Source of the DNA: Clostridia bacterium
GTDB taxonomy: Bacteria > Bacillota > Clostridia > UMGS1840
DNA length: 64,000 nt
Direction: 5' to 3'
NCBI GenBank assembly: GCA_017625695.1
Contig: JAGAKI010000076.1
Coordinates: forward strand, 62,001 to 126,000
Shown here: positions 1-64,000 of the stretch, in pieces
How positions within the stretch are numbered: the first letter of the stretch is position 1
How the letters are laid out: the number at the start of each line of letters is the position of its first letter
The notes under the pieces: generated by a model
Seen by the model: only the letters and a program-made list of their open reading frames with translations
What the model was told of the DNA's origin: nothing
Database searches by the model: none
Made by a program: the position numbers and the translations under genes

Positions 1-120
1 TTATATCTCACGCCAAAAGATATTAAAAGTGCAAAGTTTTCTTTTGTTAAAAAACTTTGAATTTGGGTGGTACCGCGGGTTAGCAGCTCGTCCCTTCATG
101 GTGACGGAGCTGTTTTTTAT
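1..120 (+). promoter_or_regulatory. T-box leader of pheST (3' part)
   Basis: The conserved T-box sequence TGGTACCGCG is at 68-77, the part of the leader that pairs with the free acceptor end of an uncharged tRNA. It is followed by a terminator hairpin (arms about 84-92 and 102-112) and a T-run at 111-118. The specifier loop and promoter lie upstream of the window. In this family uncharged tRNA stabilises the antiterminator and lets transcription continue. Position in front of pheS predicts tRNA-Phe as the ligand, but the specifier codon cannot be read here. Confidence 0.9.
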
Positions 121-184
121 TGCTTCTGTCTCCTAAGAAAATGTTTTAAAATTACCATAAGATAGAGAAAGGAATGAACTTGTT

Positions 185-1234
185 ATGGCAGATACCGTAG
201 CATTAAAAGAAAGCTTTTCTGTGGCATTAAACAGTGTTACCAATATGGAAGAGCTGGAAAAAATCCGTGTGGAATACTTAGGCAAAAAAGGTTTCATTAC
301 TGAACTGATGCAGGAAATGAAATCCTTAACTCCTGAAGAGAAGAAAACCTTCGGTCAGGCAGTCAACGTTTTGAAAAACGAAGTAAATGATGCCATTACT
401 GCAAAAAGAGAAGAATTAAAACAAAAGGAAATTGAACTGGAAAACAGCCGTATGCCTTTGTTTGACCTGTCAATGCCTCCGGTATTGGATAGAGGCTCCT
501 ATCATCCCATCACCCTGGTACAACGTCAGTGTGAAGAAGTGTTTCGTTCTATGGGCTTTGCGATTGAAGACTATAGTGAAATTGTAACTGACTATGAATG
601 TTTTGAAGCATTAAACATTCCTAAAAATCACCCCGCAAGAGATATGCAGGATACCTATTATTTAGATAACGGTCAGTTATTGAAATCCCATACCTCTGCA
701 GCACAGAATGCGATTTATAAAAAATATAAAGATGCCTTAATCAACGAAGGAAAACCGATTAAAGCCATTTTTCCCGGAAGATGTTTCAGAAACGAAGCAA
801 CCGATGCTTGTCACGAAAACACATTTTTCCAGATGGAAGGGGTAATGGTGGATAAAAACATTTCCATTTCCAATCTGATTTTCTTTATGAAAACTATGCT
901 TTCTGAAGTATTCCAGAAAGACATTAAAGTACGCTTGCGTCCCGGTTTCTTTCCCTTTGTGGAACCCGGCTTTGAGTTGGATATCAGTTGTTTAATTTGC
1001 GGTGGGGAAGGCTGTCCCTCCTGTAAACACAGCGGATGGTTGGAATTATGTCCCTGTGGAATGATTCATCCGGAAGTGTTAAAAGCAGGCGGAATCGATC
1101 CGGAAGAATATACCGGTTTTGCATTTGGTTTAGGTTTAACCCGTCTTGCAATGATGAAATATGGTGTAAAAGACATTCGTGACTTAAACAGCGGCAGTTT
1201 GAAAGTGCTGTCTCAGTTTACCGATGATAAATAA
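185..1234 (+). CDS. pheS: Phenylalanine--tRNA ligase alpha subunit
   Basis: Catalytic subunit of the cytoplasmic alpha2beta2 enzyme that charges tRNA-Phe. The 349-residue length is normal for bacteria. A coiled-coil N-terminal arm (about residues 1-95) precedes the class II aminoacyl-tRNA synthetase core. Motif 2 is seen as GRCFRNEATDACHENTFFQ and motif 3 as GFAFGLGLTRLAMM near the C-terminus. Residues 269-280 form a CX2CX4CX2C cluster (C269, C272, C277, C280) just before the GWLEL strand, which suggests a metal-binding insert seen in some Firmicutes-type PheS proteins. The start follows GAAAGGAATG-type ribosome binding sequence. It lies 18 bp upstream of pheT and is controlled by the T-box leader. 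Confidence 0.97.
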   Translation: MADTVALKESFSVALNSVTNMEELEKIRVEYLGKKGFITELMQEMKSLTPEEKKTFGQAVNVLKNEVNDAITAKREELKQKEIELENSRMPLFDLSMPPVLDRGSYHPITLVQRQCEEVFRSMGFAIEDYSEIVTDYECFEALNIPKNHPARDMQDTYYLDNGQLLKSHTSAAQNAIYKKYKDALINEGKPIKAIFPGRCFRNEATDACHENTFFQMEGVMVDKNISISNLIFFMKTMLSEVFQKDIKVRLRPGFFPFVEPGFELDISCLICGGEGCPSCKHSGWLELCPCGMIHPEVLKAGGIDPEEYTGFAFGLGLTRLAMMKYGVKDIRDLNSGSLKVLSQFTDDK

Positions 1235-1252
1235 GAAAGGGGAGTTTGAAGA

Positions 1253-3625
1253 ATGATTTTATCAATGAACTGGATTTCGGACTTTGTTGACTTGTCCGGA
1301 CTGGATAAATTAGACTTAATTGCAAAATTTTCTTTATCTACTGCAGAAGTAGAAAATGAAATCTATCAGAAAGGCTCCGACCTTTCCGGAATTGTAGTTG
1401 CAGAAATTAAATCTGTAGAAGACCATCCCGAATCCAAAAAATTGCATCTTTTAAAAGTGGATATCGGGGAAAAAGAACTGATTGATGTAGTTTGTGGTGC
1501 TCCTAACGTAAGAGTAGGCATGAAAACTGCTTTTGCAAAATTAGGCGCACAGATTGGCGATATCACAATTACACCCAGAAAACTGGCAGGCTACACCTCC
1601 AACGGAATGTGCTGTTCTGAAAAAGAACTTGGCTTAAGTGACGAAAATGCCGGAATTATGGATATTACCGAAGATGTTGCTTTGGGTACCGATTTGAAAG
1701 AACTCTATCAGATTGACGATATTATTTTTGAAGTTGACAATAAATCCTTAACCAACCGACCTGACCTTTGGGGTCATTATGGGATTGCCCGTGAATTCGC
1801 TGCAATTGCAGGCAGAGAATTAAAACCTTTGCCGGTTGTGGATTTAGAAGCGTATCACAATTTGCCCAAAGTGGATTTGAAAATTGAAGATCCCTTGTGT
1901 CAGAGATATTCCTGCTTGCAGTTTGGCAATATCACCAAACACGTAAGCCCTATGAATATGAGAATCCGTCTGTTCTACTGCGGAATGAGAGGCTTAAACT
2001 TCTTAGCAGATTTAACAAATTATTTAATGCTGGAAATGGGGCAGCCGATGCATGCATTTGATTCCCGTAAAGTGGAAAAAATCCGTATTAAACGGTTTGA
2101 TAAACCTTTTAAATTCCAGACGTTAGATGGAGTAGAACGTGATATTGACGAAGAAACCTTAATGATTTGTAATGATAACATTCCTGTTGCTATTGCAGGG
2201 ATTATGGGTGGCTTAGATTCTGAAATCGTAGAATCCACCTCCACTTTAACTTTGGAATCTGCAACCTTTGATGCAACTTCTATCCGTAAGTCCACCGTTC
2301 GTCTGGCACATCGTACCGATGCTTCCATGCGTTATGAAAAATGCTTAGATCCCGAAATGACTACTGTAGCAATCGCACGTTTTGTAAAATTGTTAACAGA
2401 AATCGATCCTGCTGCAATTGTTGTTTCTTCCTTAACAGATGAGTATCCATTCCGTTATGATACCATCAGCTTAAACTTCGATAAAGCCTTTGTAGACAAA
2501 TACACCGGTATCAATATCGAAAATGCTACCATTGAAAAAACTCTGAAAGCGCTTGGTTTTGGCATAACTGTTGCAGGAGATAAATTCGATGTGACCGTTC
2601 CGTCCTGGCGTGCCACCAAAGATGTTACCATGAAAGCAGACATCATCGAAGAAATCACCCGTATTTATGGCTATGATAACTTTGACATCAATACTGCGGC
2701 TGTACCTCTGTATCCCGTTAGAGCAGCACAGGAAAAGAGTGACGAAGACCGTATCAAAGATATCTTGGTAAAACGTTATTCTATGCACGAACTTCATTCC
2801 TATGTTTGGGCATATTTTGATGAATATAAAGCATTGGGATTGGAAGTAGAAGATAATATCAACTTAGTAAGCTCGGTAAATCCCAATATCAAAACCATCC
2901 GGAAATCGATTGTCCCCACTCAGCTTTGTCAGGTGAAATATAACACCGCATATGCTCCTGATTTTAAAGTGTTTGAAATCGGCAGAGTAGTGGAAGGTTT
3001 AAAAGCAGACGGTCTTTGTAACGAAAGAAAGAAGCTCTGCATTACCTTATATTCAAAAACCAAAGAAATGGAAGTTCTCTATTTTGAACTTCGTGACATT
3101 TTAGCTGTGGTTGCGGACGATTTAAAACACGAGGCTTTAACCTTTAAAACCAAGGAAGCATCCCATTCCTACCAGCATCCCAAGAACTTAAATTCCATTA
3201 TTTGTGACGGCAAGGAATTGGGCGAAATCGGTATTGTAAATCCTGTTGTTTCTAAAAAAATTGACAAAAAAGCAAACATCGTGTATGCAGAAATTGATGT
3301 AACCGATTTTTCCGAAATTAATAATAAGAGTATCTCTTATAAGGAAGCGTCAAAATTCCCGGAAATTGAAATCGATTTATCGTTCGTATCTGACATTTAT
3401 CAGCCCATTGCAGATGCAATTGCCAATGCGAACTGTCCGCTGATTAAGAATGTGAAAGTTGTTGGCACCTATACCGACGAAACGGGTAAATCCATCACGT
3501 TACGACTTCTGTTCTCTCATCCGGAACGTACTTTAACCAAAGAAGAAGTATTGCAGGTGGTAAACGGTATTGTAGAAGAACTGGATGCGAAAAATATCAA
3601 GCTGAAAAACGGCTTACCAATGTAA
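1253..3625 (+). CDS. pheT: Phenylalanine--tRNA ligase beta subunit
   Basis: Large, 790-residue partner of PheS, carrying the tRNA-binding and editing functions. An EMAP/OB-fold tRNA-binding domain is at about residues 40-150 (VVAEIKSVEDHPESKKLHL). B3/B4 editing domains follow, then B5 (about 400-475), a synthetase-like core and a C-terminal anticodon-binding ferredoxin fold (about 700-790, FPEIEIDLSF onward). The start is preceded by AAGGGGAG. It is cotranscribed with pheS and ends just before a strong terminator. Length and domain order are canonical. Confidence 0.97.
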   Translation: MILSMNWISDFVDLSGLDKLDLIAKFSLSTAEVENEIYQKGSDLSGIVVAEIKSVEDHPESKKLHLLKVDIGEKELIDVVCGAPNVRVGMKTAFAKLGAQIGDITITPRKLAGYTSNGMCCSEKELGLSDENAGIMDITEDVALGTDLKELYQIDDIIFEVDNKSLTNRPDLWGHYGIAREFAAIAGRELKPLPVVDLEAYHNLPKVDLKIEDPLCQRYSCLQFGNITKHVSPMNMRIRLFYCGMRGLNFLADLTNYLMLEMGQPMHAFDSRKVEKIRIKRFDKPFKFQTLDGVERDIDEETLMICNDNIPVAIAGIMGGLDSEIVESTSTLTLESATFDATSIRKSTVRLAHRTDASMRYEKCLDPEMTTVAIARFVKLLTEIDPAAIVVSSLTDEYPFRYDTISLNFDKAFVDKYTGINIENATIEKTLKALGFGITVAGDKFDVTVPSWRATKDVTMKADIIEEITRIYGYDNFDINTAAVPLYPVRAAQEKSDEDRIKDILVKRYSMHELHSYVWAYFDEYKALGLEVEDNINLVSSVNPNIKTIRKSIVPTQLCQVKYNTAYAPDFKVFEIGRVVEGLKADGLCNERKKLCITLYSKTKEMEVLYFELRDILAVVADDLKHEALTFKTKEASHSYQHPKNLNSIICDGKELGEIGIVNPVVSKKIDKKANIVYAEIDVTDFSEINNKSISYKEASKFPEIEIDLSFVSDIYQPIADAIANANCPLIKNVKVVGTYTDETGKSITLRLLFSHPERTLTKEEVLQVVNGIVEELDAKNIKLKNGLPM

Positions 3626-3720
3626 CTCATTGTTAAACCAATCAAGATCTTCCATATTAGTTTTATACGGACAGTGCGATAATTCACCCATCTGGAAGAT
3701 AAAATAATTCAAAGCAATAT

Positions 3721-3758
3721 ACTGGCATCACATTTCTTGTGGTGCCAGTTTTGTTTTT
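3721..3758 (+). terminator. Terminator of pheST
   Basis: A 12-bp stem (3721-3732 with 3738-3749, one G-T pair) with a five-base loop is followed by a T-rich tail at 3748-3757. It lies about 95 bp after the pheT stop codon. Confidence 0.85.
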
Positions 3759-3784
3759 AGCTGTATCTGTAATTTCTTGGCATA

Positions 3785-3834
3785 AAAAATCCTCCTATGG
3801 TAGTTTTTTATATTACCATAGGAGGTTATTTTTT
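3785..3834. terminator. Bidirectional terminator between pheT and the 16-gene operon
   Basis: A perfect 12-bp inverted repeat (3791-3802 with 3814-3825) is flanked by an A-run at 3784-3790 and a T-run at 3829-3835, so it can end transcription from both sides. The stop codon of the S41 protease gene lies immediately beside the right-hand arm. Confidence 0.9.
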
Positions 3835-5252
3835 TATTGTGCCAAATCTTCCAATGCGGTATTTAATTGGGTATCTTCATAGAAACGAGTTTCCAATAAT
3901 GTTGTTTTGAGGTATTGTTGTGTGGTGAAATCACAGACACCATAAGGAAACAGTTGTGTTGTTTGCTGAAAAGATTTTACAGCATTATAGGTATCAACAT
4001 CAAAAACATCGGTATCATCCAACTGATAGTTTAAAAGTTTCAGTGCAGATTTTAGGTTTTTAACATCTTCTCCGGTGTCTTCATAGCGCATAACTCTTTC
4101 GTAGGTAAAGGGTGGGAGGTCTTCTTCTTCCAGACGGTAACTTTCATTATACACCGTATAATCAGGTTTGATTCCGACGTTATTGATGGAAGTACCGTTG
4201 GGAGTCAGATATTCTGCAGTCGTATATTTAAAATATCCACCGTATAACGGCAGGGAAAACAGATTTTGAACGGTTCCTTTTCCATAGGTGATTTCACCGA
4301 ATACAGAAGCTCTTCCGTGGTCTTTTAATGCACCAGTTACTACTTCCGATGCACTGGCGCTGTATTCGTTTACTAAAACTATCATTTCACCGTCAAAGAG
4401 TTTTCCGGAAGCATAGTAGGTTTCTTTTAAGGTTTCATCTTTGGGTTCAACCGTTAAGATTTCCTTGCCTTCATCCAGGAATACACCGGCAACTTCAACT
4501 GCACCTGATAACACACCGCCGCCGTTATAGCGTAAATCTAAAATCAGCTTATTTACATTCTGATTTTTAAGATCTGTAATTGCTTCTCTGAGTTCTTCTC
4601 CTGTTGTAACAGAGAAATTTGTGATTTCAATATATCCGATGTTCGGGTAGTCGGTAAAAGTCGAATAGGAAAGGGAAGCAATTTCAATCAGATCCCGAAT
4701 GAGAATCATGTCGTAAGGATTTCCCATGGGGTCCTCAAAGGTAATAACAACTTCAGTTCCAACTTCACCACGGATGTAATTCAAAGCTTCGTTTAACGAC
4801 ATTCCCTCTAATGAAATGCCGTCTGCTTTGGTAATGGTATGCCCTACCTGAACTCCCATTTTTTCGGAAGGGGAACCGGGAAGAACATTAACAACATAAA
4901 TTTTTCCGTTCCGCATTTCAACGGTGGAGCCGATTCCTCCGGAAGCACCATTTAATTCTGCATCCAGTTCCAGAGATTCCTCGGGAGAAAGATAGTCACC
5001 GTATTCGTCAATGGATTGAGTAAATGCTTTTAATGCTTCTTCGTACTTTTCGTCGGAGTCACCAACCATTTTCATAATTGCTTTTAAAAATAAATCTACT
5101 GCATCAACCTCCGTTTTTGCATTGGAGAGCGCACTGAAGTAGATGTAACGCATTAATTCCTTCTTGTTGTTTTTACTAAGTGCATGGGCAGAACAGGGAA
5201 GTGCGAACAGCATAACTAAAATGAGAATAACAGAGGTCAGCTTTTTTTTCAT
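3834..5252 (-). CDS. Secreted S41 family C-terminal processing protease
   Basis: Exported serine protease of the CtpA/Prc type, 472 residues. It has an N-terminal signal peptide (MKKKLTSVILILVMLFALP, cleavage near AHA), a helical region, a PDZ domain (about 105-190) and the S41 catalytic domain (about 190-365). The Ser of EYSASASEVV and the Lys of GEITYGKGTVQ fit the Ser-Lys dyad. A C-terminal peptidoglycan-binding-type repeat (about 395-450, LKSALKLLNYQL and TYNAVKSFQQ) points to action at the cell wall. It is the last gene of the rimP-nusA-infB transcription unit, 21 bp after argS. Substrates are unknown; family members process exported or envelope proteins. Confidence 0.92.
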   Translation of the reverse strand: MKKKLTSVILILVMLFALPCSAHALSKNNKKELMRYIYFSALSNAKTEVDAVDLFLKAIMKMVGDSDEKYEEALKAFTQSIDEYGDYLSPEESLELDAELNGASGGIGSTVEMRNGKIYVVNVLPGSPSEKMGVQVGHTITKADGISLEGMSLNEALNYIRGEVGTEVVITFEDPMGNPYDMILIRDLIEIASLSYSTFTDYPNIGYIEITNFSVTTGEELREAITDLKNQNVNKLILDLRYNGGGVLSGAVEVAGVFLDEGKEILTVEPKDETLKETYYASGKLFDGEMIVLVNEYSASASEVVTGALKDHGRASVFGEITYGKGTVQNLFSLPLYGGYFKYTTAEYLTPNGTSINNVGIKPDYTVYNESYRLEEEDLPPFTYERVMRYEDTGEDVKNLKSALKLLNYQLDDTDVFDVDTYNAVKSFQQTTQLFPYGVCDFTTQQYLKTTLLETRFYEDTQLNTALEDLAQ

Positions 5253-5273
5253 AGCTTGTCTCCTTTCGTTTTG

Positions 5274-6962
5274 TTACATAGAGTCGGGTGCTTCTACGCC
5301 TAAAATAGTCAATGTGTTTTTGATTACATTTTTGGTAAGTATCACCAAACCGATTCTTGCCTGCATTAAAGCCTCATCATCAATTTTTACACGGCATGCA
5401 TTGTAGAAAGAATGAAAATCAGCAGATACATCCAGCACAAATTTTGTGATTTTAGACGGATCATAACTTGCCACAGCCGCTTCGATCTCTTCGGGTAACT
5501 GAATCAGTTTTTCCATCAGAATTTTTTCTTCTTTTTCCTGTAATAAAGTGAAATCTCCCTGGTTGTTATAGGAAATGTTTTCTTCTTTTAATACCCTTAA
5601 AATACTGGAGATTCTCGCGTGTGCATACTGACAGTAGAATACGGGGTTTTCGTTGCTTTGGGAAACTGCTAAATCCAAATCAAAATCAAAGTGGCTGGAC
5701 GGCTGACGCAGATTAAAGAAGAATCTTGCTGCATCTTTTCCAATTTCTTCGATTAAGTCGTTTAAGGAAATCGCTTTACCGCTTCGTTTGGATACTCTGT
5801 AAGGTTCGTTGTCTTTAATTAAGCGAACCAACTGCATCAGGATAATATGGAGTTTGTCCCCATTGTAACCTAGAGCGGACAGCGCGCCTTTCAATCGTTC
5901 AATGTGTCCGTGATGGTCAGCACCCCAAACGTTAATAAGAAGTTCGTTGCCGCGTTCAAATTTATCTGCATGATATGCGATATCTGCAGCAAAATAGGTG
6001 GGAATTCCATTGGTGCGGATTAATACATCATCTTTTTCGGAGCCAAATTTGGTGGATTCAAACCAGGTAGCATTATCTTTATCGTATGCCAGACCTTTTT
6101 CTTTTAATTTATTGATAACTTCGATGACTTTATTTTCTGCATGGAGTTTGCTTTCCCGGAACCATACATCGTAGTTGATGCCGTATTTACCGGTGTCTTC
6201 TACCAATGCATTTAAGTTGCGTTCCAGCGCAAAGGCAACAAATTTTTTCTTCCGCTCGGTAGAATCCATCTCGATGTAATCGTCAGAACCATATGCTTCA
6301 ATAAACGCTTTCATAGATTCAATAATATCTTCACCGTGATAAGCGTCTTCCGGGAATTCGATAGCATCTTCGCCCTTTACCAACTGAATAAAACGTGCTT
6401 CCAGAGAAATCCCGAATTTTTCAATTTGGTTGCCGGCATCGTTTACGTAGAATTCTTTGGTAACGTCATAATTTGCCCAGGATAAGATATTTGCCATACA
6501 GTCACCAATTGCACCGCCTCTGGCATTACCAACGTGCATGGGACCGGTGGGGTTGGCAGAAATGTATTCTACATTTGCTTTTTTTCCGTTTCCTACATTG
6601 GTTTTACCAAAATCATCACCTAATTCCAGTGCTTTTTTTGCGCTGTTGGCATAAAAACTGTCTTTTAAATAGAAGTTAATAAAACCGGGACCGGCAACTT
6701 CACATTTTTCTACATCGGTTTCCTGATAATCCAGCTTGGAAATAATAATTTCTGCAATTTTTCTGGGATTGTTCTGGAGTGCTTTTGCATTTCTCATTGC
6801 AAAGTTAACAGAAAAATCACCATGGTTTTTATCTTTTGGGATTTCAATGTCAGATACATATTCGTTTAACTTGGGAAGGTCTCCGTCCATAAACGCCTGT
6901 TTGTAGGCATCATATACCATAGTGTTAATGGTTTCTTTCATTTCTTTCAAAAAATTTCTCAT
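5274..6962 (-). CDS. argS: Arginine--tRNA ligase
   Basis: Class I synthetase that charges tRNA-Arg, 562 residues. An N-terminal Add-1 domain for tRNA D-loop recognition (about 1-110) precedes the Rossmann core. The HIGH-type signature is GPMHVGNARGG near residue 140, and the KMSKS-type loop is present as YRVSKRSGKAISL near residue 390. A DALR anticodon-binding helical domain occupies about 445-562. The start is supported by AAGGAAAGG upstream. It lies 20 bp after the DUF1934 gene, a neighbour it also has in Bacillus (ywiB-argS). Confidence 0.97.
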   Translation of the reverse strand: MRNFLKEMKETINTMVYDAYKQAFMDGDLPKLNEYVSDIEIPKDKNHGDFSVNFAMRNAKALQNNPRKIAEIIISKLDYQETDVEKCEVAGPGFINFYLKDSFYANSAKKALELGDDFGKTNVGNGKKANVEYISANPTGPMHVGNARGGAIGDCMANILSWANYDVTKEFYVNDAGNQIEKFGISLEARFIQLVKGEDAIEFPEDAYHGEDIIESMKAFIEAYGSDDYIEMDSTERKKKFVAFALERNLNALVEDTGKYGINYDVWFRESKLHAENKVIEVINKLKEKGLAYDKDNATWFESTKFGSEKDDVLIRTNGIPTYFAADIAYHADKFERGNELLINVWGADHHGHIERLKGALSALGYNGDKLHIILMQLVRLIKDNEPYRVSKRSGKAISLNDLIEEIGKDAARFFFNLRQPSSHFDFDLDLAVSQSNENPVFYCQYAHARISSILRVLKEENISYNNQGDFTLLQEKEEKILMEKLIQLPEEIEAAVASYDPSKITKFVLDVSADFHSFYNACRVKIDDEALMQARIGLVILTKNVIKNTLTILGVEAPDSM

Positions 6963-6982
6963 TGTTTGGTTATCCTTTCCTT

Positions 6983-7423
6983 TTATCTGTGTTCCTTTAA
7001 TTGGATTGAAAGCTCGTTATATTGGGAAATCAGATCATTTAAGTAAATTCCGTAAGAAACATCCAGGCTTCCGCCGGTTTCGGTAATATCTACGGACAAA
7101 TTATCTGCAAAAACACCAACCGAAAAGGCTCCGTAGGGTGTTTCGTATTGACCGGTATGTTTTTTTCCTTGCTCAAAGATAAATTGGGTGTTACTGCTTC
7201 CGTATCGGAGTAAAGTAACCTTATCATTTTCAATTTTTAATGTAGTTTTTGATGCTGTTTCATTTCCAAGAGTTTCGGTGTCGCAAAACGTAACATAATA
7301 TTTATCGTTTTGTTTGACTAATTCCGCATTGGTAATAAATTCAATTTGGTCTTTTTCTTCTTCTAAATTTTTCATATTGCTCTTAAAGGTTAAAAGCATA
7401 TTTTTTTTGATTGGTTTATTCAT
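6983..7423 (-). CDS. DUF1934 (YwiB-like) beta-barrel protein
   Basis: A 146-residue cytoplasmic protein of the DUF1934 family, with no signal peptide or membrane segment. The alternating strands and features such as LTFKSNMKN near the N-terminus and YETPYGAFSVGVFA and LDVSYGIYLN near the C-terminus fit the small calycin-like barrel of YwiB. Function is unknown. The gene sits directly upstream of argS, an order also found in other Firmicutes, so family assignment rests on both sequence and context. Confidence 0.85.
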   Translation of the reverse strand: MNKPIKKNMLLTFKSNMKNLEEEKDQIEFITNAELVKQNDKYYVTFCDTETLGNETASKTTLKIENDKVTLLRYGSSNTQFIFEQGKKHTGQYETPYGAFSVGVFADNLSVDITETGGSLDVSYGIYLNDLISQYNELSIQLKEHR

Positions 7424-7472
7424 ATGGAAAACTCCTTTCCGGGTAATTTCTATAAATCATCGAACAAAATAA

Positions 7473-8291
7473 TTAAAATACTTCGATGTCAATTTTCGTC
7501 ACTCCGGCGGGAATTGTTTCTTCTAAAAACATTCCGCCGAGATAGGAGAATTTTTCTGCATCATCGCTGACAAAATATCTGCAGTCGCCTTTGTGAGGGC
7601 TATCGGTCAGCAATCCCTGCTGTGACAGCATAGTTTTGGTATATCCGGCAGTTTCATAACCTGCATTGATGATAAAAACCCCGTCTCCTACAATATCGGT
7701 AATGACTTTTGTCAGCAGGGGATAGTGGGTACATCCTAAAATAATGGTGTCAACTTTTTCTTCCATTAAGGGAGCAAGATACTCTCTTGCAATGATATAG
7801 GTTGCTTCACTTTCAATGTATCCGTTTTCTACCAGCGGTACAAACATAGGACACGCTTTTTCGTAAACAGAAAAGGTCTGATCAATCTGACAGATTCCTT
7901 TTTTATAGGCACCACTTTGAATCGTTCCGGTGGTTCCCAAAACGCCGATTTTTTTGCACTTGGATGCCTTGACAGCCGCCTGACAAACAGGGTTCAAAAC
8001 TCCAATTAAGGGAATTCCGAATTCATCGTTTAACTGGGGAAGTGCAACGGAGCTTGCAGTTCCGCAAGCAGCAACGATGGCTTTCACTCCGTGAGTCAGT
8101 AAAAAACGGATATCCTGACGAACATATTTAATAATAGTATCATTGGAGCGTGTTCCGTAGGGAACTCTTCCGGTATCACCGAAATATACAATGGTTTCAT
8201 TGGGTAAAATGTTTTTTAGTTCTTTCACCGCAGTCAAACCGCCCAGTCCGGAATCAAACACTCCGATAGGTCTTGTATCAAAAGAATGCAT
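7473..8291 (-). CDS. murI: Glutamate racemase
   Basis: Makes D-glutamate for peptidoglycan by racemising L-glutamate without a cofactor. The two catalytic cysteines lie in AACGTASSVALP and LGCTHYPLL. The N-terminal signature GVFDSGLGGLTAVKE and the phosphate-binding-like GDTGRVPYG are also present. The ATG at 8291 (272 residues) is preferred to the in-frame GTG at 8300, because AAGGAAG then sits 8 bases upstream of the start. It lies next to ddl, so two D-amino-acid steps of wall synthesis are side by side. Confidence 0.96.
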   Translation of the reverse strand: MHSFDTRPIGVFDSGLGGLTAVKELKNILPNETIVYFGDTGRVPYGTRSNDTIIKYVRQDIRFLLTHGVKAIVAACGTASSVALPQLNDEFGIPLIGVLNPVCQAAVKASKCKKIGVLGTTGTIQSGAYKKGICQIDQTFSVYEKACPMFVPLVENGYIESEATYIIAREYLAPLMEEKVDTIILGCTHYPLLTKVITDIVGDGVFIINAGYETAGYTKTMLSQQGLLTDSPHKGDCRYFVSDDAEKFSYLGGMFLEETIPAGVTKIDIEVF

Positions 8292-8306
8292 CAAAATCAC
8301 TTCCTT

Positions 8307-9344
8307 TTATTGAGCTAAGTCGATGAGTTTATCCAAAAGCTCGCTGTATGAGATACCTTCGTTTTTCATCAGCAAGGGATACATACTCTGTGCAGTGAAT
8401 CCGGGGATTGTGTTGATTTCATTGAGATAAATCTTTTTTGTGTTTTTATCAATGAAAAAGTCTACCCGGGAGAAACCGCTCAGTCCCATTGCTAAAAATG
8501 CTTTTTTGGCATAGTCTTTGATGGTTTCTTTGGTATCATCTGCTAAATTAGCAGGAATTTCTAAATGATTCAATTGGGTATTGATATATTTGCTGTCAAA
8601 ATCATAAAACTCACTTTCGGTAGAAATTTCACCGGGAGTTGATACAAACACTTCTTCATTTCCCAAAACAGCACATTCAATTTCACGGCAGTCTATGTAT
8701 TGTTCAATCAATACCTTGGAATCAACCTGAAATGCAGTTTTCAAGGCAGTTTCTAATTCTTCTTGTTTGAATACTTTAGAACAGCCAACCGAGGATCCTG
8801 CGTTGGCAGGTTTTACAAACAAAGGTAAGGACATGGTTTCTAAAATGGTATCATGAGAATCGTTTTTATTCAGATACATTGCCGGAACTACAGGAATTCC
8901 CGCTTTTTCAAAAATGGTTTTAGAAACAGCTTTGTCCATTGCCATAGCAGAAGATAAGCAGTTAGCTCCGACACGTTTGATTCCAGCCAATTGTAACAAC
9001 GCCTGGATGATCCCGTCTTCGCCGTTACTTCCGTGTAACACAGGAAAACAAACATCGATGGGAATCACCTTGGTGGAACCGTCTTTTAATATCAATAAGC
9101 CACCGTGTTCCTTGGAGGGAGAGATGACTGCACTAGCTTCTGTTTTGGTTACCCAGGTTCCGTTTTTAATATCCTCGTTTGTACATTTATCCGACAGAAG
9201 ATACCATTTTCCGTCCTTTGTGATGCCTACTTTGGTAATCTGATATCGGGAAGTATCAATTTCTGCTAAAATATTAGCGGCAGAAATGTTTGATACATCA
9301 TGTTCGGGAGATTCTCCGCCAAATAATATGAGTAAATTTATCAT
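8307..9344 (-). CDS. ddl: D-alanine--D-alanine ligase
   Basis: ATP-grasp enzyme that joins two D-alanines for the peptidoglycan stem peptide, 345 residues. The N-terminal domain has LILFGGESPEHDVS and CFPVLHGSNGEDG. The central and C-terminal ATP-grasp domains have LPLFVKPANAGSSVGCSK, FSRVDFFID and the Mg-binding LNEINTIPGFT. The second half of the enzyme ends normally. It is separated from murI by 15 bp and belongs to the same polycistronic unit. Confidence 0.97.
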   Translation of the reverse strand: MINLLILFGGESPEHDVSNISAANILAEIDTSRYQITKVGITKDGKWYLLSDKCTNEDIKNGTWVTKTEASAVISPSKEHGGLLILKDGSTKVIPIDVCFPVLHGSNGEDGIIQALLQLAGIKRVGANCLSSAMAMDKAVSKTIFEKAGIPVVPAMYLNKNDSHDTILETMSLPLFVKPANAGSSVGCSKVFKQEELETALKTAFQVDSKVLIEQYIDCREIECAVLGNEEVFVSTPGEISTESEFYDFDSKYINTQLNHLEIPANLADDTKETIKDYAKKAFLAMGLSGFSRVDFFIDKNTKKIYLNEINTIPGFTAQSMYPLLMKNEGISYSELLDKLIDLAQ

Positions 9345-9361
9345 GATAAAATCCTCCTGTA

Positions 9362-10921
9362 CTACTTTTTTAATACGCTGTTATACAAATGAGAGGGGGA
9401 GATATCTGAAACTTCTCCGACCTTCTCTCCGGTGAGCATGGTGTTTTTTAAAAATACCAGGGGAATATGCGGAATGGTTTCGTAAAATTCATCACACAGA
9501 CGCATAAATTCCGGTTGCTTTAATTCCAGCTTATCTGCAGTTGCAAATTTTTTCAGATAGCTGTCATATTGAATCCCCACAGGTGCTGAAAAGAGACCGT
9601 CAAAGAAATTCTTCGGGTCCAGGTCATATCCGATGTTGGTAGTAATCAGATACAAATCGTGAAGTTGTTCTCCGTATACTGTGGGAAATTCTTCTTTGGT
9701 AACATATGTTACCTGTAAACCGATACCGATTTCTTTAAAATCAGAAATTAATTGTTCACAGATGGCTTTTTTTGTGGGGTCATCTATGGATAATAAATGA
9801 AAAACGACTTCCTGTTTATCTTCTTCTCCGTAAATTTCGATGATGGTGTTATTATCCACATCGGAATATCCCAGTTCGCTGAGCAAGCGCTTGGATTCGT
9901 CGATGTTTCGTACATTTTCTTTGGAATCATTGTATGCCCAACTGCCCGGAGGCAAGGGGAGATACGTACTTTCGGCGTGAGTCATAAAGATATCATCTTT
10001 GATTTTGTCTCGGGAAACAGCCTGATACAAAGCTTTCCGGAATTTCTTTTCTCCGATATGAGGAGAATTAAAATTAAAAGTTAAAAATGTGTATTCATCG
10101 GTTAAGTAATCGGATTTATAGGATTCGTACTTGGTCACAGATTTTAATCCTTCATCAAAAAATGCGGAATAAAAAATATCAAGCATTCCGCTTCCAGCCA
10201 GGGAACGTGCCGCTTCACGGTCTGGAATTAAAGAAACTTCAATTGTTTTGATATTTGATGAAAACTTTCCGTGATAATTCTTATTTTTTTCTAAAATAAT
10301 TTGTTTTCCCTTAGTTTGTGACGCTACCTGGTAGGGTCCGGTTCCATTTAACGAAAAATCCGGTTGGCTCAGCAGTTGTTTTTTACAGAGAATGGGAAAT
10401 GTAAGCTGCAGTTTTAAGTTTGGTGTCAGATAAGATAATTCCAATTGCAGTGTGGTATCATCAATGACAGACACAGACTGAATATTTCTGGTGTGATAGC
10501 TGTAATACCCCTGATTTTCTTTGATGAACGAAATTGTGGATTTTACATCCTGTGCAGTAAGGGCAGAACCATCGTGAAAGACAACATTCGGTTTCAGATA
10601 AACGGTGACTGAATATCCGCTATTTTGGATTTCATAACCGGCTGCAAGATTTTCTTCCGCTTCAAACTTGGAATTGATGGTATATAAGCTATCATAAATC
10701 AGAAAATTCATCTGTTCATTATAATTTGTGCGGACGAGCAGAGGATTTTCCTCTTCGCTTCCATAGGCACCGATGGTAACCTTTGAAGTATTGACAGCAG
10801 CATCTGTTGCAGTCAAAGGTTCATCCTTGGGAACATCCGATTGATGTTGACAGCCGCAAAGAACTGTTAACAACAGAAAAAAGCATATACAATTTTTTAG
10901 GATATGTTTTCTCAATTTCAT
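9362..10921 (-). CDS. Lipoprotein substrate-binding protein, SBP_bac_5 family
   Basis: A 519-residue extracellular solute receptor of the peptide/nickel (OppA/DppA-like) type. The signal peptide ends in the lipobox LCGC, giving a lipid-anchored Cys near residue 24. The SBP_bac_5 pattern is clear: YDSLYTINSKFEAEENLA, then VYLKPNVVFHDGSALTAQD and GTGPYQV. No permease or ATPase gene is nearby, so it must work with transporter parts encoded elsewhere or act alone as a sensor. It sits between pgeF and ddl, which may indicate a link to muropeptide or wall-peptide uptake; that is inference from position only. Confidence 0.88.
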   Translation of the reverse strand: MKLRKHILKNCICFFLLLTVLCGCQHQSDVPKDEPLTATDAAVNTSKVTIGAYGSEEENPLLVRTNYNEQMNFLIYDSLYTINSKFEAEENLAAGYEIQNSGYSVTVYLKPNVVFHDGSALTAQDVKSTISFIKENQGYYSYHTRNIQSVSVIDDTTLQLELSYLTPNLKLQLTFPILCKKQLLSQPDFSLNGTGPYQVASQTKGKQIILEKNKNYHGKFSSNIKTIEVSLIPDREAARSLAGSGMLDIFYSAFFDEGLKSVTKYESYKSDYLTDEYTFLTFNFNSPHIGEKKFRKALYQAVSRDKIKDDIFMTHAESTYLPLPPGSWAYNDSKENVRNIDESKRLLSELGYSDVDNNTIIEIYGEEDKQEVVFHLLSIDDPTKKAICEQLISDFKEIGIGLQVTYVTKEEFPTVYGEQLHDLYLITTNIGYDLDPKNFFDGLFSAPVGIQYDSYLKKFATADKLELKQPEFMRLCDEFYETIPHIPLVFLKNTMLTGEKVGEVSDISPSHLYNSVLKK

Positions 10922-10949
10922 AACTCAACTTTCTATATCTGATAAAAGA

Positions 10950-11747
10950 TTAAACTCTGCGTTTGATAAAAGCTGCCATGCGGCCTGCCTTTTCGCCTTC
11001 CCGGCGAAAAGAATACAAATTCTCTTCACACACGGTACAAAGGTCGGAAACCGCAATGTTTTCCACTGCTACACCGTGGGCAGTTAATTGAAGGGTGACA
11101 GCTTTTTTTAAATCTAAAAAGAAATTTCCATCCCGGATTTCTCCGATTTCATTTCCGTAGCGGTTGGTCATATCGTCAAATAACTCTTTGCTTACTTCAA
11201 AATGACATACTCCAATGGAAGGACCAATGGCACAAAGTAAATCTTTTGGATTACAGTGGTGTTCGTTTATCAATTGTTCTACTGCTTTCCCGACAATATT
11301 TTTCTGGGTTCCTTTCCAACCGGAATGAACAGCAGCAGAAATTTTCTTTACAGGGTCCGCAATCAGAACCGGGACGCAGTCAGCAAAGAAAATTAAAATT
11401 GCCAGGTCTTTTTCTGTGGTAATAAGACCGTCTGCTTCCGGATAACGCTGCTCTTTTAAAATGCCTTCACCGCCATAGGTGGTATCGACAGTTAAGGTAA
11501 TGTCACTATGGGTTTGTTTGGATTTTACTGCCATATCGGCTGTAGAATCCATCAGAGCTAACACATCGGTGTAATTTTGCAGAATTGATTCTTCCAAATC
11601 ACCACAGTTGGTTCCAAAATTCAATTCCTGTTCTGAAAAACTGTGACCGTGGTACCGGGTGGTAAATATATTATAAAATCCCGCTTCAAATAATTTGGGA
11701 ACGGTGTAGTATTCGATATCATTTTGTTTTTTGAAAACAAATTTCAT
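10950..11747 (-). CDS. pgeF: Peptidoglycan editing factor PgeF (YfiH/laccase-domain)
   Basis: A 265-residue cytoplasmic member of the multicopper-polyphenol-oxidoreductase-like family. Characterised members have purine nucleoside phosphorylase or deaminase activity, and the E. coli protein affects the composition of peptidoglycan precursors. Signature segments are FFADCVPVLIAD, AAVHSGWKGTQKNIVGKAV and CAIGPSIGVCHFEV, containing the conserved Cys and His metal ligands. An N-terminal TTRYHGHSF segment is also typical. It lies 17 bp after ribF and 28 bp before the lipoprotein gene. Confidence 0.92.
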   Translation of the reverse strand: MKFVFKKQNDIEYYTVPKLFEAGFYNIFTTRYHGHSFSEQELNFGTNCGDLEESILQNYTDVLALMDSTADMAVKSKQTHSDITLTVDTTYGGEGILKEQRYPEADGLITTEKDLAILIFFADCVPVLIADPVKKISAAVHSGWKGTQKNIVGKAVEQLINEHHCNPKDLLCAIGPSIGVCHFEVSKELFDDMTNRYGNEIGEIRDGNFFLDLKKAVTLQLTAHGVAVENIAVSDLCTVCEENLYSFRREGEKAGRMAAFIKRRV

Positions 11748-11764
11748 AATTCGCTCATCCTTTT

Positions 11765-12655
11765 TTAATTGACCGTTTCAAAATCACATTTGGAAAGGTC
11801 GATAGAGATTTGTTCTTTCAAGCCTTCAAAGCTTGAAAATTTACGTTCTTTTCTAATGTATTTGTGAAAAATTACTTTTATTCTTTTTTGATATAGGTCT
11901 CCTGAAAAATTCAAAATATGTGTTTCAACCACAGGAGTTTTCTTCCGTAACGTGGGAGCATAGCCGATATTAGTGATACTGGAGTATTCTTTTTTATCAA
12001 TCACGGTAGTTGTTTGGTATACGCCAAAGGGCAGGGAAATCACGTCCTTTGGCAGTTTGAGATTTGCCGTTGGATAAGACAGCAGACTGGAGCCTGCAGA
12101 ATAACCTTTTTGAACAGTTCCAGCAAGAGTGAATGACTCAAACAGATAACGGTTTGCAAGTTCAATTTTTCCATTCTGGAGCCATTGACGGATTCTGGTG
12201 GAGGAAAGAGGGAGGTTACCGGCATATACCGTTTTGGCAACGACCACTGAAAAACCATATTTCTCTCCTAATTTTTGCAGGGTTTTAAAATCGCCTGACT
12301 GATCTTTCCCAAATCGGAAATTTTCTCCTACAACCACAACCTGAGCCTGAAACCGTTTTTTTAAATATGCTTTTGCAAATTCGTTGCAACTTAACCCTTT
12401 GATTTCAGATAAAAAGTCCAGAGTTACCAAAAAATCCGGATTCAGTTTTCGGAGTGATTCTTTCAACTGTGATTTTTTGCAAATTAAGGGAGCACCTTTG
12501 GTATTGCAACTGAAATTGCAAACCAGACTTTTTAAGTTGTTTCCTTCTGCGATTTCCTTGGCTTTTTTTATGAGTTGTATATGACCGGTATGTAACCCGT
12601 CAAAATTACCGATGGTTACAACTGTTTTTTGTGTGGAAATCTGAATTTGTCTCAT
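11765..12655 (-). CDS. ribF: Bifunctional riboflavin kinase/FAD synthetase
   Basis: Converts riboflavin to FMN and then FAD, 296 residues. The N-terminal nucleotidyltransferase domain has the HxGH-type signature IGNFDGLHTGHIQLI and the later SSTRIRQWLQNGKIELA. The C-terminal riboflavin kinase domain has SYPTANLKLP, containing the PTAN motif, and ETHILNFSGDLY. The start codon overlaps the 3' end of truB by 4 bases, indicating translational coupling. The truB-ribF order is standard in Firmicutes. Confidence 0.96.
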   Translation of the reverse strand: MRQIQISTQKTVVTIGNFDGLHTGHIQLIKKAKEIAEGNNLKSLVCNFSCNTKGAPLICKKSQLKESLRKLNPDFLVTLDFLSEIKGLSCNEFAKAYLKKRFQAQVVVVGENFRFGKDQSGDFKTLQKLGEKYGFSVVVAKTVYAGNLPLSSTRIRQWLQNGKIELANRYLFESFTLAGTVQKGYSAGSSLLSYPTANLKLPKDVISLPFGVYQTTTVIDKKEYSSITNIGYAPTLRKKTPVVETHILNFSGDLYQKRIKVIFHKYIRKERKFSSFEGLKEQISIDLSKCDFETVN

Positions 12656-13560
12656 TCGTTTTTCTCTCCGTTGTGAAAAAATGTGGTTTTCAGTTTTAAA
12701 AATTCCTGTTCATAAATTTCCATGACCGCAAAGAACTGGTCGTTTTGATTGTAGACGCGGAATCGTTTTTGGTTTTCGGTTTCGTGGGATAATCCCAAAC
12801 GTTTCAAATCTACCATAATTCCATTTTTTATCAGTTTTTCAAAATGAGGGGATGCAACATATTTGGGATAGTTTAAAAATGCTGTATCTACAGGAAGCAA
12901 CAAAGGTTCAACAGAATCCATTGCTTCCAGTTCTTCTAAGGTGTAGCATTGTGAAGAATCCAAAGAAAACTGACCGGATTTTACACGTTTTAAATCAGTC
13001 ATAATGGCACCGTATCCCAGTTTTTTTCCGATATCATCAATTAAGGAGCGAATATAAGTACCTTTGGAACACTCCACATAAAACGTAATGATATCGTTTT
13101 CGATTGAATGAATGTCTAATTGCAAAATAGAAACAGTTACGGATTTACGTGCTACAATTTGACCTTTTCTTGCCAGTTCATACAGCTTTTTTCCGCCAAT
13201 TTTTTTTGCAGAATACATAGGAGGCGTCTGCTCATATTCTCCTACAAAGGAAGAGAACACTTCTCTTATGGTATCTTCGGGAATTTTCTGTTTGGGGAGA
13301 GGAGTCACATCACCGGTACTATCCAACGTATCAGAAACAAAGCCCAATTTCATAGTAGCAAGATAGGCTTTGTTCCCGTTGGTAATATAATCTGCGGCTT
13401 TGGTAGCATCTCCGATGCAGACCACCATTAAGCCGGTTGCCATTGGGTCTAAAGTTCCGGTATGACCGACTTTTTTTGTTTTTGCAATTCGTCTGACACG
13501 AAAAATCACATCGTGAGATGTGGGACCCTTTGGTTTATTGATGAGTAGATAGCCATTCAT
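12652..13560 (-). CDS. truB: tRNA pseudouridine(55) synthase
   Basis: Forms pseudouridine at position 55 of the tRNA T-loop, 302 residues. The catalytic Asp is in HTGTLDPMATGLMVV, and NKPKGPTSHDVI, VECSKGTYIRSL and the YSAKKIGGKKLYELAR segment are conserved family blocks. A C-terminal PUA-like extension follows. An AAGGA sequence precedes the ATG at 13560, and the gene overlaps the end of nrnA by 26 bp and the start of ribF by 4 bp. Confidence 0.96.
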   Translation of the reverse strand: MNGYLLINKPKGPTSHDVIFRVRRIAKTKKVGHTGTLDPMATGLMVVCIGDATKAADYITNGNKAYLATMKLGFVSDTLDSTGDVTPLPKQKIPEDTIREVFSSFVGEYEQTPPMYSAKKIGGKKLYELARKGQIVARKSVTVSILQLDIHSIENDIITFYVECSKGTYIRSLIDDIGKKLGYGAIMTDLKRVKSGQFSLDSSQCYTLEELEAMDSVEPLLLPVDTAFLNYPKYVASPHFEKLIKNGIMVDLKRLGLSHETENQKRFRVYNQNDQFFAVMEIYEQEFLKLKTTFFHNGEKNE

Positions 13561-14482
13561 AGATTTTTTCCTTAATTTCCTGATAGGTGAGATTGGTTTT
13601 AAAGCCTGCGGCTCTCATATGTCCGCCGCCCCCGAATTGATTTGCCAGATCGTTGGCGTTATATCGGTCATTGGAGCGAACACTCCCTTTGATGAAACCT
13701 TTTTCCCGTTCGGTTAACAAGACGGCACATTCTACGTTGGAAATGTTTCTTAATGCAGCGGATAACCCTTCGGTATCATCAACGGTTGCATTCAGTGAAC
13801 AATAGGTTTCATAATCAATAAAACCGATGACTGCACCGTGTTCTTCATTGTGACAGAGGGTTTCAAATAAATGTGCATACAGCTTACTGTACGTCAGTGA
13901 CTTTTCCTGAAAACTGATTCGGACAATACTGTTTCTGTCAAAAGAGAAATTTAGTAAATCAGCAATGATTTCGTGAGTCTTTTTGGTGGTATTCTGAAAC
14001 AGGAAACCTCCGGTATCGGTTAAAATGCCTGTGTAAATTGCTGCGGCAAGGTCACCGTCGCAGGGGATTTCCCATTCGTTCATTAAATCATAGACCATTT
14101 CACAGGTTGCAGCTGCATCGGGATTGACCACATTAATCTGACCATCTTTCGGGTTTGAAATGTGATGGTCTACAAAACAAAGAGTTTTCGGTGCAGGATA
14201 AACTACACCGGTTCGTCCTCTGTCTGCACAGTCAGCCAGAATGACCAGGTCGTAAATCTCTTCGGTAGATTTTTGAACCGTAAAACAGTCTTTCAAATGA
14301 GGAAAACGGGAAGGGCAGAGTTCCTCCAGGAAACAGTCTGCCTCTTTTCCCATTTTTTTGATGATTTGTTTTAAAGCGGCAACCGACCCCAATGCATCTC
14401 CATCAGGAGAAGAATGGGTTAAAATTAGAATTCGGTCGCTTGAAAGAATTGTTTCTTTTAATAATTGAATATTATTCTTCAT
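13535..14482 (-). CDS. nrnA: DHH/DHHA1 phosphoesterase (NrnA-like)
   Basis: A 315-residue cytoplasmic nano-RNase and 3'-phosphoadenosine 5'-phosphate phosphatase family protein. The Mn-binding DHH motifs are visible: LTHSSPDGDALGSV, LADCADRG and FVDHHISNP. The C-terminal DHHA1 domain ends with the glycine-rich GGGGHMRAAGF. It overlaps both rbfA (11 bp) and truB, the usual Firmicutes order rbfA-nrnA-truB. It probably clears short RNA fragments and pAp. Confidence 0.93.
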   Translation of the reverse strand: MKNNIQLLKETILSSDRILILTHSSPDGDALGSVAALKQIIKKMGKEADCFLEELCPSRFPHLKDCFTVQKSTEEIYDLVILADCADRGRTGVVYPAPKTLCFVDHHISNPKDGQINVVNPDAAATCEMVYDLMNEWEIPCDGDLAAAIYTGILTDTGGFLFQNTTKKTHEIIADLLNFSFDRNSIVRISFQEKSLTYSKLYAHLFETLCHNEEHGAVIGFIDYETYCSLNATVDDTEGLSAALRNISNVECAVLLTEREKGFIKGSVRSNDRYNANDLANQFGGGGHMRAAGFKTNLTYQEIKEKIYEWLSTHQ

Positions 14483-14822
14483 GATATTCCAAGCTTTCCA
14501 TCATTTTTAAAATTCTGTTACCTTCCTCTAAGGAATTGTCGATTTCAAAGATGAATTCGGGCGTTACTCGTAAAGATAGGGCAGAGGCAATTTCTTTGCG
14601 GATAAAGCCTTTTGCACTGTTAAGTCCTTTTAAAACATCTTTTTTTGCGATTTCATCGCCAAATACGCTGATATAAACTTTACAGAATTTCAAATCTTTG
14701 GTGACATTGGTTTTTAAAACGCTTACCATACCGCTGATTCTGGGGTCTTTTAATTGACGCAGAACTGCAGTCAGTTCACGTTTTACTTCTTCGTTCACAC
14801 GTTGTTCTCTGTGACCTGCCAT
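14472..14822 (-). CDS. rbfA: Ribosome-binding factor A
   Basis: A 116-residue small-subunit maturation factor with a KH-like fold that acts on the 5' helix of 16S rRNA. Family blocks are EQRVNEEVKRELTAVLRQL, DPRISGMVSVLKTNVTKDL and the C-terminal FEIDNSLEEGNRI. The length is typical. It is 15 bp downstream of infB and overlaps nrnA by 11 bp. Confidence 0.95.
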   Translation of the reverse strand: MAGHREQRVNEEVKRELTAVLRQLKDPRISGMVSVLKTNVTKDLKFCKVYISVFGDEIAKKDVLKGLNSAKGFIRKEIASALSLRVTPEFIFEIDNSLEEGNRILKMMESLEYHEE

Positions 14823-14837
14823 GATATACCTCCGAAA

Positions 14838-17108
14838 TTACGGTTTAATTTCTTCCATCACGAAGCATTCGATAACGTCGCCTTCTTTTAAATCGTTGTA
14901 TTTATCAAAGCCCATACCACATTCGTAGCCGCTGGCAACTTCTTTGGCATCATCTTTGAAACGTTTTAAGGAATTTAGGGCACCTTCGTAAATAACAACA
15001 CCGTCACGAACAATACGAACTTCAGAATTTCTGACAATTTTACCGTCTTGTACATAACAACCTGCAATGGTCCCTACGCCGCTGACTTTAAAGGTATTTC
15101 TGATTTCGGCGTGCCCTAAAATACTTTCTTTGAATTTGGGTGCCAGCATACCCTTCATTGCAGCTTCCACTTCTTCAATTGCCTGATAAATAACACGATA
15201 CAAACGAATATCCACATCGTTATTTTTTGCAGATTCCATCGTTTTATTATCAGGACGGACGTTGAAACCGATGATTAATGCATTGGATGCAGATGCTAAC
15301 AGAATATCAGATTCGGTAACTGTACCAACACCGCCATGAATTACTTTGACACGGACTTCTTCGTTGGAGAGTTTTTCCAAAGAAGCGGTAACTGCTTCTA
15401 CAGAACCCTGAACGTCTGCTTTGACAATCAGATTCAGGTCTTTGATTTCACCTTCTGCAATCTGAGAGAACAGATTATCCAAAGTGATGGTTTTTCTGGA
15501 GTTAAAGATGGCTTCTTTCTCGTTGAATTTTCTTTCTTCAACCAACTGTCTTGCTTTTTTCTCATCGTTTACAACCTTGAATACATCCCCTGCAGTGGGT
15601 GCTTCATTCAAACCGAGAATTTCAACCGGAACAGACGGTCCTGCCACACGGATTGCTTTGCCCTGGTAGTCGTTCATTGCTCTTACTTTACCAACGCTGG
15701 TACCTGCAACCACGATGTCGCCTGCGTGTAAGGTACCGTTCTGTACCAATACGGTAGCCACGGGTCCTCTTCCTTTATCCAGTTTTGCTTCGATCACAAT
15801 ACCGCTTGCAGCTTTGTCGGGATTTGCTTTTAATTCTTTTAATTCTGCAATTAACAGAACGGTTTCCAACAGCTTATCGATATTCATTTTGGTTTTTGCA
15901 GAAACAGGAACACAAATGGTATCGCCACCCCATTCTTCGGGAACTAAGCCGTATTCGGTTAATTCCTGACGGATTTTGTCGGGATTTGCGGTTTCTTTAT
16001 CCATTTTGTTGATTGCAACCACAATAGAAATATCAGCTGCTTTTGCATGGTTAATTGCTTCTACAGTCTGAGGCATAATACCGTCGTCTGCTGCAACAAC
16101 CAAGATAGCAATATCGGTTGCTTTTGCACCTCTGGCACGCATTGCAGTAAATGCTTCGTGACCGGGGGTATCCAGGAAGGTTAAATCGTTATCGCCGATT
16201 TTTACTTTGTATGCACCGATATGCTGGGTAATACCGCCGGCTTCGGTTGCAGTAACATCGGTGTTACGGATGGTGTCCAGTAAGGAAGTTTTTCCGTGGT
16301 CAACGTGACCCATAACAACCACAACGGGCGGTCTGGGTTTTAAATCTTCCGGACGGTCTTCTTCTTCGTGGAATAATTCTTCCTCCAAAGTAACAGTAAC
16401 GATTTTTTCGACCTGTGCACCGAATTCTTCTGCAATCAGATAAGCAGTATCATAGTCGATGGTCTGGGACAGGGAAGCCATAACACCGAATCCCATCAGC
16501 TTTTTGATGACTTCGGTACCGGTTTTTTTCAGACGTTCTGCTAATTCGCCAACAGAAATTTCATCAGGAATTTTTACTTTCAGAATTTCCGGTTTAATTA
16601 CAACGGGCTGTTTCTTTTCCTGATTGTTTTTATTGAATTTGTTGTTGGAACGTTCAAAACGCTGATTTTTTCCGCCTTTTTTAATTTTCTGTTTGGATGT
16701 GCTTTCAGTTGCATAAATATCGGTACCCTGCATGATCTGTTCGATTTTGGTATCATCCAGACGGGACTCGTCAATGGTATTCTGACGGGTATCAATATGA
16801 CGGACTTTTTTCTCAATGGGTTTTTCAATTACTTCGATGATTTCCTGCTCGTTTTTCTTTTCTTCTTCAACGGATTTTTCATCCTTCTTAGGCTTATCTT
16901 CTACTTTTTTCTCAACAGCATACATAGAAAAATCTTCAACCTGATGGGTAAACATAATGGCATCCAGCACCAGGTCCAGTTCTTTTTCATCCAAGGAACT
17001 GCTGGCACTGCTTTTACCTTCAATCCCTAAGTTCTTTATCATTTCCATTACATGCTTGTTTTGTAAATTGAATTCTTTTGCTAATTCAGATATCTTCTTT
17101 TTCTTCAA
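14838..17108 (-). CDS. infB: Translation initiation factor IF-2
   Basis: GTPase that positions initiator tRNA on the ribosome, 756 residues, a usual Firmicutes length. The N-terminal IF2_N domain ([18 protein letters not shown]) is followed by a charged Lys/Glu-rich linker (about 70-165) and a second IF2_N-like block ([14 protein letters not shown]). The G domain has [22 protein letters not shown] and the NKMD motif (AINKMDKE). Domains II-IV follow, ending with the fMet-tRNA-binding C2 region. Its start overlaps ylxQ by 23 bp. Confidence 0.97.
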
Positions 17109-17403
17109 ATGAACTCACCTCTAATATTCCTTTTTTAAAATTTTCATGATTGACAGATACCACACCGGTGGGTTTTGTCCCGATGGCGTGCGCGATTTCC
17201 TCCATCGTGTAAGGGATGGTAATCACCTTAACGTTTTTACAGTTTTCTACAATTTTCTGTTTGGTTTTTTCGTTAAAATCGGAAGAAAAAGCAATGAGTT
17301 TGGATCGGGATTTTTTGATTTCGTCCAACACTGCGGTCTGCCCGTAAGTAAGCGCTCCGGCACGTCGTGCCAGTCCGAGTAAACGTAATACTTTATCTTG
17401 CAT
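17086..17403 (-). CDS. ylxQ: L7Ae-family ribosomal protein YlxQ
   Basis: A small RNA-binding protein of the L7Ae/L30e/Gadd45 family (kink-turn binders), 105 residues from the start chosen here. The start at 17403 ([16 protein letters not shown]) is preferred to an upstream in-frame start because this is the conserved N-terminus and an AGAGGAA site precedes it. Family features include [19 protein letters not shown] and the C-terminal [11 protein letters not shown]. It overlaps rnpM by 11 bp and infB by 23 bp, the standard nusA-rnpM-ylxQ-infB order. Confidence 0.9.
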
Positions 17404-17665
17404 GAAAGGATTCCTCTTGAAATTTTTTAAGCTCTTCATAACATTCATCCAAAACTTTGGTTTTAAATGAACGGTGCAAAGCATTTTTCTTCATTGCCTG
17501 TTCGATACATTCTTGTTTGTTGCATACATAAGCGCCGCGACCGTCCAACTGATGTTCTAAGTCAAGCAGATAGGTTCCGTCGGGCAGTTTTGCGATCCGA
17601 ACTAATTCATGTTTCGGACGGATACTCTGGCAGGCAATACATTTTCTGTGGGGAATATATTTCAT
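17393..17665 (-). CDS. rnpM: RNase P modulator RnpM (YlxR)
   Basis: A 90-residue nucleic-acid-binding protein of the YlxR family; the Bacillus homologue binds RNase P RNA and modulates its activity. The diagnostic RKCIACQSIRPKHELVRI and GRGAYVCNKQECIEQAM blocks are present, with four Cys residues in CX2C and CX4C pairs. It lies 13 bp after nusA and overlaps ylxQ. Confidence 0.93.
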   Translation of the reverse strand: MKYIPHRKCIACQSIRPKHELVRIAKLPDGTYLLDLEHQLDGRGAYVCNKQECIEQAMKKNALHRSFKTKVLDECYEELKKFQEESFHAR

Positions 17666-17678
17666 TGTATGCTCCTCT

Positions 17679-18701
17679 TTATACTGCTTTAATATCTACT
17701 TTGTAACCGGTCAGTTTTGCAGCCAGTCTTGCATTCTGACCTTCTTTACCGATTGCTAAGGATAATTGGTCTTTATCTACAATAACATTGCAGATTCTTT
17801 CATCCTGATTTACGGTACAGCTGATGATTTCAGCAGGGGAGAGGGCTTCTTTCACGAATTCTTCCGGGTCTTCACTATATTTCACGATATCAATTTTTTC
17901 GCCTTTTAATTCTGCTAAGATGTTTTCTACACGCATTCCTTTGGGTCCGATACAAGAACCAATACAGTCAACGTTTTCATCGGTGGAATAGACTGCGATT
18001 TTGGTTCTTGCACCTGCTTCTCTGGCGATGGATTTAATCTGAACAACGCCGGTAGCAATTTCGGAAACTTCCTGTTCAAATAAACATTTTACCAACATGG
18101 GATGAGAACGGGAAATTACAATTTGAGGAGCTTTTCCGATGATTTTCACCTGAACAACATAAATTTTGATTTTGTCGCCGTGTTTGTAGGTTTCGCCGGG
18201 AATTTGTTCCTGAGGAGAAAGAACGGCTTCGGTTCTGCCGATAGAAACCATTACGTTTCCTTTTTCAATTCTTTCTACGGTACCGGTAACTAAGCTTCCG
18301 GTTTTTTCGGTAAATTCAGAAACCATCATGCCACGTTCTACTTCTCTGATTTTCTGAACTACAATCCCTTTTGCATTCTGTGCTGCAATTCTTCCGAAAG
18401 TTTTTGGAGTTACGTTCACATCTACGGTATCGCCAACAGCAACAGCTTTGGAGATTTTCTTTGCTGCTTTGAACTCAATTTCCAATTCGGGATTGGTAAC
18501 TTCTTCCACTACGGTTTTTCTTAAATATACCGCAGCATCACCGGTTTCGCGGGATACGGTAGCAATGACTTCCGCAATGGGGTTGTAATCCTTTTTGTAA
18601 GCAGTAACCAATGCATTTTCCATTGCTTCAATCAGGATTTCTTTTTCGATTCCTTTTTCTTTTTCCAAAAGGTCGAGTGCCAATAAAAATTCCTTGTTCA
18701 T
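17679..18701 (-). CDS. nusA: Transcription termination/antitermination factor NusA
   Basis: A 340-residue RNA-polymerase-associated factor. The N-terminal RNAP-binding domain (about 1-125) is followed by S1 (about 130-200, SLVTGTVERIEKGNVMVSIG) and tandem KH domains (about 200-340). CIGPKGMRVENILAEL and AIGKEGQNARLAAKLTGYKV are the KH GXXG loops. It lacks the acidic C-terminal repeats of enterobacterial NusA, as is normal in Firmicutes. It is the second gene of the operon, 49 bp after rimP. Confidence 0.97.
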   Translation of the reverse strand: MNKEFLLALDLLEKEKGIEKEILIEAMENALVTAYKKDYNPIAEVIATVSRETGDAAVYLRKTVVEEVTNPELEIEFKAAKKISKAVAVGDTVDVNVTPKTFGRIAAQNAKGIVVQKIREVERGMMVSEFTEKTGSLVTGTVERIEKGNVMVSIGRTEAVLSPQEQIPGETYKHGDKIKIYVVQVKIIGKAPQIVISRSHPMLVKCLFEQEVSEIATGVVQIKSIAREAGARTKIAVYSTDENVDCIGSCIGPKGMRVENILAELKGEKIDIVKYSEDPEEFVKEALSPAEIISCTVNQDERICNVIVDKDQLSLAIGKEGQNARLAAKLTGYKVDIKAV

Positions 18702-18750
18702 AGTTTTCTTTTTGTACCTCCAATATATAAGATAAAATTTTAATAAACGA

Positions 18751-19230
18751 TTATTTTGTTTTCAAAGCTTCGGTGATGTCAAAATAAAGCTTTGAGGATG
18801 CAACCTTATCTTTGGAAAATTCCATAGGATTTCCGTTCACAGATAAAAAGATAATATTATTTTCAAATTTTTCTAATGTGCCGATAACGTTTTTCGTTCC
18901 GTCAACAGGGGCATACAGAGAAACTTCAATTTTTTTGCCCAATACCTTTTCAAAGTGCCATTCTTTGGAAAGTTTACGTTCTGCTCCCGGAGAAGAAACT
19001 TCCAAGTGATAAGCGGTTTGGATCAGATTTTCCTGGTCCAGAGCTTCTGAGATATTACGGGACACGGTTTCACATTCGTCGATATTGATACCGCCGTCTT
19101 TATCTACATAAATGCGCAACACCTGGTTTTTACCTTCTTTCTGGTATTCGGCATCGTAGAGATAACAACCATTTTCTGCTGCGATTTTTTGTGCCAGCTC
19201 TGTCGCTGAGGTTAAAATATTTTTTGCCAT
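18751..19230 (-). CDS. rimP: Ribosome maturation factor RimP
   Basis: A 159-residue 30S-assembly protein and first gene of the 16-gene minus-strand unit. The N-terminal alpha/beta domain has LRIYVDKDGGINIDECETV and the LEVSSPGAERKL block that marks the family. The C-terminal SH3-like barrel follows. The start is preceded by AAAAGGAG. Downstream nusA-rnpM-ylxQ-infB confirm the assignment. Confidence 0.96.
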   Translation of the reverse strand: MAKNILTSATELAQKIAAENGCYLYDAEYQKEGKNQVLRIYVDKDGGINIDECETVSRNISEALDQENLIQTAYHLEVSSPGAERKLSKEWHFEKVLGKKIEVSLYAPVDGTKNVIGTLEKFENNIIFLSVNGNPMEFSKDKVASSKLYFDITEALKTK

Positions 19231-19263
19231 AACTTGCTCCTTTTGGGTCGTAATGTTAAAAAC

Positions 19264-19288
19264 AAAAGAGTGGGAAACCCACTCTTTT
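19264..19288 (-). terminator. Hairpin with U-rich tail in the rimP leader (possible attenuator)
   Basis: An 11-bp perfect stem (19264-19274 with 19278-19288) with a three-base loop lies in the 5' leader of rimP, about 20 bases after the predicted transcript start. In the minus-strand RNA it is followed by UUUUGUUUUU-type sequence, the form of an intrinsic terminator. No plus-strand gene ends here, so it is best read as leader attenuation or 5' stabilisation of the long operon. Confidence 0.65.
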
Positions 19289-19314
19289 AATACCCATATT
19301 ACTACTATGGCTAT

Positions 19315-19343
19315 ATTATAACATTATATCAAAAAAAAATCAA
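19315..19343 (-). promoter_or_regulatory. Sigma-A promoter of the rimP-to-S41-protease operon
   Basis: On the minus strand TTGATT (19338-19343) and TATAAT (19315-19320) are separated by 17 bases. The predicted start near 19308 gives a leader of about 78 bases before rimP, including the hairpin at 19264-19288. Confidence 0.8.
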
Positions 19344-19389
19344 GCTTTTTTACAAAAAAAATTATTTTTTTAAAAATTTGCAAGAAAGG

Positions 19390-19418
19390 TAGACAAAAAC
19401 TAAAAAAAATGATATAAT
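19390..19418 (+). promoter_or_regulatory. Sigma-A promoter of the thioesterase-galM unit
   Basis: TAGACA (19390-19395) and a perfect TATAAT (19413-19418) are separated by 17 bases, about 27 bases upstream of the first start codon. It is divergent from the rimP promoter. Confidence 0.75.
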
Positions 19419-19444
19419 GATTAGGATTAGAAAGGACTTGTGAG

Positions 19445-19879
19445 GTGATTTCTGTGATATCCATAACACAAATTGTGGTTCGGTATCAGGAAACTGATCA
19501 AATGGGAATTGTTCATCATTCGGTATATCCTGTCTGGTATGAGGTTGCCAGAACGGATTTTTGCCGGAAGATGGGAATGTCTTATTCCAAGATGGAAGAA
19601 GTCGGACTTATGACACCGATTTATGAGGTGCATTCCTGTTTTAAGGCACCGGCAAAGTATGAGGATGTCCTTACGGTAGAGGCTTTTTTAAATAAAATTT
19701 CAGAATATCGATTAGAGTTTTTCTATCGGATTTTTAAAGACGATATCCTGATTCATACCGGAAGCACCACTCACGTATTTGTTGGTAAAGAAGATTTTAA
19801 ACTGCTGAATATCAAAAAACGTTTTCCTGAGATTTATGATATGCTGAAAAATACTGTGGAAAAGGAGAAAATGGAATGA
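19445..19879 (+). CDS. Hotdog-fold acyl-CoA thioesterase (YbgC/4HBT family)
   Basis: A 144-residue cytoplasmic thioesterase of the 4-hydroxybenzoyl-CoA type. The diagnostic YQETDQMGIVHHSVYPVWYE carries the catalytic Asp, followed by the AR..FCRKMG helix typical of YbgC. Substrate (short or aromatic acyl-CoA) cannot be told from sequence. GTG at 19445 and GTG at 19454 are both possible starts with plausible ribosome binding sites. Its end overlaps the next gene by 4 bases. Confidence 0.88.
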   Translation: MISVISITQIVVRYQETDQMGIVHHSVYPVWYEVARTDFCRKMGMSYSKMEEVGLMTPIYEVHSCFKAPAKYEDVLTVEAFLNKISEYRLEFFYRIFKDDILIHTGSTTHVFVGKEDFKLLNIKKRFPEIYDMLKNTVEKEKME

Positions 19880-20256
19880 AAAGAATGATAGCGGTTGCTT
19901 TTACTGTTTTTATATTGGCTTTAACAGCTTGTTCCGGCGAAACAGGCGGAGCAACGATTCAGGGTAGAGTTGAGATCTTCACAGAAGATACTTCTGTTTT
20001 ATCGCAGGTGATAACTACCTCAAAAACGACTGCGGAAGATGTTTTGGTAGAGGCTTGTCAGAGTGTAAAGATTCCGTATACCTTAGATAATCATATGTTT
20101 GATAATTTTGGCGGAATTGCATCTGGCAAGACAGACGGCTGGATTTTGTATGTCAACGGTGAAGTGGCGCAAACCGGGGCATACCAGGTGAATCTGGAAG
20201 ATGACTTTTTATTGGAGTTCAAATATGTAAATTATGATATGGTTTTTGGACAGTAG
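19876..20256 (+). CDS. DUF4430 lipoprotein
   Basis: A 126-residue exported lipoprotein. The signal peptide ends in the lipobox LTAC, with the modified Cys near residue 19. The remainder is a single DUF4430 domain (VLVEACQSVKIPYT, GKTDGWILYVNGEV, FKYV), the fold related to the C-terminal domain of transcobalamin. The family occurs in surface proteins; its ligand is unknown. It overlaps the thioesterase gene by 4 bp (ATGA). Confidence 0.85.
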   Translation: MKRMIAVAFTVFILALTACSGETGGATIQGRVEIFTEDTSVLSQVITTSKTTAEDVLVEACQSVKIPYTLDNHMFDNFGGIASGKTDGWILYVNGEVAQTGAYQVNLEDDFLLEFKYVNYDMVFGQ

Positions 20257-20291
20257 GATGCTGTTGATTTTTACCGGAAAAGAGGAAAGTT

Positions 20292-21125
20292 ATGAGTTTA
20301 TTTCGCACAAAAGCAAAAGAAGGTAAGGGTGTATACAAAGGGGAAATGCGTCCCATTCGTCCGTTATATTTTTTCCAGATATTCGGACGTAAATTCTGGA
20401 AACTGATTCAGATGAATCTGTTGTATATTGTGATGACATTACCAATCTGGATTGCAGTTGGGCTGCTGATTTTCAACGAAAACTTTTTTGTGGATTTTTC
20501 TTTTAAATTTGCCGGAAGTTTTCTATACATTTTATCATTGGTTTTTATTTTCTTTTCACCCTTGATTGGACCTTCCACAGCAGGGATGACATATGTATTG
20601 AAATCCTATGCAACTGAAACACCTGTGTTTCAGTATTCAGATTTTTTTGAACAATTTAAGAAAAACTTTAAACAGGGAACTTTACTGTCTTTAGTGACAG
20701 GCGTTTTTCTTTTGTCCTTCTCGTTTACCCTGATGCATGGTGATTCTGCACTAATCGGGAATGGGCAAGCCACATTGAGTGTGCTTCGGATTCCGCTGTT
20801 GGTGGTAAATCTGATGCTTATTTTCATCAATTATTATGCTTATACTATTATGGTAATGTTTGAATTGAAATTTTCCGATTTGATCAAGAATTCTTTTATT
20901 TTTGCATTGGCTAAATTACCGCTGAACCTGTTGATTTTTATTCTGGTTTGTGCAATTTCTTATTTCGCATACCATTATCTGATCATCGGATTGGCGTTGA
21001 ATCTTCTGATTTTATATGCGTTCTGTGGCTTTTTGGTTGTTTTTTCTATTTATCCGACGGTTGAAAAACATATGTTGATTCCGGCACAGAAACAGAAGAA
21101 TGATTTTGAAAACATAATTGAATAA
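20292..21125 (+). CDS. DUF624 (YesL-like) membrane protein
   Basis: A 277-residue integral membrane protein with about five or six hydrophobic segments (near residues 40-65, 75-100, 130-150, 170-195, 215-240, 245-260). The N-terminal KFWKLIQMNLLYIVMTLPIW block is typical of DUF624/YesL proteins, which often neighbour carbohydrate-use genes. Function is unknown. It stands just before galM, consistent with the sugar link but not proof of it. Confidence 0.75.
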   Translation: MSLFRTKAKEGKGVYKGEMRPIRPLYFFQIFGRKFWKLIQMNLLYIVMTLPIWIAVGLLIFNENFFVDFSFKFAGSFLYILSLVFIFFSPLIGPSTAGMTYVLKSYATETPVFQYSDFFEQFKKNFKQGTLLSLVTGVFLLSFSFTLMHGDSALIGNGQATLSVLRIPLLVVNLMLIFINYYAYTIMVMFELKFSDLIKNSFIFALAKLPLNLLIFILVCAISYFAYHYLIIGLALNLLILYAFCGFLVVFSIYPTVEKHMLIPAQKQKNDFENIIE

Positions 21126-21144
21126 TAAAGGAGATAATCTAACA

Positions 21145-22188
21145 ATGAATCAAAAGAAATTTGACACATTTATGGGAAAAGATGTCATTGTAACCACTTT
21201 AAAAAATAAAAATGGTTGCACTGCAGAAGTTCTGAACTTTGGTGCTATTTTGCGTTCTCTTACCGTTCCGAACAAAAACGGTAAGTTTTTGGATGTAATT
21301 ATCGGTCACAATGATGCCAAGACATATTTCGAGGACGGAGCGTATCATGGTGGTTTGATTGGCAGATACGGTAATCGTATCGCAAAAGGTAAAATCACCG
21401 TAAACGGAACTGAATACCAGTTGGCACTCAATAATGACGGAATTCACCACTTACATGGGGGTGACATCGGTTATTCCAGAAGATTCTGGGATATTGAAAC
21501 CGTAACAGAAAATAGTATTACAATTTCTCTTTTGGATGAAGACGGAACTGAAAATTATCCCGGTACTGTTTCTGTAAAAGTTACTTATACGTTAACCGAT
21601 GAAAACGAATTGAAAATCGAATATGCGGCTGTGTCTGATCAGGATACTTACTTTAATCCAACCAATCATTCGTATTTCAATCTTTCCGGTTATCAGGGAG
21701 GTCCCATTACTGACCATGTGTTAAGAATTGATGCGGACTATTATACTCCCACCGGAGAAGATTTGATTCCTACCGGAGAAATTCGTTCTGTTACCGGCAC
21801 ACCGTTTGATTTCAGAACTGCTAAAGTGGTTTCCGAGGATTTGAATTGTGATGATACGGACCTGAAAAATGGTAACGGTTATGACCATAATTTTATTCTG
21901 GGCGAACCGAATGAGTACAAAGAAAATGTTTGTGAAGTTTTTGATGAAAAAAGCGGAATTGTCATGAAGGTTTCTACTGATATGCCCGCAGTTCAGCTTT
22001 ATATCGGCAACTTTTTGGATGGTACCTATACCGGAAAAGACGGTCAGCCTATTTTAAAAAGAACCGGAATTTGTTTAGAAACTCAGTATTCTCCCGATAC
22101 TCCCAATCAGCCGAATTTCCCGTCTTGTATGATCAAAGCAGGGGAACCGTTCTATTCCGTAACCACCTATTCTTTCGATGTGAAATAA
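21145..22188 (+). CDS. galM: Aldose 1-epimerase (mutarotase)
   Basis: Interconverts alpha and beta anomers of galactose or glucose; 347 residues from the ATG at 21145. This start is chosen because AAAGGAGAT ends about 10 bases upstream; an in-frame ATG at 21118 overlaps the preceding gene. Family blocks include NFGAILRSLTVP, GLIGRYGNRIAKG, the catalytic-His NPTNHSYFNLSG, and the late LETQYSPDTPNQPNFP containing the catalytic Glu. Confidence 0.95.
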   Translation: MNQKKFDTFMGKDVIVTTLKNKNGCTAEVLNFGAILRSLTVPNKNGKFLDVIIGHNDAKTYFEDGAYHGGLIGRYGNRIAKGKITVNGTEYQLALNNDGIHHLHGGDIGYSRRFWDIETVTENSITISLLDEDGTENYPGTVSVKVTYTLTDENELKIEYAAVSDQDTYFNPTNHSYFNLSGYQGGPITDHVLRIDADYYTPTGEDLIPTGEIRSVTGTPFDFRTAKVVSEDLNCDDTDLKNGNGYDHNFILGEPNEYKENVCEVFDEKSGIVMKVSTDMPAVQLYIGNFLDGTYTGKDGQPILKRTGICLETQYSPDTPNQPNFPSCMIKAGEPFYSVTTYSFDVK

Positions 22189-22200
22189 ATAAAATAAAAC

Positions 22201-22240
22201 ATCAAAAAAGTGCTTGCAATTGCAAGCACTTTTTTTTGAT
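22201..22240. terminator. Bidirectional terminator between galM and a phosphatidyltransferase gene
   Basis: An almost perfect 40-bp palindrome has GTGCTTGCAA arms at its centre and A- and T-runs outside. It can terminate galM on the plus strand and the pfkA unit on the minus strand. Confidence 0.9.
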
Positions 22241-22243
22241 ATT

Positions 22244-22804
22244 TTACGACAAAACACTTTGTTTTTTGATGTTAATATAAACTTTAATGTAATTAGTGAA
22301 GGCAAGAAGGGATACCGCCAAAAATACAAGGATGAAACAAATTTTAAACGGTAAGGGAATCATCTGCCGGAATCCAATCATCGTAAAGAATAACAGAAAA
22401 TAAACAAAGGAAGCCAGTTTTCCGAAAAGATTAGAGCCTAACACTATTTTCTTCTTATAGAGAAGAATTGCACCGATTAACATAAAAATTTCTTTCACAA
22501 ACAGAAATATTGGAATGATACAAAACAGAGGTTCCACACATGTGATACATACCGAAACAATAAACTGAAGAAGCTTATCAGCCAAAGGATCTAAAAATTT
22601 TCCCATATTGGTGCTGGCAGAATATTTTCTTGCAATATATCCGTCAACAATATCTGTAACTGAAGCAAGTGTATACAACAGTAAAGATGCCGTATACCAC
22701 ATGTTCTGCTGTTGTTCGTAAAAGAACACAGGAATAAATGCGAACGCCATCAACAGTCGTATAACTGATAAAATATTCGGTATTATGCGAATCATATCAT
22801 CCAC
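22244..22804 (-). CDS. CDP-alcohol phosphatidyltransferase family protein
   Basis: A 186-residue membrane enzyme with about five transmembrane helices. The catalytic motif DG(X2)AR(X8)G(X3)D(X3)D is read as [20 protein letters not shown] followed by PLAD. It transfers a phosphoalcohol to a CDP-lipid. It resembles phosphatidylglycerophosphate synthase, but a closer PgsA is encoded at 26004-26546, so this copy may use another head group. It is 9 bp downstream of pfkA and cotranscribed with it. Confidence 0.85.
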
Positions 22805-22813
22805 CTAATTTGC

Positions 22814-23785
22814 TTAATAAGTAAGAATCTCTGCTACATCTACTAATTCGTTATCAAAATCTTTTTGCAAAGACAGGGCTTCAACGATGTCTAAATCAAC
22901 GATATTAGTGTCTTTATATATTACAACACGGTTTGTTTTGCCTTCCAACAGTAAAGAAACAGCTTTTAATCCCATTTTGGAAGCTACTACTCTGTCCTTT
23001 ACAGTGGGGGAACCACCTCTCTGAATATAGCCTAAGTTTGAAGGACGAGTTGCAATACCGGTTTGTTTTTCTATGGTTTTGGCAATAAACTCAATGCCGC
23101 CAATTCCTTCAGCAACCACAACGATAAAATGTGTTTTACCTTTTTCGGTGGTTTCTTTGATTTTATCCATAATATCGGTTAAATCGAATTTCTTTTCAGG
23201 TAATAAACAAACTTCAGCACCGGTAGCAACCGCAACATTGATTGCCAGATATCCTGCATTTCTTCCCATAACTTCAACAACACTGCAACGGTCATGCGAA
23301 GAACAGGTATCTCTGATTTTATCGATTGCATCACAAGCAGTATTTAATGCAGTATCAAATCCGATGGTATAATCGGAGCATCCGATATCGTTATCGATGG
23401 TACAGGGGATGCCAACTACAGGAAATCCGTGCTGAGATAAAGCCAAAGCACCACGGAAACTACCGTCACCGCCTAACACTACCAACGCATCAATTCCTGC
23501 TGCACGGGCATTATCCGCTGCTTTCTGAACACCTGCAGGAGTTAAGAATTCTTTGCAACGTGCGGTTTTCAACACCGTACCGCCACGGTTAATAATACCG
23601 GAAACGTCACGATATGTAAGTTCTTTCATATCGTTTTCCAAAAGTCCTTTATATCCGTTGTAGATTCCGATTACTTTTTTTCCATAATGTAATCCGGTTC
23701 TGACAACAGCACGAAGAGCTGCATTCATACCGGGAGCATCACCGCCACTGGTTAATACGCCAATTGTTTTTATTTCATTTACCAT
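22814..23785 (-). CDS. pfkA: ATP-dependent 6-phosphofructokinase
   Basis: Commits fructose 6-phosphate to glycolysis, 323 residues from the ATG at 23785. That start is chosen because MVNEIKTIGVLTSGGDAPG is the normal N-terminus; an upstream in-frame start adds 13 unrelated residues. VVLGGDGSFRGA carries the Gly typical of ATP rather than pyrophosphate users. GIPCTIDNDI, EVMGRNAGYLA and IQRGGSPT are substrate- and effector-site blocks of the bacterial enzyme. It has its own promoter at 23869-23897. Confidence 0.96.
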   Translation of the reverse strand: MVNEIKTIGVLTSGGDAPGMNAALRAVVRTGLHYGKKVIGIYNGYKGLLENDMKELTYRDVSGIINRGGTVLKTARCKEFLTPAGVQKAADNARAAGIDALVVLGGDGSFRGALALSQHGFPVVGIPCTIDNDIGCSDYTIGFDTALNTACDAIDKIRDTCSSHDRCSVVEVMGRNAGYLAINVAVATGAEVCLLPEKKFDLTDIMDKIKETTEKGKTHFIVVVAEGIGGIEFIAKTIEKQTGIATRPSNLGYIQRGGSPTVKDRVVASKMGLKAVSLLLEGKTNRVVIYKDTNIVDLDIVEALSLQKDFDNELVDVAEILTY

Positions 23786-23868
23786 TTTGTTCTTCTTCCT
23801 CTCTTGGGGGATTATGCTGTCCACAATCTCGATTTTTACTTGGTGACGTTTTAAAAAGCCACCTTTCT

Positions 23869-23897
23869 ATTATATACAATAATTCTAAAAAAATCAA
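23869..23897 (-). promoter_or_regulatory. Sigma-A promoter of pfkA
   Basis: On the minus strand TTGATT (23892-23897) and TATAAT (23869-23874) are 17 bases apart, leaving a leader of about 80 bases before the pfkA ATG. It separates pfkA from the upstream hprK-to-dGTPase unit. Confidence 0.8.
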
Positions 23898-23951
23898 CAC
23901 TTTTTTTCATTTTTTAGAAAAATTATAGATTTCTTTATCAAACGGAATGTT

Positions 23952-24917
23952 TTAGAGTACTTCTAAAAATTGCACATTGATATTATATGAGTTAAGAAAA
24001 TATTTGATTGCATAGGAATCTGTCATTCCGGCCATAAACTCCAAAATCTCTTCCTCAGATTGTTTTTCTTCTTTTTGTGTTTCATAAATATGATAGAAAA
24101 TTTTTTTTACGGTTTCATCTTTTTTTGTTACTTTTTCATTAAAATACAACCGTTCAAACATAAAATTACGCAGTTTTTTAAAATGTGTATCAATTTCTTC
24201 CGACATTTTTATCTCGTTTTTCCCCTGGCTGGTTATAATCATATCTCGAATCATGGTATCCAATCGCTGATTGGAAGAATTTCCAAGAGCTTTCCGTACA
24301 TCAGAAGGGATATCCTGTTCAGATATCAATCCCAGTCGGATACCGTCATCCAGGTCAGAATTCAGATAGGCAAATTTATCAGCATATTTTACAATTCTGC
24401 CTTCCAACGTGATTGCTTCTTCTCCGGTTTCAATATTACTGTGTTTTAAAATTCCGTCCACAACCTCTTGGGAAAGATTCATTTTTTTCGCCAGATGTGC
24501 ACTGTGTTTATTGTGGGAAAAGCCATGGAAAATTTCGTTTAATACACTTTCTCCTGCATGAGAAAATGCACAATGTCCGATGTCGTGTCCTAAGGCAATA
24601 GCTTCGGTTAAATCTTCGTTTAACCGAAGTGCTTTTGCAATGGTTCTTGCTACCTGACTCACTTCCAGAGTGTGCGTTAACCGGGTACGGATATGGTCAT
24701 TATATTCAAAACTGGAAAACACCTGTGTTTTATGTTTTAACCGACGGAATTCCTTGCTGTGAATGATCCGGTCGCGGTCTCTTTGGAAACAGGTTCTGAT
24801 GCTGTCTTCTTCAATCGGTTCAAATCGTCCCAGGGAGTTCACACTCAGACAGGCATACGGACTCATCATCAATTTTTCATTTTCTTCCGTCATTTTTCTG
24901 ATATTTAATGTTTCCAT
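23952..24917 (-). CDS. Deoxyguanosinetriphosphate triphosphohydrolase-like HD protein
   Basis: A 321-residue cytoplasmic HD-domain phosphohydrolase of the dGTPase type. Metal ligands appear in RTRLTHTLEVSQVAR, LGHDIGHCAFSHAG, FSHNKHSA and IVKYADKFAYLNSD. The length matches the short Firmicutes/Clostridia form. It probably hydrolyses dNTPs to deoxynucleosides and triphosphate; exact substrate preference is unknown. It is 10 bp downstream of tmcAL. Confidence 0.9.
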   Translation of the reverse strand: METLNIRKMTEENEKLMMSPYACLSVNSLGRFEPIEEDSIRTCFQRDRDRIIHSKEFRRLKHKTQVFSSFEYNDHIRTRLTHTLEVSQVARTIAKALRLNEDLTEAIALGHDIGHCAFSHAGESVLNEIFHGFSHNKHSAHLAKKMNLSQEVVDGILKHSNIETGEEAITLEGRIVKYADKFAYLNSDLDDGIRLGLISEQDIPSDVRKALGNSSNQRLDTMIRDMIITSQGKNEIKMSEEIDTHFKKLRNFMFERLYFNEKVTKKDETVKKIFYHIYETQKEEKQSEEEILEFMAGMTDSYAIKYFLNSYNINVQFLEVL

Positions 24918-24927
24918 ACAAGCCTCC

Positions 24928-25989
24928 TTATCGGGACAGATCTTTTGCCAAAGTATATAATTCGTTACAATATAATTCTTTTCTCAGTTGAGGATTCTTT
25001 GCAATATCTTTTTTTGTCAGTCTGCTGTATATCGTTAGTGCAGAAGATTCTTTTGTTGCCTTCAGAAAATCCTGTCCGGTTTTGGTGAACGCAAGGACCC
25101 GGGTATATCCGGGGAGGTCTTCTGATTTTGGAATGTTTAACAGAAGGGAATATAACGCTCTGCGAATTCTGGTTTCCGGATAACGTTTACATTTAACGGC
25201 ATCTATAATGTTTTGCAAAGATGCCTGGTCACGGTACTTTAAAAACCGGTTTTCCAGACCTTCTGATATATTGTTAATGCCGGAAATATCTTCTTGGGTA
25301 GCACAAAGCAAACGATATTTCAAGCATGGAATCAATGAATCCTCAAAGATAGGGTCAGTATTCGGAACTTCCGGAACAAAGAAGGAAATATCTTCTCCTT
25401 TTTTTATCTTTTTCCGAAGCAACGAAGCACTGGCAAACTGGCCGGAAGTTTCTTTCGAGTTATGGTCTACCGATATTCGTTTTATGGTGTAGGGGAGAAT
25501 CGGGGAATGAAGTTTTTTTAATGCTCTTAGATATTCAACAGCTAAAATATTATTTGGTTGGTTCAGTAAGTCGGAATCAGAAACCGCTTTTGCATAGGTA
25601 ACACCCGTTTTCATCTGATTTTTTAAAGCAGAAACATTTTGCAAAATTGCCGATTGTAGTACGGATAAATCTCCACACTCTGAACCAAAGCATAAATAGT
25701 CAATACTCCCAAGCTGATGTAGTAAATACACGCTGTAATAAGCATAATACTGAGCAGAAGTCAAAACAAATTGGGGAGGAAGTTCCAAAACTAAATCCAC
25801 TCCATTTTTACATGCAATCTCTGCCCGGGAATACATATCAAAAACTGCAGGTTCCCCACGTTGTGTGTAATTTCCGCTCATCACAGAGACAACGCAGTCT
25901 GCTTGCAGTTTTTCTCTTACTGTGTCAATCAGATATTTATGTCCGTTATGAAAAGGATTAAACTCTGAAACGATTCCAACAGTTTTCAC
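24928..25989 (-). CDS. tmcAL: tRNA(Met) cytidine acetate ligase TmcAL (YlbM)
   Basis: A 353-residue enzyme that uses acetate and ATP to make N4-acetylcytidine at the wobble base of elongator tRNA-Met. HIGH-like NPFHNGHKYL and SVMSGNYTQRGEPAVF are diagnostic, as is DLVLELPPQFVLTSAQ. The start is a GTG at 25989, preceded by GGGAGGAG. The open frame runs 44 codons further upstream, but that part overlaps pgsA and lacks family similarity. Gene order hprK-pgsA-tmcAL is compact. Confidence 0.92.
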   Translation of the reverse strand: MKTVGIVSEFNPFHNGHKYLIDTVREKLQADCVVSVMSGNYTQRGEPAVFDMYSRAEIACKNGVDLVLELPPQFVLTSAQYYAYYSVYLLHQLGSIDYLCFGSECGDLSVLQSAILQNVSALKNQMKTGVTYAKAVSDSDLLNQPNNILAVEYLRALKKLHSPILPYTIKRISVDHNSKETSGQFASASLLRKKIKKGEDISFFVPEVPNTDPIFEDSLIPCLKYRLLCATQEDISGINNISEGLENRFLKYRDQASLQNIIDAVKCKRYPETRIRRALYSLLLNIPKSEDLPGYTRVLAFTKTGQDFLKATKESSALTIYSRLTKKDIAKNPQLRKELYCNELYTLAKDLSR

Positions 25990-26003
25990 TTGTTTCTCCT
26001 CCC

Positions 26004-26546
26004 TTATTGAAAGGAAATCAGTTTTCTGTTTAAAATCAGATATTCCATTCCGGAATATACAGTGAATATCAGCATAATCCAGCTGAAAATCAGAGCGTAA
26101 GGCAGTGTGAATAGCTGACATAAATAGCTTTCCAACAGAATTGCAATCACAGCAGCAATTTGAGAAACAGTTTTTAATTTTCCGCTCATAGATGCAGCGA
26201 TTACGGTACCTTTTCCTGCAGCAACCAGCCGGATGGAGGTTACTAAAAATTCACGGGTAATTACGACAATTGTAATAACAGGACTTAATTTTCCCTGTGC
26301 AACAAAAATTACAAAAGCGGAAATTACAAGAATTTTGTCTGCCAAGGGGTCTAAAAATTTACCAAAATCGGTAATCTGATTGTATTTTCTTGCAATATAT
26401 CCGTCTAAAAAATCGGTCAGAGAAATCAGTAAGAAAATCAATGCAGCAATCAGCTCACGATTGGCACCGGGGAAGGCCAGCGCAAAATATACAAACACAG
26501 GAACCAGAAGAATTCTGGCGATGGTAATCATATTAGCAGTTGTCAT
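26004..26546 (-). CDS. pgsA: CDP-diacylglycerol--glycerol-3-phosphate 3-phosphatidyltransferase
   Basis: Makes phosphatidylglycerophosphate for anionic membrane lipid, 180 residues with about four or five membrane helices. The CDP-alcohol transferase motif reads [20 protein letters not shown] followed by PLADK. The N-terminal MITIARILLVPVFVY and ITREFLVTSIRLVAA, with the Arg typical of PgsA, favour phosphatidylglycerophosphate synthase over other members. A small hairpin without a T-run (26558-26577) lies in the 62-bp gap after hprK. Confidence 0.92.
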   Translation of the reverse strand: MTTANMITIARILLVPVFVYFALAFPGANRELIAALIFLLISLTDFLDGYIARKYNQITDFGKFLDPLADKILVISAFVIFVAQGKLSPVITIVVITREFLVTSIRLVAAGKGTVIAASMSGKLKTVSQIAAVIAILLESYLCQLFTLPYALIFSWIMLIFTVYSGMEYLILNRKLISFQ

Positions 26547-26608
26547 TTTCTTAAGATGCAGGTGAAAAGCTACCTGCGTTCCTTTCTGTAGAATTTCATC
26601 AGTATTAT

Positions 26609-27547
26609 TTAGCCTTGCAAATCCTTTGACATTTGTTCCATCAGACGTTTGTTTAATTCCTCGGCAGCATTATAACCAAGTTTTTTCTGACGATTATTCA
26701 TAGCAGCAACTTCCACAACTACTGCAAGATTTCGTCCGGGCTTTACAGGAATGTTCAAGGTGGGAACACGATTTCCCAAGAGTTCGGAATATTCAGTGAC
26801 AAGACCAAGCCTGTCATACTGTTTTTTAGGATCCCATGCTTCCAATTTTATTATCAAGTCAATTTTTTCAGTTTCTTTAATGGAACCCATACCGAAAATT
26901 CGGCGTACGTCGATAATCCCAATCCCTCGGATTTCGATATAGTGACGGATATTTTCCGGTGCTGTTCCAACCAAAGACTTATCGGAAACTTTTTTCACTT
27001 CAACTGCATCATCTGCAACCAGACGATGTCCTCTTTTTACAAGTTCAATAGCGGTTTCACTTTTTCCGACACCGCTTTCACCCATTATCAGAACACCTTC
27101 ACCGTAAACTTCGCATAAAACACCGTGCAAGGTAACACGTTCTGCCAATTCTACATTTAAAAAGGCAATTAACTTTGCCATAAATTTTGATGTAGTTTGC
27201 TGAGTTCTGAGAATTGGAATATGGAATTCTTCTGCTGCACTGAGAAGCTCAGGAAACGTATCCTGATTTCTGGAAATAATAATTGCAGGAATTTCCCGTC
27301 TGCAGATTTCACGGATGCAGTGAAGTCGTTGTTCCGGAGTTTTTTGTTCTAAAAATGTCCGTTCTACTTTCCCGAAAATCTGAATTCGGTTGTTGTCAAA
27401 ATAATCAAAAAAATCCACAAACTGAAGACCAGGTCTGCTGACATCGGTTGTGGTAATAAACACCTGATTCAAATCCTTATCGGAATATACGATTTCCAGA
27501 TTACACTCCTGGATAATTTGGTTAAGAGTTACAGAAAATGCTCCCAT
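26609..27547 (-). CDS. hprK: HPr kinase/phosphorylase
   Basis: A 312-residue sensor enzyme of carbon catabolite control that phosphorylates or dephosphorylates Ser46 of HPr. The P-loop is GESGVGKSETAIELVKRGH near residue 155. The signature IEIRGIGIIDVRRIFGMGSI follows, and a C-terminal helical tail is present. Its presence implies HPr, and probably CcpA-type control, elsewhere in the genome. It is transcribed from its own promoter and heads a four-gene unit. Confidence 0.96.
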   Translation of the reverse strand: MGAFSVTLNQIIQECNLEIVYSDKDLNQVFITTTDVSRPGLQFVDFFDYFDNNRIQIFGKVERTFLEQKTPEQRLHCIREICRREIPAIIISRNQDTFPELLSAAEEFHIPILRTQQTTSKFMAKLIAFLNVELAERVTLHGVLCEVYGEGVLIMGESGVGKSETAIELVKRGHRLVADDAVEVKKVSDKSLVGTAPENIRHYIEIRGIGIIDVRRIFGMGSIKETEKIDLIIKLEAWDPKKQYDRLGLVTEYSELLGNRVPTLNIPVKPGRNLAVVVEVAAMNNRQKKLGYNAAEELNKRLMEQMSKDLQG

Positions 27548-27587
27548 TGATCTCCCTCCAATACACAGTTGAGAATTATTTTAAACT

Positions 27588-27616
27588 ATTATACTACATA
27601 CCATTTAATTTTGCAA
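27588..27616 (-). promoter_or_regulatory. Sigma-A promoter of hprK
   Basis: On the minus strand TTGCAA (27611-27616) and TATAAT (27588-27593) are 17 bases apart, about 35 bases upstream of the hprK start. Confidence 0.8.
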
Positions 27617-27670
27617 CTTTTTTTACTGTTTTGTTATATTAAATATTTATTACAGATAACAATAAATCTG

Positions 27671-27699
27671 TTGACTTTTAATTCTAATATTGCTATAAT
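27671..27699 (+). promoter_or_regulatory. Sigma-A promoter of the secreted glycosidase gene
   Basis: TTGACT (27671-27676) and TATAAT (27694-27699) with a 17-base spacer, 43 bases before the start codon. It is one of the best matches to consensus in the window. Confidence 0.85.
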
Positions 27700-27742
27700 G
27701 ATAGAAAGATTGAACTGAATTAAGACAAGAAGGATATGCATT

Positions 27743-29662
27743 ATGAAAAAAATTACTTTACTTACTCTTGTTGTCATTCTTTTACTTGGAATGCAACCCG
27801 TGTATGCCTATAAAATTCCAAATAAATTTTGGCCGATTGATTCCAAATACCAATCTGCTGTAAATAGTAACGATTATTCCAACATTATTACCTATGCAAC
27901 TCAGGAAATCGACTTAATGAAATCTCAGCCTCAGAATGAAACAGTTCTCCAGATTTTAGGTTCCCGGACTGAGATGCTTGCAAAGTCATATGAAGCGTTG
28001 GGAAACTATCCTATGGCTGCTGATTATTTTGAACAGTATGTTTACTATGCCCAGGCACTACATTGGGATGATGCGGTGAGAATTTCAAAAGCGAAAGTTT
28101 TGCATTACCGTCCTCGTCTGGACATTTATGAGCAGATCAACGATCCAAGCGTGTATTTTAATGCAATTAATGAACCCACTATGGGCGTGTTATTTGGAGT
28201 AACGTCTGATGCCGGAATAAGAAATCAGCTTACTGATGAATCCGTGATTTTATTATATCACCAATTCGGAAGTACAGATTTTGGCTGGCTTAATCATATT
28301 TTTTATCAGGCACAGGAAAAGAATATTTGTGTGGAGTTGGCATTAAACGTTCTCTACGAAGGAAACGACATCCGTCAGACAGCTGCTTCCGGTGCATTCT
28401 TTGATGCCTTATTCGCTGAGTTGAATCAGTATCCTACAGTTCCCGTTTTCTTCCGATTTGCATCGGAAATGAATGTGTGGAGTAATCCGTGTACTCCTCA
28501 GGAATTTATCACCGCATTTCAGTACGTTGCAAACCGGGTGCACAATGAAGTACCTCAGGCGGCAATGGTTTGGAGTGTAAATCAAAGTTCGTCCTGGAAT
28601 ATCAATATGCATGATTATTATCCCGGTGACCAATATGTTGACTGGGTTGGAGTATCTTCCTATCTGGGAAAATATTTTTTAGGTCGAAACGACTGGTCTG
28701 CGGAAGAGCAGTTTAACGATAATCTGTTTTTTGCCGGTGACAGTGCAGATGCTGTTTTAGCCCTGGAAGAAATTGTAACAACCTATGGTGACAGAAAACC
28801 CATTATGTTGTCCGAATCCGGCGTTTCTCATTATATCAATTCGCTGGGAATAGACGAAACTGCCTGGGCAATTGACCATTTGCATCAAATGTATGAATAT
28901 TTGCCAAAGGTTTATCCGCAAATCAAAGCGATTTTATACTTCGACAAACGAATGCCGGCAGAAGTAAATGATTATGCACTTTCTGACAACAATGTTTTGG
29001 CAAATGAATATCTGATGGAAGTAAGCCATCCGTATTTTATCCACGGCGGGGAGACTTCTTCACAGGTTACCTATCGTAAAATTGATAACTACGTTAAAGT
29101 AACCGATGACGTTCTTGTTTTTGGTGTGTATCCTCATGTATACAAAAATACAACGCCTCAGGTGGATGTTTATTTTGATGGTTACTACATTACAGGTTTA
29201 ACAGCTCCTCACTATCTGGCAACTCTGGATTTTTCCAATGAATCTGCCGGTCTTCATGAGTTGAAGGTGGCGGTGAATGGAGTAATCGAAAAAACCTATC
29301 AACTGGAAATTGTTCATCCGATTCAGTTGTTTTTGAATGGTCAACAACTGAATTCTGATGTTGCACCTGAAATTATTGACGGCAGAACTCTGGTGCCTGT
29401 CCGGATTATTACTGAAAACTTAGGTGCTAATGTAGAATGGTTTGGCGACAGACGAGAAGTTAGTGTTTCAAAAGACGGTGTATCCATTTTAATGGGAATT
29501 AACTATCCCAATGTAATTGTGAATGGTGAATATGAAACCATTGATGTTGCTCCGCAGATTATTAACAACAGAACAATGGTTCCCATCCGTTTTCTGGCAG
29601 AAAAATTTAATTTGAACGTTGCCTGGGATGAGGTGAATCGCTCGGTTTATCTTACACATTAA
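27743..29662 (+). CDS. Secreted GH26-like glycosidase with copper-amine-oxidase-N-type domain
   Basis: A 639-residue exported protein. The signal peptide (MKKITLLTLVVILLLGMQP, cleavage near VYA) is followed by a helical, TPR-like region (about 30-125) and a TIM-barrel domain (about 150-425). VFFRFASEMNVW supplies a candidate acid/base Glu (E242) and KPIMLSESGVSHYI a candidate nucleophile (E358). DYVDWVGVS-like spacing (YVDWVGVSSYLG) is as in GH26 beta-mannanases. Residues about 530-639 form the Cu_amine_oxidN1 stalk domain with paired GRTLVPVRIITENLG and NRTMVPIRFLAEKF repeats, common on clostridial surface proteins. Substrate is not known; hydrolysis of a mannan-like glycan is inferred. Confidence 0.8.
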   Translation: MKKITLLTLVVILLLGMQPVYAYKIPNKFWPIDSKYQSAVNSNDYSNIITYATQEIDLMKSQPQNETVLQILGSRTEMLAKSYEALGNYPMAADYFEQYVYYAQALHWDDAVRISKAKVLHYRPRLDIYEQINDPSVYFNAINEPTMGVLFGVTSDAGIRNQLTDESVILLYHQFGSTDFGWLNHIFYQAQEKNICVELALNVLYEGNDIRQTAASGAFFDALFAELNQYPTVPVFFRFASEMNVWSNPCTPQEFITAFQYVANRVHNEVPQAAMVWSVNQSSSWNINMHDYYPGDQYVDWVGVSSYLGKYFLGRNDWSAEEQFNDNLFFAGDSADAVLALEEIVTTYGDRKPIMLSESGVSHYINSLGIDETAWAIDHLHQMYEYLPKVYPQIKAILYFDKRMPAEVNDYALSDNNVLANEYLMEVSHPYFIHGGETSSQVTYRKIDNYVKVTDDVLVFGVYPHVYKNTTPQVDVYFDGYYITGLTAPHYLATLDFSNESAGLHELKVAVNGVIEKTYQLEIVHPIQLFLNGQQLNSDVAPEIIDGRTLVPVRIITENLGANVEWFGDRREVSVSKDGVSILMGINYPNVIVNGEYETIDVAPQIINNRTMVPIRFLAEKFNLNVAWDEVNRSVYLTH

Positions 29663-29746
29663 TCATGGATTTTGTGATGGATGATTCGATGGTGGTTTCA
29701 AATTGATAGTTACATACATAAGTGAAGAAAGGTAAGGTTTGCTGTA

Positions 29747-30571
29747 ATGTTAGCAAAAGAACAATTAACACAACACGCGGCGAATATTCGCGCAAACATT
29801 ATTCGCGGAACCCATTATGCGGCTTCCGGTCATCCGGGGGGATCCTTATCCATTGCGGATATTATGACTGTTTTATATTTTGAAGAAATGAATGTAGATC
29901 CCAAAAATCCCAAAATGGAAGACAGGGACCGTTTTGTGCTTTCCAAAGGACATACTGCACCTGCATTATATGCAACCTTGGCAGAAAAAGGTTTTTTCTC
30001 TTCTGATGAAATTTTCAATCTGCGTAAATTAGGGCATATTCTTCAAGGACATCCCGACATGAAAAAAATCCCTGGAGTTGATATGTCTTCCGGTTCTCTG
30101 GGTCAAGGATTATCCATTGCAAACGGGATGGCATTATATGCCAAAGCAAATAACAAATCTTATCGTGTATATACTGTAATTGGTGACGGGGAAATTCAGG
30201 AAGGGCAGATCTGGGAAGCGGCGATGTCAGCAGCTCATTACAAGTTGGATAATTTGGTTGCCATTGTTGATAACAATAATCTGCAGATTGATGGAGAAAT
30301 CGGAACTGTAATGTCACCCTATCCCATAGATGAAAAATTCCAGGCTTTCGGTTTCCACGTGATCAACATTGACGGACATAATTTTGAAGAAATTGAACAT
30401 GCATTGGCAGAAGCCAAAACCGTAAAAGGCAAACCCACCGCAATCATTGCGAAAACGGTCAAAGGCAAAGGCGTTTCCTTTATGGAAAACTTAGCGAAGT
30501 GGCATGGAACTGCACCGAACCGTGAACAGGCGGAACAGGCGATTATGGAATTAACGGGAGGTAGCTTATAA
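29747..30571 (+). CDS. Transketolase, N-terminal (thiamine-diphosphate) subunit
   Basis: First half of a split transketolase, 274 residues. It carries the TPP/Mg-binding part, with GHPGGSLSIADIMTVLYF, SKGHTAPALYA and VIGDGEIQEGQIWEA. The active enzyme needs the second subunit, encoded by the next gene with a one-base ATGA-type overlap. It moves two-carbon units between pentose and hexose phosphates in the cytoplasm. AAAGG lies upstream of the start. Confidence 0.94.
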   Translation: MLAKEQLTQHAANIRANIIRGTHYAASGHPGGSLSIADIMTVLYFEEMNVDPKNPKMEDRDRFVLSKGHTAPALYATLAEKGFFSSDEIFNLRKLGHILQGHPDMKKIPGVDMSSGSLGQGLSIANGMALYAKANNKSYRVYTVIGDGEIQEGQIWEAAMSAAHYKLDNLVAIVDNNNLQIDGEIGTVMSPYPIDEKFQAFGFHVINIDGHNFEEIEHALAEAKTVKGKPTAIIAKTVKGKGVSFMENLAKWHGTAPNREQAEQAIMELTGGSL

Positions 30572-31500
30572 TGGAAAAATTGTCAACAAGAGCAGGGTAC
30601 GGTAAGGCACTGGTTGAACTTGCAGAAAAGTATCACTATTATGTACTGGATGCCGATTTAGCGGAAGCTACCAAAACCATCGACTTTTCAAAAAAATATC
30701 CCGAACGTTTCTTCGATATGGGGATTGCGGAAAGTGATATGATGGGTACTGCTGCGGGTTTAGCGTCTTGCGGTGCAACTGTATTTGCAAGCACCTTTGC
30801 GATATTTGCTGCAGGCAGAGCATATGAACAGGTAAGAAATGCGATTTGTTATAACAATCTGAATGTCAAAGTTGCTGGAACTCACGGCGGTATTCTGATT
30901 GGAGAAGACGGCGGTTCCCATCAGGCAATTGAAGATGTTTCTTTAATGCGCACCATTCCCAATATGAAAGTCTTGGTTCCTTCTGATGCAGTTGAAGCAA
31001 AATACGCTGTAGAAGCGGCAATCAATGAACCTGGTCCGGTTTATTTGAGATTCGGCAGATATGATGTTCCGGTATTTAACACCAATGAAGATTATTCGTT
31101 TACCTTTGGAAAAGCAAATGTGTTAAAAAAGGGTTCTGATGTTACCGTGATTGCAATGGGAGATATGGTATATGAAGCATTGGTTGCATCGGAAGAATTG
31201 GAAAAAGAGGGAATTTCGGTTGGCGTTGTGAATATGCATACTGTAAAACCCATCGATAAAGATGCCATCAAAATAGCACTGGAATCTTCCGGTCATATTA
31301 TCACTGCAGAAGATCATAATGTATTCGGCGGACTGTATTCCGCAGTTGCAGAAGTAGTGGCAGAGTTTGGCGGAAAGATTAGCGACAGGATTGCTGTAGA
31401 AGACCGTTTCGGTCAGTCAGGCAACCGTCCTGACCTGCAGAAAGAGTATGGGTTAACTGCAGAAAATATAATTGCAAAAATCCGTAACTTAATGAAGTAA
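30571..31500 (+). CDS. Transketolase, C-terminal (pyrimidine-binding) subunit
   Basis: Second half of the split enzyme, 309 residues. FFDMGIAESDMMGTAAGLA contains the catalytic Glu of the TPP pyrimidine site, and KVAGTHGGILIGEDGGSHQ and the late AEDHNVFGGLYSAVAEV are family blocks. It overlaps the N-terminal subunit gene, so the two are probably made in equal amounts. A terminator follows at 31620-31658. Confidence 0.94.
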   Translation: MEKLSTRAGYGKALVELAEKYHYYVLDADLAEATKTIDFSKKYPERFFDMGIAESDMMGTAAGLASCGATVFASTFAIFAAGRAYEQVRNAICYNNLNVKVAGTHGGILIGEDGGSHQAIEDVSLMRTIPNMKVLVPSDAVEAKYAVEAAINEPGPVYLRFGRYDVPVFNTNEDYSFTFGKANVLKKGSDVTVIAMGDMVYEALVASEELEKEGISVGVVNMHTVKPIDKDAIKIALESSGHIITAEDHNVFGGLYSAVAEVVAEFGGKISDRIAVEDRFGQSGNRPDLQKEYGLTAENIIAKIRNLMK

Positions 31501-31619
31501 AAAAAATAAATCAATCATTACCGTTTGATATTAGCACGAAAGTCCTTTTATCTTATCGAATTTTCGTTAGCAAATAACTAAAAAAAATTTCTGATTTGGA
31601 AGTGTATGCCAGGCGGTAG

Positions 31620-31658
31620 AAAGCATCTGTTCCATATCGGAGCAGATGCTTTTTGTTT
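31620..31658 (+). terminator. Terminator after the split transketolase
   Basis: A stem formed by 31622-31633 and 31639-31650 with one G-T pair and a five-base loop is followed by TTTTTGTTT. It lies about 120 bases after the stop codon and just before the next gene, so it could also act as an attenuator in that gene's leader. The 31501-31619 stretch holds no gene that I can recognise. Confidence 0.75.
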
Positions 31659-31678
31659 AATAAAACAGGAGAAACAAT

Positions 31679-32662
31679 ATGAACGAAAAAGTCAGATGGG
31701 GTATTGTGGGAGCAGGTAACATTGCTCATAGATTTGCCAATGCAGTAAAAAATGCAGAAGGTGCCGAGTTGGTTGCCATTGCCTCCAGAAGTGACGAGAA
31801 AGGCAGTAAATTTGCAAAAGAACACGGTATCGAGCATGTATATGTCGGTTATGAAGAACTGGCAAAATCCGTTTTGGTGGATGCGGTTTATATTGCAACA
31901 CCGCACCCGCAACATGTTTCCTGTGCAAAGTTATTTTTAAATGCAAAAAAACATGTGTTATGCGAAAAACCAATTTGCGTAAACGCCAAAGAAGCTATTG
32001 AGCTATCCGAATGTGCCAAAAAAAACGGTGTGTTTTTAATGGAAGCAATGTGGACAAGATTTTTACCTGCCATTATAGAAGCACAAGCGATGATTAATCG
32101 TGGGGAAATCGGAACGATTAAAAATATTCAGGCGGATTTTTGCTATCATTATCCGTTTGACATAACATCCCGTGTATATAACCCTGAGCTGGCAGGCGGC
32201 GGACTGCTGGACGTTGGAGTATATTGTTTACATTTTGCATCTATCTTTTTGGGAGATTATCCTGAAAAGATAGTAGCAGTCGGGGAGGTGCAGGATGGAA
32301 TTGACCATCAGGTAAATTATATACTGCAATACAAAGACGGTTCTATTGCTAATCTTTCCTCTGCGGTAACTGTGGAAAAACCTGCAACAGGTTACATTTA
32401 CGGTACCGACGGATATATTGAAATTCCCAATTTCTTCGGTGCAAATCAATTGATTTTGCATAAAAACGGAGAAACTTCTCACATTGAAAAACCGTATATG
32501 GGAAACGGCTTTGAAGATGAAATCACAGAAGTGTGCAATTGTATCCGTTTGGGAAAGCTGCAAAGTGATGTAATACCTTTATCCAAAAGCATTAAAATGA
32601 TGGAACAAATAGATGAAATCAGACGACAGATTGGTTTGCAATATCCTTTTGAAACTTTATAA
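31679..32662 (+). CDS. Gfo/Idh/MocA family NAD(P)-dependent oxidoreductase
   Basis: A 327-residue cytoplasmic dehydrogenase. An N-terminal Rossmann fold (GIVGAGNIAHRFANAV, with GXGXXA) is followed by CEKPICVNAKEA, containing the catalytic Lys of the EKP motif. The C-terminal domain has GGGLLDVGVYCLHFAS. Similar enzymes oxidise sugars, inositols or dihydrodiols; the substrate here is unknown. AGGAG precedes the start. Confidence 0.88.
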   Translation: MNEKVRWGIVGAGNIAHRFANAVKNAEGAELVAIASRSDEKGSKFAKEHGIEHVYVGYEELAKSVLVDAVYIATPHPQHVSCAKLFLNAKKHVLCEKPICVNAKEAIELSECAKKNGVFLMEAMWTRFLPAIIEAQAMINRGEIGTIKNIQADFCYHYPFDITSRVYNPELAGGGLLDVGVYCLHFASIFLGDYPEKIVAVGEVQDGIDHQVNYILQYKDGSIANLSSAVTVEKPATGYIYGTDGYIEIPNFFGANQLILHKNGETSHIEKPYMGNGFEDEITEVCNCIRLGKLQSDVIPLSKSIKMMEQIDEIRRQIGLQYPFETL

Positions 32663-32679
32663 TATTTCTGCAATTATCC

Positions 32680-32708
32680 TTGATTTTTTTTAAAAAGTAT
32701 ATTATACT
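32680..32708 (+). promoter_or_regulatory. Sigma-A promoter of the MFS carrier gene
   Basis: TTGATT (32680-32685) and TATACT (32703-32708) with a 17-base spacer, 39 bases before the start codon. Confidence 0.75.
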
Positions 32709-32747
32709 TATCTTCCGAGGACAAAATTTGATAAAAAGGAAAATATT

Positions 32748-33980
32748 ATGAACAAAACAACAAAAAAAGAACAAAATCTTTCCATTCGTTGGTTTTATAT
32801 CATCATAGGTGTGATTGCTATGCTTTTTGCAGGAGTATTATATGCCTGGTCAATTCTAAAATCACCTTTATCGAAAGAATTCGGTTGGGGAGCATCTGAA
32901 TTAGCATTATGCTTTACTTTGGCAATGACATTTTTCTGTATAGGCGGTTTGTTGGGGGCTCGCTTATCAAAAAAGGCAGGGCATAAAGTTGCTCTGATTT
33001 CGGCAGGGGCTTTATCTGCGACAGGATTTTGTTTGACCGCTTCTTTGGGCAATGTTCCCGTAATTGTACTGTATAGTACATATGGTGTGCTTGCAGGACT
33101 TGGTATCGGGATTGTTTACAATGTTGTAATCGCCACTGTAAGTTCCTGGTTCCCCGATAAAAAGGGGCTTTGTTCCGGTTGCCTGATGATGGGGTTTGGG
33201 GCATCTGCATTGGTATTAGGAAATGTGGCTGATGCAATGTTTAAAAGTTCTGTCGGTTGGCGTACCACATACGTAGTGTTGGGAATTTCAATTTTTGTTG
33301 TGATAGCGTTGGCAGGAATTTTACTGAAAAAACCGTCAACAGATATTGTCTTGCCCGCACCGAAACCCAATCAAAATACCCAGTCGGAAACATTTGAAAC
33401 GCAAGATTATTCTTCCGTTCAAATGTTAAAAAGGCTGTCTTTCTGGATGGCATTTTTAGCAATTTCCTTCCTGGCAGCGGTTGGCAGTTCGGTAATCAGC
33501 TTTGCCAAAGATCTGGCACTTTCGGTTCAGGCACCGGAATCTTTAGCTGTTTCTTTGGTTGGTGTGCTTTCTGTATGTAACGGTATCGGGCGGATTTTAA
33601 CAGGAGCCATCTTTGATGTAATCGGTCACAGAAAAACAATGATTTGTGCCAATATTTTAACCATTGGTGCAGCAGCTGTTACTCTGTTTGCGGTATCGGT
33701 AAATTCCTTGTGGCTTTGCATTGTCGGATTATGTCTGACAGGGATGTCCTATGGTGCTTGTCCTACGATTACTGCCGCATTTACGTCCTCTTTTTACGGG
33801 ATGAAGCATTTTCCCAATAATATGGCAATTATGACATTTACTGTAATGGTTGGTTCTTTGGTCGCAACTGCATCCAATAAGGTGTTGGAACTGACCGGTG
33901 GATATAACGCCACTTTTTTGATGTTGCTTGGATTGACATTTGTGGCACTTGTTTTAAATTTATTGATTCGGAAACCGTAA
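32748..33980 (+). CDS. MFS transporter, oxalate/formate antiporter (OFA)-like
   Basis: A 410-residue carrier with about 12 membrane helices. The first helix and loop (FAGVLYAWSILKSPLSKEFGW) and the second (GGLLGARLSKKAGHK) match the OFA subfamily, which moves small monocarboxylates and dicarboxylates. The cytoplasmic mid-loop is at about residues 200-225. It has its own promoter and a strong terminator, so it appears to be a single-gene unit. Substrate cannot be read from sequence. Confidence 0.88.
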   Translation: MNKTTKKEQNLSIRWFYIIIGVIAMLFAGVLYAWSILKSPLSKEFGWGASELALCFTLAMTFFCIGGLLGARLSKKAGHKVALISAGALSATGFCLTASLGNVPVIVLYSTYGVLAGLGIGIVYNVVIATVSSWFPDKKGLCSGCLMMGFGASALVLGNVADAMFKSSVGWRTTYVVLGISIFVVIALAGILLKKPSTDIVLPAPKPNQNTQSETFETQDYSSVQMLKRLSFWMAFLAISFLAAVGSSVISFAKDLALSVQAPESLAVSLVGVLSVCNGIGRILTGAIFDVIGHRKTMICANILTIGAAAVTLFAVSVNSLWLCIVGLCLTGMSYGACPTITAAFTSSFYGMKHFPNNMAIMTFTVMVGSLVATASNKVLELTGGYNATFLMLLGLTFVALVLNLLIRKP

Positions 33981-33985
33981 TTTTA

Positions 33986-34026
33986 AATGCAGATTTTTCA
34001 TAAAAAGAAAAATCTGCATTTTTTTA
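33986..34026 (+). terminator. Terminator of the MFS gene
   Basis: A perfect 14-bp stem (33986-33999 with 34007-34020) and a T-run (34019-34025), starting six bases after the stop codon. Confidence 0.9.
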
Positions 34027-34065
34027 AAATCGAACTATATGACACAAATATATGGAGAAATTACA

Positions 34066-34094
34066 TTTACAAATGTTCGTTTATTTTATATAAT
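34066..34094 (+). promoter_or_regulatory. Sigma-A promoter of the four-gene catabolic cluster
   Basis: TTTACA (34066-34071) and TATAAT (34089-34094) with a 17-base spacer, 23 bases before the first start codon. A 15-base sequence just upstream (34040-34054) recurs at 40594-40608. Confidence 0.8.
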
Positions 34095-34117
34095 AAAATA
34101 AGAGCGGAGGGTTTTTT

Positions 34118-35428
34118 ATGAATTATTTATTAGGTGTTGATGTTGGGACTTCTTCCGTGAAGGCATCCCTAATTTCTACAGATGGAAAAAATTGTTTTTC
34201 CCAAACAGAAAAATTTACCTATTATTACGAAGAGAACTGTAAAATGATGGATGCAGATTGTTTTTGTGAAACCTGCTTTTCAATCTTTAAAAAACTGACG
34301 GATAGTATTTTAGCTGAAGATAACGTTTTAGCTGTTTGTATCTCGGGGGCTGGTGGGAATCCTTTATTTATCAAAGAGGGGAAAGCCATTTCTCCTATCA
34401 TCGGTTGGCAGAATGAATTTGATGAAACAATTACCGAACAGATATTATCGGATATCAGCGCTGAAGAAGTTTATCAGTCTGTTGGTTGGCCCAAGCTTAA
34501 TTTTATGCCGTTATCCGCACTTGCTTGTTATAAAGTGACAAAACCCGATTTATTTAAAAATTGTGATACCCTTGGGATGCATATTGAATATCTTGGCTAC
34601 CAGCTGACCGGGAAATGGGCAATTACACCCTCGATGGGAACCACTTTTTATCTGATTGACCAAACCTCAGGAAACTATAATCAAAAATTTTTGAAGTTAT
34701 TTGATATTACAGAAGATAAACTGCCTGAGATTTATGAAACTTGCTCTGTATATGGGCAGATTACGGAAACTATTTCCCAAAAAACAGGACTTCCGGCAGG
34801 GATTCCTGTAGTATGTGGTACCTTTGACCATCCCAGTGCCGCTCGTGGAACAGGGGTGTTTGACGAAAATGAAATTATGGTCTCCTGTGGAACTTCGTGG
34901 GTTGTTTTTGTACCTTATACAGAGAGATCGATCCCTTTATCCAAAAATATGTTGGTAGATCCGTTTATGTCTCCCAAAGGGAGCTGGTGCGGAATGATTT
35001 CCTTAACATCTGTTTCTGAAAAAATTGATGAATTAAAATCAAAATACTTTGGTGAGATTTCCCATGAAGAATTTGATCGTCTTGCAGGACAGTCGGAGTA
35101 CGGCTGCAACGGTTTGGTGATGAAAGAAGATGCAACAGATGTATCCGGTTTTTCCGATTCTGATATTGCAAGAGCAATTATGGAATACATTGCCAATTTG
35201 TTGAATGAAATGCTTATTTCTTTGGGAAATAATGCAAAAGTAATCAAACTGGTTGGAGGTATCAGCAACTCCGAAGTATGGTGTCGGGTAATTTCTGAAG
35301 TAACAAAAAAAGAAGTAAAGATTATCAATGGAGAATATGCTGGTGCAATCGGAGCTGCCATTATGGCAGGGGTCGGAATCGGATATTATCCTGATGAACA
35401 AACAGGATTTCGTAGTATGAATTTTTAA
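34118..35428 (+). CDS. FGGY-family carbohydrate kinase
   Basis: A 436-residue cytoplasmic sugar kinase. The N-terminal phosphate loop is GVDVGTSSVKASLIS, and GGNPLFI, CGTFDHPSAARGTG (with the catalytic Asp), MVSCGTSWVV and LVGGISNSEVW follow the FGGY order. It is somewhat shorter than typical xylulokinases (about 490-500), mostly in the C-terminal half. The substrate is unknown. It is the first gene of a unit whose next three genes encode an amidohydrolase, a fucose/arabinose-isomerase-like protein and a class III aminotransferase. Confidence 0.88.
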   Translation: MNYLLGVDVGTSSVKASLISTDGKNCFSQTEKFTYYYEENCKMMDADCFCETCFSIFKKLTDSILAEDNVLAVCISGAGGNPLFIKEGKAISPIIGWQNEFDETITEQILSDISAEEVYQSVGWPKLNFMPLSALACYKVTKPDLFKNCDTLGMHIEYLGYQLTGKWAITPSMGTTFYLIDQTSGNYNQKFLKLFDITEDKLPEIYETCSVYGQITETISQKTGLPAGIPVVCGTFDHPSAARGTGVFDENEIMVSCGTSWVVFVPYTERSIPLSKNMLVDPFMSPKGSWCGMISLTSVSEKIDELKSKYFGEISHEEFDRLAGQSEYGCNGLVMKEDATDVSGFSDSDIARAIMEYIANLLNEMLISLGNNAKVIKLVGGISNSEVWCRVISEVTKKEVKIINGEYAGAIGAAIMAGVGIGYYPDEQTGFRSMNF

Positions 35429-35450
35429 TGAAAAACGAGGTGAAATAAAA

Positions 35451-36467
35451 ATGTTTGGGTTTATAGCAACTGATTACGATAAAAAAGTATATCAAGAACA
35501 GCTAAAGGATTTTCTTCCCGACCATTTCATCGATCTGCATGCTCATTTATGGAAAAAAGAATTTGAACCATGGGGTGCAAGCAATGGAGGGGCAACTTGG
35601 ATTGACCGTGTGGCAGAAGATTTAACCATCGAAGATTTGGTGCAAACCTACAAGGATTTGTTCCCGGGAAAAACTGTAACCCCCAATATTTTTGGAGGAA
35701 TTACACAGAATTTAAAACAGTGTAATGATTATGTATTGGAATCTGCCAAAAAATATCAGTATCCGCATATGTATCGTCTTGCGTATGATACCCCTGTGGA
35801 AATTATGGAAAAAGAAATCATCGAGGGTGGATTTGTGGGGATTAAGCCATATCTTTCCAGTAAGCCTGATTACATTCCCAACAGTGAAATCAGAATTTTT
35901 GATTTTATGCCAAAAGAACAGTTTGAAGTGGCAAACCGTTTGGGATTGGTTGTGTTATTACATATTCCCAGATCCGCCCGATTAAAAGATCCTGTAAATA
36001 TTGGGGAATTAATGGAAATCGAAGAAAAATATCCTAATGTGAAGTTAGTAGTTGCTCATATTGGACGTGCATATTCCAAAGAAGATATGGGAGATGCCTT
36101 TGAAACCTTAAAACATAGCAAAAATATGATGTTCGACTTCTGTGCAAATACCTGTGATTATGCGATCGAAAAATGTCTGGAATACGTGGGGCCGGACAGA
36201 TTGTTGTTTGGTTCTGATATGCCTATCACTAAAATGAGAATGTACCGCATTGTGGAAAACGGTGAGTATATCAACGTGGTACCCAAAGGCCTTTACGGAG
36301 ATGTTTCAAACGATCCCAGAATGAGAGAAACCGATGAGAAAGATATCACCTGTTTCATTTACGAGGAACTATTGGCTTTCAAACGAGTTTCTGAAAAACT
36401 GGGGTTGTCTAAAGATGATGTCAATCAAATTATGTGTAAAAATGCAGAAAGGATTTTAGGATTGTGA
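35451..36467 (+). CDS. Amidohydrolase_2-type TIM-barrel metal hydrolase
   Basis: A 338-residue cytoplasmic protein. FIDLHAHLW gives the N-terminal HXH metal site. LHIPRSARL, VVAHIGRAYS and LLFGSDMPITK supply the later His and Asp ligands in the order of Amidohydrolase_2 enzymes (2-pyrone-4,6-dicarboxylate lactonase and related lactonases or decarboxylases). A lactonase, decarboxylase or isomerase role on a sugar acid would fit the neighbours, but this is inference. The 22-bp gap after the kinase and the 4-bp overlap with the next gene indicate cotranscription. Confidence 0.85.
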   Translation: MFGFIATDYDKKVYQEQLKDFLPDHFIDLHAHLWKKEFEPWGASNGGATWIDRVAEDLTIEDLVQTYKDLFPGKTVTPNIFGGITQNLKQCNDYVLESAKKYQYPHMYRLAYDTPVEIMEKEIIEGGFVGIKPYLSSKPDYIPNSEIRIFDFMPKEQFEVANRLGLVVLLHIPRSARLKDPVNIGELMEIEEKYPNVKLVVAHIGRAYSKEDMGDAFETLKHSKNMMFDFCANTCDYAIEKCLEYVGPDRLLFGSDMPITKMRMYRIVENGEYINVVPKGLYGDVSNDPRMRETDEKDITCFIYEELLAFKRVSEKLGLSKDDVNQIMCKNAERILGL

Positions 36468-37831
36468 AAATAGGATTATTACCGTTATATATTTCTTTAT
36501 ATGATGAAAATCATAGCTATTTAAGAGAAAGACTCGGTGTATTTTATGAAAAAATTACCGATTTGTTTCAGAAGCGTGGTCTTGAGGTGGTGACCAGTGA
36601 AATCTGTACCGAAGAACCTCATTTTGCTAAAGAAGTAAAGCGTTATGAGGACGAAAACTGTGATGCAATCGTAACACTGCATTTAGCATATTCGCCCGGC
36701 CTTAATTCTGAAAAAGTTTTAGTGAATACCAAATTGCCCATTATCATTTGTGATACTACAGAAACCTTTGATTTTTCTGATCATCAGAATTCCGAAGAAC
36801 TGCTGTATTGTCATGGTATTCATGGCGTTATGGAAATGTGTAATCTTTTAAAGAAAAATCAAAAACCTTATGCTGTAGTTGCAGGACATTACGAAAATAG
36901 TGATGTCATTGACCGTGTAATAGGCTACATAAAAGCAGCGAAAGCAGCGAATGCAGTAAAAGGTTCCCGCGTAGGAAGCATCGGTGGATATTTTGACGGA
37001 ATGGGTGATTTTCGTGTGGATGATACCCGAATGAAAGAAATTTTCGGAGCCACTGTTGTGCGTCCGCAAGCCAATGAATTAACACAACTGGCTCAGTCTG
37101 TCACCGAGGATGAAATCAAAAATGAGCAGGCAAAAAATGCTTCTGATTACATCTTTTTAGAAGCCCCCGATACACAAGTGTATAAAAACTCTGTTATTGC
37201 AGATTTAACCTTAAAAAAATGGATTGCAAAAAACAATCTTCAGGCATTCAGTGTGAATTTCCGTCAGATTGGTGAACTTTATACGATGCCCTTTAACGGA
37301 ATTTGCCGTGCTATGTCTGAAGGAATCGGTTATGCTGGCGAGGGGGATACCTTTACCGCTTTATTTACCGGTGCTTTAATGCAAGGATACCAAAAAACTT
37401 CTTTTATTGAAATTTTCTGCCCTGACTGGAAAAATGATACAATCTTTATCAGCCATATGGGTGAAATGAATCATCAGGTTGCAGACGGCAAACCCACTGC
37501 ATATGAAAATATTTTTACTTATGCAGATTGCCCGAATCCCGTGGTTTCTACAGCAGCATTCCAACCCGGTAACGGAGTGTTTATCAATATCTTTGAAGAT
37601 GAAAAAGGATTCCATGCATTTATCGCTTCTGTTGAAGTGATAAAAGAAACCACCGACAACTTCCAAAGATCTATCCGTGGATGGCTTGATTTTAAAAAGC
37701 CTGTCTCAGATGTGCTGGAGAAAATCAGCGAATGCGGTGCAACTCATCACAGTATTTTGGTATACGATGCTAAGCCGGAAGAAATCGCATTCTTTGCAAA
37801 GCTACTAAATATTAACCCCATCTGTTATTAA
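36464..37831 (+). CDS. L-fucose/L-arabinose isomerase-like protein
   Basis: A 455-residue protein of the FucI/AraA fold. The N-terminal Rossmann-like part (KIGLLPLYISLYDE, AIVTLHLAYSPGL) and the central domain (GSIGGYFDGMGDFRVDD, ICRAMSEGIGYAGEGDTFTAL) match the family. GEGDTFTALF and FCPDWKNDTIFISHMGE contain acidic residues and a His of the usual Mn site. It is shorter than FucI (about 590), so the substrate may differ. The start is a GTG whose GTGA overlaps the stop of the amidohydrolase gene. Confidence 0.82.
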   Translation: MKIGLLPLYISLYDENHSYLRERLGVFYEKITDLFQKRGLEVVTSEICTEEPHFAKEVKRYEDENCDAIVTLHLAYSPGLNSEKVLVNTKLPIIICDTTETFDFSDHQNSEELLYCHGIHGVMEMCNLLKKNQKPYAVVAGHYENSDVIDRVIGYIKAAKAANAVKGSRVGSIGGYFDGMGDFRVDDTRMKEIFGATVVRPQANELTQLAQSVTEDEIKNEQAKNASDYIFLEAPDTQVYKNSVIADLTLKKWIAKNNLQAFSVNFRQIGELYTMPFNGICRAMSEGIGYAGEGDTFTALFTGALMQGYQKTSFIEIFCPDWKNDTIFISHMGEMNHQVADGKPTAYENIFTYADCPNPVVSTAAFQPGNGVFINIFEDEKGFHAFIASVEVIKETTDNFQRSIRGWLDFKKPVSDVLEKISECGATHHSILVYDAKPEEIAFFAKLLNINPICY

Positions 37832-37864
37832 TCTCGTTTGTTGTATCAGCAGAAAGGAAACAAT

Positions 37865-39412
37865 ATGTTAAAAAGTATAAAACGTTCTTTAAAAGACCTA
37901 CTTGGAAGTGACTATTTGGAAGCTGTAAAATCTGTTGCCGTTCAGATTAACGGTATGGATGAAGCAGAGGCAGATTTTTTAATCAATGAACAGGTAGACT
38001 TTTTCCCGGAAGATTATATTACCCGTATGAATGAACTGGCGAAAAAGACCGGAGAACAGGTTGTTGCCGGATTTTCCGATACCAATGAAGGTGCACCTAC
38101 TGACGCCTATCGCAAAGCAACTCATCTTGGCGCAGCACCAATCGGTGGCATTGGTTGTACCCGTATCGGTGAGGATGGACGAGCTTACCTGATTGCAAAA
38201 AGCGAGCATTATCATTCTTCTTTAGGACATAATTTCCCCGGCTATAAACTGATAACCAACGCAAGAAAACTTGGTATTTTAAATGCAACCCATAACAATA
38301 CCCGTGGTTACATCACCCGTCTTGCGGAACGGAAATTGGTTGCTGCAGCAAACGGGATTGAGGAACAGAGCGAAGCGATGGATTCTGTTTTATCTTCTAA
38401 AGATGCTCACGTGTTAAACCGTGTTATCAATTTAGAAACCGGTTCTTTGGCAGTGGAAGCAGGGATTAAAATGATGCTCTCCAGATTCTACCGTCTGGAC
38501 GAATCCTTTGATATGCCAAAATATCACGGCAAAATACCTGTATTCTTTGTAATGGAAGACAACAAAGAAGGTTTAACCGCAAACTATCACGGTACTACCG
38601 TGGTGGCACAGACTTTTAGAGGAATGTGGCCTGAATTTTACGGAAAAATCGCTGATTCTAATTTATACAAAGTGGTAAGTGTTAAGAAAAACGATTTAGA
38701 CGATTTTAAATCAAAAATCGAACAATATAATTCGGGTAACTACAAAACTGCAGGATTCTTACATGAAATCATTTTAATGAATTACAGCGGTATCAGACTC
38801 ACCAAAGAATTTTTGCAGGGGGCTTATCAACTGTGTCATGAATATGACACCCTCACTCTCTGCGATGAAATTCAATCCTGTATGTGGTATGATGGCATGT
38901 TCTTATTCCGTCAGTATGGCTTGAATCCCGACTTTTCTATTATTGGAAAAGGATTCCCCGGCGGGGAATATCCTGCAAGTAAAATTATTACCACCTATCA
39001 GGCAGACACTTTAAATCAATTTGGTGCTTTAGTAACCAATGGTCAGGAAGAACTGGCAAGCCTGGCATATCTGATTACAATGGAATTTTCTGCTGCTAAC
39101 GGTGAAAATATTACCCGTATGGGCGAAGTGATTGAAAACGGTATCAAATCACTTTGCGATCAATACCCTGTATTGATTGAAAAAGCAGACGGCTTAGGTC
39201 ACCTTGCTGCAATTCACTTTCATTCTGTGGAAAAAGCAGGGGAGTTTACCAAACTTATCAACGCAAAATGCGTAGATATCAGTGCCCAGCTTTATAAAGC
39301 AGACTGTCCTCCCGGAGCACTGATCAAACCTCCGCTGATTGCCAATGAAGTGGTGGTAAACGTGATGCTTGAAAAGATAGAAGAATGTTTAAAAATTTTA
39401 TCAGAAGAATAA
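37865..39412 (+). CDS. Class III aminotransferase-like PLP enzyme
   Basis: A 515-residue protein with fold-type I PLP features of class III aminotransferases and glutamate-1-semialdehyde aminomutase. LCDEIQSCMW carries the Asp that holds the pyridine nitrogen, SIIGKGFPGGEY the Schiff-base Lys, and LETGSLAVEAGIKMM resembles the usual cofactor loop. The N-terminal region of about 80 residues is longer than in most relatives. The start at 37865 follows AGAAAGGAAAC. It is the last gene of the cluster; a terminator follows at 39427-39463. An amino-sugar or keto-sugar substrate is a guess from the neighbours. Confidence 0.82.
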   Translation: MLKSIKRSLKDLLGSDYLEAVKSVAVQINGMDEAEADFLINEQVDFFPEDYITRMNELAKKTGEQVVAGFSDTNEGAPTDAYRKATHLGAAPIGGIGCTRIGEDGRAYLIAKSEHYHSSLGHNFPGYKLITNARKLGILNATHNNTRGYITRLAERKLVAAANGIEEQSEAMDSVLSSKDAHVLNRVINLETGSLAVEAGIKMMLSRFYRLDESFDMPKYHGKIPVFFVMEDNKEGLTANYHGTTVVAQTFRGMWPEFYGKIADSNLYKVVSVKKNDLDDFKSKIEQYNSGNYKTAGFLHEIILMNYSGIRLTKEFLQGAYQLCHEYDTLTLCDEIQSCMWYDGMFLFRQYGLNPDFSIIGKGFPGGEYPASKIITTYQADTLNQFGALVTNGQEELASLAYLITMEFSAANGENITRMGEVIENGIKSLCDQYPVLIEKADGLGHLAAIHFHSVEKAGEFTKLINAKCVDISAQLYKADCPPGALIKPPLIANEVVVNVMLEKIEECLKILSEE

Positions 39413-39426
39413 TAACATAAGATAAA

Positions 39427-39463
39427 AAAATACAGATTTTTAACGAAAAATCTGTATTTTTTT
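39427..39463 (+). terminator. Terminator of the four-gene cluster
   Basis: A 15-bp stem (39427-39441 with 39446-39460), four-base loop and T-run, beginning 15 bases after the aminotransferase stop codon. Confidence 0.85.
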
Positions 39464-39469
39464 CTATAT

Positions 39470-39498
39470 TTGACAATGAGAAATAATTATGATAAAAT
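39470..39498 (+). promoter_or_regulatory. Sigma-A promoter of the choloylglycine hydrolase gene
   Basis: TTGACA (39470-39475, full consensus) and TAAAAT (39493-39498) with a 17-base spacer, about 67 bases before the start codon. Confidence 0.8.
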
Positions 39499-39565
39499 AA
39501 TAGTAAAAAAACGGCTGTTTACCAATAATAGAAGTAATTCTGTTATGATAATAAGGAGAATTACT

Positions 39566-40546
39566 ATGTGCACAGCCATTACCTATCAAACCAAAGACCA
39601 TTATTTCGGCAGAAATTTAGATTTAGAATACTCCTATCAGGAAACTGTTACTGTTACCCCCAGAAATTTTGTGTTTCATTTTCGGAAAATGGGAAACATA
39701 CAAAGTCATTATGCTATCATTGGTATGGCATATGTTTCGGATAATTATCCGTTATACTACGATGCTATCAACGAAAAGGGATTATGCATAGCAGGCCTTA
39801 ATTTTCCTGATAATGCAGAATATAAACCTTATTGTGACGGAAAAGATAATGTAACACCCTTTGAACTGATTCCCTGGTTATTAGGACAATGTGCAACTGT
39901 GACTGATGCCGAAAAACTGATTCAAAAAATCAATCTTCTTGATGAAGATTTTAGCGAAGAACTTCCGTTATCTCCACTCCATTGGATGATTTCCGACAAA
40001 GAACGTTCCATTACTTTGGAATCGGTAAAATCAGGGATCAGAATTTATGAGAATCCGGTTGGGGTGCTGACGAATAATCCTACGTTTGATAACCAGTTGT
40101 TTAACTTAAATAACTATATGCAGCTCACAAAAGGAACACCAAAGAATTCATTTGCGAAAGATAGTGACCTACAGTTAAAAACCTATTCTCGCGGAATGGG
40201 AGCTTTGGGATTACCCGGAGATTCTTCTTCCATGTCCCGGTTTGTAAAAGCATCTTTTATCAAACTGAATTCGTTATCAGGTGATTGTGAAGAAGAAAGC
40301 GTCAGCCAGTTTTTCCATATTCTAAAATCCGTAGAAATGCAACGCGGATGTGTGGAATTGGCAAAAGATGTATATGAATTCACCCGATACAGTTCTTGTT
40401 GTAACACCGACCGCGGTATCTATTACTATACTACCTATGATAATTCTCAGATTTGTGCCGTAAATATGCATAAAGAAAATTTGGACGGCTGCAAACTTAT
40501 CTGCTATCCCCTGAAGAAAAAACAAAATATTATGTTTCAGAATTGA
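39566..40546 (+). CDS. Choloylglycine hydrolase / bile-salt hydrolase family
   Basis: A 326-residue Ntn-hydrolase that cleaves the amide of glycine- or taurine-conjugated bile salts, or of penicillin V in sister enzymes. The start at 39566 gives MCTAI, so Met removal exposes the catalytic Cys; an upstream in-frame start would bury it. GRNLDLEYSY supplies the Arg and Asp, VLTNNPTFDNQ the Asn, and GLPGDSSSMSRFV the Arg of the active site. No signal peptide is seen, so it is intracellular. Bile-salt hydrolase and penicillin acylase cannot be separated by sequence alone. It points to an intestinal habitat. Confidence 0.9.
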   Translation: MCTAITYQTKDHYFGRNLDLEYSYQETVTVTPRNFVFHFRKMGNIQSHYAIIGMAYVSDNYPLYYDAINEKGLCIAGLNFPDNAEYKPYCDGKDNVTPFELIPWLLGQCATVTDAEKLIQKINLLDEDFSEELPLSPLHWMISDKERSITLESVKSGIRIYENPVGVLTNNPTFDNQLFNLNNYMQLTKGTPKNSFAKDSDLQLKTYSRGMGALGLPGDSSSMSRFVKASFIKLNSLSGDCEEESVSQFFHILKSVEMQRGCVELAKDVYEFTRYSSCCNTDRGIYYYTTYDNSQICAVNMHKENLDGCKLICYPLKKKQNIMFQN

Positions 40547-40630
40547 GTGAAAAAACTGTTTTGAACAGTAGAAATATTTTTTTAATCTTAACTTGACACA
40601 AATATATGCTGTCGAATTTTGGCGAAATAT

Positions 40631-40745
40631 GAAAGCCTTCCCCTTGAGGGGAAGGGGGACCGCTTGCGGTGGATGAGGTGGAAAAGAATAACGATTGCTT
40701 TCGCAATTACATCTCACCACCGCCGTCGGTGGAGCCTTTCCTCAA
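40631..40745. repeat. GC-rich four-hairpin element (MITE-like)
   Basis: A stretch of about 115 bp, markedly richer in GC than its neighbours, contains four short hairpins in a row. They are an 8-bp stem with TTGA loop (40636-40655), ACCGC/GCGGT (40659-40670), ATTGC/GCAAT (40694-40707) and CCACCG/CGGTGG (40717-40732). Similar GC-rich palindromic sequences are scattered in many clostridial genomes. It lies between bile-salt hydrolase and yitT; a weak hairpin (about 40553-40567) near the end of the former may be its terminator. Confidence 0.65.
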
Positions 40746-40826
40746 GAAGAAGTCTTGCGTGAGATGCATCTAAACAATATATCAATAATATAAAAAATGA
40801 TAAACAATCAATCAAAGGAGATAAAA

Positions 40827-41663
40827 ATGTCAAAAAGAAAAAGCATTATAATGACAATCCTTGGGACGATGATGACAGGCCTGGCAATCGGAGTGTTTTT
40901 GACACCGAATAAGATTGTCGGTGGTGGAGCGTCTGGTATTTCAACGATACTGTTTCATACAATAGGAATCCAACCCGGTATCAGTTTCTACATAATAAAT
41001 ATTATTTTTCTTGCTATGGGTTTCAAACTTCTGGGTAAGAAGTTTGTGGGAGAAACCCTTTTCGGTGCACTTTTATTGTCATTTTTTACACAAGTGTTCT
41101 CGGTAGTGCCAATATATACCGAAAATTTGATGCTCTCCACAATTTTTGGCGGTGTTTTGTACGGGATGGGAATCGGACTTGCCTTTGCTGCCGGTGCTTC
41201 AACCGGTGGAACAGACATTTTGGGAAGAATCATTCAAATCAAACTTCCACATATCCCGATCGGTAAACTGCTTCTGGCGGTTGACGGAATTATCATCGCT
41301 GTTTCTGCATTTATATTTCGTGACATCGAGCTTGTTCTATACGGTACAATCACTTTGTTTGTAACAAGTTATGCTATAGATTGGGTAATCAGCCAGTTGA
41401 ATGTATCAAGAATTGCATTCGTAATAACAAACTATGGTGAAGAAATTTCTGAAAAGCTTATTTCAACATCACCAAGGGGTGTAACTCAAATTGATGTTCA
41501 CGGAACGTATACCAACATGGATAAAAAGATGCTTTTCTGTGCATTAAAGGAAAGCGAAGCAGAGGTTTTTCAAAAGAAAATTCTTGATATCGACCCTGAA
41601 GCTTTTATCGTATTCTCGGAGTCGCAGAGAATCAAAGGAAACGGATTTTATCTATATAAATAA
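40827..41663 (+). CDS. YitT family membrane protein
   Basis: A 278-residue protein with about five N-terminal membrane helices (YitT_membrane, formerly DUF161; GGGASGISTILFHTIGIQPG) and a C-terminal DUF2179 domain of about 90 residues (IAFVITNYGEEISEKL). The ATG at 40827 follows AAAGGAGAT. An in-frame ATG at 40797 is possible but has no such site. Function is unknown; DUF2179 is thought to be a small soluble sensor domain. Confidence 0.9.
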   Translation: MSKRKSIIMTILGTMMTGLAIGVFLTPNKIVGGGASGISTILFHTIGIQPGISFYIINIIFLAMGFKLLGKKFVGETLFGALLLSFFTQVFSVVPIYTENLMLSTIFGGVLYGMGIGLAFAAGASTGGTDILGRIIQIKLPHIPIGKLLLAVDGIIIAVSAFIFRDIELVLYGTITLFVTSYAIDWVISQLNVSRIAFVITNYGEEISEKLISTSPRGVTQIDVHGTYTNMDKKMLFCALKESEAEVFQKKILDIDPEAFIVFSESQRIKGNGFYLYK

Positions 41664-41680
41664 TTTAAGAGGAATTTTAA

Positions 41681-42373
41681 TTAGAGAGTAGATCGACTTT
41701 GCTTTGTTTTCATTTTTTGCCAACTGATAAATCCATAAATATCGTTGAATAAAAAAGCCACAAAACATACTACAACAGAAATGTAACGAATCTCAGAAAA
41801 ACTTGCTAAACCCCAAAGTATTATAAGAATGATATCGTTAGTTGCATAAGCAACAGCAAAATATGGGCTTCTTCGGAACGTAAGATATACTGCAAGAAAA
41901 CTTGTTGTAACTGATAGAGTACTCGGCACTATGTTGGCAGTATTAAAATACTTTAAAATAAAATAGAAAATAGCGGTAATTAAAACGGTGATCAAACACA
42001 TAAATATAGTTTCTTTTGCAGTAATACTGTTTACCTTAACTTCAACATGGTTTCCGTTAAACGGGTTTCTGATCCAGGATATCAGTGCAAAAATCGCCAT
42101 AGGCAACGTCATACCAAGATAGGTTATCATTTCACCATAATAGGCAAATGTATAGGATATTATACCATATAACAAGCTGAATATTATCATCAAAAACTGC
42201 CCGAACGGATTTCCTTTTGCATTAAAAATAAGTGATGTAACACCGATGAGTGAAGCCCATAAAGTCAGATAACTTTCCCGATCGAATATACAAAACGCTA
42301 TCATAATCAGTAATACAGAAGAGAACCATACCGCAATATCGGTTTTGGAAAAATAGCTTTTTAATTTGTGCAT
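41681..42373 (-). CDS. pnuC: PnuC-type nucleoside/vitamin transporter
   Basis: A 230-residue protein with about seven membrane helices. Helical core features such as NPFGQFLMIIFSLLYGIISY and late SEIRYISVVV/NDIYGFISWQ match the PnuC family, which imports nicotinamide riboside or, in relatives, riboflavin, thiamine or deoxynucleosides. The substrate is not certain. The gene is convergent with yitT (17 bp between stop codons), and its leader has possible RNA structure (42390-42470). Confidence 0.85.
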   Translation of the reverse strand: MHKLKSYFSKTDIAVWFSSVLLIMIAFCIFDRESYLTLWASLIGVTSLIFNAKGNPFGQFLMIIFSLLYGIISYTFAYYGEMITYLGMTLPMAIFALISWIRNPFNGNHVEVKVNSITAKETIFMCLITVLITAIFYFILKYFNTANIVPSTLSVTTSFLAVYLTFRRSPYFAVAYATNDIILIILWGLASFSEIRYISVVVCFVAFLFNDIYGFISWQKMKTKQSRSTL

Positions 42374-42691
42374 AACGTCCTCCTAAAAAAAACATCCGCA
42401 AGTATATCTTCTAAGACCTAACGATATACAAACGAATGCTCAATGCTTCGACTACCCGGTGGCAGTATAATATTTTCATTGATTACTCGAGGAGAAGCCT
42501 ATGTGTGTCAAATTTTCTTGACAAAGTCTCCCTTTTACACAAGGAATCCTTTTAAGTTTTTTATGTAAATGATATAGTTGTTATTAAATTCGATAGAAAG
42601 AGGATAAAATAGAGAAGTCGATATTTGCAAAATATTTTATTCTTAATTTGACAAAAGGCAAGAAAGAATATCTATATAAAGGAGATAAACT
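42374..42691. other. 318-bp divergent intergenic region
   Basis: It separates pnuC (minus) from the aldo/keto reductase gene (plus). On the minus strand a TATACT box is visible near 42455-42470, but its -35 is poor. A 7-bp stem (GTATATC/GATATAC) with a 14-base loop lies nearer pnuC at about 42390-42420. On the plus side AAAGGAGAT precedes the reductase start. No open reading frame with a credible product was seen. Confidence 0.5.
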
Positions 42692-43606
42692 ATGAAAAAT
42701 ATTACTATCGCAAATCAATTCAATGCATCCGCCATATCTTTAGGTTGTATGAGAATGAGTGATCTGGATGAAAAACGTGTGGATGCCATTATGGATACTG
42801 CTTTGGAGTGTGGTGTGAATTTTTTTGACCATGCAGATATATATGGTGTAGGAAATTCGGAACGTTTTTTTGGAGCGTATTTAAAAAGAAACACCGGTGT
42901 TCGTGAAAAAATTCTAATCCAGAGCAAATGCTCTATTCATGACGGTCAGTTTGATTTTTCTAAGGAACACATCTTAAAAGCAGTGGATGGAATTTTGTCC
43001 CGTCTGGGCGTAGATTGTATAGATGTATTACTGTTACACCGTCCCGACACCTTAATGGAACCGGAAGAAGTAGCAGAAGCATTCAATCAGCTGGAAACAT
43101 CCGGAAAAGTAAAATACTTTGGGGTTTCCAATCAGAATATGATGCAGATGGAATTGTTAAAAACTGCGGTAAAACAACCACTAATCATCAACCAACTTCA
43201 GTTTTCTGTGACCGAGGCAGGACTTATCACTTCGGGAATGAATGTAAATATGAAAAATCCGGAATCGGTAATGCATGATGGTTCTTTCCTGGAATACAGC
43301 CGTATCAAAAATATTACCATTCAGACGTGGTCACCGTTTCAGCACGGTTTTTTTGGTGGGAGTTATATTGACAATGAAGATTTTCCCGAATTAAATAAAA
43401 AGTTAGCTGAAATCGGAGAAGAACACGGACTTAGTAAAACCGGTGTTGCAGCCGCATGGATTCTTCGCCATCCTGCCAATATGCAGTTGATTGCAGGTAC
43501 GATGAACCCATCCCGTTTAGCCGAAATCTGCAAAGGTGCAGATGTAACGTTATCCCGTTCGGAATGGTACCAGATTTACCGTGCAGCAGGGCATACGCTT
43601 CCGTAA
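42692..43606 (+). CDS. Aldo/keto reductase (YdhF-like)
   Basis: A 304-residue NADPH-dependent oxidoreductase with a TIM-barrel fold. Catalytic residues are seen in NFFDHADIYG (Asp and Tyr), LIQSKCSI (Lys) and VLLLHRPD (His). AAAWILRHP and the late MNPSRLAEI fit the NADP-binding C-terminal part. The physiological substrate is unknown. A good AAAGGAGAT site precedes the ATG. Confidence 0.92.
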   Translation: MKNITIANQFNASAISLGCMRMSDLDEKRVDAIMDTALECGVNFFDHADIYGVGNSERFFGAYLKRNTGVREKILIQSKCSIHDGQFDFSKEHILKAVDGILSRLGVDCIDVLLLHRPDTLMEPEEVAEAFNQLETSGKVKYFGVSNQNMMQMELLKTAVKQPLIINQLQFSVTEAGLITSGMNVNMKNPESVMHDGSFLEYSRIKNITIQTWSPFQHGFFGGSYIDNEDFPELNKKLAEIGEEHGLSKTGVAAAWILRHPANMQLIAGTMNPSRLAEICKGADVTLSRSEWYQIYRAAGHTLP

Positions 43607-43654
43607 TATTTACCGAGCTTTTTTTCTTTTAGATTTTGCCGTAGGAGTTATTAT

Positions 43655-44989
43655 ATGATGAAAGTTCCTGAAGAGGTTTTAACTATATTGGGACAATTAA
43701 ATACTGCCGGACATTCCGCCTACGTAGTAGGCGGCTGTGTTCGTGACAGCCTTTTGGGACTGATTCCGGGTGATTGGGATATTTGCACCTCAGCATCGCC
43801 CGAACAAATGAAAGAATGTTTTTCAAATTATCATGTAATTGAAACCGGATTAAAACACGGCACTCTGACCGTTCGTGTAAATCATCAATCCTATGAAATT
43901 ACCACGTTCCGTACAGACGGAAACTACACAGATTGCCGGCATCCCGAAAAGGTAACATTTGTGTCCGATATCAAAGATGACCTTGCACGCCGGGATTTTA
44001 CAGTCAATGCAATGGCCTATCATCCCGATAAGGGGTTAATGGATCTGTTCGGGGGATTGAATGATTTATCAGATAAAAAACTAAGATGTGTAGGAGATAG
44101 CAAAACACGATTTACAGAGGATGCTCTACGTATTATGAGGGGGCTTCGGTTTGCTGCAACTTATGGATTTTCCATTGCTACTGAAACTGAGAAAGCAATG
44201 TTCCAAACGAAAGAATTACTTTTAAAAATCGCACCCGAACGCATCATTGTGGAATTGAAAAAACTGCTATTGGGTGAATATGCTGAAAATATTCTTTTAA
44301 GCTATCGAAAAATTTTTGGAGAAATTGTCCCGGAATTGGTACCGATGTTTGATTTTGATCAGAAAAATCCTCATCATTTGCATGATGTATGGACGCATAC
44401 TGTAAAAAGTGTTGTTGTATCAAAAAAGGACATTATGATACGGCTGGCAGTATTGTTTCACGATATCGGAAAGCCAAAAACTTTTTTAATAGACGAAAAT
44501 GGAATAGGACATTTTCATGCTCACGCTTTACGCAGTGCAGATATTACCCAAACAATTCTGAAACGGCTGAAATTAGACAATTACACCGTTGATACTGTAA
44601 CCGAATTGGTAAAATATCACGATGCACAAATCGAAGCAACTGAAAAATCGGTGAAACGATGGCTTAATAAAATCGGACCAGAACAATTGGAGCGTTTGCT
44701 TTTTGTAAAAGAAGCAGATGCAAAATCTACTGTTTATGCCGAAGAAAAACTGAAGATTATCCGTGAAATCAGATCTATTTTTTCAAAAGTGATGGAAGAA
44801 AACGCTTGTTTTGCTCTGAAAGATTTAGAAATCTCCGGAAGTGATTTGATTTTACTTGGTATTCCGGAGGGAAAACTGATTGGAGACGTATTAAAAAAGC
44901 TTCTTTCGCTTGTGATTGACGGAGAAATCCCAAACCAAAAAGAAATACTATTATCCGTTGCCCAAAAAGAATATAAAAATATCAGATAA
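43655..44989 (+). CDS. cca: CCA-adding tRNA nucleotidyltransferase with HD domain
   Basis: Adds or repairs the CCA end of tRNA, 444 residues. The class II polymerase head has VVGGCVRDSLLGL and GDWDICTSA, with the two metal-binding Asp, and RRDFTVNAMAY and RFTEDALRIMRGLRFAA for nucleotide selection. An HD-type domain in the second half has LFHDIGKPKTF. Length and layout match the long clostridial form. Confidence 0.95.
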   Translation: MMKVPEEVLTILGQLNTAGHSAYVVGGCVRDSLLGLIPGDWDICTSASPEQMKECFSNYHVIETGLKHGTLTVRVNHQSYEITTFRTDGNYTDCRHPEKVTFVSDIKDDLARRDFTVNAMAYHPDKGLMDLFGGLNDLSDKKLRCVGDSKTRFTEDALRIMRGLRFAATYGFSIATETEKAMFQTKELLLKIAPERIIVELKKLLLGEYAENILLSYRKIFGEIVPELVPMFDFDQKNPHHLHDVWTHTVKSVVVSKKDIMIRLAVLFHDIGKPKTFLIDENGIGHFHAHALRSADITQTILKRLKLDNYTVDTVTELVKYHDAQIEATEKSVKRWLNKIGPEQLERLLFVKEADAKSTVYAEEKLKIIREIRSIFSKVMEENACFALKDLEISGSDLILLGIPEGKLIGDVLKKLLSLVIDGEIPNQKEILLSVAQKEYKNIR

Positions 44990-45004
44990 ATTTGGTTTTT
45001 CATC

Positions 45005-45033
45005 TTGCCAAAAAAATTTTTTTATAGTATAAT
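45005..45033 (+). promoter_or_regulatory. Sigma-A promoter of the dCMP deaminase gene
   Basis: TTGCCA (45005-45010) and TATAAT (45028-45033) with a 17-base spacer, 35 bases before the start codon. Confidence 0.75.
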
Positions 45034-45067
45034 ATATATCAAATAAAAATTCAGAGAGGTATCCCCA

Positions 45068-45553
45068 ATGGAGAGAAAAGACAAACAGAATTATTATCTT
45101 GATATTGCAGAAGCTGTTGTTACAAGAGGCACTTGTTTAAGACGTAATTTCGGTGCGATTATTGTAAAAAATGACGAAATTATTTCCACGGGCTATACCG
45201 GTGCCCCCAGAGGCAGAAAAAACTGTGCGGATTTAGGCAGTTGTGTCAGAGAAAATCTGAATGTCCCCAGAGGTCAGCGCTATGAGCTTTGTCGTTCGGT
45301 TCATGCAGAAGCAAACTGTATCATCAGTGCAAAACGTTCCGATATGATTGGCTCCACCCTTTATCTGGTAGGAAAAGAAATGTCTGACGGAAGCTATGTT
45401 CAAAATGCAAATCCCTGCGCAATGTGTAAACGTCTTATCATCAATTCCGGCATTGAATGGGTGATTGTAAGAAATACGAAAGATGTGTTTACCACCGTTC
45501 ACGTAAGGGATTGGATTTATAATGACGATACCTTAGGAAGCGGTTCTTATTAA
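45068..45553 (+). CDS. Deoxycytidylate deaminase (ComE-type)
   Basis: A 161-residue zinc deaminase converting dCMP to dUMP for thymidylate supply. Zinc ligands are in SVHAEANCI (His and the catalytic Glu) and NPCAMCKR (two Cys). GAIIVKNDEIISTGYTGAP is the conserved N-terminal strand region. The pgi gene follows after 58 bp without an obvious terminator, so it may share this promoter. Confidence 0.94.
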   Translation: MERKDKQNYYLDIAEAVVTRGTCLRRNFGAIIVKNDEIISTGYTGAPRGRKNCADLGSCVRENLNVPRGQRYELCRSVHAEANCIISAKRSDMIGSTLYLVGKEMSDGSYVQNANPCAMCKRLIINSGIEWVIVRNTKDVFTTVHVRDWIYNDDTLGSGSY

Positions 45554-45611
45554 AGCGTTCCGTACATAAACTAACAATATTAAGCAAATAAATGGAAGGA
45601 ATTATAGTAGC

Positions 45612-46958
45612 ATGAGCAAATTAACAGTTGATTTTTCCAAAACAAAAGGCTTTGTAGATGCTTCCGAGTTTGATAAGATTTCTTATCAGGCGAAAGCAGC
45701 AATAGACTTATTACATCAGAAAAACGGTCCCGGAAATGACTTTTTGGGATGGTTGGACTTACCCGCAACTTACGATAAAGAAGAATTCATACGAATTAAA
45801 GCTGCAGCTAAAAAAATTAAAGAACAATCTGATGCATTAATCACCATCGGTATCGGTGGTTCTTACTTAGGTGCCAGAGCAGCCATTGAATTTTTAAACG
45901 GTCCGTTGTATAATGTAAAAACAAAAGAATTCCCGCAGATTTTCTTTGCAGGAAATACCATCAGTTCAGAATATCACAACGATTTACTCCAGTTAATGGA
46001 AGAAAAAGATTTTTCTATTAACGTAATTTCCAAATCCGGTACTACGACTGAACCGGCTTTGGCGTTTCGTTTATTTAAAGATTTAATGGAAAGAAAATAC
46101 GGCAAAGAAGGTGCAAAAGAACGGATATATGTTACCACTGATGCCAATAAAGGAACGCTTTTAAACTTAGCAAGGGAAGAAGGTTATGAAACCTTTGTGG
46201 TACCTGATGTAGTTGGCGGAAGATTTTCTGTATTGACTGCAGTTGGTCTGCTTCCGATTGCGTGTGCGGGTGCGGATCTGGATGCATTAATGCAGGGTGC
46301 TTACGATGCAATGAATGATTATAAAAGCACCAACATCGGTGAAAATGACTGTTTAAAATATGCTGTTACCAGAAACCTGTTATACCGTAAAGGAAAAAAT
46401 GTAGAAACTTTGGTGTCCTATGAACCTGCCATGGTAATGTTCTCCGAATGGTATAAACAATTGTTTGGTGAAAGTGAAGGCAAAGAACAGAAGGGAATTA
46501 TGCCCACTGCAATGAACTTCTCTACAGATTTACATTCATTGGGGCAGTATGTACAGGAAGGGTTAAGAAATCTTTTTGAAACCATTATTACTGTACAAAC
46601 CCCCACAACGGATATCACCATTTCGGAAGACCCCGACAATGTAGACGGTCTGAACTTTTTAGCTGGAAAAACCGTGGATTTTGTCAATAAAAAAGCGTTC
46701 TTAGGAACCTTAATGGCACATTATGACGGTGGTGTTCCCAACATTGTAATTTCCATGGAGAAAAAAGATGAATACAATTTGGGCTACTTATTCTACTTCT
46801 TTGAAAAAGCATGTGCTATTTCCGGATACATACTGGGTGTAAATCCCTTTGATCAGCCCGGGGTAGAAGTATACAAGAAAAATATGTTTGCACTTCTTGG
46901 GAAAGATGGCTATCAGGATATGAAAGCAGAATTGGAATCCAGAATAAACTCTTTGTAA
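45612..46958 (+). CDS. pgi: Glucose-6-phosphate isomerase
   Basis: Interconverts glucose 6-phosphate and fructose 6-phosphate, 448 residues, the usual short Firmicutes form. [16 protein letters not shown] and [15 protein letters not shown] bind the sugar phosphate. [11 protein letters not shown] and the late IGENDC and [13 protein letters not shown] segments, containing catalytic His and Glu candidates, follow the family order. GGAAGGA precedes the start. Confidence 0.96.
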
Positions 46959-46996
46959 AAGTAATCAAAAAGTAACAAAAATATTCTGAAAAGTAC

Positions 46997-47025
46997 TTGC
47001 ATTTTTTTAATAATTGTGCTACAAT
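46997..47025 (+). promoter_or_regulatory. Sigma-A promoter of the small P-loop gene
   Basis: TTGCAT (46997-47002) and TACAAT (47020-47025) with a 17-base spacer, giving a leader of about 125 bases that carries a GCGA-looped hairpin at 47124-47143. Confidence 0.75.
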
Positions 47026-47123
47026 TGTTTTAAGGAAAATAATTAATAATTTTTTTCTTTCACAGATGTTGTTTTTTGATACTATAAAAAGCAATATCTT
47101 GCACAAATAACTGAAGAAAGGGT

Positions 47124-47143
47124 TTTTAAGGGCGACCTTAAAA
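47124..47143 (+). promoter_or_regulatory. GNRA-looped hairpin beside the ribosome binding site
   Basis: A perfect 8-bp stem (47124-47131 with 47136-47143) is capped by GCGA, a stable GNRA tetraloop. It lies between a purine-rich AAGAAAGGG (47114-47122) and the two possible start codons (47146 and 47161), so it may influence translation. There is no T-run after it, so it is not a terminator. Confidence 0.6.
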
Positions 47144-47160
47144 CGATGAGGAATTTCATT

Positions 47161-47574
47161 ATGATTAAAGTGTTAATTGGACCCAAAGGTACCGGTAAAT
47201 CCAAAACTTTGATTTCTTGGGTAGCTGAATCGGTTGAAAATGAACACGGTAACGTGGTTTGTATTGTAAAAGACGATCGTTACAACTTAAGTATTTCCCG
47301 TGATGCAAGATTAATCAACGCATCTGATTTTGATATTAACGGAGCTGGCGAATTATACGGTTTCTTGTGTGGTTTGATTTCTATGAACTTTGATGTAACT
47401 CACATCTTTATTGACAGCTTAACCACCATTATGAAATCTTCCGTAAAAGATGCTGATTTAGTAATTCCTTACTTAGAAAAACTGTCTGAACAGTTTAACA
47501 TTAAATTCACAATTATGATTAGCGGTGAAGAAGCTGAAGCTCAGGATTTAACCAAAAAATATATTGTGAAATAA
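47161..47574 (+). CDS. Small P-loop ATP-binding protein
   Basis: A 137-residue protein of unrecognised function. The N-terminus MIKVLIGPKGTGKSKTLISW is a Walker A motif. Near residue 85 HIFIDSLTTIM resembles a Walker B strand, with a single Asp. No membrane segment or signal peptide is seen. The start at 47161 follows GATGAGG; an ATG at 47146 would add five residues. It has its own promoter and a terminator at 47594-47630, so it is a separate unit. It may be a RecA-like fold fragment or a stand-alone nucleotide sensor. Confidence 0.75.
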   Translation: MIKVLIGPKGTGKSKTLISWVAESVENEHGNVVCIVKDDRYNLSISRDARLINASDFDINGAGELYGFLCGLISMNFDVTHIFIDSLTTIMKSSVKDADLVIPYLEKLSEQFNIKFTIMISGEEAEAQDLTKKYIVK

Positions 47575-47593
47575 AACCTCTTTCTTGTATATG

Positions 47594-47630
47594 AAAAGGC
47601 TTGCTATTTCGTATAGTGAGCCTTTTTTAT
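47594..47630 (+). terminator. Terminator of the small P-loop gene
   Basis: A stem (47594-47607 with 47613-47626, with one mispair) and T-run about 20 bases after the stop codon. Confidence 0.8.
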
Positions 47631-47675
47631 GTGAAAAATTCAGTGAAAAAATTTGCTGTTTTTTCAACTAAGATA

Positions 47676-47704
47676 TTGCATTTATTTGCAAATTATGATA
47701 AAAT
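47676..47704 (+). promoter_or_regulatory. Sigma-A promoter of the aconitase-to-tatD unit
   Basis: TTGCAT (47676-47681) and TAAAAT (47699-47704) with a 17-base spacer, 85 bases before the aconitase start. No clear Rex operator could be seen in this leader. Confidence 0.75.
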
Positions 47705-47789
47705 AAATTATTATGTGCATTTAACATTTCTAAAATAAAAGCGAAAGGATATCTGCATCGTAAAATTGCAGATAGATGAGGTGTCTTCA

Positions 47790-49721
47790 ATGGGATATAC
47801 ACTTGCAGAAAAAATATTAAAAGACCACTTGGTGGAAGGCGAATTAAAGCGTGGAAGCGCAATTGCTATCCGAATTGACCAAACATTAACTCAAGATGCA
47901 ACCGGTACTATGGCATACTTGGAATTTGAAGCAATGGGAGTAAAACGAGTAAAAACTGAAAAATCCGTTGCATATATCGACCATAATACATTGCAATCCG
48001 GTTTTGAAAATGCAGATGACCATCGTTTTATCGGAAGCATCTGTAAAAAACATGGTATTTATTTTTCCCGTCCCGGCAACGGTATTTGCCATCAGGTACA
48101 TTTGGAACGTTTTGGAATTCCGGGCAAAACATTAATTGGCTCCGACTCCCACACTCCTACCGGCGGCGGCATCGGTATGATTGCCATTGGTGCAGGCGGT
48201 ATGGACGTTGCAGTAGCTATGGGTGGTGGTGCTTATCATATTGTTTGTCCTGAAATTGTAAAAGTGGAATTAACCGGGAAATTAAGTCCCTGGGTAAGTG
48301 CGAAGGATGTTATTTTAGAAGTTTTGCGAATCCTGTCTGTAAAAGGCGGTGTTGGAAAAATTATTGAATATGCTGGAGAAGGTGTGAAAACTCTTTCTGT
48401 TCCCGAACGTGCAACCATTACCAATATGGGGGCTGAACTAGGTGCGACCACCTCTATTTTCCCGTCAGATGAAATTACAAGAGCTTTCTTAAAGGCACAA
48501 AAAAGGGAAGCGGATTATACTCCTCTGCAAGCCGATGCCGATGCTGTTTATGACCGTGTAATTACGATTAATCTATCCAAATTAAAACCGTTAGCTGCTT
48601 GTCCGCATTCTCCCGACAATATCAAATCCGTTGACGAAATCGGTAATATGAAGATTGATCAGGTTTGTATTGGATCTTGTACTAACTCTTCGCTATTGGA
48701 TATGATGAAGGTTGCTTACATTTTAAAAGGTAAGACGGTACATCCTGATGTATCTTTATCTATCGCTCCCGGATCCAAACAAGTATTAAATATGTTAGCA
48801 GAAAACGGAGCGTTATCTATCCTGATTGATGCGGGTGCAAGAATTTTAGAAAGTGCTTGCGGTCCATGTATCGGTATGGGGCAGTCTCCCAATTCCAAAG
48901 GAATTTCCTTAAGAACCTTTAACCGTAACTTTGAAGGGAGATCCGGTACCAAAGACGGACAGATTTATCTTGTTTCTCCTGAAATGGCTGCAATTTCCGC
49001 AATCAACGGTTATCTCACTGATCCCAGAGAAATCGGAGATATGCCTGATTTCAAATTACCGGAAGTATTCACCATTAACGATAATATGATTGTTCCTCCG
49101 GTGGCAGAGGAAGATATGGATTCTGTGGAAGTTTTAAGAGGTCCCAATATCAAACCGTTCCCCACTTCAGAACCCTTAGATAACAGCATTGTTGCCGGCG
49201 TAAGCTTAAAAGTTGGAGATAATATCACTACCGACCATATTATGCCTGCCGGTGCAAAAATCTTACCCTTACGTTCAAACATCCCCGCGATTTCTAAATT
49301 CTGTTTTGCAGTGTGCGATGAATCGTTCCACGACAGAGCATTGGAAATGAAACAATCTATCATTATTGGTGGAGCAAATTATGGGCAGGGATCTTCCAGA
49401 GAACATGCGGCATTGGCTCCCTTATACTTAGGTGTCAAAGCAGTTATCACCAAATCCTTTGCAAGAATTCATAAAGCAAATTTAATCAATGCCGGCATCG
49501 TTCCGTTGACCTTCCAAAATGAAGCCGATTACGATTTGATTGACTTACAGGACGAATTGGAATTAACCAATATTAAATCTGCAATTCGTGAGAATGCTCC
49601 GATAGTATTACTTAACAAAACCAAGAATAAAGTAATTCCTCTGGTTCAGGAATTTTCTGACAGAGACCGTGAAATGTTGATTGACGGCGGACTGTTAAAC
49701 TTCACGAAAAACCGTGCATAA
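47790..49721 (+). CDS. acn: Aconitate hydratase
   Basis: Isomerises citrate and isocitrate with a [4Fe-4S] cluster; 643 residues from the ATG at 47790, preceded by TGAGGTG. Cluster cysteines are in CIGSCTNSS and SACGPCIGMG. SDSHTPTGGGIGMIAIGAGG and, in the C-terminal swivelling domain, GGANYGQGSSREHAALAP are substrate-binding blocks. The length matches the mitochondrial-type bacterial form rather than AcnA or AcnB (about 860-900). It is followed by isocitrate dehydrogenase after 15 bp. Confidence 0.95.
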   Translation: MGYTLAEKILKDHLVEGELKRGSAIAIRIDQTLTQDATGTMAYLEFEAMGVKRVKTEKSVAYIDHNTLQSGFENADDHRFIGSICKKHGIYFSRPGNGICHQVHLERFGIPGKTLIGSDSHTPTGGGIGMIAIGAGGMDVAVAMGGGAYHIVCPEIVKVELTGKLSPWVSAKDVILEVLRILSVKGGVGKIIEYAGEGVKTLSVPERATITNMGAELGATTSIFPSDEITRAFLKAQKREADYTPLQADADAVYDRVITINLSKLKPLAACPHSPDNIKSVDEIGNMKIDQVCIGSCTNSSLLDMMKVAYILKGKTVHPDVSLSIAPGSKQVLNMLAENGALSILIDAGARILESACGPCIGMGQSPNSKGISLRTFNRNFEGRSGTKDGQIYLVSPEMAAISAINGYLTDPREIGDMPDFKLPEVFTINDNMIVPPVAEEDMDSVEVLRGPNIKPFPTSEPLDNSIVAGVSLKVGDNITTDHIMPAGAKILPLRSNIPAISKFCFAVCDESFHDRALEMKQSIIIGGANYGQGSSREHAALAPLYLGVKAVITKSFARIHKANLINAGIVPLTFQNEADYDLIDLQDELELTNIKSAIRENAPIVLLNKTKNKVIPLVQEFSDRDREMLIDGGLLNFTKNRA

Positions 49722-49736
49722 AAGGAGAAATTAAAA

Positions 49737-50894
49737 ATGGATAAAATTCAGATTGCAAAAGAAAAATTTGAAAAAATTTTAGAAAAACAGTTAAAAAGAG
49801 TTGAAATGATTAACGCCAACAAGGAATTTAAAAACTTTAAGGCATTAGATACCATCACCATCGGCGTATGCGGTGGTGATGGGATTGGTCCCAGAATTAC
49901 CGGTGAAGGTCACAAAATTCTGGAGTTTTTATTGAAAGATGAAGTTGCCAAAGGTAAAGTGCAGTTTAAGGTGATTGATGGTTTGACGATCGAACGCCGT
50001 GCAGAATTGAACAAAGCAATCCCCGATGATACCCTGGCTGAATTAAAGTCCTGTGATGTTATCTTAAAAGGACCTACCACTACGCCAAGAAAAGGCGATC
50101 CGTGGCCAAATGTTGAAAGCGCCAACGTTGCTATGAGAAAAGAACTGGACTTATTTGCTAATGTTCGCCCTGTAAAAGTCCCCGAAGAAGGAATTGACTG
50201 GGCATTTTTCCGTGAAAACACCGAAGGTTCCTATGCTTTAGGGTCTGAAGGTTTTGAGGTGGATGATGACTTGGCAATCGACTTCTGTGTAACTACTACC
50301 GAAGGTACTGAACGAATTGCAAGAGCAGCATTTGAATATGCAAAAGCCAACGGAAAAAACAGAGTATCCATTGTTACAAAAGCCAATGTAGTGAAAACGA
50401 CTGACGGCAAATTCTTAAAGCTTTGTAACGAAGTAGCAAAAGATTATCCCGGGATTGAAGTAGATGACTGGTATATCGACATTATGACCGCAAAACTGAT
50501 TGACAAAAAAAGAAGAACCAATTTCCAGGTTCTCATTTTACCCAATCTGTACGGCGATATTTTAACCGATGAGGCTGCAGAATTCCAGGGTGGTGTAGGT
50601 ACAGCAGGCAGTGCAAACTTAGGAAAGCAGTATGCAATGTTTGAAGCAATTCACGGTTCTGCTCCCAGAATGGTTCAAGAAGGTAGAGACATTTATGCTG
50701 ATCCTTGCTCAATCTTTCGTGCGTGTGTTATGCTTTTATCTCATATTGGTTACACCGACGCAGCCGGCAAACTGGAAAAAGCATTGGATATCTGTATGTA
50801 TACCGAAAAGAAAGTTGTTATTACCGGTAGAGCAGATGGTGCAACCAGTGCAGAATTTTCTCAGTATGTAATGGATACCGTTGCAAAAATGTAA
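49737..50894 (+). CDS. Isocitrate/isopropylmalate dehydrogenase family, probably isocitrate dehydrogenase
   Basis: A 385-residue beta-decarboxylating dehydrogenase. GVCGGDGIGPRITGEG, PTTTPRKGDPWPNVESANVAMRK (split across the substrate loop), FRENTEGSYALGSEG and LPNLYGDILTDEAAEFQGG are the family's active-site blocks. Position directly after aconitase makes oxidation of isocitrate to 2-oxoglutarate the likely reaction, for glutamate synthesis. Coenzyme (NAD or NADP) cannot be fixed with certainty. Confidence 0.9.
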   Translation: MDKIQIAKEKFEKILEKQLKRVEMINANKEFKNFKALDTITIGVCGGDGIGPRITGEGHKILEFLLKDEVAKGKVQFKVIDGLTIERRAELNKAIPDDTLAELKSCDVILKGPTTTPRKGDPWPNVESANVAMRKELDLFANVRPVKVPEEGIDWAFFRENTEGSYALGSEGFEVDDDLAIDFCVTTTEGTERIARAAFEYAKANGKNRVSIVTKANVVKTTDGKFLKLCNEVAKDYPGIEVDDWYIDIMTAKLIDKKRRTNFQVLILPNLYGDILTDEAAEFQGGVGTAGSANLGKQYAMFEAIHGSAPRMVQEGRDIYADPCSIFRACVMLLSHIGYTDAAGKLEKALDICMYTEKKVVITGRADGATSAEFSQYVMDTVAKM

Positions 50895-50947
50895 TGTATC
50901 CGATTGTTACACATCACATTATCATAACAGAAAGCAGATTATAACGT

Positions 50948-51607
50948 ATGGAACAGAGGAAAAAAGTTTCTGAAGCTGTTGTAAAGAGACTCCCACGATA
51001 CTACAGACACTTGTCTCAGTTATTAGAAGGAAATATTGACCGTATATCATCTAACGGGCTGGCAAAACGAATGAATATCACTGCATCCCAGGTCCGTCAG
51101 GATTTAAACAATTTTGGTGGATTTGGACAACAGGGTTATGGCTACAATGTGAAAATTCTTCATTCAGAAATCGGTAATATTCTTGGTTTAGGACAAGAAT
51201 TGACCTGTGTCTTGATTGGTGCCGGTAATTTAGGTCATGCAGTTGCCAATTATACCAATTTTGAGCGCAGAGGATTTAAAATTAAAGGGATATTTGACAA
51301 TAATCCTGCAATCATCGGAACACAAATTAACAACATCACAGTTCAGTCGGTTGAGAAGTTAGTCTCCTTTATCAAAACAAACAACATTAAAATTGCAATG
51401 CTGACCTTACCCGCCAATTCTGTCAGAGAATTGATTGATACCATTGTAGCAGCTGGGATTAAAGGCATTTGGAATTTCTCATACCTTGATATGGAATTAC
51501 CAAGCAATGTGGCACTTGTCAATGTACATTTGTCAGACAGCTTAATGACATTGGCATACAAAATCAATGAAATTGAACTTTTAAAAAAATTAGAGGAATC
51601 GGTCTGA
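50948..51607 (+). CDS. rex: Redox-sensing transcriptional repressor Rex
   Basis: A 219-residue repressor that leaves DNA when NADH is high relative to NAD+. The N-terminal winged helix (VKRLPRYYRHLSQL, MNITASQVRQDLNNFGGFG) is followed by a Rossmann NAD-binding domain (VLIGAGNLGHAVANY). Typical targets are fermentation genes such as alcohol or lactate dehydrogenases. It sits 53 bp after isocitrate dehydrogenase and 16 bp before polC. Confidence 0.95.
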   Translation: MEQRKKVSEAVVKRLPRYYRHLSQLLEGNIDRISSNGLAKRMNITASQVRQDLNNFGGFGQQGYGYNVKILHSEIGNILGLGQELTCVLIGAGNLGHAVANYTNFERRGFKIKGIFDNNPAIIGTQINNITVQSVEKLVSFIKTNNIKIAMLTLPANSVRELIDTIVAAGIKGIWNFSYLDMELPSNVALVNVHLSDSLMTLAYKINEIELLKKLEESV

Positions 51608-51623
51608 CTTTGGAGAAGATACT

Positions 51624-54600
51624 ATGAATTTAGTCGAAATATTCTCGCAAGCAAAGGCAGTTTCAGAAAATGAAGCTATCCTTACAAAAGGTGAAATCCT
51701 GGATTTTACGGTTTATGAAGAACAAAAGAAAATCGAAGTCACCGTATTATTTCCGGAAATCATTTCAAAAAATTTAATTTTTACGATTGCCAAAAGTATT
51801 CGGGAAGCCTATCAGTTATCAGTCATCAAACTGTATACCAGATATCCTGAAGCTTTGTTTTCTGATACCTATTATCCTGAGCTTCTCACCTATATTTCTT
51901 TAAAAATGCCTGGTGTCAGACAATTTTTAGAGAATTCCTCTGCAACTTATCAGAATCAGATTCTAACAATTCAACTTTCCGGAACCGGGGCTGATTTGCT
52001 GTCACATAATGGTGCCGGTGAAGAAATGAAAAAATTAATTCAGGAAGAGTTTTCTTTGGAAATCGACATCATCTTTGCCGATGGAATAACAGAACCCAGA
52101 ACTGATAATTTTTTGGAAAAACGAGCGGAATATATTCGTGAAACCGTTGCGTCCGAAATGGAAGAAACCATCAGGGATTTATCTGAAAAGAAAAAAAGTC
52201 CTATTGTAATGGGAAAAGAAATCAAAGGAGAAGCAGTTCCTATTTCCTCATTGACTGCGGAAAGCGGACGTGTTGTAATTTTAGGTTCTGTATTCTATTT
52301 GGAGGAACGTGAAACCAGAAACGGTTTTATGGCACTTAATATGGATGTGACAGATGGAAGTTCATCCATCACTGTAAAAAAATTGTTTACCAAAGAAGAA
52401 TATAGTGCATTTTCATCTAAAGTTAAGGTTGGAACCTGTGTCAAAATTCGTGGCGAAACTATGTACGACAAATATTTGAGGGATTATGTGATCAATCCCT
52501 ACGATATTTCATTAGAAGAAAAAGAAATTCGTCAAGATAACAGCGAAGAAAAACGAATCGAACTTCATATGCATACCAAGATGTCGGCAGTTGATGGTGT
52601 GTCTGATGTACAGACCTTAATTGACGCTGCTGCTAAATGGGGACATAAAGCGATTGCAATTACTGACCACGGAGTGTTACAGGCATATCCCGAAGCCTAT
52701 TTACATGTAAAAAAGAAAAAGCTTGATATCAAGCTTTTATTCGGTGTGGAATGTTATCTACTGGACGATCTGGCAGATATCTATCACGGAGAAGATGCTC
52801 CGTTAAATACAGAATTTGTTGTTTTTGACTTAGAAACTACCGGTCTTGCACCGCAAACTGAACGAATAACCGAAATCGGGGCGGTAAAAATAAAAGACGG
52901 AAAAGTGATAGATCGCTTTTCAGAATTTGTAAATCCCAAAAAAAACTTAACACCTGAAATTTCCAATCTGACCGGGATTACCGATGCAATGCTTGCAGGT
53001 AAGCCGGACGAAACAGATGTGATTCCACGTTTTATGGAATTTGTGGGAAATGCTGTTTTAGTGGCACATAATGCATCCTTTGATATGAGCTTTTTAGATG
53101 CTGCATGTGAACGTCTTGGAATTTATCAGGACCGAAAATATTTAGATACCCTGGACCTTGCCAGAAGAATATTCCCTGATCTGAAAAACCATAAACTGGA
53201 TACGTTGGCAAAAGAAACTCACGTGGTGTTAGAAGGGCATCACAGAGCTGTAAATGATGCAGAAGCATTATTTGGAATTTTTCTCGTCCTCTTGGAAAAA
53301 GTATCGGAACAGGGGATCAGCTCTTTGTCCGAAATGAATACCAAACTTACGAAAAATACCGATACTCTGCGTCCCTATCACGGAATTATTTTAGTGAAAA
53401 ACAAAGAAGGTTTATTGAATCTTTATAAATTAGTAACCAACTCCAATTTATTGCACTTTAAAAAAAGACCTCGTATGTTAAAAAGCGAACTTCAGCAAAT
53501 GCATAACGGTTTAATCTACGGAAGTGCCTGTGAAGCCGGTGAGCTTTATGGTGCAATCAAATCAGGCGCAAAACAAAGTACCATCGAAAAAATTGCCTCT
53601 TTTTATGACTTTTTGGAAGTTCAACCGTTAGGGAACAATGAATTTATGTTAGAAAGCGGTCAATATACCCAAGCTGACTTAATTCGTTTTAATAAAGAAA
53701 TCATCGCGTTGGGCAAAAAGCTTGGTAAACCGGTTGTTGCAACGGGGGACGTACACTTCTTAAATCCCGAAGACAGCGCTTACCGAAAAATTTTAATGTA
53801 TGGTCACGGATTTAAGGATGCTGACAAACAAGCTCCGTTATATCTTCGTACCACCCAGGAAATGCTGGATGAATTCTGGTATCTGGATGAAGAAACAAAA
53901 AGAGAAATTGTCATCACAAATCCCAATTTGATTTCTGATATGTGTGATGATGAAATTGTTCCGATCCCGAAGGAAAAACATCCCCCGGTTATCCCCGGTG
54001 CGGAAGATGAACTTCGTCAGATGACCTATGACAGAGCCAAGCAAATTTACGGAGATGATTTACCGGAATTGGTGAAAGAACGAATGGATAAGGAATTAAA
54101 CTCCATTATCACCAACGGGTTCTCTGTAATGTATATCATTGCACAAAAATTGGTAAAAAAATCCTTGCAGGATGGATATCTGGTTGGTTCCCGAGGTTCT
54201 GTTGGCTCATCTTTTGTTGCATTTTTATCAGGAATCACCGAAGTAAATGCGCTTTGTGCTCACTACATCTGTGAAAACCCGGATTGTAAATATTCCGAGT
54301 TTTTCACCAACGGAGAATACAACTCCGGTTATGATATGCCCGAAAAAACTTGTCCCAATTGCGGCAGACGGTTAAAGCAGGACGGGCACGATATTCCGTT
54401 TGAAACCTTCCTTGGCTTCAACGGGGATAAAGAACCTGATATCGATTTAAACTTTTCAGGAGATTATCAGCCTATTATTCATAAATACTGTGAAGAAATA
54501 TTTGGAGAAGGTCACGTATTCCGCGCCGGAACCATTTCTACCATTGCAGAAAAGAATGCGATGGGATACGTCAGAAAATATGTGGAAGAAAACAATTTAC

Positions 54601-55859
54601 AGGTACATTCTGCAGAAATGAGACGTCTTGCTATGGGGTGTGAGGGTGTGAAAAAAACGACAGGACAGCATCCCGGCGGTGTTATGATTGTTCCCAAAGA
54701 AAATGAAGTATTTGAATTTTGTCCCATTGCACATCCCGCGGATGACAGTGAAAGCGATATCATCACTACCCACTTTGCTTATACGTATCTGCATGACTGT
54801 CTGTTAAAGCTTGACTTGTTAGGACACGACGATCCTACCATGATTCGTATGTTAAAAGATTTAACCGGTCTTGACCCTCAGACCATTCCGTTGGAAGATA
54901 AAGCTACAATGTCTTTATTCACAGGAACAGAAGCGTTAGGGGTTACCCCCGACGATATTAACTCTACTGTCGGCACCTTTGGTGTGCCGGAATTTGGAAC
55001 CAAGTTTGTTCGTCAGATGCTGGTGGATACGAAGCCAACTACGTTTTCGGAATTGGTGCGTATTTCAGGACTTTCTCACGGAACAGATGTTTGGCTGAAC
55101 AACGCGCAGGATTTAATTAATTCCGGAACAGCTACCTTAAAAGAAGCCATTTGTACCCGTGACGATATTATGACCTATCTGATTTATAAAAATCTACCGC
55201 CAAAGACTGCATTTACCATTATGGAAAGTGTTCGTAAAGGGAAAGGGTTAAATGACGAATGGGAAGCAATTATGCGAGAGCATGATGTTCCCGAATGGTA
55301 TATTGACAGCTGTAAAAAAATCAAATATATGTTCCCGAAAGCACATGCAGTTGCATATGTTACAATGGCTTTTCGTATTGCATATTATAAAGTTCATCAT
55401 CCGCTGGCGTACTATGCGACTTATTTCTCTGTTCGTGCAGATGACTTTGATGCGGATATCATGGTTGGTGACAGGGTAATTCCGAAAATTAAAGAATACG
55501 AATCCATCGGTGCTGATGCAAATGCGAAAGAAAAAAATATACTGACTATTCTGGAAATGTGTAACGAAATGCAAAAACGCGGTTTTTCGTTTTTACCCGT
55601 GGATTTGTATAAGTCAGATGCCACTAAGTTTCTCATTGAAGAAAATGCATTGCGTATGCCCTTTACCGCAATGAAAGGTCTTGGAGCAACTGCGGCAGAA
55701 ACCATTGTAGCTGCCAGAGAAGAAGAACCGTTTTTCTCAAAAGACGATTTATTAACCCGAACCAAGATTTCTAAAACAATTTTAGAGCAAATGGACCAAA
55801 TGGGTTGCACTGCCGGACTTCCTGACTCATCTCAGGTTGGAATTTTTGACCTTTTGTGA
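51624..55859 (+). CDS. polC: DNA polymerase III PolC-type alpha subunit
   Basis: Replicative polymerase of Firmicutes, 1411 residues. N-terminal domain and OB fold (about 1-300) precede the PHP domain (ELHMHTKMSAVDG), which is interrupted by a DnaQ-like proofreading exonuclease (about 400-560; FVVFDLETTGLAP and the late HRAVNDAEALF). The C-terminal palm has PDIDLNFSG, and a zinc-binding CENPDC...CPNCGRR cluster is present near residue 890. Length and domain order are normal for PolC. Confidence 0.97.
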   Translation: MNLVEIFSQAKAVSENEAILTKGEILDFTVYEEQKKIEVTVLFPEIISKNLIFTIAKSIREAYQLSVIKLYTRYPEALFSDTYYPELLTYISLKMPGVRQFLENSSATYQNQILTIQLSGTGADLLSHNGAGEEMKKLIQEEFSLEIDIIFADGITEPRTDNFLEKRAEYIRETVASEMEETIRDLSEKKKSPIVMGKEIKGEAVPISSLTAESGRVVILGSVFYLEERETRNGFMALNMDVTDGSSSITVKKLFTKEEYSAFSSKVKVGTCVKIRGETMYDKYLRDYVINPYDISLEEKEIRQDNSEEKRIELHMHTKMSAVDGVSDVQTLIDAAAKWGHKAIAITDHGVLQAYPEAYLHVKKKKLDIKLLFGVECYLLDDLADIYHGEDAPLNTEFVVFDLETTGLAPQTERITEIGAVKIKDGKVIDRFSEFVNPKKNLTPEISNLTGITDAMLAGKPDETDVIPRFMEFVGNAVLVAHNASFDMSFLDAACERLGIYQDRKYLDTLDLARRIFPDLKNHKLDTLAKETHVVLEGHHRAVNDAEALFGIFLVLLEKVSEQGISSLSEMNTKLTKNTDTLRPYHGIILVKNKEGLLNLYKLVTNSNLLHFKKRPRMLKSELQQMHNGLIYGSACEAGELYGAIKSGAKQSTIEKIASFYDFLEVQPLGNNEFMLESGQYTQADLIRFNKEIIALGKKLGKPVVATGDVHFLNPEDSAYRKILMYGHGFKDADKQAPLYLRTTQEMLDEFWYLDEETKREIVITNPNLISDMCDDEIVPIPKEKHPPVIPGAEDELRQMTYDRAKQIYGDDLPELVKERMDKELNSIITNGFSVMYIIAQKLVKKSLQDGYLVGSRGSVGSSFVAFLSGITEVNALCAHYICENPDCKYSEFFTNGEYNSGYDMPEKTCPNCGRRLKQDGHDIPFETFLGFNGDKEPDIDLNFSGDYQPIIHKYCEEIFGEGHVFRAGTISTIAEKNAMGYVRKYVEENNLQVHSAEMRRLAMGCEGVKKTTGQHPGGVMIVPKENEVFEFCPIAHPADDSESDIITTHFAYTYLHDCLLKLDLLGHDDPTMIRMLKDLTGLDPQTIPLEDKATMSLFTGTEALGVTPDDINSTVGTFGVPEFGTKFVRQMLVDTKPTTFSELVRISGLSHGTDVWLNNAQDLINSGTATLKEAICTRDDIMTYLIYKNLPPKTAFTIMESVRKGKGLNDEWEAIMREHDVPEWYIDSCKKIKYMFPKAHAVAYVTMAFRIAYYKVHHPLAYYATYFSVRADDFDADIMVGDRVIPKIKEYESIGADANAKEKNILTILEMCNEMQKRGFSFLPVDLYKSDATKFLIEENALRMPFTAMKGLGATAAETIVAAREEEPFFSKDDLLTRTKISKTILEQMDQMGCTAGLPDSSQVGIFDLL

Positions 55860-55867
55860 GGAGTTAT

Positions 55868-56431
55868 ATGCTGAAAAACGCTGTAAAATTATCTCATTTT
55901 TATCTTGAAAATTTCATAAAAGACGGTGCCTTTGCGGTAGATGCCACTTGCGGAAATGGTGGTGATACGCTATTTTTGGCAGAACTTGTGGGAGAAAATG
56001 GTATTGTTTTTGGATTTGATATCCAAAAAGAAGCCATCCAAAACACCAGGCTTCGACTGGAAAACGCAAAACTTTCCGACAGAGTTCAACTTTTTTTAGA
56101 CGGCCATGAAAATATGGAACATTATCTTGATAGTCAATTGGTTGATGCGGTTGTTTTTAATTTAGGCTATCTTCCCAAAGGTGACCATTCCCTTCATACC
56201 AAACCAAAAACTACTATTTCAGCCATTGATACGGCTTTAAAACATTTAAAAAAAGAGGGGATTGTGGCAGTTAGTATCTACCATGGCGGTGACAGCGGAT
56301 TTGAAGAACGTGATGCTGTGTTATCTTTTTTGAAAACCCTTGATAAACACATCTATAATGTAATCATCCATCAGTATACCAACAAGCCGAATAATCCACC
56401 GATTTTAGCCATTATTTGTCACAATGATTAA
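55868..56431 (+). CDS. YtqB-like class I SAM methyltransferase
   Basis: A 187-residue methyltransferase of the rRNA_methylase/YtqB family. The SAM site is DATCGNGGDTLFLAELVG, with GFDIQKEAIQNTRLRL after it and the motif NLGYLPKGDHSL near the middle. Bacillus YtqB and relatives act on tRNA or rRNA uridine/adenosine positions, but the target here is not certain. The ATG at 55868 follows GAGGAG; an earlier GTG overlapping the polC stop is less likely. Confidence 0.88.
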   Translation: MLKNAVKLSHFYLENFIKDGAFAVDATCGNGGDTLFLAELVGENGIVFGFDIQKEAIQNTRLRLENAKLSDRVQLFLDGHENMEHYLDSQLVDAVVFNLGYLPKGDHSLHTKPKTTISAIDTALKHLKKEGIVAVSIYHGGDSGFEERDAVLSFLKTLDKHIYNVIIHQYTNKPNNPPILAIICHND

Positions 56432-56461
56432 CAATTCAGAAAGGGCAGGGGAGATTGCACC

Positions 56462-57220
56462 ATGATAATTGATAGCCATAGCCATTATGATGATACTCGT
56501 TTTGACGGCGACCGTGAAGAACTTCTCTTAGGATTAAAGAATCAGAATATCGAAAAAATTATTAATGTAGGATACAATTTAGAATCCAGCAAAATGGCTG
56601 TAAAACTTGCAAATACTTATGATTTTTGCTATGCCGCAGTTGGATTTCATCCCAGCGATGCCAAAGATTTTACCGAAAACGAAGCCCGTAAACTAATTGA
56701 GCTTACCAAAGACCCCAAAGTAGTATGTTGGGGCGAAATCGGATTGGATTATCATTATGATAATATCAATAAAGAGCAGCAAAAAGCAGTTTTCCTACAT
56801 CAGATGGAAATCGCAAAAGAATTAAAAATACCGGTTGCAATCCATACCAGGGATGCTATGGCTGATACCATAGAAATTGTAAAAAAATGCCAAACTCCGG
56901 GTGTGTTTCATTGTTATTCCGGAAGTTTGGAAATTGCCAAAGAATTGGTAAAACTTGGATATTACATTTCATTTTCCGGAACAGTAACGTATAAGAATGC
57001 AAAAAATGTGAAAGAAGTTGCTAAATGGATTCCGTCAGATAAATATTTAATCGAAACCGATTGTCCATATTTGTCTCCGGAACCTTTACGCGGAACCCGA
57101 AATGATTCATCCAATTTAAAGTATACTGCACAGCATATCGCAGAACTCAGAAATGTTTCTGTAGAACAGGTTGTCAGAGAAACCAATGGAAATACAAAGC
57201 GCTTATTCGGCATCGTATAA
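56462..57220 (+). CDS. tatD: TatD-family metal-dependent DNase
   Basis: A 252-residue TIM-barrel hydrolase. IIDSHSHYDDTRFDGDR gives the first metal site, with VCWGEIGLDYHYD, KIPVAIHTRD, GVFHCYSGS and LIETDCPYLSPEP completing the TatD pattern. It probably acts in DNA repair or turnover. It is the last gene of the aconitase-to-tatD series. Confidence 0.94.
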   Translation: MIIDSHSHYDDTRFDGDREELLLGLKNQNIEKIINVGYNLESSKMAVKLANTYDFCYAAVGFHPSDAKDFTENEARKLIELTKDPKVVCWGEIGLDYHYDNINKEQQKAVFLHQMEIAKELKIPVAIHTRDAMADTIEIVKKCQTPGVFHCYSGSLEIAKELVKLGYYISFSGTVTYKNAKNVKEVAKWIPSDKYLIETDCPYLSPEPLRGTRNDSSNLKYTAQHIAELRNVSVEQVVRETNGNTKRLFGIV

Positions 57221-57543
57221 ATAAATTCTATTTGATTCACACGCACAGAGATTTTTTTAAAAGTTTATAAAAAATTGTAAATCAACAAATAACAAACCAA
57301 GAAACAGAAGAAACTTTAATTATAAAATAGTTATCATATATTGTAAAAAAACTATTGGTAAGCTATAACATGGATAGAATGGATGGATTGGATAGTTTAA
57401 AAGCAGAATGTTCAGAAATAAACTGATAATAAATTCAATAAAAACACTGCCCCTTTTTAAACAAAATTTTTATTTTGTTGAGTAAAATATGTTTCGTTTT
57501 GCATTATGATAATGATTGAAATTCAGTCCCCTTACCATAAAAT
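57221..57543. other. AT-rich intergenic region without a recognised gene
   Basis: Between tatD and the terminator. Only an 18-codon frame (57370-57426) and a weak AT-rich hairpin (about 57460-57480) are visible. Neither has convincing support, so no feature is claimed. Confidence 0.4.
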
Positions 57544-57588
57544 AAAAAACGCTACCTAAGCAAATAAAAAGCTTAGGTAGCGTTTTTT
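57544..57588. terminator. Bidirectional terminator after the large repeat protein
   Basis: A perfect 18-bp stem (57544-57561 with 57571-57588) around a nine-base loop, with A- and T-runs forming its ends. The stop codon of the minus-strand gene lies six bases to its right. Confidence 0.9.
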
Positions 57589-57593
57589 TACGT

Positions 57594-60500
57594 TTAGTTG
57601 TCGCCTTTTACATCTACAATTAAAACTAATCTGGTTTCACCATCGTAATTGTAAATATAAATAAAATCATCGTTATCTAATTGATCAGCAGAACGATAAT
57701 CATATGTATTTTTATCCGTTTCCGCATCTAAGATAGTTGTCACAGTTACTTTGTCTCTTCTCACGTTAATCTGATATGCAACAGTATTCAACATAACGTA
57801 ATAATCGTCAATTCTGTCTTCGTCATAAGCTTCAGTATAATTTCTTTCACCGTTTACAAATGTATCAGCATAATTATTTGCATCTACTAAGCGGACTGTG
57901 CTTACGCTAACGGCATATCCCTTCCCTGCTGTTGCGAAACCTGCAAGTTTACATTCTGCTGCTTGCGTTGACATCATAGTTTCTGCGATCGCTTTTGCTT
58001 CAGCTTCTGAAGTCGGTTCAGAATAGTTTTCGGTTGATAAAAATGTATGATTTGCATCGCTTTCTAAATATGCTGTTTCATAAGTACCGTTAATTGCATT
58101 GTCCAATACAACATATCCTTCTTCTGTTTTCTTTGCCAATACCAGCGCATCTGTGATTTCGTCAATCCGGTTAATGGTATAAAGTGCTGCGTCGCCGTTA
58201 TCAAGATTTTTAGCAGCTTCACTTGCATTATCTGCAACACTAAATGAAACTTCTTCTCCGTTAACATAACCCCAATATTTAATTTTTTCCGGGTTATCAG
58301 TAGTAGGAACAACCGCCCGTTTGGTAATGATAATAGGATAGGAATCTGGATTAATGATAGAGGATGTGGTATTGTAAGTAAAAGAAAACAGCAACTCGTT
58401 GGAGGAATCAATAACACCGACGCCTTTGTAGTTTTCTCCGTCAATCAAATCCATTTTTGTGACCAGAGCAGTATTTTCTTTGGAAACATCAGCAGCTTTT
58501 CCGGCAGAAGTACCGGTCAATACAGTTGCATCCGTAATTTTATAATTACCGAAAGCATTATTTCTGTAGGTGGAATCGAAAGATACAAATTGTGTATTTT
58601 CCAATACATTACCCATATGAATTCCGCTTAAGGTATCAACCCGTCTGATTTCATTTTTATCGTTTATCCGATATGCGATCAATTCCCCTCTTGGAAATTC
58701 TTCTGCAAGTGCAACAGCACTGTCAAATGTAATCCGTTCTCCGTTAACCACAGAAGATAGCAGATGCGATTCCTGTTTGCCGTCTTGGTTTAAAATTTGT
58801 AATGTACAGATTGGTTCAAATGTTTCGCTATAATACACTTCTGTAATTACGCCATAGGATATGTCAGATAATACTTCTTGTGTGTCTTCAATCGGTACTT
58901 CGTATAAAATAACCGCCAGAGCATTTTTATTCATATCATACAAAATACCGTAATTGTAGTTTTGTTCATTTTCAAGTATTTCAAAATCAGAAAGAACGAC
59001 ATTATTCTCTGTAACGTCTCCCTGTGCACCGTCTGTTACAAAGAAAATGGTATCTTCGGTAATAAAGTAGCTGCCCAATTTGGCGTTATTACGTCTATAC
59101 TCACCGCTGACAGTTCCGATTCTCTCACCGTTTTTCAGCGTATTAGAGGTACCGCCACCCTGCACATCATAAGCACAGATTTCATTATTTTCATTTAAAT
59201 AATAAGTAAGAATGGAACCAACCGGGAATGAGCTTTCAAAAATGGTTATATTTGGATAATTAGTTGTGACACCATTAACCTTTTTCGCAAGATTGTAAAC
59301 CTCTACATTCCCCTCTTGTGTCATCAGTTTCAACTGATAATCAATATCAAACTCTTCCCAGATACCGACGTCTAAAATAACTCCGATATTTGCATCAAAA
59401 GCAAATTGGTATTTCACAATTACATCGTCACAGGCCACAAATTCGATACTGTCACCCACTGCAACATCGGAATACTCTTCGGTTAACATCCGATAATCAG
59501 TACCTCCAATCGTGTATCGGGTACAGCCGGAAGAACTATTGATATTGGTTACTTCTCCTACTATAGTTTTCGTATTTTCTACTGTAATGTCGTAGAAAGT
59601 ATATCCACTGTCATAGGATTCTTTTACACGAACCAATTGTCCTTCTTTCATCTCTTCAATGCTGAGGTTGGATTCAAATAATGTGTAACTGTCTTCCTCA
59701 TCCAAATAAAGAGCAGAGCGTGTAAATGTTCTCATTGCATCAAAATCTGCAAACACACGATAATTAGCCCGGTTGATGCTTCCGATTAAAAACGCTTCCT
59801 CGTAATCGATATAAACTGTGTCATATAAACCGTCTATATCGGTATCTACATAACGATATTCAGTGATACAGTCATGATAACCAGGAACAATATCGTAAAC
59901 AGATGCAACTTCATAATTTTTATATACAGAGACTTCATCTGCTAACGGCAATCGGGATGTGTTAGTTGCTGTTTCGGATGCATAATACTCTGCTTCATTA
60001 TTTCCGTTATCAGTGGTTACCAGATCAATAGGTTTTATGGAAATGGTTTGATTGTATTCTTCAATTGGTGCTGCCCACCATAAATAATACGTACCGTCAT
60101 CTAAAATATTCAGCATCACACGACAATATAATCCCTGCACTTCATAGAGGTTATTATTCCGTGTAGAAACTGTAATGGTGTCTCCGATAACAAAATCTTC
60201 TATCGTGTAACCGGCATCTTCTGCACCTTCAAATAATAATACATGATCCAAAATTTCAAATGATACATCGGTTTCATTATTATGTAAGGGTGCATAGGCA
60301 ATTTTACCATCAAACTGTACAAATTTATAATGGTCAACATTAGAAACGATGAGTTCGTTACCACTGTATGTTTCATTGACGCTACCTTCCGGAGATAATG
60401 TTTCTAAAGAGTCTAACATAATCGCTTTGAAACGGTATTCCTGCAGAGCCGGATTTGTTAAACGAATCTCAGCGGTGTATGGTCTGCAATAATGATCTGC

Positions 60501-60797
60501 AAACGGATTTTCTATTGTAATCGGGAAATAAAACACATCGACTAACAGATTGTTTTCTCCATCATACACAGGAATGTAACATTCTGTAGAAAGGGTGCCC
60601 ATCCCTCCGGCTTCACCATAAAAATTGATTGAAACTTTTGCCAAATCTTGTGACATAAATGTTACATTTGAAATGGAGTAACTAAAATCCTGTTCTGTAA
60701 TTCCTTTTTCAACGATTTCTTCTGATGCAAAAGCCACGGTTGTCAGCAGCATGATAAATGCTAAGAACAATGCGAGAGTTTGTTTCATTTTTTTCAT
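57594..60797 (-). CDS. Large secreted protein with three degenerate repeats, unknown function
   Basis: A 1067-residue exported protein. The start at 60797 (MKKMKQTLALFLAFIMLLTT) gives a standard signal peptide with cleavage near AFA, and AAGGAAGG precedes it; the frame extends 64 codons upstream into the leader RNA but lacks sense. The rest is beta-rich and acidic. Three diverged units of about 175 residues share a VNG...F...GxxxxYxxNxxxEI pattern (near plus-strand 59165-59395, 58630-58860 and 58110-58330). No catalytic motif or SLH or LPXTG anchor was recognised. It could be a cell-envelope or extracellular structural protein. Its leader has strong RNA structure. Confidence 0.8.
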   Translation of the reverse strand: MKKMKQTLALFLAFIMLLTTVAFASEEIVEKGITEQDFSYSISNVTFMSQDLAKVSINFYGEAGGMGTLSTECYIPVYDGENNLLVDVFYFPITIENPFADHYCRPYTAEIRLTNPALQEYRFKAIMLDSLETLSPEGSVNETYSGNELIVSNVDHYKFVQFDGKIAYAPLHNNETDVSFEILDHVLLFEGAEDAGYTIEDFVIGDTITVSTRNNNLYEVQGLYCRVMLNILDDGTYYLWWAAPIEEYNQTISIKPIDLVTTDNGNNEAEYYASETATNTSRLPLADEVSVYKNYEVASVYDIVPGYHDCITEYRYVDTDIDGLYDTVYIDYEEAFLIGSINRANYRVFADFDAMRTFTRSALYLDEEDSYTLFESNLSIEEMKEGQLVRVKESYDSGYTFYDITVENTKTIVGEVTNINSSSGCTRYTIGGTDYRMLTEEYSDVAVGDSIEFVACDDVIVKYQFAFDANIGVILDVGIWEEFDIDYQLKLMTQEGNVEVYNLAKKVNGVTTNYPNITIFESSFPVGSILTYYLNENNEICAYDVQGGGTSNTLKNGERIGTVSGEYRRNNAKLGSYFITEDTIFFVTDGAQGDVTENNVVLSDFEILENEQNYNYGILYDMNKNALAVILYEVPIEDTQEVLSDISYGVITEVYYSETFEPICTLQILNQDGKQESHLLSSVVNGERITFDSAVALAEEFPRGELIAYRINDKNEIRRVDTLSGIHMGNVLENTQFVSFDSTYRNNAFGNYKITDATVLTGTSAGKAADVSKENTALVTKMDLIDGENYKGVGVIDSSNELLFSFTYNTTSSIINPDSYPIIITKRAVVPTTDNPEKIKYWGYVNGEEVSFSVADNASEAAKNLDNGDAALYTINRIDEITDALVLAKKTEEGYVVLDNAINGTYETAYLESDANHTFLSTENYSEPTSEAEAKAIAETMMSTQAAECKLAGFATAGKGYAVSVSTVRLVDANNYADTFVNGERNYTEAYDEDRIDDYYVMLNTVAYQINVRRDKVTVTTILDAETDKNTYDYRSADQLDNDDFIYIYNYDGETRLVLIVDVKGDN

Positions 60798-60824
60798 TAG
60801 AAACCTTCCTTTCTTTTTTTGAAA

Positions 60825-61000
60825 ATAAAAAAGTGTGCGAACAATCAAAAGCCCGCACACCGAAAAATGCACTGCTCCGATTGCTGGCACACAATTTTCA
60901 TTTCCTAAGATTGGGTATATGAAAAACAGAGTGTACATTTTTACCAAAACAGTAAAAGAGTATACACCTAATCTTAGAGAAATATTCAATTGTGTGCCAA
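60825..61000 (-). promoter_or_regulatory. Structured leader RNA upstream of the repeat protein
   Basis: The predicted transcript starts near 60998. A closing helix joins 60989-61000 to 60885-60896 (TGGCACACAATT pairing), with a second helix of 60970-60977 with 60905-60912 inside it. A terminator hairpin follows (60833-60839 with 60854-60860, then a U-run at 60825-60832). The GGCACAC/GTGTGC pieces occur four times, so alternate pairings that turn the terminator on or off are possible. It does not match any riboswitch consensus I know. Confidence 0.65.
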
Positions 61001-61004
61001 GTTC

Positions 61005-61033
61005 AGTATAACATACTTCTTTTTAATATGCAA
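61005..61033 (-). promoter_or_regulatory. Sigma-A promoter of the structured leader
   Basis: On the minus strand TTGCAT (61028-61033) and TATACT (61005-61010) are 17 bases apart. The predicted start falls exactly at the 5' end of the closing helix of the leader RNA. Confidence 0.75.
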
Positions 61034-61055
61034 GAGAATTTTAAAAATTTGTTAT

Positions 61056-61863
61056 TTATTTTTCATAAGAGATAATTCTGTCATTTCCGGCACCATAAGC
61101 ATAGGAATATATCACGCCGTCAGTTAAGTCAATGATATAAAATGTGACTGATGTATCTTTTGCAGTATTCGCCACTTTTTTAATTTCTTTCGCAACATAG
61201 TCACCATTATTGGGATATGCGGTTGCTTTCGCACCGTAAAACGCTGTGTTTGGTGTAGATACTCGAACAATGTCGGTAGTAATTCTCTGCCCTGTGATAT
61301 CGGTATAAGCCAAAGTTCCGTAACAATCATTATGTAAATGGCCATGAATATTTCCGATAATTTTTGCCTGGTTTTTTCCGGCATAATGATAAGTAATTGT
61401 CTTTTTAGTTATGGTATCATTATGAATGGTTTTCCATGAATCATTTACTTTTATCGTATACGATTCTCCTGCTTCATAGGCATTTAAGATACCAATCACA
61501 TCTTTTGTAACATCATAATCGGTCCACTGTGCAGAACGATAATAAAAATCAAGCGGAATATGGGATAAAATGAGAATTTTCCAATCCGCTGCATCTTCTT
61601 TTTGAGATAGATCAAGAGATTTCATCAAAAATTCTCTTTATTCATAAGAGACGCCATAGCTACCCGTTCCGCTTAAATAATCGCAGGTATTTAAAGCAAT
61701 TACACGAACCTTCTGAAATGGAAAATCTGTATATCCATAGGAACGTTTCGGATTCAATCCGCTGACCTCGAAATTGTTGTAATGCCCGATGGCAGACCAT
61801 TGCCGTATAATATCACTAAAATATAAAGGAAAAGTTTTCTTATCATTCAGATAAAAATCCTTT
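61056..61863 (-). pseudogene. Decayed calcineurin-like metallophosphoesterase
   Basis: The frame reads continuously from about 61863 to 61056 except for a TAA at 61638-61640, where family sequence expects an amino acid; TAA differs by one base from CAA (Gln). GHYNNFEV and RVIALNTCDYL upstream of the stop, and LILSHIPLDF and GNIHGHLHNDCYG after it, are parts of one metallophosphoesterase. The N-terminal metal-binding half (DXH, GDXXD and GNHE) is missing: coding sense starts abruptly right at the stop codon of the DUF896 gene, suggesting a deletion. A 190-residue frame after the stop (61056-61628) cannot form the full active site. Confidence 0.85.
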
Positions 61864-61870
61864 CAGTAAA

Positions 61871-62065
61871 CTACTGCTTTTTTCCAACCTTAACTTTGTT
61901 TCCGTGTTCATCCAGAATATAGGTCTGATCTAAAGTTTGTTTTAAATTTCCGCGAAATGCAGCAATATATTCATCACGGAGTTTCTTTTGCTCCAGCTTT
62001 TCCTCGTCAGTTAAACCTACCTCACGGGATTTTTTTGCTAGTTCATTAATTCTTTGAATATTCAT
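61871..62065 (-). CDS. DUF896 protein (YnzC-like)
   Basis: A 64-residue cytoplasmic helical protein. MNIQRINELAKKSREVGLTD and EEKLEQKKLRDEYIAAFR are the DUF896 hallmark. The start at 62065 gives the canonical N-terminus; an in-frame ATG at 62089 overlaps the previous gene and adds unrelated residues. Function is unknown, although YnzC belongs to a LexA-controlled operon in Bacillus. Confidence 0.88.
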   Translation of the reverse strand: MNIQRINELAKKSREVGLTDEEKLEQKKLRDEYIAAFRGNLKQTLDQTYILDEHGNKVKVGKKQ

Positions 62066-62075
62066 ACTAAAAAAA

Positions 62076-62285
62076 CTACTCCTCTTCAATATAGGTAAAA
62101 CGTTTCACTTCCCTACCCTCGTGGATGACAGTTTCATTCCACATAGATAATGGACGGACCCACACGCCAAACTCTCCGTATAATGCACGGTAAACTACCA
62201 TATCTTCCAGGGTTTCACTATGTTTTGCAATGTATAATGCTTCGTACTCATTTCCTTTAAAATGTCTGTATTTTCCAAGTTTCAT
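62076..62285 (-). CDS. DUF1653 protein
   Basis: A 69-residue protein matching DUF1653: GKYRHFKGNEYEALYIAKHS, VVYRALYGEFGVWVRPLSM and the final KRFTYIEEE. Function is unknown; this family often occurs as a single small domain. It lies 13 bp after the FAD dehydrogenase and upstream of the DUF896 gene, in the same direction. Confidence 0.88.
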   Translation of the reverse strand: MKLGKYRHFKGNEYEALYIAKHSETLEDMVVYRALYGEFGVWVRPLSMWNETVIHEGREVKRFTYIEEE

Positions 62286-62298
62286 ATTTTTTCCTCTG

Positions 62299-63693
62299 TT
62301 AACACATAATTTTTCCGGGATTTAAAATGTTTTTCTCGTCAAACACTTTTTTAATACCACGCATTAAAGCAATAGGAGTTTCGCCGTATAAATCTTTTAA
62401 ATATTCTTTTTTCGCATAGCCAATGCCGTGTTCACCTGACACAAGACCGCCAAGTTCTTTCGCTTTGTCATACATACGGGCAAAACATTTTTCTAAAGTT
62501 TCTTCCCATTTTGTTTGTGAAAGTGTATCACGGCAAATATAGATATGAAGATTTCCATCACCGGCATGACCAAAACTGGGAATACGAACATTCATTTCTT
62601 TGCTTAAAGCATGGGTGAACTTTATAAATTCATCAATCTGATTCACAGGAACAACTACATCACATTCATCCATTTCAGTAGTAGATGCTTTAATTGCTTC
62701 TAAAAATGCACCTCTGGCAGACCATACGGATTTTTTTCGTTCTTCCGTGTCAACGATGTAGGCGTCAATCGCACCGATAGATAAACACAATTCTGCAACA
62801 ATTTTCATATCTTCTTCTACCTGAAAACGGGTATTGCCGTCAAAGGTCAAAAGGATATAAGCATCGTTTTTTGTATCAGGAAATTTTTTTCCAAGATAAC
62901 TTTCTGAAAACAGAATGGTATCTCTTGACATGTATTCTACCGCAGTCGGAATCACTTTGGATCGCATGATCTGCGGAACAGATTCAATCGCACTTTTCAT
63001 ATCCGGAAATGGTACTAAAAGGCTGACAGAAACCTTGGGAAGCGGAACTAACTTTAATACTGCTTCTGTAATAATACAAAGCGTTCCTTCCGATCCAATC
63101 ACCAAATCTTTTAAGCTGTAACCGGAACTGTTTTTCGCAACTTTTCCACCTAAGGTTAGAATCTCTCCGTTTGGCATAACAACTGTTAAAGCTCTGACAT
63201 AATCTCTGGTAACGCCATATTTCACCGCTCTCATACCACCGGCATTGGTAGAAATGTTTCCGCCGATAGTAGCAGATTTTTCACCGGGATCCGGTGGATA
63301 GAGAAAGTCATTCTGTTCCGCAAACGCAGCAAGTTCCATCAACAACACACCGGGCTGAACAGTAACTGTCAAATTATCTTTATCAAGTTCTAAAATCTGA
63401 TTCATTCCTGTAGTTTCCATAAGAATTCCACCTTCAACGGCAACTGCAGAACCCACAAGTCCGGTTCCGCTGCCTCGTACCGTCACAGGAATTACTCTTT
63501 CCCAAGCAAGTTTCATAATACTGGAAATTTCTTCGGTGGTATGCACTCGCACCAGAACGTCCGGCATTTTTTCAATTCCGCCCAATTCATCATGAGCATA
63601 GTCAGCACTGATGGCATCACCGTATAATACGTGTTCAACGCCAACAATATCACGCAATACTTTGATATCTTCTTTGGTAATCTGGTTATACAT
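62299..63693 (-). CDS. FAD-linked oxidase (GlcD/LctD-type, lactate dehydrogenase)
   Basis: A 464-residue flavoenzyme. The FAD_binding_4 domain (about 35-215; [48 protein letters not shown]) and the FAD-oxidase C-terminal domain (late [10 protein letters not shown] and [12 protein letters not shown]) are clear. The start at 63693 follows AAGGAGG. It directly follows etfA, whose stop overlaps its start by 8 bp. This is the arrangement of the EtfB-EtfA-LctD lactate dehydrogenases that couple lactate oxidation to NAD+ with a low-potential donor. Glycolate is an alternative substrate. Confidence 0.9.
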
Positions 63694-64000
63694 TTTCACG
63701 TGCCTCCTTAATTTTCTCAATCAATTGGGGAAGAATTTCATTCACGTCTGCCACAATCTCATAGTGTGCCACATCAAAGATGGGAGCCGATTTATCGGAA
63801 TTGATGGCAACAATACATTCGGAAGATTTCATCCCTGCCACAAATTGTACAGATCCTGAAATTCCAAGGCAGATGATAAATTTCGCATTGACGGTTCGAC
63901 CGGAAAGTCCAATCTGATGTTTTGCATCAAACTGATTGCCTTCCACTAACGGTCTGGTACAAGCAACCACTCCTCCCAGTAAATTGGCAAGTTCTTTTGC
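63686..64000 (-). CDS. etfA: Electron transfer flavoprotein alpha subunit (C-terminal part)
   Basis: The last 105 residues of EtfA; the gene continues beyond the right edge. [20 protein letters not shown] and [20 protein letters not shown] are the conserved FAD-binding C-terminal domain. It would pass electrons between the flavoprotein partner EtfB and the dehydrogenase encoded next to it. The frame is open to base 64000. Confidence 0.93.

Follow-up and report, generated by a model that had tools for sequence, protein, structure and literature searches.

Here we describe an RNA element, encoded upstream of a gene for a 1067-aa protein, that is probably a cis-acting transcription attenuator of a new structured leader RNA family. 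Its anatomy, promoter spacing, competing pairings, and gene context were established from sequence and by comparison of homologous copies. An undescribed leader riboregulator had been proposed here from the sequence of this one copy (the original prediction), and the proposal is supported by homologous leaders in many genomes, covarying helices, and the lack of an Rfam match. We offer a switching model whose five conserved segments make it directly testable in vitro with short transcripts.

Anatomy of the leader element

The window (the whole stretch of DNA analysed, 64,000 nucleotides in length) holds a single copy of the family, as judged by a search with covariance model R1. This copy, its promoter, and the gene that it precedes comprise the following features:

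61028..61033 (-): -35 box TTGCAT (forward-strand ATGCAA), 17 nt from the -10 box
61005..61010 (-): -10 box TATACT (forward-strand AGTATA); expected transcript start at ~60998, first base of P1
60827..61000 (-): entire leader element (model R1, 136.5 bits, E 8.8e-26)
60988..60999 (-): P1 closing helix, 5' strand; 12/12 complementary to 60885..60896, with covariation
60962..60977 (-): P2, 5' strand; 88% complementary to 60905..60920, with covariation
60951..60957 (-): segment 1, 5' strand of the P3 hairpin (fold, covariation, duplex energies)
60939..60945 (-): P3 hairpin, 3' strand GGTAAAA (fold); overlaps segment 2
60928..60942 (-): segment 2 (AAAAATGTACACTCT); partner is segment 1 (P3) or segment 3 (pseudoknot)
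60921..60927 (-): U-rich bulge GTTTTTC, joining segment 2 to the P2 3' strand (alignment)
60905..60920 (-): P2, 3' strand (complementarity, covariation)
60885..60896 (-): P1 closing helix, 3' strand (complementarity, covariation)
60879..60884 (-): conserved linker GCAATC, directly 3' of P1; belongs to the antiterminator 5' strand
60863..60878 (-): segment 3 (GGAGCAGTGCATTTTT); forms the pseudoknot with segment 2 or the antiterminator with segment 4
60841..60860 (-): antiterminator 3' strand (GTGTGCGGGCTTTTGATTGT), i.e. terminator 5' arm and loop; pairs with 60867-60884, -16.0 kcal/mol
60851..60860 (-): segment 4, terminator 5' arm (covariation)
60833..60842 (-): segment 5, terminator 3' arm (covariation)
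60827..60832 (-): terminator U-run, U6 (sequence)
60804..60813 (-): Shine-Dalgarno region (GAAAGGAAGG) (sequence)
57594..60797 (-): putatively controlled gene; product of 1067 aa with a signal peptide and without a Pfam match above cut-off

The promoter predicted at 61005-61033 thus consists of TATACT and TTGCAT, 17 nt apart on the minus strand. The closing helix, the second helix, and the terminator with its U-run, all named in the original prediction, were likewise recovered, the closing helix one base away from where it had been placed. The downstream protein had been described as a large secreted repeat protein; its length and signal peptide agree with this, but self-BLASTP revealed no internal repeat and no Pfam family was detected above cut-off. 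The U-rich bulge may serve as a recognition loop.

The leader RNA of the window folds at -64.8 kcal/mol, compared to a shuffle mean of -39.4 (sd 4.1, z -6.2), and none of 200 shuffles was as stable. Duplex energies in this copy are -7.4 (P3), -14.4 (pseudoknot), -16.0 (antiterminator), and -17.2 kcal/mol (terminator); the short P3 was counted against the attenuator model. Searches with Rfam 15 at gathering thresholds gave no family match in the window, and searches of 20 relatives at E<=5 gave no significant match overlapping it, in agreement with the earlier failure to recognise a known RNA consensus; only tRNAs and chance matches, all outside the elements, were returned overall. Term searches of the main texts of PMC8040213, PMC11109978, and PMC8632094 did not find a description of the motif.

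Upstream of the promoter, positions 61056-61700 (-) encode a metallophosphoesterase-like fragment, carrying an in-frame stop in the 5' part and lacking an intact start, which is probably a decaying gene. Frames resembling DUF896- and DUF1653-type small proteins were seen by eye upstream of this fragment.

Covariation, competing pairings and proposed mechanism

Across 106 distinct sequences, 95.8% of cells in the 38 pairs of P1, P2, P3, and the terminator are paired, compared to 33-57% (at most 56.5%) when the strands are slid against each other, a figure that leans towards the modelled helices because these served to fit the alignment. Changes on both sides were found in 30 of the 38 pairs of the modelled structure, including all 12 of P1 and all 9 modelled pairs of P2; the two helices of the original prediction therefore covary, as do two helices that it had not named. 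The pseudoknot (2:3) and the antiterminator (3:4) were absent from the model used for alignment. For the pseudoknot, formed by AAAAAUGCAnnCUCU of segment 2 and GGAGnnnUGCAUUUUU of segment 3, 95.2% of cells are paired, against 29-67% (maximum 67.4%) in the slid control, with both-side changes in 8 pairs. For the antiterminator, formed by segment 3 and the terminator 5' arm, the corresponding values are 92.2% against 30-58% (maximum 58.1%), with both-side changes in 5 pairs, a number reached by 84 of 500 shuffles. That the antiterminator shows fewer such changes is due to the near invariance of segment 3; the pairing is supported instead by the slide control, by its covariation score, and by the exchange of partners between copies.

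In this swap test, mean energies (kcal/mol) with own and swapped partners were -15.8 and -14.0 for the pseudoknot, -16.2 and -14.7 for the antiterminator, -16.6 and -13.2 for the terminator, and -9.5 and -7.3 for P3, and in each case none of 2000 permutations reached the observed value. Since relatedness among the sequences inflates shuffle-based tests, it is the slide control and independent subtypes that carry the argument. In 24 copies segment 2 has changed from A to G, still able to form G-U with the U of segment 3, and opposite this A/G column segment 1 has a C in 17 copies; both pairings of segment 2 are thus served. Divergent copies, inspected by eye, keep the pseudoknot with other letters (GUA with UAC in L022; GUGU with ACAC in L006), and pairing of the linker with the terminator loop can be followed by eye in L027, L031, and L005.

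Because bases are shared, these pairings are mutually exclusive: segment 2 is common to P3 and the pseudoknot, segment 3 to the pseudoknot and the antiterminator, and segment 4 to the antiterminator and the terminator, which leaves two self-consistent states. The attenuation logic of the original prediction is thereby conserved across the family, and on comparative evidence the element possesses the mutually exclusive expression platform of a riboswitch. The particular exchange that had been suggested, in which GGCACAC and its complement pair P1 with the terminator, is possible and strong in the window copy (-11.5 kcal/mol) but is not the main conserved alternate pairing of the family, in which it is weakly kept (mean -7.1 with own and -6.7 with swapped partners, against -15.8 and -16.2 for the two conserved alternate pairings).

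From this arrangement we infer the regulation itself, the nature of the signal, and the state that the signal would favour. Transcription would start at the first base of P1, and P1, P2, and P3 (1:2) would fold as the RNA emerges. Segment 3, just 3' of P1, would then choose between segments 2 and 4. If segment 2 is kept in P3, segment 3 would form the antiterminator (3:4) and polymerase would continue into the gene. With segment 2 released from P3, the pseudoknot (2:3) would form instead, freeing segment 4 for the terminator (4:5), and transcription would stop after ~170 nt. The element would in effect be a five-segment alternator, in which 1:2 with 3:4 gives read-through and 2:3 with 4:5 gives termination.

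The trigger would most likely be a small molecule or ion sensed directly by the P1-P2-P3 domain, in the manner of an orphan riboswitch, and the outcome would be that mostly secreted and surface proteins are tuned to one physiological signal. We tentatively extend this to a new riboswitch class, a reading we hold at somewhat less than even confidence, in which one small molecule or ion controls much of the secretome of uncultured gut Clostridia, the switch having spread inside genomes as a complete promoter-sensor-terminator cassette and orphan copies acting in trans or as decoys.

The same attenuator anatomy could instead respond to a dedicated protein that binds the RNA at P3 or the U-rich bulge, a possible but less likely trigger. 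The conserved unpaired bulge and the GCAATC linker could be protein sites, and a single protein with many unrelated leaders as targets would suit a regulon of up to ~25 members. However, the CAT_RBD domain (LicT/SacY) and CsrA are each missing from all 20 element-rich genomes examined, and ANTAR is missing from the genome of the window and from 10 of the 20; control of the LicT/SacY, CsrA, and ANTAR types is disfavoured by these counts.

Family distribution, promoter cassette and downstream genes

BLASTN of whole genomes identified relatives of the leader in 15 of 60 related genomes, where they precede different genes, and 27 of these relatives were used to build model R1. The leader is therefore not peculiar to one gene but a member of a multi-copy family. 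R1 detects 16 copies in the genome of the window and 25 in an uncultured Monoglobus (G058); a congener has 8 and an order-mate 13. A few of the weakest matches in these per-genome counts are antisense or marginal. One leader in another genome (L007 in G001) is 85% identical to that of the window and precedes a similar gene start. Among 391 genomes of the class, R1 found the element in 99, which belong to 57 of 222 genera. A search over the phylum matched the genome of the window alone out of 300 and none of the other 299, a result that doubles as a control of specificity. A pattern scan of named genomes returned 59 matches, all in uncultured Clostridia (Oscillospiraceae, Ruminococcus, Ruminiclostridium, and Monoglobus) and mostly in gut metagenome assemblies. 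It is unusual for a structured RNA to be missing from Rfam when one in four of the genomes sampled from a class carries it, with up to ~25 copies each; the uncultured, mostly metagenome-assembled origin of the named matches would explain why the family has been overlooked.

A search of plasmids gave no match, and pattern searches of viral contigs found nothing. One copy (L190) lies beside ClpB-like and YicC-like genes in MT835845.1, a record labelled 'Bacteriophage sp.' that looks like a bacterial chromosome mislabelled as phage; a phage or plasmid origin of the element was rejected on these grounds.

The cassette runs in the order sigma-70-type promoter, P1, P2, P3, linker, and intrinsic terminator. 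Of 141 copies, 131 have a -10 box, whose end lies exactly 4 nt ahead of model position 1 in 101 of these, and the spacing from -35 to -10 is 17 nt in 94 of the 99 family promoters having both boxes. This fixed spacing indicates that the transcript begins at P1 and that the promoter is part of the cassette. Two or three tandem cassettes, each with its own promoter and terminator, precede one gene at L061, L051, L043/L101, L186, L023, and L170.

At least 89 of 142 copies have a Shine-Dalgarno sequence and a start codon no more than 60 nt behind them, mostly at 15-30 nt, this being a lower bound because the gene caller misses some downstream genes (e.g. behind L051); in 16 further copies these signals lie within 160 nt, and in 9 others a tandem copy comes next. 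The element is in this respect a conserved structured domain in a sense-oriented 5' leader, as riboswitches are. By a simple heuristic, a signal-peptide-like start is present in 55 of 81 distinct downstream proteins and in 51 of 361 background proteins (Fisher p 2e-21), i.e. two-thirds of downstream proteins are secreted- or lipoprotein-like, compared to 14% of the background. LRR_5 was the Pfam family of 20 of 82 downstream proteins, and Cu_amine_oxidN1, SLH, RCC1, CAP, and NPCBM were also present, as were small proteins of MazE/AbrB-like and zinc-ribbon type. In function the downstream genes are varied, and they suggest no obvious metabolite. The element points to one signal co-ordinating secreted and surface proteins in gut Clostridia, among them proteins with BspA-like leucine-rich repeats, S-layer domains, and copper-amine-oxidase-like domains. 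Two families of small proteins recur: a Cys-rich one (MIIDGPTGIELIPGNGGKDCPGNGEN...CCCDEC) behind L152, L153, L162, L166, L029, and L120, with several copies in one genome, and an acidic one (M-DYKKLYFHLFGKVADVIE...) behind L154, L156, L157, and L022.

Several of the 142 copies have, by inspection, no close sense gene. The best-scoring copy of all (L072:1433-1600) is followed by a convergent gene and no sense gene; as it is intact, elements without an obvious target do exist. In the genome of the window, the sequence behind L155 (C46:103475-103639) and that behind L158 (C63:86167-86359) are similar, non-coding, and without a sense gene; these two copies are possibly stand-alone RNAs or relics. 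A purely cis-acting switch leaves such copies unexplained, and a role in trans is conceivable.

Taken further, the ~170-nt terminated RNA would itself be what the cassette makes: a small RNA, encoded in many copies and acting in trans, with downstream genes expressed by read-through only. Nearly every copy, including each of the tandem cassettes, has its own promoter, and nearly every copy its own terminator, and L112, L181, and L189, in addition to L072, L155, and L158, have no sense gene behind them. We nevertheless regard this as improbable, given the clustering of translation starts at a short distance behind most copies and the strong bias of downstream genes to secreted proteins, and the conserved antiterminator would be purposeless in such an RNA.

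It is still less likely that translation of a leader peptide, opened by a start codon in segment 2 (AAAAAUG), sets the choice of structure. An ATG or GTG does occupy this position in 101 of 109 copies, but the alignment shows no evident Shine-Dalgarno upstream, the in-frame ORF is anywhere between 1 and 31 codons long or runs through the element without a stop, and divergent copies (e.g. L022) lose the start codon yet keep the 2:3 pairing.

A palindromic, MITE-like mobile element that landed here by chance, raised as an alternative in the original prediction, is very improbable: the inverted repeat is long and copies per genome are many, but these copies are not near-identical (the sole full-length DNA match in the genome of the window is the element itself, the others being short and 72-85% identical), they keep a fixed orientation and distance to genes and a promoter outside at fixed spacing, their helices are preserved by compensating changes, and plasmids and viral contigs were without matches. 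Equally improbable is a c-di-GMP riboswitch of new fold. Surface proteins are typical c-di-GMP targets, the genes behind the element encode surface and secreted proteins, and the genome of the window has 4 GGDEF matches, but no GGDEF match was found in six element-bearing genomes of at least 92% completeness (G001, G004, G025, G081, G085, and G094). For c-di-AMP, diadenylate cyclase (DAC) is present in 20 of 20 carrying genomes, which is uninformative because the enzyme is widespread, and Rfam ydaO matched neither the window nor the 20 relatives.

Relation to known attenuators

The proposed attenuator resembles several known systems in part. It shares with LicT/SacY RAT elements a leader hairpin that overlaps the terminator, but is far larger than a RAT and occurs in genomes without the cognate protein domain. 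As in T-box leaders, a long structured leader offers a choice of terminator and antiterminator in Clostridia; unlike these, it is not matched by the Rfam T-box model, whether in the window or in the 20 relatives searched, and its targets are not aminoacylation or amino-acid genes. With trp-type attenuators (1:2 and 3:4 versus 2:3) it has in common a chain of exclusive neighbouring pairings ending in a terminator, whereas it has five segments and no evident leader peptide, and its 2:3 pairing spans a closed multi-helix domain as a pseudoknot and would lead to termination, not antitermination.

Terminator-type riboswitches (purine, SAM-I, c-di-GMP-II) likewise combine a conserved 5'-leader structure with antiterminator/terminator exchange, place the terminator just before the ribosome-binding site, and are reused before several genes, sometimes in tandem. 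In contrast to these, the element has its promoter within the conserved cassette and is without an Rfam match, conservation of its linker, antiterminator, and terminator almost matches that of the putative sensor part, and its targets are mostly secretome genes. As a kind, the element would be a transcription attenuator, set apart from other attenuators by its conserved promoter cassette, five-segment chain, and breadth of regulon.
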